From a virus: a stretch of DNA of 22,377 nt. The position numbers and the translations under genes were made by a program. Shown piece by piece: positions 1-22,377 of the stretch. The notes below the pieces were generated by a model. It was given only the letters and a program-made list of their open reading frames with translations, had not been told where the DNA came from and did no database searches. Numbering within the stretch: the stretch's first letter is position 1; every line of letters begins with the position of its first letter. The DNA lies in the IMG/VR virus record IMGVR_UViG_3300034102_003016, positions 1 to 22,377 of that record; one strand, given 5' to 3'.

Positions 1-852
1 AAACTGGTCGAATCCTTGCACAGTCAGATTACTCAACACGCTGCAAAATCTATAACTAAATCTACTGGACAACAGATCAAGATTGCGTCTGAATTGATCC
101 CAGGTGTTGCCATATCTGTTAAACTCGTACAAGGCCCCAGTATTCTCAGCACTGATCGTAAAGGTGGTACCCGCGGGCAATTGATTCAGTATTTTGCTCA
201 ATCTGTCTGTGTTTACTCCCAGCCCTGTAAAGATGTCTGCCGACACCGGCAACTGTTTGATCACCTGCGGCAATCCATTGTACAAAAAGGGCTCTCCACC
301 GGTAATTTCTATCTGCTCCACCGATCGGAATCGTTGTACTTCTTGCAGGATGGTCTGATAGGCCTCGCTGTTTTTTATGGCTGTTTGCCCCAGCTTCAAC
401 ACTATGCGATCATTGGCATTGATGGTGTAGCGGTCCTGATCTAGATATGAACCATGAGCATCAATGTCACGTAACCAAGCAGTACTGTACTGTTTACAGC
501 AATAACTACAGGTCAAATTGCAATCACTGCCAAGGTTGATGTGTAACACATGCGGAGAAGTGTACAGATCTGTGTGAGTCCTATCTGTGGTTTTCATGGC
601 TGTGCGGCGACTGACTCGACCCTGACGTTCTGCTGACCAACAGGTATCTTCACACGAGTCCACAGGCTCATTGTTTAACATGGCCTGTCTTTCGGCTAAC
701 AATTCAGGAGTGTTAAACAATTTGCCCGGATTGGATCTAAGCCACGACAGGTCAATTTTGGTGGCCTTGGCTGCACAGCACGAGTTCATGGTTCTTCGCT
801 CGGGTTCTACAGTCAGCCACCAAAATTTTTGACTACAGTAATACTCAGTCAA
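1..852 (-). CDS. Radical SAM protein with N-terminal cysteine segment (3' end cut by window edge)
   Basis: The reading frame is open from 852 to the window edge (284 codons seen) and has no stop. The likely start is a TTG at 850-852, which overlaps the uvsX stop by 8 bases and is preceded by the strong ribosome binding site AGAGGAA four to five bases upstream. The first in-frame ATG is only at 789, and starting there would remove the first conserved cysteine. The visible protein has C6, C25/C26, C67 and C71, then the radical SAM cluster motif CNLTCSYC (C111, C115, C118) and a GGEP motif at 185-188. These bind a 4Fe-4S cluster and S-adenosylmethionine in the radical SAM family. The cysteine layout resembles that of the radical SAM genes at 2181-3326 and 3852-4736. 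The substrate cannot be told. Family assignment is firm; the TTG start is likely. Confidence 0.88.
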   Translation of the reverse strand, partial: MTEYYCSQKFWWLTVEPERRTMNSCCAAKATKIDLSWLRSNPGKLFNTPELLAERQAMLNNEPVDSCEDTCWSAERQGRVSRRTAMKTTDRTHTDLYTSPHVLHINLGSDCNLTCSYCCKQYSTAWLRDIDAHGSYLDQDRYTINANDRIVLKLGQTAIKNSEAYQTILQEVQRFRSVEQIEITGGEPFLYNGLPQVIKQLPVSADIFTGLGVNTDRLSKILNQLPAGTTFTISAENTGALYEFNRYGNTWDQFRRNLDLLSSRFSYRFCSVLSNLTVQGFDQF

Positions 853-1960
853 CCGGTTCCTCTTTTTTGGATTTTTTAGCAGGCTTTTCTTCTACAACCA
901 GCTCGTCAACTGTTTGCTCCACTTCTGCAGTTTTATGATGCGGGTTGGAGGTAAAGTCTGCTATGATACGATCTAAACTTGTATCTTCGTTACGTTCCCA
1001 GGCCTTGCGGAATTGTTTGATCACAGTTCCATCTGTCAGCGTGTATTTGAGACTGTTGCCTTCTTTTTCCAACAGGCCTTTGCCTTCAAACAGGTCAACT
1101 AGACCTGAATAAGGATTCATGCCTTCTTCGTAGGGAATCTTGACCTGTACACTTTCAAATGGTTTGGCATAGCGTGTTTTCATGATCTTGCAAGCGGCAC
1201 GGATACCTTTTACTTCACTAATCTTGTTGCCATCTTCATCTTCTTTTAGTTTTAGTTTACGCATGGCGACCACAATACTTGATGCGTAGATAAAACCCTG
1301 TCCACCTGAGATCTTGTCGTCTGGATCAAACATGTCCTGACTTGCGTATGTGTGTGCTGTACAAACTAGACCTAAATTCAAGCTACCAAACATGTTTACG
1401 CAATTACGTACCAGGGCGGCAAGTGCTTTGGGCTTACGACCCATGTCACCTTTCATGTCGCCTGCTTCGAATTGATTTACATCCGTTGGGGTAAGCAGCA
1501 TACCCAACGAATCCACTACAAACAACACTTTAGGTCTTTCCGTTTCAGGCAATGTTTTATACTCTTTGACAAACTCTGAAATCATCTTGCCCACATCGTC
1601 AATCATGGCCATGTTGAGTTTGAGTAGCTTATCCTCACTGGTATCAACATTGAGTGCGTGCAACCACTTTTCGTCAAGTGCGTTTTCACTGTCAACTAGT
1701 ATCACATAAATGCCTTGCTTTTGTGCGTTGGCAACCAGGTTACCAGAACAGATAAAACTTTTACCTGCACCCGATTCTCCGGCAAACACAGTGACTTTGC
1801 CTAGCGGAACACCTTTGTTGAAATCCCCAGATATGAGATAATTTAATGCATAGTTGTTGGTTGAAATCCAGTCGGTGGGATCTGTAAACCCTACACTGAT
1901 ACCGTCGATACTTTTGGTAATACTTTTTCTAAATTTACTTACGTCAAATGGTTTGGCCAT
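845..1960 (-). CDS. uvsX: UvsX RecA-like recombinase
   Basis: The 371-residue protein matches the T4 UvsX family, the phage RecA homologue that pairs single-stranded DNA with a homologous duplex and drives recombination-dependent replication. The Walker A motif GESGAGKS is at residues 61-68, the Walker B strand VLFVVDSLG at 145-153, and the SGGQGFIYASS segment, typical of the DNA-binding loop region, at 218-228. The C-terminus (about 345-371) is a charged Glu/Lys tail, as expected for the region that talks to partner proteins. Length is close to T4 UvsX (about 390). The ATG at 1960 has a good ribosome binding site (AAGGAA). It follows the small basic gene at 1982-2170 in the same transcript, and the next gene starts inside its last codons. 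It is a DNA metabolism gene without a late promoter. Confidence 0.96.
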   Translation of the reverse strand: MAKPFDVSKFRKSITKSIDGISVGFTDPTDWISTNNYALNYLISGDFNKGVPLGKVTVFAGESGAGKSFICSGNLVANAQKQGIYVILVDSENALDEKWLHALNVDTSEDKLLKLNMAMIDDVGKMISEFVKEYKTLPETERPKVLFVVDSLGMLLTPTDVNQFEAGDMKGDMGRKPKALAALVRNCVNMFGSLNLGLVCTAHTYASQDMFDPDDKISGGQGFIYASSIVVAMRKLKLKEDEDGNKISEVKGIRAACKIMKTRYAKPFESVQVKIPYEEGMNPYSGLVDLFEGKGLLEKEGNSLKYTLTDGTVIKQFRKAWERNEDTSLDRIIADFTSNPHHKTAEVEQTVDELVVEEKPAKKSKKEEPVD

Positions 1961-1981
1961 GATAGTGTTCCTTGATTATGA

Positions 1982-2170
1982 TTATTTTGTTGCTAATGCT
2001 TCTTTCTCTGCTGTGATTTCTTTACGGCGTTCTTTGATACCTTTGCTCATTTCCTGTAAGGCTTTTCTAGCACGGGCCGCTGATGCTTTTACGCCTTTGG
2101 CTGTGAATTTTTCATTTTCTGCACAGTATGTTTCAAATGCTGTTTTGATTGCGTCGTGATTTTGTGACAT
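1982..2170 (-). CDS. Small histone H1-like (Hc1-like) basic protein
   Basis: This 62-residue protein is rich in Lys, Ala and Glu and predicted to be mostly helical. The central stretch KGVKASAARARKALQEM followed by KERRKEI resembles the short Hc1/histone-H1-like proteins often found in T4-like phages of aquatic bacteria, where they are thought to bind nucleic acid. The ATG is preceded by AAAGGAAA, a strong ribosome binding site. The gene lies 21 bases upstream of uvsX and 10 bases downstream of a radical SAM gene, so it is probably co-expressed with both. A nucleoid or DNA-accessory role beside UvsX is an inference. A role as substrate of the neighbouring radical SAM enzymes is possible but has no direct support in the sequence. 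Confidence 0.75.
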   Translation of the reverse strand: MSQNHDAIKTAFETYCAENEKFTAKGVKASAARARKALQEMSKGIKERRKEITAEKEALATK

Positions 2171-2180
2171 GGTATTTCCT

Positions 2181-3326
2181 TTATAAAATTTTGTATAACT
2201 CTTTAAAAATCTCTTTGCTGTCTAGGTTGCGTCTTAAATCCATGATCGACAGCTGTTTCATGGATTCAGTGAAATTACGTTTCATTGGTTGTTGAATGTA
2301 TGTCAACATGTTTCTATAACTATTTTCAAGCAAGTATCCGGGCTGTTGATTTATTCTGTCCTCCAGTTCCTGCTTGACTGAGTTTAACACATTTTCTGGT
2401 AAATGCCTAATGTTTAGGTATTCTGGGGTCAACAATGCACCAATAACAAAACTGTTGTTGTGAAATCCCAACTCTTTGAGCCAATCCACACAATCAAAAA
2501 TGCTATGATAGTTCAATAAAAAATGCAACATGTTAAAAGTTATTTTATGATCTAACTCACGAATGATATTGAGATTTTCTAAAAAGTCTATCCACTTACC
2601 GCCATGCCTGATGTATTCAAATTCTTGTTCCTGGCTTTCGATGCTCACGGTCCAGTGTACATTTTTAAACTCGCATACACGATCAAATACCTGGGTATTG
2701 GTACGACTCAGATTAGTGTTTATCCTAAGATTGACTTCAGGATTCAATTTTTTCAACAAGTCCAATAGTTCTAAATTTTCTTTCATCAACAGGGGTTCAC
2801 CGCCGGCCATGTACACATGTTTGAGTTGTCCGGCATGTTTAAATATGTATTGTTTGAATTGTTCTAGTTGTTGCTGATTGGGGGTTTCGTGTGTCACGTT
2901 CAATTCGTCACTCCAACGGCTGCTGAACTGTGGATAGCAATACACGCAGGCAAAGTTACACAAATTGGTCCAGCGTATGTCAATGGTGTGTAAATCGTGC
3001 TGGCCTACTTGGTAGGTATTCATGGGCACGGACTTTAATTCACGTATGTAAAACACTCTGTCACTGATTATGTCAAACCCTCGACGATCTTTTTCTAGAT
3101 CATAACAGGGATAACACTTGGTTCCGGGTTTGCCTTGTAACATTCTAAACTGAGTATCTTGGTTGTGCATGTTAGAAAGAATTTGTTCTGCTGATTGATC
3201 TTTGATATTGCCAATGGGACTGGCACTACGAATACAGTTTTTGACTGTTCCATCAAAGTTGTACATGAGACCAGTCCAGGGCACAGGACAAAAGGCTGGA
3301 TTGGTCAGCATGTCTTTAGGAGTCAT
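2181..3326 (-). CDS. Radical SAM protein with N-terminal SPASM/twitch-like segment
   Basis: From the ATG at 3326 the protein has 381 residues. An N-terminal segment has C13 (FCPVPW), C31, C71 and C74, plus the phrase IGNIKDQSAEQIL, which is typical of SPASM/twitch auxiliary Fe-S domains. The radical SAM core follows, with CNFACVYC (C123, C127, C130) and AGGEP (174-178). The family cleaves S-adenosylmethionine to make a radical that modifies peptides, sugars or other small molecules; the substrate here is unknown. SPASM domains usually follow the radical SAM barrel, so this order is reversed compared with classic peptide maturases. A TTG at 3338 gives four more residues, but the ATG overlapping the dehydrogenase stop is the simpler choice. 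No good ribosome binding site is visible for either, so translational coupling is likely. Confidence 0.9.
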   Translation of the reverse strand: MTPKDMLTNPAFCPVPWTGLMYNFDGTVKNCIRSASPIGNIKDQSAEQILSNMHNQDTQFRMLQGKPGTKCYPCYDLEKDRRGFDIISDRVFYIRELKSVPMNTYQVGQHDLHTIDIRWTNLCNFACVYCYPQFSSRWSDELNVTHETPNQQQLEQFKQYIFKHAGQLKHVYMAGGEPLLMKENLELLDLLKKLNPEVNLRINTNLSRTNTQVFDRVCEFKNVHWTVSIESQEQEFEYIRHGGKWIDFLENLNIIRELDHKITFNMLHFLLNYHSIFDCVDWLKELGFHNNSFVIGALLTPEYLNIRHLPENVLNSVKQELEDRINQQPGYLLENSYRNMLTYIQQPMKRNFTESMKQLSIMDLRRNLDSKEIFKELYKIL

Positions 3327-3855
3327 ATCTGGGTCCAAGGCTTATGTCGGCTATGTGTAGTACTGGTTCAGCCTGTTCCAACATGTTGATCAGAGTCATG
3401 GCCCAGGGCATTGGTAGGGCCGACGGTGGAGATGTTTTTTCCTCGGTGGTCAAGATATCTCCTGGTTTAACCAAGACCAGTCTAGGCAGATGATGCAGGT
3501 GTCTGAGTTGGACATGTGCTTGATCTAGGGTGTGTTTTTGCAACCAATACTCATCCAGGTTTTCTATAGTGCTGACAGGATAATTGGTTATTTGACTGCC
3601 AATGCTGATGATAGTTTTTTCTTGGGCACGCCATCTACGGTGCATTTCAAACAAGAGTTCAGTTTGTGCAAACCCTGCCTGGGCATTGTTTACAAACATA
3701 TCGCAGGTTTCTATCAGATCTGCACACTTGGGTATGCTACGAATATTATGTCCTGTGCTTCGGCTCAGGCCAACAATTTCATGTCCGCGACTTTGATATG
3801 CCTCAGCCAAGGCCTGTCCTATACCTTTGGTATGTCCTGTTATGGCTATTTTCAT
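3316..3855 (-). CDS. Short-chain dehydrogenase/reductase (SDR) family protein
   Basis: This 179-residue protein has the SDR Rossmann signature TGHTKGIG (residues 6-13) for NAD(P) binding, an NNAQAG element (56-61) in place of the usual NNAG, serines at 84 and 87 in the SIGS stretch, and YWLQK (Y103, K107) as the catalytic YxxxK. All parts of an active oxidoreductase are therefore present, although the protein is shorter than typical SDRs (about 250) and ends soon after the active site. The ATG overlaps the stop of the upstream radical SAM gene (ATGA) and has a GAGAGG ribosome binding site. Its position between two radical SAM genes suggests it acts on the same product or pathway. The substrate is not predictable. 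Confidence 0.87.
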   Translation of the reverse strand: MKIAITGHTKGIGQALAEAYQSRGHEIVGLSRSTGHNIRSIPKCADLIETCDMFVNNAQAGFAQTELLFEMHRRWRAQEKTIISIGSQITNYPVSTIENLDEYWLQKHTLDQAHVQLRHLHHLPRLVLVKPGDILTTEEKTSPPSALPMPWAMTLINMLEQAEPVLHIADISLGPRYDS

Positions 3856-4736
3856 TTGATGCCTCTCAGTTGTTGCTGTTTCAGTATGTATGCTTGGACT
3901 TGTTCTTGATTCTTATTATTAACATCTAATTCTTTGGGCTCTTTGAGGTAAGCATAACCATGATCGATTCCGTGATCCTGAGCAAATTTTTGTATGTTGG
4001 GCAGATCATGTAGATTCAACACACTGACTGTGGTCCAAAGATTCAATCGAACTGGCATACTTTTGTAGGTCATTAGATTTTGATAAAAGGTTTGCCAGGA
4101 TATAGGCCACCGCACCTGTTCATGCACTGCACCTATACCATCACAACTGACTGTAACTGTAACTTCTATGCCACGTGTTGCTACATCTGCAAGCTCTTCC
4201 AGTACTACGTTAGCATTGGTATTGAGTCGTAGTGTTTTAAGATTGGGTGGTAAATTTTTTAATAATCTACGATAATTCTTGCTGTAACTGGGCTCACCAC
4301 CGTTGATGTCCAGGTGCCTGATGCGTTCTTGTGGTAGATCCCAAAATCTGTTGCTATTATCTATTACAGGGAAAGTTTTGCTGGTTAACGCACCAATCCT
4401 TGTGCTACATTCAGGACTGCAAGTCAGACAAGCGGCATTACATACGTTGTCTAACACTCCGCCCACTTGTAAGTAGTCAGGATCAGTTTCTAATGCATGC
4501 AAGGCCAAGGCATGTATTCGCACACTGCTAGGGTTGTCGGCTTCAACTTCTTGACACCGCACACACTCGGTGGGCCAGATATCTTGTTCAAACTGCTCTT
4601 TCTTTTTACGCAACCAACGACTCTCACGCATCTGTTCCAATGAGTCAAACTGTGCGGCGGCAACCATGTGACCACAGGTACTAACTGTACCATTAGGATT
4701 GAATCTCACAAAGTGATCTAGTCTAGGACATTGCAT
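3852..4736 (-). CDS. Radical SAM protein with N-terminal cysteine segment
   Basis: The protein has 294 residues and is the shortest of the three radical SAM genes if the truncated one is of normal size. N-terminal cysteines lie at 3, 21, 58 and 61 (ECVRC), the radical SAM cluster motif is CNAACLTC (C99, C103, C106), and NGGEP follows at 145-149. VSCDGIG and the strand segments after it fit the rest of the radical SAM barrel. The start ATG at 4736 lies within the last codons of the sulfotransferase-like gene (19-base overlap), and its stop overlaps the SDR start, so the genes look translationally coupled. The target is unknown. The N-terminal cysteine spacing (X17, X36, X2) is close to that of the other two genes and suggests common ancestry. 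Confidence 0.9.
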   Translation of the reverse strand: MQCPRLDHFVRFNPNGTVSTCGHMVAAAQFDSLEQMRESRWLRKKKEQFEQDIWPTECVRCQEVEADNPSSVRIHALALHALETDPDYLQVGGVLDNVCNAACLTCSPECSTRIGALTSKTFPVIDNSNRFWDLPQERIRHLDINGGEPSYSKNYRRLLKNLPPNLKTLRLNTNANVVLEELADVATRGIEVTVTVSCDGIGAVHEQVRWPISWQTFYQNLMTYKSMPVRLNLWTTVSVLNLHDLPNIQKFAQDHGIDHGYAYLKEPKELDVNNKNQEQVQAYILKQQQLRGIK

Positions 4737-5329
4737 AGGTCAAGATTTCGTTGAATTATTTCAGTATATAGAGCTGGATACTTATGCTTGATGTGTGCCA
4801 CAATCATTCGCATGGTAACTGTTTGTCCACGCAGGTCTTCCCAAAGTATTTTATCCAGCTGAAGATAATACCATAGTTTACCGTTGTCTTTAAAATAGTC
4901 TACTAGATTTTGATCACGAGCCAATACATTCCAGGACAGGTCTGTGGCCGTGGCCAATTCATCTATGGGACGTATGTACATCCAGGCTTCAGTAAATCGT
5001 TGCAAATTAACCAACCAATGAAACTGCAAGCTGAAGTGGCTGTTAAGAAACAGAAATTTTTCAATGAATTTGAGAGCGGTGTCTCTATCAAAATCAGGAT
5101 TGTGCCGTAGCCAGGTCTGCACTCCGCTCACGTAGCGTTCAAATGGGTCACGCACAAATACTTCAATGACTTGTAGTTGTGCTATCTGTTTGTAGTCGTA
5201 CACCCGCTCAGCACCGGCACGTAGGCTGCTGCTGCCGTTTTTGTATATGGGATAGATGTAGCGATCTGGTTCAACTCGATAGATTTCAAGTTGATCAGGA
5301 AATAGGATAGGGTCTAAGTAACTCAGCAT
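4718..5329 (-). CDS. Sulfotransferase-like protein
   Basis: From the ATG at 5329 the protein has 203 residues. PIYKNGSSSL (27-36) matches the 5'-phosphosulfate-binding loop of sulfotransferases (PxxKxGSTS type), and VRDPFERYVSG (59-69) matches the 3'-phosphate-binding motif with its conserved Arg and Ser. Together these support transfer of sulfate from PAPS to a hydroxyl or amino group of an unknown acceptor such as a glycan. The frame stays open to a TTG at 5365, but that would run through a hairpin next to the gp32 stop; the ATG gives a start typical of the family. No ribosome binding site is obvious. It sits just downstream of gp32 and upstream of the radical SAM genes. Confidence 0.8.
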   Translation of the reverse strand: MLSYLDPILFPDQLEIYRVEPDRYIYPIYKNGSSSLRAGAERVYDYKQIAQLQVIEVFVRDPFERYVSGVQTWLRHNPDFDRDTALKFIEKFLFLNSHFSLQFHWLVNLQRFTEAWMYIRPIDELATATDLSWNVLARDQNLVDYFKDNGKLWYYLQLDKILWEDLRGQTVTMRMIVAHIKHKYPALYTEIIQRNLDLCNVLD

Positions 5330-5336
5330 AGGAAAT

Positions 5337-5357
5337 GTGGGGGACCGTCTCCCCCAC
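5337..5357 (-). terminator. GC-rich hairpin after gp32 (weak terminator or mRNA-stabilising stem)
   Basis: A perfect 8-bp stem (GTGGGGGA paired with TCCCCCAC) closes a 5-base loop, 15 bases beyond the gp32 stop. On the minus strand it is followed by CATTTCC rather than a clean T-run, so termination is probably partial. It lies 8 bases before the ATG of the sulfotransferase-like gene and may limit read-through or protect the 3' end of gp32 mRNA. Confidence 0.6.
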
Positions 5358-5371
5358 TGACACAAGCGATA

Positions 5372-6346
5372 TTACTGTTTCTGACGGTTACGAATCATGG
5401 CCAAGATATCTTCAGCACGCTGACTGCTTGGTTTGACTTCTGCTGCCGGGGCCGCTACAGGAGCAGTTGGGGCAGGTACATCATCTTCTTCCACTGGCTC
5501 TGCCGCCACAGCTGGAGCCGGAGTACTTGTTGCGGCTGTAGCAGCGTTAGGAACATCTAAGCCATATGGCTTGTAGTAAGCACCCCAACGATCTGGATCG
5601 TATGGTTGGCCGTCTACACTTGCTTCAAACATTTCTTTGAGAACCTTGAGCTCAACTTCGCTAGGTTTCTTTGGCAAAAAGTCTGACAAGTTGAACAGGC
5701 CATGTTCATCAATGGCCGCTTGTTCTTCTGCTGTCAATGCTGATTCTTTGCGTGACCACTTTGAAGTTGAGTAGTCTGCATAGCCACCTTTACTTGTTTT
5801 AACGATTTGGAAATCCAAACCACGTTGCAAGTCTGTTGGCAATTCTTCCATTTCTGGATCCATCAGTGCAGCTTTGATGATGTTAAAAATCTGTGGGCTA
5901 ATTGTAAAGCGACGGATTGGGTTAGCTGGAACCTTGTCGTCACTCAGTGCGTTCTCGCGAACAAAGCCTTGGAACACATAAGATTTTTTCTTCCAATACT
6001 TACGGCCCATTTCCTCTAGGCTTGGGTCTTTGAACCATGGACGAACTTCTGCCAAGATTGGGCAAGCTTCGCCGTACATTTCCATACATGGAACTTGAAC
6101 TACAATTGGCTTGGAATCTGCCTGACCTTTGACACCAGCAAATGATAGTCGGATCATTGCACGTTCAGCCCAAAAGAAGCTGTTCTTTGTGTTACCGTCG
6201 GGGAGGAATCTAATGCGTGTTGTGGAACCTTCTGCAATGTTCCAGTGTGGATAGATAGCGTTGTCGCCACCTGATTGTCTGTTACCGCCTTTACCGCCTT
6301 CTGATGCTTGGAGCTTTGCTCTAATTTCTGCTAGTGTTGTAGCCAT
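5372..6346 (-). CDS. 32: gp32-like single-stranded DNA binding protein
   Basis: The 324-residue protein is of T4 gp32 type, the cooperative single-stranded DNA binding protein that coats replication and recombination intermediates and works with UvsX. The N-terminal basic segment (LAEIRAKLQ, then a Gly/Asn linker) precedes the OB-fold core (about 30-250, with IYPHWN, IRFLPDG and WKKKSYVFQGFV). The tail (about 270-324) is rich in Ala/Pro with an acidic EEDD cluster and ends in a short charged helix. Only two cysteines (C87 and C95) are found near the place of the T4 zinc site, which uses three Cys and one His, so zinc binding may be lost. The ATG has the site AAAGGAAAA. A dedicated promoter and operator-like leader lie upstream. 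Confidence 0.93.
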   Translation of the reverse strand: MATTLAEIRAKLQASEGGKGGNRQSGGDNAIYPHWNIAEGSTTRIRFLPDGNTKNSFFWAERAMIRLSFAGVKGQADSKPIVVQVPCMEMYGEACPILAEVRPWFKDPSLEEMGRKYWKKKSYVFQGFVRENALSDDKVPANPIRRFTISPQIFNIIKAALMDPEMEELPTDLQRGLDFQIVKTSKGGYADYSTSKWSRKESALTAEEQAAIDEHGLFNLSDFLPKKPSEVELKVLKEMFEASVDGQPYDPDRWGAYYKPYGLDVPNAATAATSTPAPAVAAEPVEEDDVPAPTAPVAAPAAEVKPSSQRAEDILAMIRNRQKQ

Positions 6347-6351
6347 GATAA

Positions 6352-6405
6352 TTTTCCTTTAATTTAAAATGTGCCATAATGTTACTGCTTTGCCATGTTG
6401 CACAT
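6352..6405 (-). promoter_or_regulatory. gp32 mRNA leader with stem-loop and AU-rich operator-like ribosome binding site
   Basis: On the minus strand ATGTGC (6400-6405) can pair with GCACAT (6369-6374), placing a 6-bp stem with a 25-base loop at the 5' end of the predicted mRNA. It is followed by an unstructured AU-rich stretch TTAAATTAAAGGAAAA (6352-6367) that contains the ribosome binding site. In T4, gp32 represses its own translation by binding such a UUAAA-rich stretch next to a folded 5' element. A similar autogenous control here is an inference. Confidence 0.55.
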
Positions 6406-6410
6406 ACCGT

Positions 6411-6440
6411 AGTATATGCTAATATATTTAGCTTTGTCAA
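6411..6440 (-). promoter_or_regulatory. sigma70-type promoter for gp32
   Basis: The minus strand has TTGACA (6435-6440) and TATACT (6411-6416) separated by 18 bases: a perfect -35 and a five-of-six -10 box. The spacer contains the palindrome GCTAA-ATATA-TTAGC (6418-6432), a possible operator. The predicted start is near 6404, about 58 bases before the gp32 ATG. This is the clearest host-type promoter in the window and fits early expression of gp32. Confidence 0.7.
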
Positions 6441-6456
6441 ACAAATATTCAAAGTT

Positions 6457-7419
6457 TTATTTCCAAATGTATTGCCGATAAAGTTCAATATTTTTGGCCG
6501 CCTGTTGATAAAGCCGATTGATTGCTTCTGCTTTACTTGTGCTATTATACACTTGTGCCAGGCTGTGTGTCAACCTTTGTATGCGATCATATGGATTAGT
6601 GGCATCATCGTAGGTTTCGTCCAAAATGTCACCAAAAGTCTCAAAACCCATGTCCTGTAATTGTTTCAAACTGCCCTGCCCACTGACCAACACAAATGGT
6701 TTTCCGGTGGCCAAACAATTGGCTGTTTTTTCGGTGAACCAAAAATTATCTACAGCATCAGTTTCGCTAATGATTTCAATTTGATACTGATTCCAAACAT
6801 TGCCGTAGTTGCGACAAGCCGCGTACCAATCAATCATGCCCATAAAATGATTGCTGACCAAGTCCCGATCAAAAACTTTGTTTTCCAACCAGGCCAATTC
6901 TTTTTGATAGAGTTCATCAAAATGTTTTAACTTGTCTTTTACAAAATTGGCTTTGGGTTGAAATGTTATAAATGTGTCGTTGGGGAAAGCGATATCTAAT
7001 TCATATGCCAACCGAAATCTAATTAGATTGTATCGCCCCAACAAACTGCCTGCAAATTTTGCATTACTGATATTTCGATCAAATGTTGCAGGCAAGTATT
7101 GATTTACGCTGCCAAAAATTCCCATGGGTATGTGATCTAACATAAATCCGTTGTTGAGGTCTTTGTCATGAGATACAAAAGTGACCATGCTACACGGTAT
7201 GTCTAATTTATCGCATACGAACTTGATAAATTGATCGAATCCGCTGAATCTAGTATTTTCTCCATCTAATAATTTTATAACAATACGCTGATTTGCGTAG
7301 TGTTTCGCCAACAGATCTAACAGCAAATCTTTGCCAGTTATGCTGTAATCTTTGTGTATGAAAAATTGTGCCAGAATTACAATTTCTGTGTCTGTGATGG
7401 TGACTGCCTGCTCGTTCAT
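6457..7419 (-). CDS. TEKT-motif protein, possibly glycosyltransferase-like
   Basis: This 320-residue protein of uncertain function has a C-terminal block (residues 216-271) reading IISETDA, then FWFTEKTANCLATGKPFVL, then GFETFGDILDETYD. The S/TE(T)...TEKT...G(K)PF layout is found in a widespread phage and giant-virus family and recalls the donor-binding end of fucosyltransferase-like enzymes, so a sugar-transfer role is plausible but unproven. The gene at 8173-9201 has the same block. The ATG overlaps the SGNH hydrolase stop (ATGA), so the genes are co-translated. No signal peptide or membrane segment is seen. The N-terminal 200 residues show nothing I recognise. Confidence 0.65.
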   Translation of the reverse strand: MNEQAVTITDTEIVILAQFFIHKDYSITGKDLLLDLLAKHYANQRIVIKLLDGENTRFSGFDQFIKFVCDKLDIPCSMVTFVSHDKDLNNGFMLDHIPMGIFGSVNQYLPATFDRNISNAKFAGSLLGRYNLIRFRLAYELDIAFPNDTFITFQPKANFVKDKLKHFDELYQKELAWLENKVFDRDLVSNHFMGMIDWYAACRNYGNVWNQYQIEIISETDAVDNFWFTEKTANCLATGKPFVLVSGQGSLKQLQDMGFETFGDILDETYDDATNPYDRIQRLTHSLAQVYNSTSKAEAINRLYQQAAKNIELYRQYIWK

Positions 7420-14042: not shown

Positions 14043-15727
14043 TTTGTGACTTTCTTGATGCTTTCGTATTCGGCTGCCAGGCGATCTTCCAGAGTCATTT
14101 TATTGGTCAACGGATTGTCACCCTTGGCTGCTGCACCAGGATTCTGGCTCTTTTCACGATGCAGGTCATCACCTCGCCGAAGTTGGCTATTGATATTAAA
14201 ATGCTTGGGTTTGGGCTTGTTGGTTGCATCAGGTGCATCTTCCACATCAATTTTGTCTTCTTCAAGATCTTCTTCATTTACTTCATCCGTGTCAAACTCT
14301 TGACCGAATGCATTAAATTTATCTTTACCTGCATGTTCAGCTTCTGCATCTTGCTGTTTGATATATTCGCCGCGACTGACTTCTTTGATTTCATCTGTGT
14401 TAAATATTTGTCCAAATGCATTAAATTTATCTTTGCCACTTTTTTCTGCGGCAGTATCTTGCTGTTTGATATATTCGCCGCGACTGACTTCATCCAGTCC
14501 GGCCAGACGTGCCAGCTCATTGAGTTCATCTTCCAAGGTCAAATCTTCGGGCATGGGTTTGCCTGTGCCGAAAAATTCAGGACCTTTGCCTTTGAGCAGG
14601 CGATCTTTGCCAGGAACCTGTGCTGTAGGCAAGTTGCCGGGTATGCCCTTGGGGTCGGGTTTCACATACGCAAACGCATCAGGACGACCAAATTGATCCA
14701 TCTTGCTGGGTACCTGTGCCGTTTCGTCAGCAATCATTTTGCCATGGTAACCTTTGATTTCCATGCAGTCACGTAGGAGTTCACTGCAATGTCCTGTTTC
14801 TTTGAATACCTTGATGTCATTGCCCAGTTCAGTCAACATCTCATCAACTGTTTGTTGTTTTTCTCTCAGCAGTTCAGCAAAGTTTACGCCTTCGGTCAAG
14901 CGTTGTTGTAAACGTGTCATAGCTTCATCTACTGTAGAGGTCATTTTTGCCTTGCGGCTGGCCACACGTTCGCCACCATCAATGGCAGATTTTTTGTTTG
15001 GCTTGCTAGATTTTTCTGCATCGGCCTTGACTCGACCAAACGGGTCATGACGCTTGTCATACTCAGGTGCTTTTTCTTTTTTAGGACGACCACGTCCTTT
15101 TTTCTCACCAGTGTCGGCCTTTTTGGCATGCTTGCGTGGACGGCCACGCTTGCCTTTGTTTTCATCATCTTCGTCTTCGTCATCATCACTTTGATAACCC
15201 GGGTAATCTTTTTTGGTATGCTTGGTCACACCATCTTTGTGACTGACTTCGCCACCTTTGTGTGTGGTTGCTTTTTCTTCAAAAAATCTTTCGTCTTGCA
15301 ACAGTTTATCTACTTGGCTTGTGGAGATATTGAACTCGTCGGCCACTTGCTCAATGGCTTCTTCTGGTTCCATTTCATAACCTTTTTGCTGATAAAAAGT
15401 ATCATTTAGTTGTGCCAATCGAGCACGGATCTTCTTAACTAACTCATGTTTTGGATTTACTTTGACTTCTTCCATCTTGCTGTGTCCGCAAGTGCCTTCG
15501 GCCATGCCACACTCTTTACATACAGCTTGGGTTACATCTTCATTTTTGTGTGCCTTGCTGTACTTGTCTTTTAATCTGGCCTCAATGGCATCAACACCTT
15601 CTAGTATGCTGCCACGAGCAGGTACCTCGGCATATTCTTTCAGACCAGGCACTTCTGTCTTGGGCTGTTCTGTAGGTTGTAGTGATTCTAATTTACCTAG
15701 GATGCTGTAGATGTTGTTGTGATTCAT
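14039..15727 (-). CDS. 562-aa disordered protein with AT-hooks, acidic run, Cys/His knuckle and internal repeat
   Basis: I do not recognise the family. Most of the protein looks disordered. It has a possible zinc knuckle (C70, C73, C80, H82), an acidic run of nine Asp/Glu (181-189), and two AT-hook-like motifs (RGRPRK 194-199 and RGRPKK 212-217) in a Lys-rich stretch. A helical region follows, then the DELNELARLAGL motif, and directly after it two tandem copies of a 36-residue unit beginning EVSRGEYIKQQD. AT-hooks suggest minor-groove DNA binding. The ATG at 15727 follows the upstream stop by one base, with AAAGG upstream; the longer frame from 15796 lies inside the previous gene. The gene lies between small and large terminase. 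A DNA-organising core protein is a guess. Confidence 0.78.
   Translation of the reverse strand: MNHNNIYSILGKLESLQPTEQPKTEVPGLKEYAEVPARGSILEGVDAIEARLKDKYSKAHKNEDVTQAVCKECGMAEGTCGHSKMEEVKVNPKHELVKKIRARLAQLNDTFYQQKGYEMEPEEAIEQVADEFNISTSQVDKLLQDERFFEEKATTHKGGEVSHKDGVTKHTKKDYPGYQSDDDEDEDDENKGKRGRPRKHAKKADTGEKKGRGRPKKEKAPEYDKRHDPFGRVKADAEKSSKPNKKSAIDGGERVASRKAKMTSTVDEAMTRLQQRLTEGVNFAELLREKQQTVDEMLTELGNDIKVFKETGHCSELLRDCMEIKGYHGKMIADETAQVPSKMDQFGRPDAFAYVKPDPKGIPGNLPTAQVPGKDRLLKGKGPEFFGTGKPMPEDLTLEDELNELARLAGLDEVSRGEYIKQQDTAAEKSGKDKFNAFGQIFNTDEIKEVSRGEYIKQQDAEAEHAGKDKFNAFGQEFDTDEVNEEDLEEDKIDVEDAPDATNKPKPKHFNINSQLRRGDDLHREKSQNPGAAAKGDNPLTNKMTLEDRLAAEYESIKKVTK
14276..14491 (-). repeat. Two tandem 108-bp coding repeats (36 residues each)
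   Basis: Units at 14384-14491 and 14276-14383 both encode EVSRGEYIKQQD...GKDKFNAFGQ.F.TDE. The DNA is also nearly identical over long stretches (for example the TTGCTGTTTGATATATTCGC segment in both), which points to a recent duplication inside the gene. Confidence 0.9.
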
Positions 15728-15728
15728 G

Positions 15729-16313
15729 TTATCGACCTTTGGTTGGGTTTGGTATAGTGTTTTGGCTGGACCCAACTGGGCTGGTAGTACCAACACTTTC
15801 TGTTGGCATCACGCCAGTGGTTTTTTCAGTAGCGGCAAATTCATATTTGCGACTTTCTAGTTCTTTGATCAAACTGCTGATACGACTTTGACCTGCTAGT
15901 GCTTGTGCGCCAGGCGCATCTTTTAATTCTGTTTCGTCTAGTAGGGCGCCTGTGTGATCCTTACCAGCCTGTTCAGCTTCTTCGGTGCATTCAGCTTCTA
16001 GTAGATTACGCACACAAATCCAGTCAGGATTGAGTTGGGCACGTTCTTTAATAGTCTGACGAATCTCTGGAACTGTGGTGGGATATGCAACTTTGATATC
16101 AAACATCCAGCATTCGCAAGGCCCCCACTGTGGGAATTCTCTGTGTTCTTGAATGGGCAGGCTTTTGACAGCACTGACACTTTCTAGCTGATAAGTTTCA
16201 AGAGCCGCTTTGATGCGGTCCATGACTTCGCCCTTGGGATTCACTGTGGCCAATTTGATGCGAAACTCGTATGGCTTGTTTAATTCAGCGATGTATGATT
16301 GGAATGGTTTCAT
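15729..16313 (-). CDS. 194-aa conserved phage protein with capsid-targeting-like N-terminus
   Basis: The N-terminus MKPFQSYIAE matches the T4 capsid-targeting pattern at seven of ten positions by my alignment, including Ile8-Ala9-Glu10 before the expected prohead protease cut. Residues 15-105 form a conserved-looking domain (PYEFRIKLATVNPKGEVMDR, PIQEHREFPQWGPCECWMFD, EIRQTIKERAQLNPDW) that I have seen in other aquatic T4-like phages without a known function. The tail (about 110-194) is low-complexity and contains GTTSPVGS (175-182). The gene opens a run of five genes and is preceded by a perfect late promoter 20 bases upstream and an AGGA ribosome binding site. Head-core association is inferred. 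Confidence 0.78.
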   Translation of the reverse strand: MKPFQSYIAELNKPYEFRIKLATVNPKGEVMDRIKAALETYQLESVSAVKSLPIQEHREFPQWGPCECWMFDIKVAYPTTVPEIRQTIKERAQLNPDWICVRNLLEAECTEEAEQAGKDHTGALLDETELKDAPGAQALAGQSRISSLIKELESRKYEFAATEKTTGVMPTESVGTTSPVGSSQNTIPNPTKGR

Positions 16314-16333
16314 CGTAATAATCCTATATTCAG

Positions 16334-16341
16334 TATTTATA
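16334..16341 (-). promoter_or_regulatory. T4-type late promoter (TATAAATA, perfect)
   Basis: The minus strand has the exact eight-base consensus, 20 bases before the ATG at 16313, with room for a short leader and an AGGA ribosome binding site. It should drive the five-gene run down to 12796. Confidence 0.8.
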
Positions 16342-16819
16342 CTTTTTTGTTTAATATTTGTTTTAGCAATTCGTTGCGATCCAGCACCACTCCCTGCCCT
16401 TCAATGGCCTGTTCTTCGGGAGTGCCGGCATCCTTTCGGATCTGATGGTCCAGCCGGGCTTTTTGTAGTTGCAGTTGTACCATGCGAAGTTTTTTGTCCA
16501 ATTTGGCTGTTTTGGCTGTGATTGCGTGTCCCAGCATCACACCTGCTGTCTGTAGGATCACACCCGAAAATCTGGGTTCTACATTCATGCCCAGATCTAT
16601 TAGATCTTCAGCCTTGCTCTGGGCCAATTTTGCCAGTTCATCCAGTTCTGTGTCGCCAGTTTCCAAGTCACGTACTGTGGGCAAGGCCGCATCAATCTTG
16701 TCTATGGCCTGATCTACCTGGGTGATTATGTCACGATTTTCTGTGATGGTTTGCTCAACTTCTTCGGGTGTGGCTTCTGTGGCAGGTAGATTAAAGAGTT
16801 CTTCTAGTTTTTTGGTCAT
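16337..16819 (-). CDS. 16: Small terminase subunit (gp16-like)
   Basis: The 160-residue protein is close in size to T4 gp16 (164). It has an acidic, flexible N-terminus, a central helical hairpin (about 60-125: ELDELAKLAQSKAEDLIDLG, then a long basic-to-acidic coiled segment KLDKKLRMVQLQLQKARLDHQ) and a short C-terminal tail. This is the layout of T4-type small terminases, which form rings, recognise or hold DNA and stimulate the large subunit ATPase. The late promoter AATAAATA lies exactly five bases before the ATG, and no ribosome binding site is visible. It follows the gp4-like gene. The assignment rests on size, helix pattern and neighbourhood more than on invariant residues. Confidence 0.72.
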   Translation of the reverse strand: MTKKLEELFNLPATEATPEEVEQTITENRDIITQVDQAIDKIDAALPTVRDLETGDTELDELAKLAQSKAEDLIDLGMNVEPRFSGVILQTAGVMLGHAITAKTAKLDKKLRMVQLQLQKARLDHQIRKDAGTPEEQAIEGQGVVLDRNELLKQILNKKV

Positions 16820-16824
16820 AGCAA

Positions 16825-16832
16825 TATTTATT
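16825..16832 (-). promoter_or_regulatory. T4-type late promoter (AATAAATA) for small terminase
   Basis: Seven of eight bases match TATAAATA. The box lies five bases before the ATG at 16819 and is flanked by a 5-bp inverted repeat (AGCAA/TTGCT). Confidence 0.65.
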
Positions 16833-17262
16833 TGCTATGTCCTTGGTGGAAAATCATATCTTCAGTGACAACTCTGAACGTGAGATTGTGTGCTCGGCAC
16901 CAGGCTCGGGCGGCTTCCCACTTGGCCATGTTTAAGATGGCACTGGCCTGGTCTCTGATGTTTTTGGCACCTTCTAAGGTGGTTTCTTTTTTGGGTTTGA
17001 CTTCTATTACCTCGGCACGTTGTCCGCCTGTGGCATCTACATAGGTAATTAAAAAATCTGGCACATAAATGGTATTTTTGCCTGTGAGTGGGTTGCGATA
17101 GTTGATGTGTACTGCTTCGCTGGCCCAGTTGAGTATGTTGGGATTGTTGTCGCAGAACTGCATGAAAACCAATTCCCAACTGGAGCGGTAGGTGGGAGTT
17201 TTGTTGCCCACATACTTGGTGGGATTTTGTATTTGAAATTTGCCTTGTACATACTTGCTCAT
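16828..17262 (-). CDS. 4: gp4-like head completion protein (TnsA/PD-(D/E)xK-type nuclease fold)
   Basis: The 144-residue protein resembles T4 gp4 (also called gp50, about 150 residues), which is needed to finish filled heads before tail joining. The N-terminal block GKFQIQNPTKYVGNKTPTYR and SSWELVFMQFCD, then WASEAVHINY, is typical of the family. Candidate nuclease residues are E30, D69 (VPDF) and E87-x-K89 (IEVKPKKE), a TnsA-like PD-(D/E)xK set; all are present, so an end-trimming activity is possible. The start overlaps the stop of the 127-aa gene (ATGA). No promoter of its own is visible, so it is read from the promoter at 19096-19103. Confidence 0.82.
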   Translation of the reverse strand: MSKYVQGKFQIQNPTKYVGNKTPTYRSSWELVFMQFCDNNPNILNWASEAVHINYRNPLTGKNTIYVPDFLITYVDATGGQRAEVIEVKPKKETTLEGAKNIRDQASAILNMAKWEAARAWCRAHNLTFRVVTEDMIFHQGHSK

Positions 17263-17642
17263 ATCAACACCGACCTTGCTACCAGGGGATTGGTGCTGGT
17301 GGTTCGTCTGATGCCGATGGTGCTGGTGGGTGCTCGATTGGTATTCAAGAATGCTGCCAGATACTCATTGAGTTGACCCGGGGGCAATTTTTGAAATTCT
17401 GACAACACTGTCATGGGATCTAAACCTTGAGCCTTGGCGGTGTAAAGTGTCACGGCAGCCAAATTTCTTGCAGACTTTTTGTTTTTTGTTTGTTTTTCAA
17501 AAAAAGCCACAATGGCATCATCGGCCGGACCAACCTCAAACACATCCGAATAAAGGTTATTAAAATATCGTCGGGCATCATTGACCGCAACCGAAGTATC
17601 GGGTGGTGCAAGATTGGTAGCAGTGGTGACTTGATTATTCAA
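17259..17642 (-). CDS. 127-aa conserved T4-like phage protein, function unknown
   Basis: The protein has a flexible N-terminus, a helical middle (NDARRYFNNLYSDVF, then AIVAFFEKQTKNKKSARNLA and TLYTAKAQGLDPMTVLSEFQ) and a C-terminal stretch LNEYLAAFLNTNRAPTSTIG ending in NPLVARSVLI. I recall this ending as conserved in cyanophage-type T4-like genomes, where the protein is listed as hypothetical in the structural module. It overlaps both neighbours by four bases (17639-17642 and 17259-17262), so it is tightly coupled to the tube-like protein and the gp4-like protein. A role in tail or neck assembly is possible, but nothing in the sequence proves it. Confidence 0.78.
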   Translation of the reverse strand: MNNQVTTATNLAPPDTSVAVNDARRYFNNLYSDVFEVGPADDAIVAFFEKQTKNKKSARNLAAVTLYTAKAQGLDPMTVLSEFQKLPPGQLNEYLAAFLNTNRAPTSTIGIRRTTSTNPLVARSVLI

Positions 17643-19090
17643 AATAGACCTCCAAAGGAAGCTTCTTGCAAGGCCGCTGTGCTGTAACTGGCGCTGAACT
17701 CATTAACAACGCTTCTTGATAGGTCACCAAACGCTTCAGTGATAGGAGCAGCCAATTGGCTGACCTGATCCTTGATAAATCCTGATGCCTGATCAATCAA
17801 GGGTTGTGTGATGTTGGTCACATAAGTGCCTACCTGTTGCATGGCGTAGGTTGCAGCCATGTTTGTGACTGTGGCCAAGGCTGCTTGTGGGTTTTGTATT
17901 GCCGATGCTATCAAATTAATTGTGGCACCGCCATTGGGACCAAGACCGGCCGCCAGGCCTCCAATGATGCCATTGGCTGCACTTGATACTACCCCACCCA
18001 CAAGACTGGCGGCCTGTGCCTGAAGTTGTTGTTGTAATTGTGCTCCGTTGGTTATACCTTGTGTCAAACTTCCTAGACTGGGCACACTGAATCCACCGGC
18101 ATTGATACCACCTGCTGATGATAATACTGTGCCAGTTCCAAATAGTCCACCAAAGGATCCGGTACTGGTATTGACTAGACCAGCACCAGCACCAAAATTT
18201 ACAGGTGTGATTCGATCAGTGAACAAGGGACTGATGCCGGCCAAGTCAGTGATGGTATCAGGGGCACGGCTGTATCCACCCTGTCCATTGTCTACCAGAT
18301 CTGTGCCATCGGCAGGAGCGATCGGACTTGGTGTGGCATCGTAATGTAAATCAACAAATCCACCTGCATTGTTAGCTGTGGTGTATCCTGTGAGATATTT
18401 TACTGTTTCATACTGAATGGTCATTTCATGACTGAGCAGGCTGGTTTCTCCGTTGACATGATCGCCATGCTTGAAAGCAGTGATGGTGGGATTGACCAGC
18501 TGATACTCGCTAAAATTTTTCTGATATAAACTGTAAATTCTTATGGCCTGTATGTATTGATAGGCCTGATGTCCATTGAGATTGGTGCCTACTGGTTGAC
18601 GTCTTGGACTGTATCCCCAATCAAAACTGGGACGACTTTGGTATTTGTGTGGTGTGTTGTAAGTGGCATCCGCATAGTCAGGATCGCGGAAAAAGAAACT
18701 GTAGTAGTCGTACCAGAAATTTCTTACATTGTCTGACTGATCATCATGGAACACAATTTGCACAGGATCATACTTGATGCTGTTTTGCACAATGTTTTTA
18801 CGATTGTAGGCATTGTGTGTTTTGGTGTCTATGGTAAATTTTGGTAGACTGGCGCTTTTGACCAGCATGCCCAGTTCTCTTGCTGGGGCATTACCGCTGC
18901 CTATGCTTTTGTACTGCAGGGTTTGATCAGAAATATTCGTGATCAAGGGATTGAAATCAAATTCTACATAAAATAAAAATCCATACTTGGGGCTGAGACG
19001 GAAATTATCATCAGTAAAGATTCTGGCTGCATGGCGATAGTCTCGAACAACTGTTTCTCTGGCCGGGGTAAGGAATTTGTTAATGCTCAT
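17639..19090 (-). CDS. Structural protein with tube-like N-terminal domain and Ala/Gly-rich tail
   Basis: The 483-residue protein follows the tube gene. The first 240 residues look folded; the segments SASLPKFTIDTKTHNAYNRK, YDPVQIVFHDDQSD and LSHEMTIQYETVKYLTGY recall the order of strands in gp19 (VDIKRPNVTF, TINFRDDATG, QIAINIRFDN), so it may be a tube-fold relative such as a baseplate hub or tube-initiating protein. Residues about 285-440 are rich in Gly, Ala, Ser and Gln with long uncharged helical stretches (for example 365-420), unusual for a tube protein. Late promoter GATAAATA lies five bases before the ATG and no ribosome binding site is seen. The gene is separated from gp19 by a terminator. 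Confidence 0.72.
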   Translation of the reverse strand: MSINKFLTPARETVVRDYRHAARIFTDDNFRLSPKYGFLFYVEFDFNPLITNISDQTLQYKSIGSGNAPARELGMLVKSASLPKFTIDTKTHNAYNRKNIVQNSIKYDPVQIVFHDDQSDNVRNFWYDYYSFFFRDPDYADATYNTPHKYQSRPSFDWGYSPRRQPVGTNLNGHQAYQYIQAIRIYSLYQKNFSEYQLVNPTITAFKHGDHVNGETSLLSHEMTIQYETVKYLTGYTTANNAGGFVDLHYDATPSPIAPADGTDLVDNGQGGYSRAPDTITDLAGISPLFTDRITPVNFGAGAGLVNTSTGSFGGLFGTGTVLSSAGGINAGGFSVPSLGSLTQGITNGAQLQQQLQAQAASLVGGVVSSAANGIIGGLAAGLGPNGGATINLIASAIQNPQAALATVTNMAATYAMQQVGTYVTNITQPLIDQASGFIKDQVSQLAAPITEAFGDLSRSVVNEFSASYSTAALQEASFGGLF

Positions 19091-19095
19091 ACTAA

Positions 19096-19103
19096 TATTT
19101 ATC
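19096..19103 (-). promoter_or_regulatory. T4-type late promoter (GATAAATA) for the 483-aa gene
   Basis: Seven of eight bases match the consensus. The box lies directly after the terminator T-run and five bases before the ATG at 19090, so the transcript would start at or near the start codon. Confidence 0.7.
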
Positions 19104-19137
19104 CATAAAAAAACCCGAGGTTTTTATGCTCGGGTTT
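19104..19137 (-). terminator. Rho-independent terminator after tail tube gene
   Basis: On the minus strand AAACCCGAG (19129-19137) pairs with CTCGGGTTT (19111-19119) around a 9-base loop, and the stem is followed by TTTTAT. It sits between the gp19 stop (19155) and the next start, and should end the sheath-tube transcript. Confidence 0.88.
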
Positions 19138-19154
19138 GATTATTTTGTACGTTG

Positions 19155-19766
19155 TTAGTTGACGCTGTCGCCTCTTGGGAATGTCACTGTGGTTCCAACA
19201 CCGCCACCAATGGTTTGTACAGCATTGTCAAATCTGATATTGATAGCGATCTGCACAGGATCATTGCTGCCGTAAGCCATGTCACCGTAGTCTACTGAGC
19301 TTAAGAAGCAACCTTCTAGATCCCATTGTTCAAGAATCACTGGGGTTGTTTGACCGTTGCCACCATCAAGCACATCAAACTCCATGCGGAATTTGTAATC
19401 GATGCCGGCTGGTGCGGAACTTTGTTCCATGAAATCAAACTGCTTCTGAATCTGCTCGCCAACAAGTTTGCTGACTTGGCCAGTGGCATCATCACGGAAA
19501 TTGATTGTGGTTTCTTGCCATTCTGGTTTGCCTTGCAAGTATACTTTGCTGTTGTAAACATCAAGAGTAATAGGAGTAAATGTCACGTTGGGACGCTTGA
19601 TATCTACCACTTGCTTGGTTAATTCTGTTGTTACGTTTGTCACACCAAAGTTGTAAAAGCTCGCACGAAAGCGATACTTTAATTTTGGCATCAAAAGACC
19701 TTGGCTGGAAGCACTTTGATCGTTTGATAGTGGTACTGTGAATTTGCTTAAACTTGCTACGGCCAT
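19155..19766 (-). CDS. 19: Tail tube protein (gp19-like)
   Basis: The 203-residue protein follows the sheath gene as in T4. It has the two-sheet tube-monomer pattern: KYRFRASFYNFG near the N-terminus, VVDIKRPNVTFTPITLDVYN, TINFRDDATGQVSKLVGEQI, and a final QIAINIRFDNAVQT strand. The protein stacks as hexamer rings to form the inner tail tube. It is longer than T4 gp19 (163), mainly through an N-terminal extension and a short tail. A late promoter (19785-19792) and an AGGAG ribosome binding site precede the ATG at 19766, so it has a normal leader, unlike some neighbours. A strong terminator follows the gene, which allows high, separate expression. Confidence 0.92.
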   Translation of the reverse strand: MAVASLSKFTVPLSNDQSASSQGLLMPKLKYRFRASFYNFGVTNVTTELTKQVVDIKRPNVTFTPITLDVYNSKVYLQGKPEWQETTINFRDDATGQVSKLVGEQIQKQFDFMEQSSAPAGIDYKFRMEFDVLDGGNGQTTPVILEQWDLEGCFLSSVDYGDMAYGSNDPVQIAINIRFDNAVQTIGGGVGTTVTFPRGDSVN

Positions 19767-19784
19767 GTTATTCTCCTATACTCT

Positions 19785-19792
19785 TATTTATC
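19785..19792 (-). promoter_or_regulatory. T4-type late promoter (GATAAATA) for tail tube
   Basis: Seven of eight bases match the late consensus, 18 bases before the gp19 ATG, with an AGGAG ribosome binding site (19773-19777) between them. It overlaps the gap after the sheath stop at 19800. Confidence 0.7.
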
Positions 19793-19799
19793 TATATTC

Positions 19800-22377: not shown

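Follow-up and report, generated by a model that had tools for sequence, protein, structure and literature searches.

A four-gene cassette between gp32 and uvsX

The window analysed here is a 22,377-nucleotide stretch of viral DNA (IMG/VR record IMGVR_UViG_3300034102_003016, positions 1 to 22,377). A tight operon lies in it in the order gp32–[sulfotransferase-like (Sulfo)–C–SDR–B]–uvsX, and the genes that flank it upstream are structural and packaging genes. The features of the locus are as follows.

5372..6346, minus strand: gp32-like ssDNA-binding protein (phrog_1192, E 4.3e-65); left cassette border; abuts uvsX in outgroups
4718..5329, minus strand: Sulfo, sulfotransferase-like, first cassette gene; conserved sulfotransferase motifs; PF03567 (Sulfotransfer_2) 15.7 bits, below the gathering cut-off of 22
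3852..4736, minus strand: C, N-twitch radical SAM enzyme; NF033640 136.2 bits; 19-nt overlap with Sulfo
3316..3855, minus strand: SDR, short SDR-like oxidoreductase of only 179 aa; conserved SDR motifs; PF00106 19.4 bits, below the cut-off of 26.6; 4-nt overlap with C
2181..3326, minus strand: B, N-twitch radical SAM enzyme; NF033640 253.6 bits; 11-nt overlap with SDR
1982..2170, minus strand: small ORF of 62 aa between B and uvsX; found by tblastn in close relatives only
845..1960, minus strand: uvsX-like recombinase (phrog_97, E 6.8e-68); right cassette border
1..852, minus strand: A, third N-twitch radical SAM gene, cut by the window end; NF033640 136.7 bits over 284 aa

The cassette is hosted by a large group of uncultured T4-like aquatic phages. 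It is wedged between two core replication genes, and the tying of each of its two radical enzymes to a partner enzyme points to an undescribed phage-made chemical modification. An earlier sequence-only reading of this DNA had proposed a phage-borne locus and had placed the SDR and the sulfotransferase-like gene at the positions listed above; both points were borne out.

The start of Sulfo was set at the Met codon at 5329, which is invariant in orthologues, while an upstream TTG at 5365 is also possible. The protein contains conserved motifs resembling the 5'-PSB (YPIYKNGSSSL) and 3'-PB (VRDPFERYVSG) elements; PF03567 matched 1 of 25 orthologues at E<=0.01. When a structural model of Sulfo (pLDDT 87.9) was used to search BFVD, the named matches were mostly sulfotransferases (second match, E 2.7e-4). 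A fold search of the PDB gave no match at E<=0.001, and a sequence search of the PDB likewise gave none. Sulfo is annotated as a predicted PAPS-type sulfotransferase-like protein. In the case of SDR, the motifs TGxxxGIG, NNAQ, and YxxxK were invariant or nearly so among 22 orthologues.

An N-terminal cysteine site ahead of the radical SAM core

Translation of the three radical SAM genes confirmed that each encodes an N-terminal four-cysteine, twitch-like site, followed by CX3CX2C and GGEP. In gene A the arrangement is C6-X18-C25-X41-C67-X3-C71 (X40 if counted from C26), with CX3CX2C at 111-118 and GGEP at 185. In gene B, numbered from the longer ORF, it is C17-X17-C35-X39-C75-X2-C78, with CX3CX2C at 127-134 and GGEP at 179, and in gene C it is C3-X17-C21-X36-C58-X2-C61, with the two core motifs at 99-106 and 146. 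These spacings match the values given by the sequence-only reading, and its proposal of a SPASM/twitch-like site placed before the radical SAM core agrees with the sequences.

Conservation of the N-terminal cysteines in homologues had been set beforehand as a check, and the cysteines were found to be conserved. The four-cysteine spacing was present in 389 of 390 relatives, while shuffled N-terminal segments contained it in 180 of 5,900 cases (3%). All seven cysteines were invariant among B orthologues (n=32); among C orthologues (n=30) six were invariant, and C3 was absent solely in one shortened sequence. In an alignment of 61 diverse members with a mean identity of 20%, the N-terminal four cysteines, CX3CX2C, and GGE were among the few invariant columns. 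The half-SPASM rule is CX9-15GX4C. Genes B and C fit this rule (as CX12GX4C), with further cysteines following, while gene A is without the glycine of the pattern.

The N-terminal twitch-like site is present, but the arrangement is not new, since it defines the NCBIfam family NF033640 (N_Twi_rSAM), in which a half-SPASM N-terminal segment precedes the radical SAM domain in the same order. With a curated cut-off of 170 bits, gene B is a member of this family. NF033640 is also the best match for A and C, whose scores fall below the cut-off, and we treat them as relatives of N_Twi_rSAM and not as members. Pfam matches of B were to PF04055 (67.7 bits) and PF13186 (28.1 bits); for C, PF04055 was below cut-off or absent.

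The structure of B was predicted with a pLDDT of 95.5, and its closest folds included CteB, anSME, SkfB, and SuiB; MoaA, viperin, and QueE were also among the matches. A role as viperin or another defence enzyme was rejected, as B scored 48.9 bits against the NF038283 cut-off of 180 and 50.9 bits against PADLOC pVip, values that reflect generic radical SAM core similarity only.

Gene pairing, distribution, and allele exchange

The sequence-only reading had viewed the three radical SAM copies as parts of one unit. The genes are real, but the unit consists of two pairs, Sulfo with C and SDR with B. Among distinct C genes, 160 of 162 are immediately preceded by Sulfo (median overlap 19 nt); among distinct B genes, 139 of 143 are immediately preceded by SDR, with a 4-nt overlap. 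The genes of the module are almost always together in relatives, where consistent scattering would have spoken against it. Large contigs carry some 10–16 N_Twi paralogues each. Gene A is one of these dispersed paralogues and lies downstream of uvsX at some loci but not at others; given its variable position and presence, it was rejected as a module member. Recent triplication was rejected as well, because the identity among A, B, and C is 22-26%, as expected of old paralogues.

The cassette genes recur in several other orders, including one away from gp32/uvsX, and in rearranged loci they are often accompanied by an oxygenase-like gene. The latter was recognized by an HxD...H...R pattern read by eye, and since Pfam gave no match for the protein, the 2OG-oxygenase reading is provisional. 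Some contigs keep the Sulfo-C pair only, which implies that the four-gene pathway is not obligatory. Because the same gene content is kept across shuffled orders, we are highly confident that a functional module of two enzyme pairs exists.

In most non-carriers gp32 abuts uvsX, and in outgroup phages the two genes are neighbors without a cassette. The same is seen in the cultured Pseudomonas phage PA5oct (Arenbergviridae), the nearest cultured phage by TerL (53.5% identity), which shares the order of TerL, gp32, and uvsX; apart from its split uvsX, the junction is direct. On a UvsX tree of 88 carriers and 70 non-carriers, four changes of cassette state were counted, compared with a mean of 51.8 after shuffling (0 of 500 shuffles were as low). 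Values of dN/dS, where dS was unsaturated, were 0.03-0.11, indicating purifying selection.

A different explanation is that there is no shared pathway, and that unrelated auxiliary genes have piled up at an insertion hotspot and co-occur by descent. Consistent with this, the junction holds other, unrelated genes in some phages (L200, L209, L211, L222, and L250), and a large share of the sample is one clade. Yet the gene content stays the same through several orders and turns up again at a second genomic site, the reading frames overlap and are under purifying selection, and one contig placed among non-carriers (L242) carries all four genes. We regard an accidental assembly as very improbable.

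Alleles of the cassette are swapped inside conserved flanks: between L082 and L105, gp32 is 98% and uvsX 99% identical, while SDR is 54% identical. Such swapping suggests that whatever the cassette makes faces pressure from hosts or defences.

A search of 50,697 phage records revealed no relative of B (E 1e-5) and none of C, Sulfo, or SDR (E 0.01). The B profile, used together with its two patterns, matched nothing in GTDB genomes, and the C profile gave a single match there, on a phage-like contig inside a Porticoccaceae MAG. Among 274 genomes drawn from the class of that MAG, NF033640 was over cut-off in two, one of these being that same contig, and the C profile matched the phage-like Porticoccaceae MAG contig alone. 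On the GTDB profile searches, a cellular origin of B and C was rejected, and judging by these searches the cassette appears to be phage-specific.

Proposed chemistry and candidate targets

The following chemistry is proposed. B and C would use the CX3CX2C cluster to cleave SAM and would abstract a hydrogen atom from a substrate C-H bond. The four N-terminal cysteines would hold an auxiliary Fe-S cluster that accepts the second electron, as modelled on the twitch/SPASM dehydrogenases BtrN and anSME, leaving a carbonyl or an otherwise oxidised group. SDR could then reduce this product, the optional oxygenase-like protein may add a hydroxyl, and the sulfotransferase would cap a hydroxyl with sulfate. 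Both model enzymes carry an auxiliary cluster, and the closest solved folds of B include that of anSME (BtrN was not among the fold matches listed), but their auxiliary domain is C-terminal, whereas that of the cassette enzymes is N-terminal.

Candidate targets are a glycan made by the phage and a surface protein of phage or host; a secreted peptide is less favored, since the locus lacks a precursor gene. The gene content of other N_Twi clusters (L084, L087, and L088), which adjoin tail-fibre-like, carbamoyltransferase, and APS-kinase-like genes, favors the same targets, as does the swapping of cassette alleles in the manner of variable surface traits. As our best guess, a glycan or a protein side chain would be oxidised, reduced, and sulfated; this assignment falls somewhat short of an even chance. 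Against it, the cassette adjoins replication genes, not tail genes, and the Pfam matches of Sulfo (PF03567), SDR (PF00106), and C (PF04055) fall short of the cut-off or are absent. Allele swapping would also fit anti-restriction DNA modification.

Protein-directed maturation, in which B and C cross-link or epimerise a peptide or phage protein as SPASM maturases do, would agree with the peptide-acting enzymes CteB, anSME, SkfB, and SuiB among the closest folds of B, and with the tail-fibre-like genes near N_Twi clusters. No conserved precursor ORF was found in the operon, however: by tblastn across all loci examined, the 1982-2170 ORF occurs in close relatives only, and B runs straight into uvsX in many relatives. 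This 62-aa ORF was accordingly rejected as a precursor, being lineage-specific, and the earlier proposal of a module of several enzymes that lacks a precursor peptide stands. Moreover, B starts with the twitch, so that an N-terminal peptide-recognition domain would not fit in, and SDR and sulfotransferase would be unusual partners. We consider RiPP-like maturation rather unlikely.

Hypermodification of phage DNA bases or their nucleotides, evading host nucleases, would explain both the gp32/uvsX site, kept through several internal gene orders, and the exchange of variable alleles within nearly identical flanks; MoaA, viperin, and QueE, whose folds resemble B, act on nucleotides. But the module is without a hydroxymethyltransferase, thymidylate-synthase-like, or other base-making gene, the same gene set is also found away from gp32/uvsX, and the upstream neighbors serve structure and packaging. 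This makes DNA modification improbable in our estimate.

Natural-product pathways combine radical SAM enzymes, SDRs, sulfotransferases, and 2OG-oxygenases. All module enzymes would also suit a small-molecule pathway. Its product, diffusible and sulfated, would be a metabolite or cofactor that changes host physiology or blocks defence and decorates no polymer; the module conserves no scaffold-forming enzyme, transporter, or regulator, and we doubt that a small molecule is made.

Taken as a whole, we tentatively propose, as a possible reading, a phage-only pathway made up of the two N-twitch radical SAM enzymes, the SDR, the sulfotransferase, and in many cases a 2OG-oxygenase. It would install a new sulfated modification on a virion glycan, a protein, or DNA, and phages would trade its alleles as a variable trait. 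If the proposed chemistry is true, viruses carry a radical and sulfation pathway. Stepwise reconstitution is possible because the cassette occurs in nature with two genes (Sulfo-C), with all four, and with the oxygenase-like gene included.

Radical-SAM-rich, T4-like aquatic phages are known: TARA_ERS488813_N000010 is a T4-like environmental genome with 12 radical SAM genes (PMC5332604), and pelagimyophages have radical SAM cassettes (PMC7029224). In the passages on them in these two papers the genes are counted or mentioned, without a fixed Sulfo-C/SDR-B module or a gp32-uvsX site. Our search of open-access journal papers found no work on such a module and no description of Sulfo/SDR pairing for N_Twi_rSAM. 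The N_Twi layout is known, and T4-like phages rich in radical SAM genes have so far been counted in metagenomes; a small module whose partners are fixed makes the function of these enzymes testable. The Sulfo/SDR cassette is not annotated in the stretch examined of the cultured Vibrio phages K566 and K567 (~255 kb), but three adjacent N_Twi-like radical SAM genes, with ~23% identity to the query used, are found there.

Radical SAM genes and their N-terminal cysteines

The 22,377-base window derives from a T4-like virus fragment (IMG/VR record), whose minus strand carries tail, terminase, gp32-like, and uvsX-like genes. An HNH endonuclease gene (12272-12799, +) overlaps the start of the minus-strand terminase gene, and the same layout recurs in relatives. 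The genes considered below are:

5372..6346, minus: gp32-like gene, border
4718..5329, minus: sulfotransferase-like gene (Sulfo)
3852..4736, minus: radical SAM gene C
3316..3855, minus: short SDR-like oxidoreductase gene (SDR)
2181..3326, minus: radical SAM gene B
845..1960, minus: uvsX-like gene, border
1..852, minus: radical SAM gene A, truncated at the window edge

The three radical SAM genes claimed by the sequence-only reading, each with a twitch-like four-cysteine site before the radical SAM core, are real, and their cysteine spacings agree with its description. NCBIfam NF033640 (N_Twi_rSAM) was the top match for each; B scored well above the family cut-off, and truncated A as well as C scored under it. 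Because of these matches, the N-terminal twitch is an already named architecture, not new by itself. Conservation of the N-terminal cysteines, the lack of which that reading named as refuting it, was borne out: they are invariant in B and C orthologues, and in an alignment of 61 members with a mean identity of 20%. The spacing was found in 389 of 390 relatives versus 3% of shuffled N-terminal segments, the relatives having been gathered with B and C profiles, and therefore not sampling radical SAM proteins at random. A predicted model of B (pLDDT 95.5) had SPASM/twitch enzymes (CteB, anSME, SkfB, SuiB, MoaA) and BlsE as its closest solved folds in a fold search.

Content and order of the cassette

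IMG/VR was searched from each of four anchors in turn (B, SDR, UvsX, and C), so the neighborhood result is independent of any single query. With B as anchor, the order gp32, Sulfo, C, SDR, B, uvsX was observed on nearly all sufficiently long contigs. Since contigs are partial and some loci share one contig, distinct protein sequences were counted. Based on mechanical ORF calls at all loci, Sulfo is immediately upstream of 160 of 162 distinct C genes (median overlap 19 nt), and SDR of 139 of 143 distinct B genes (4 nt); in the window, Sulfo and C share 19 nt, C and SDR 4 nt, and SDR and B 11 nt. Five arrangements occur:

ARRANGEMENTS Arrangements I-V of cassette genes among the loci compared.
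Form I: gp32-Sulfo-C-SDR-B-uvsX; most frequent form; an oxygenase-like gene often separates C from SDR
Form II: gp32-SDR-B-Sulfo-C-uvsX; L316, L319, L324, and L315 (with an oxygenase-like gene)
Form III: gp32-B-Sulfo-C-SDR-uvsX; L294, L295
Form IV: gp32-Sulfo-C-uvsX, without SDR and B; e.g., L282, L292, L296, L305
Form V: SDR-Sulfo-C or SDR-B-Sulfo-C, away from gp32/uvsX; other phages, L253-L278 and others

Among the findings here, this constant content despite varying order argues most strongly that the cassette genes share a function. Form V sets commonly adjoin an oxygenase-like gene, so named solely from an HxD...H...R pattern, and an additional radical SAM gene. Variants L112, L113, and L114 have a second SDR, and at L025 (5883-6443), L126 (318-872), and L153 Sulfo is exchanged for a 184-186 aa protein, unrelated and of unknown family, and C is divergent.

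Both PAPS-site motifs are present in Sulfo, whose predicted model (pLDDT 87.9) matched sulfotransferases among viral models but gave no significant match in the PDB; its assignment as a sulfotransferase is thus probable, not proven. SDR keeps the cofactor and catalytic motifs; the protein is short and scores under the Pfam cut-off.

A second variable cassette (6457-9306), with two glycosyltransferase-like proteins flanking a GDSL/SGNH hydrolase, lies between a gp21-like gene and gp32, and is present in only a subset of relatives.

Inheritance and allele exchange

In most UvsX relatives outside the carrier clade, the gp32-uvsX gap is about 10-80 bp. PA5oct, the cultured phage closest in TerL, has no cassette at this site, and its uvsX is split. 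The split, at the P-loop in both PA5oct (L103 21859-24865) and L173 (6691-8257), resembles a split intein; in PA5oct, a 477-aa ORF lies between the halves.

A FastTree tree of 158 related UvsX sequences (88 carriers, 70 non-carriers; best 80 matches per scan, hence biased toward close relatives) required 4 changes versus a shuffled mean of 51.8, and at least 2 of the 4 are forced by supported branches. The cassette has been lost or replaced at least once, and transferred at least once, since L222 sits in the carrier clade without it and L242 has it but groups with non-carriers.

Pairwise dN/dS of the four cassette genes was 0.03-0.11 (pairs with dS not saturated). Median identity is lower in the cassette genes (Sulfo 0.36, C 0.56, SDR 0.56, B 0.62) than in the bordering gp32 (0.70) and uvsX (0.79). 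Identities of gp32 and uvsX correlate with each other (r 0.85), and weakly with those of C, SDR, and B (0.36-0.46). Individual genes are swapped inside near-identical borders, e.g., SDR in L082 versus L105 (SDR 54% identical; gp32 98%, uvsX 99%, Sulfo/C/B 91-93%).

Possible chemistry, target, and occurrence

By established twitch/SPASM chemistry, B and C would oxidize a C-H or alcohol carbon, the auxiliary cluster serving as electron acceptor; SDR would then reduce a product, and Sulfo would attach sulfate. The existence of form IV implies that Sulfo-C can act alone, with SDR-B as an extension.

In related phages, large contigs of 180, 213, and 357 kb had 10, 11, and 16 N_Twi matches, respectively (E 1e-5; some weak). 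Five N_Twi radical SAM genes in a row adjoin tail-fibre-like genes at L084 (3285-11743) and L087 (12203-18753); genes for carbamoyltransferase, 2OG-oxygenase, and an APS-kinase-like protein are close by, and the product of the last could be a PAPS source. Because of these neighbors, a glycan or surface protein is, by association alone, favored as the cassette target over the rival targets, DNA (modification) or a peptide.

Earlier reports describe T4-like genomes carrying up to 12 radical SAM genes (PMC5332604) and radical SAM cassettes of pelagimyophages (PMC7029224); no earlier description of the Sulfo-C/SDR-B module was found in the open-licence literature. In searches with two short patterns per scan and one class sample, B and C were absent from bacterial genomes, bar C on L253, a phage-like contig that is assigned to a Porticoccaceae MAG (MED13) and carries every N_Twi match of that genome. 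The cultured Vibrio phage K566, with three adjacent radical SAM genes (L331 15013-19415), is a possible experimental system.
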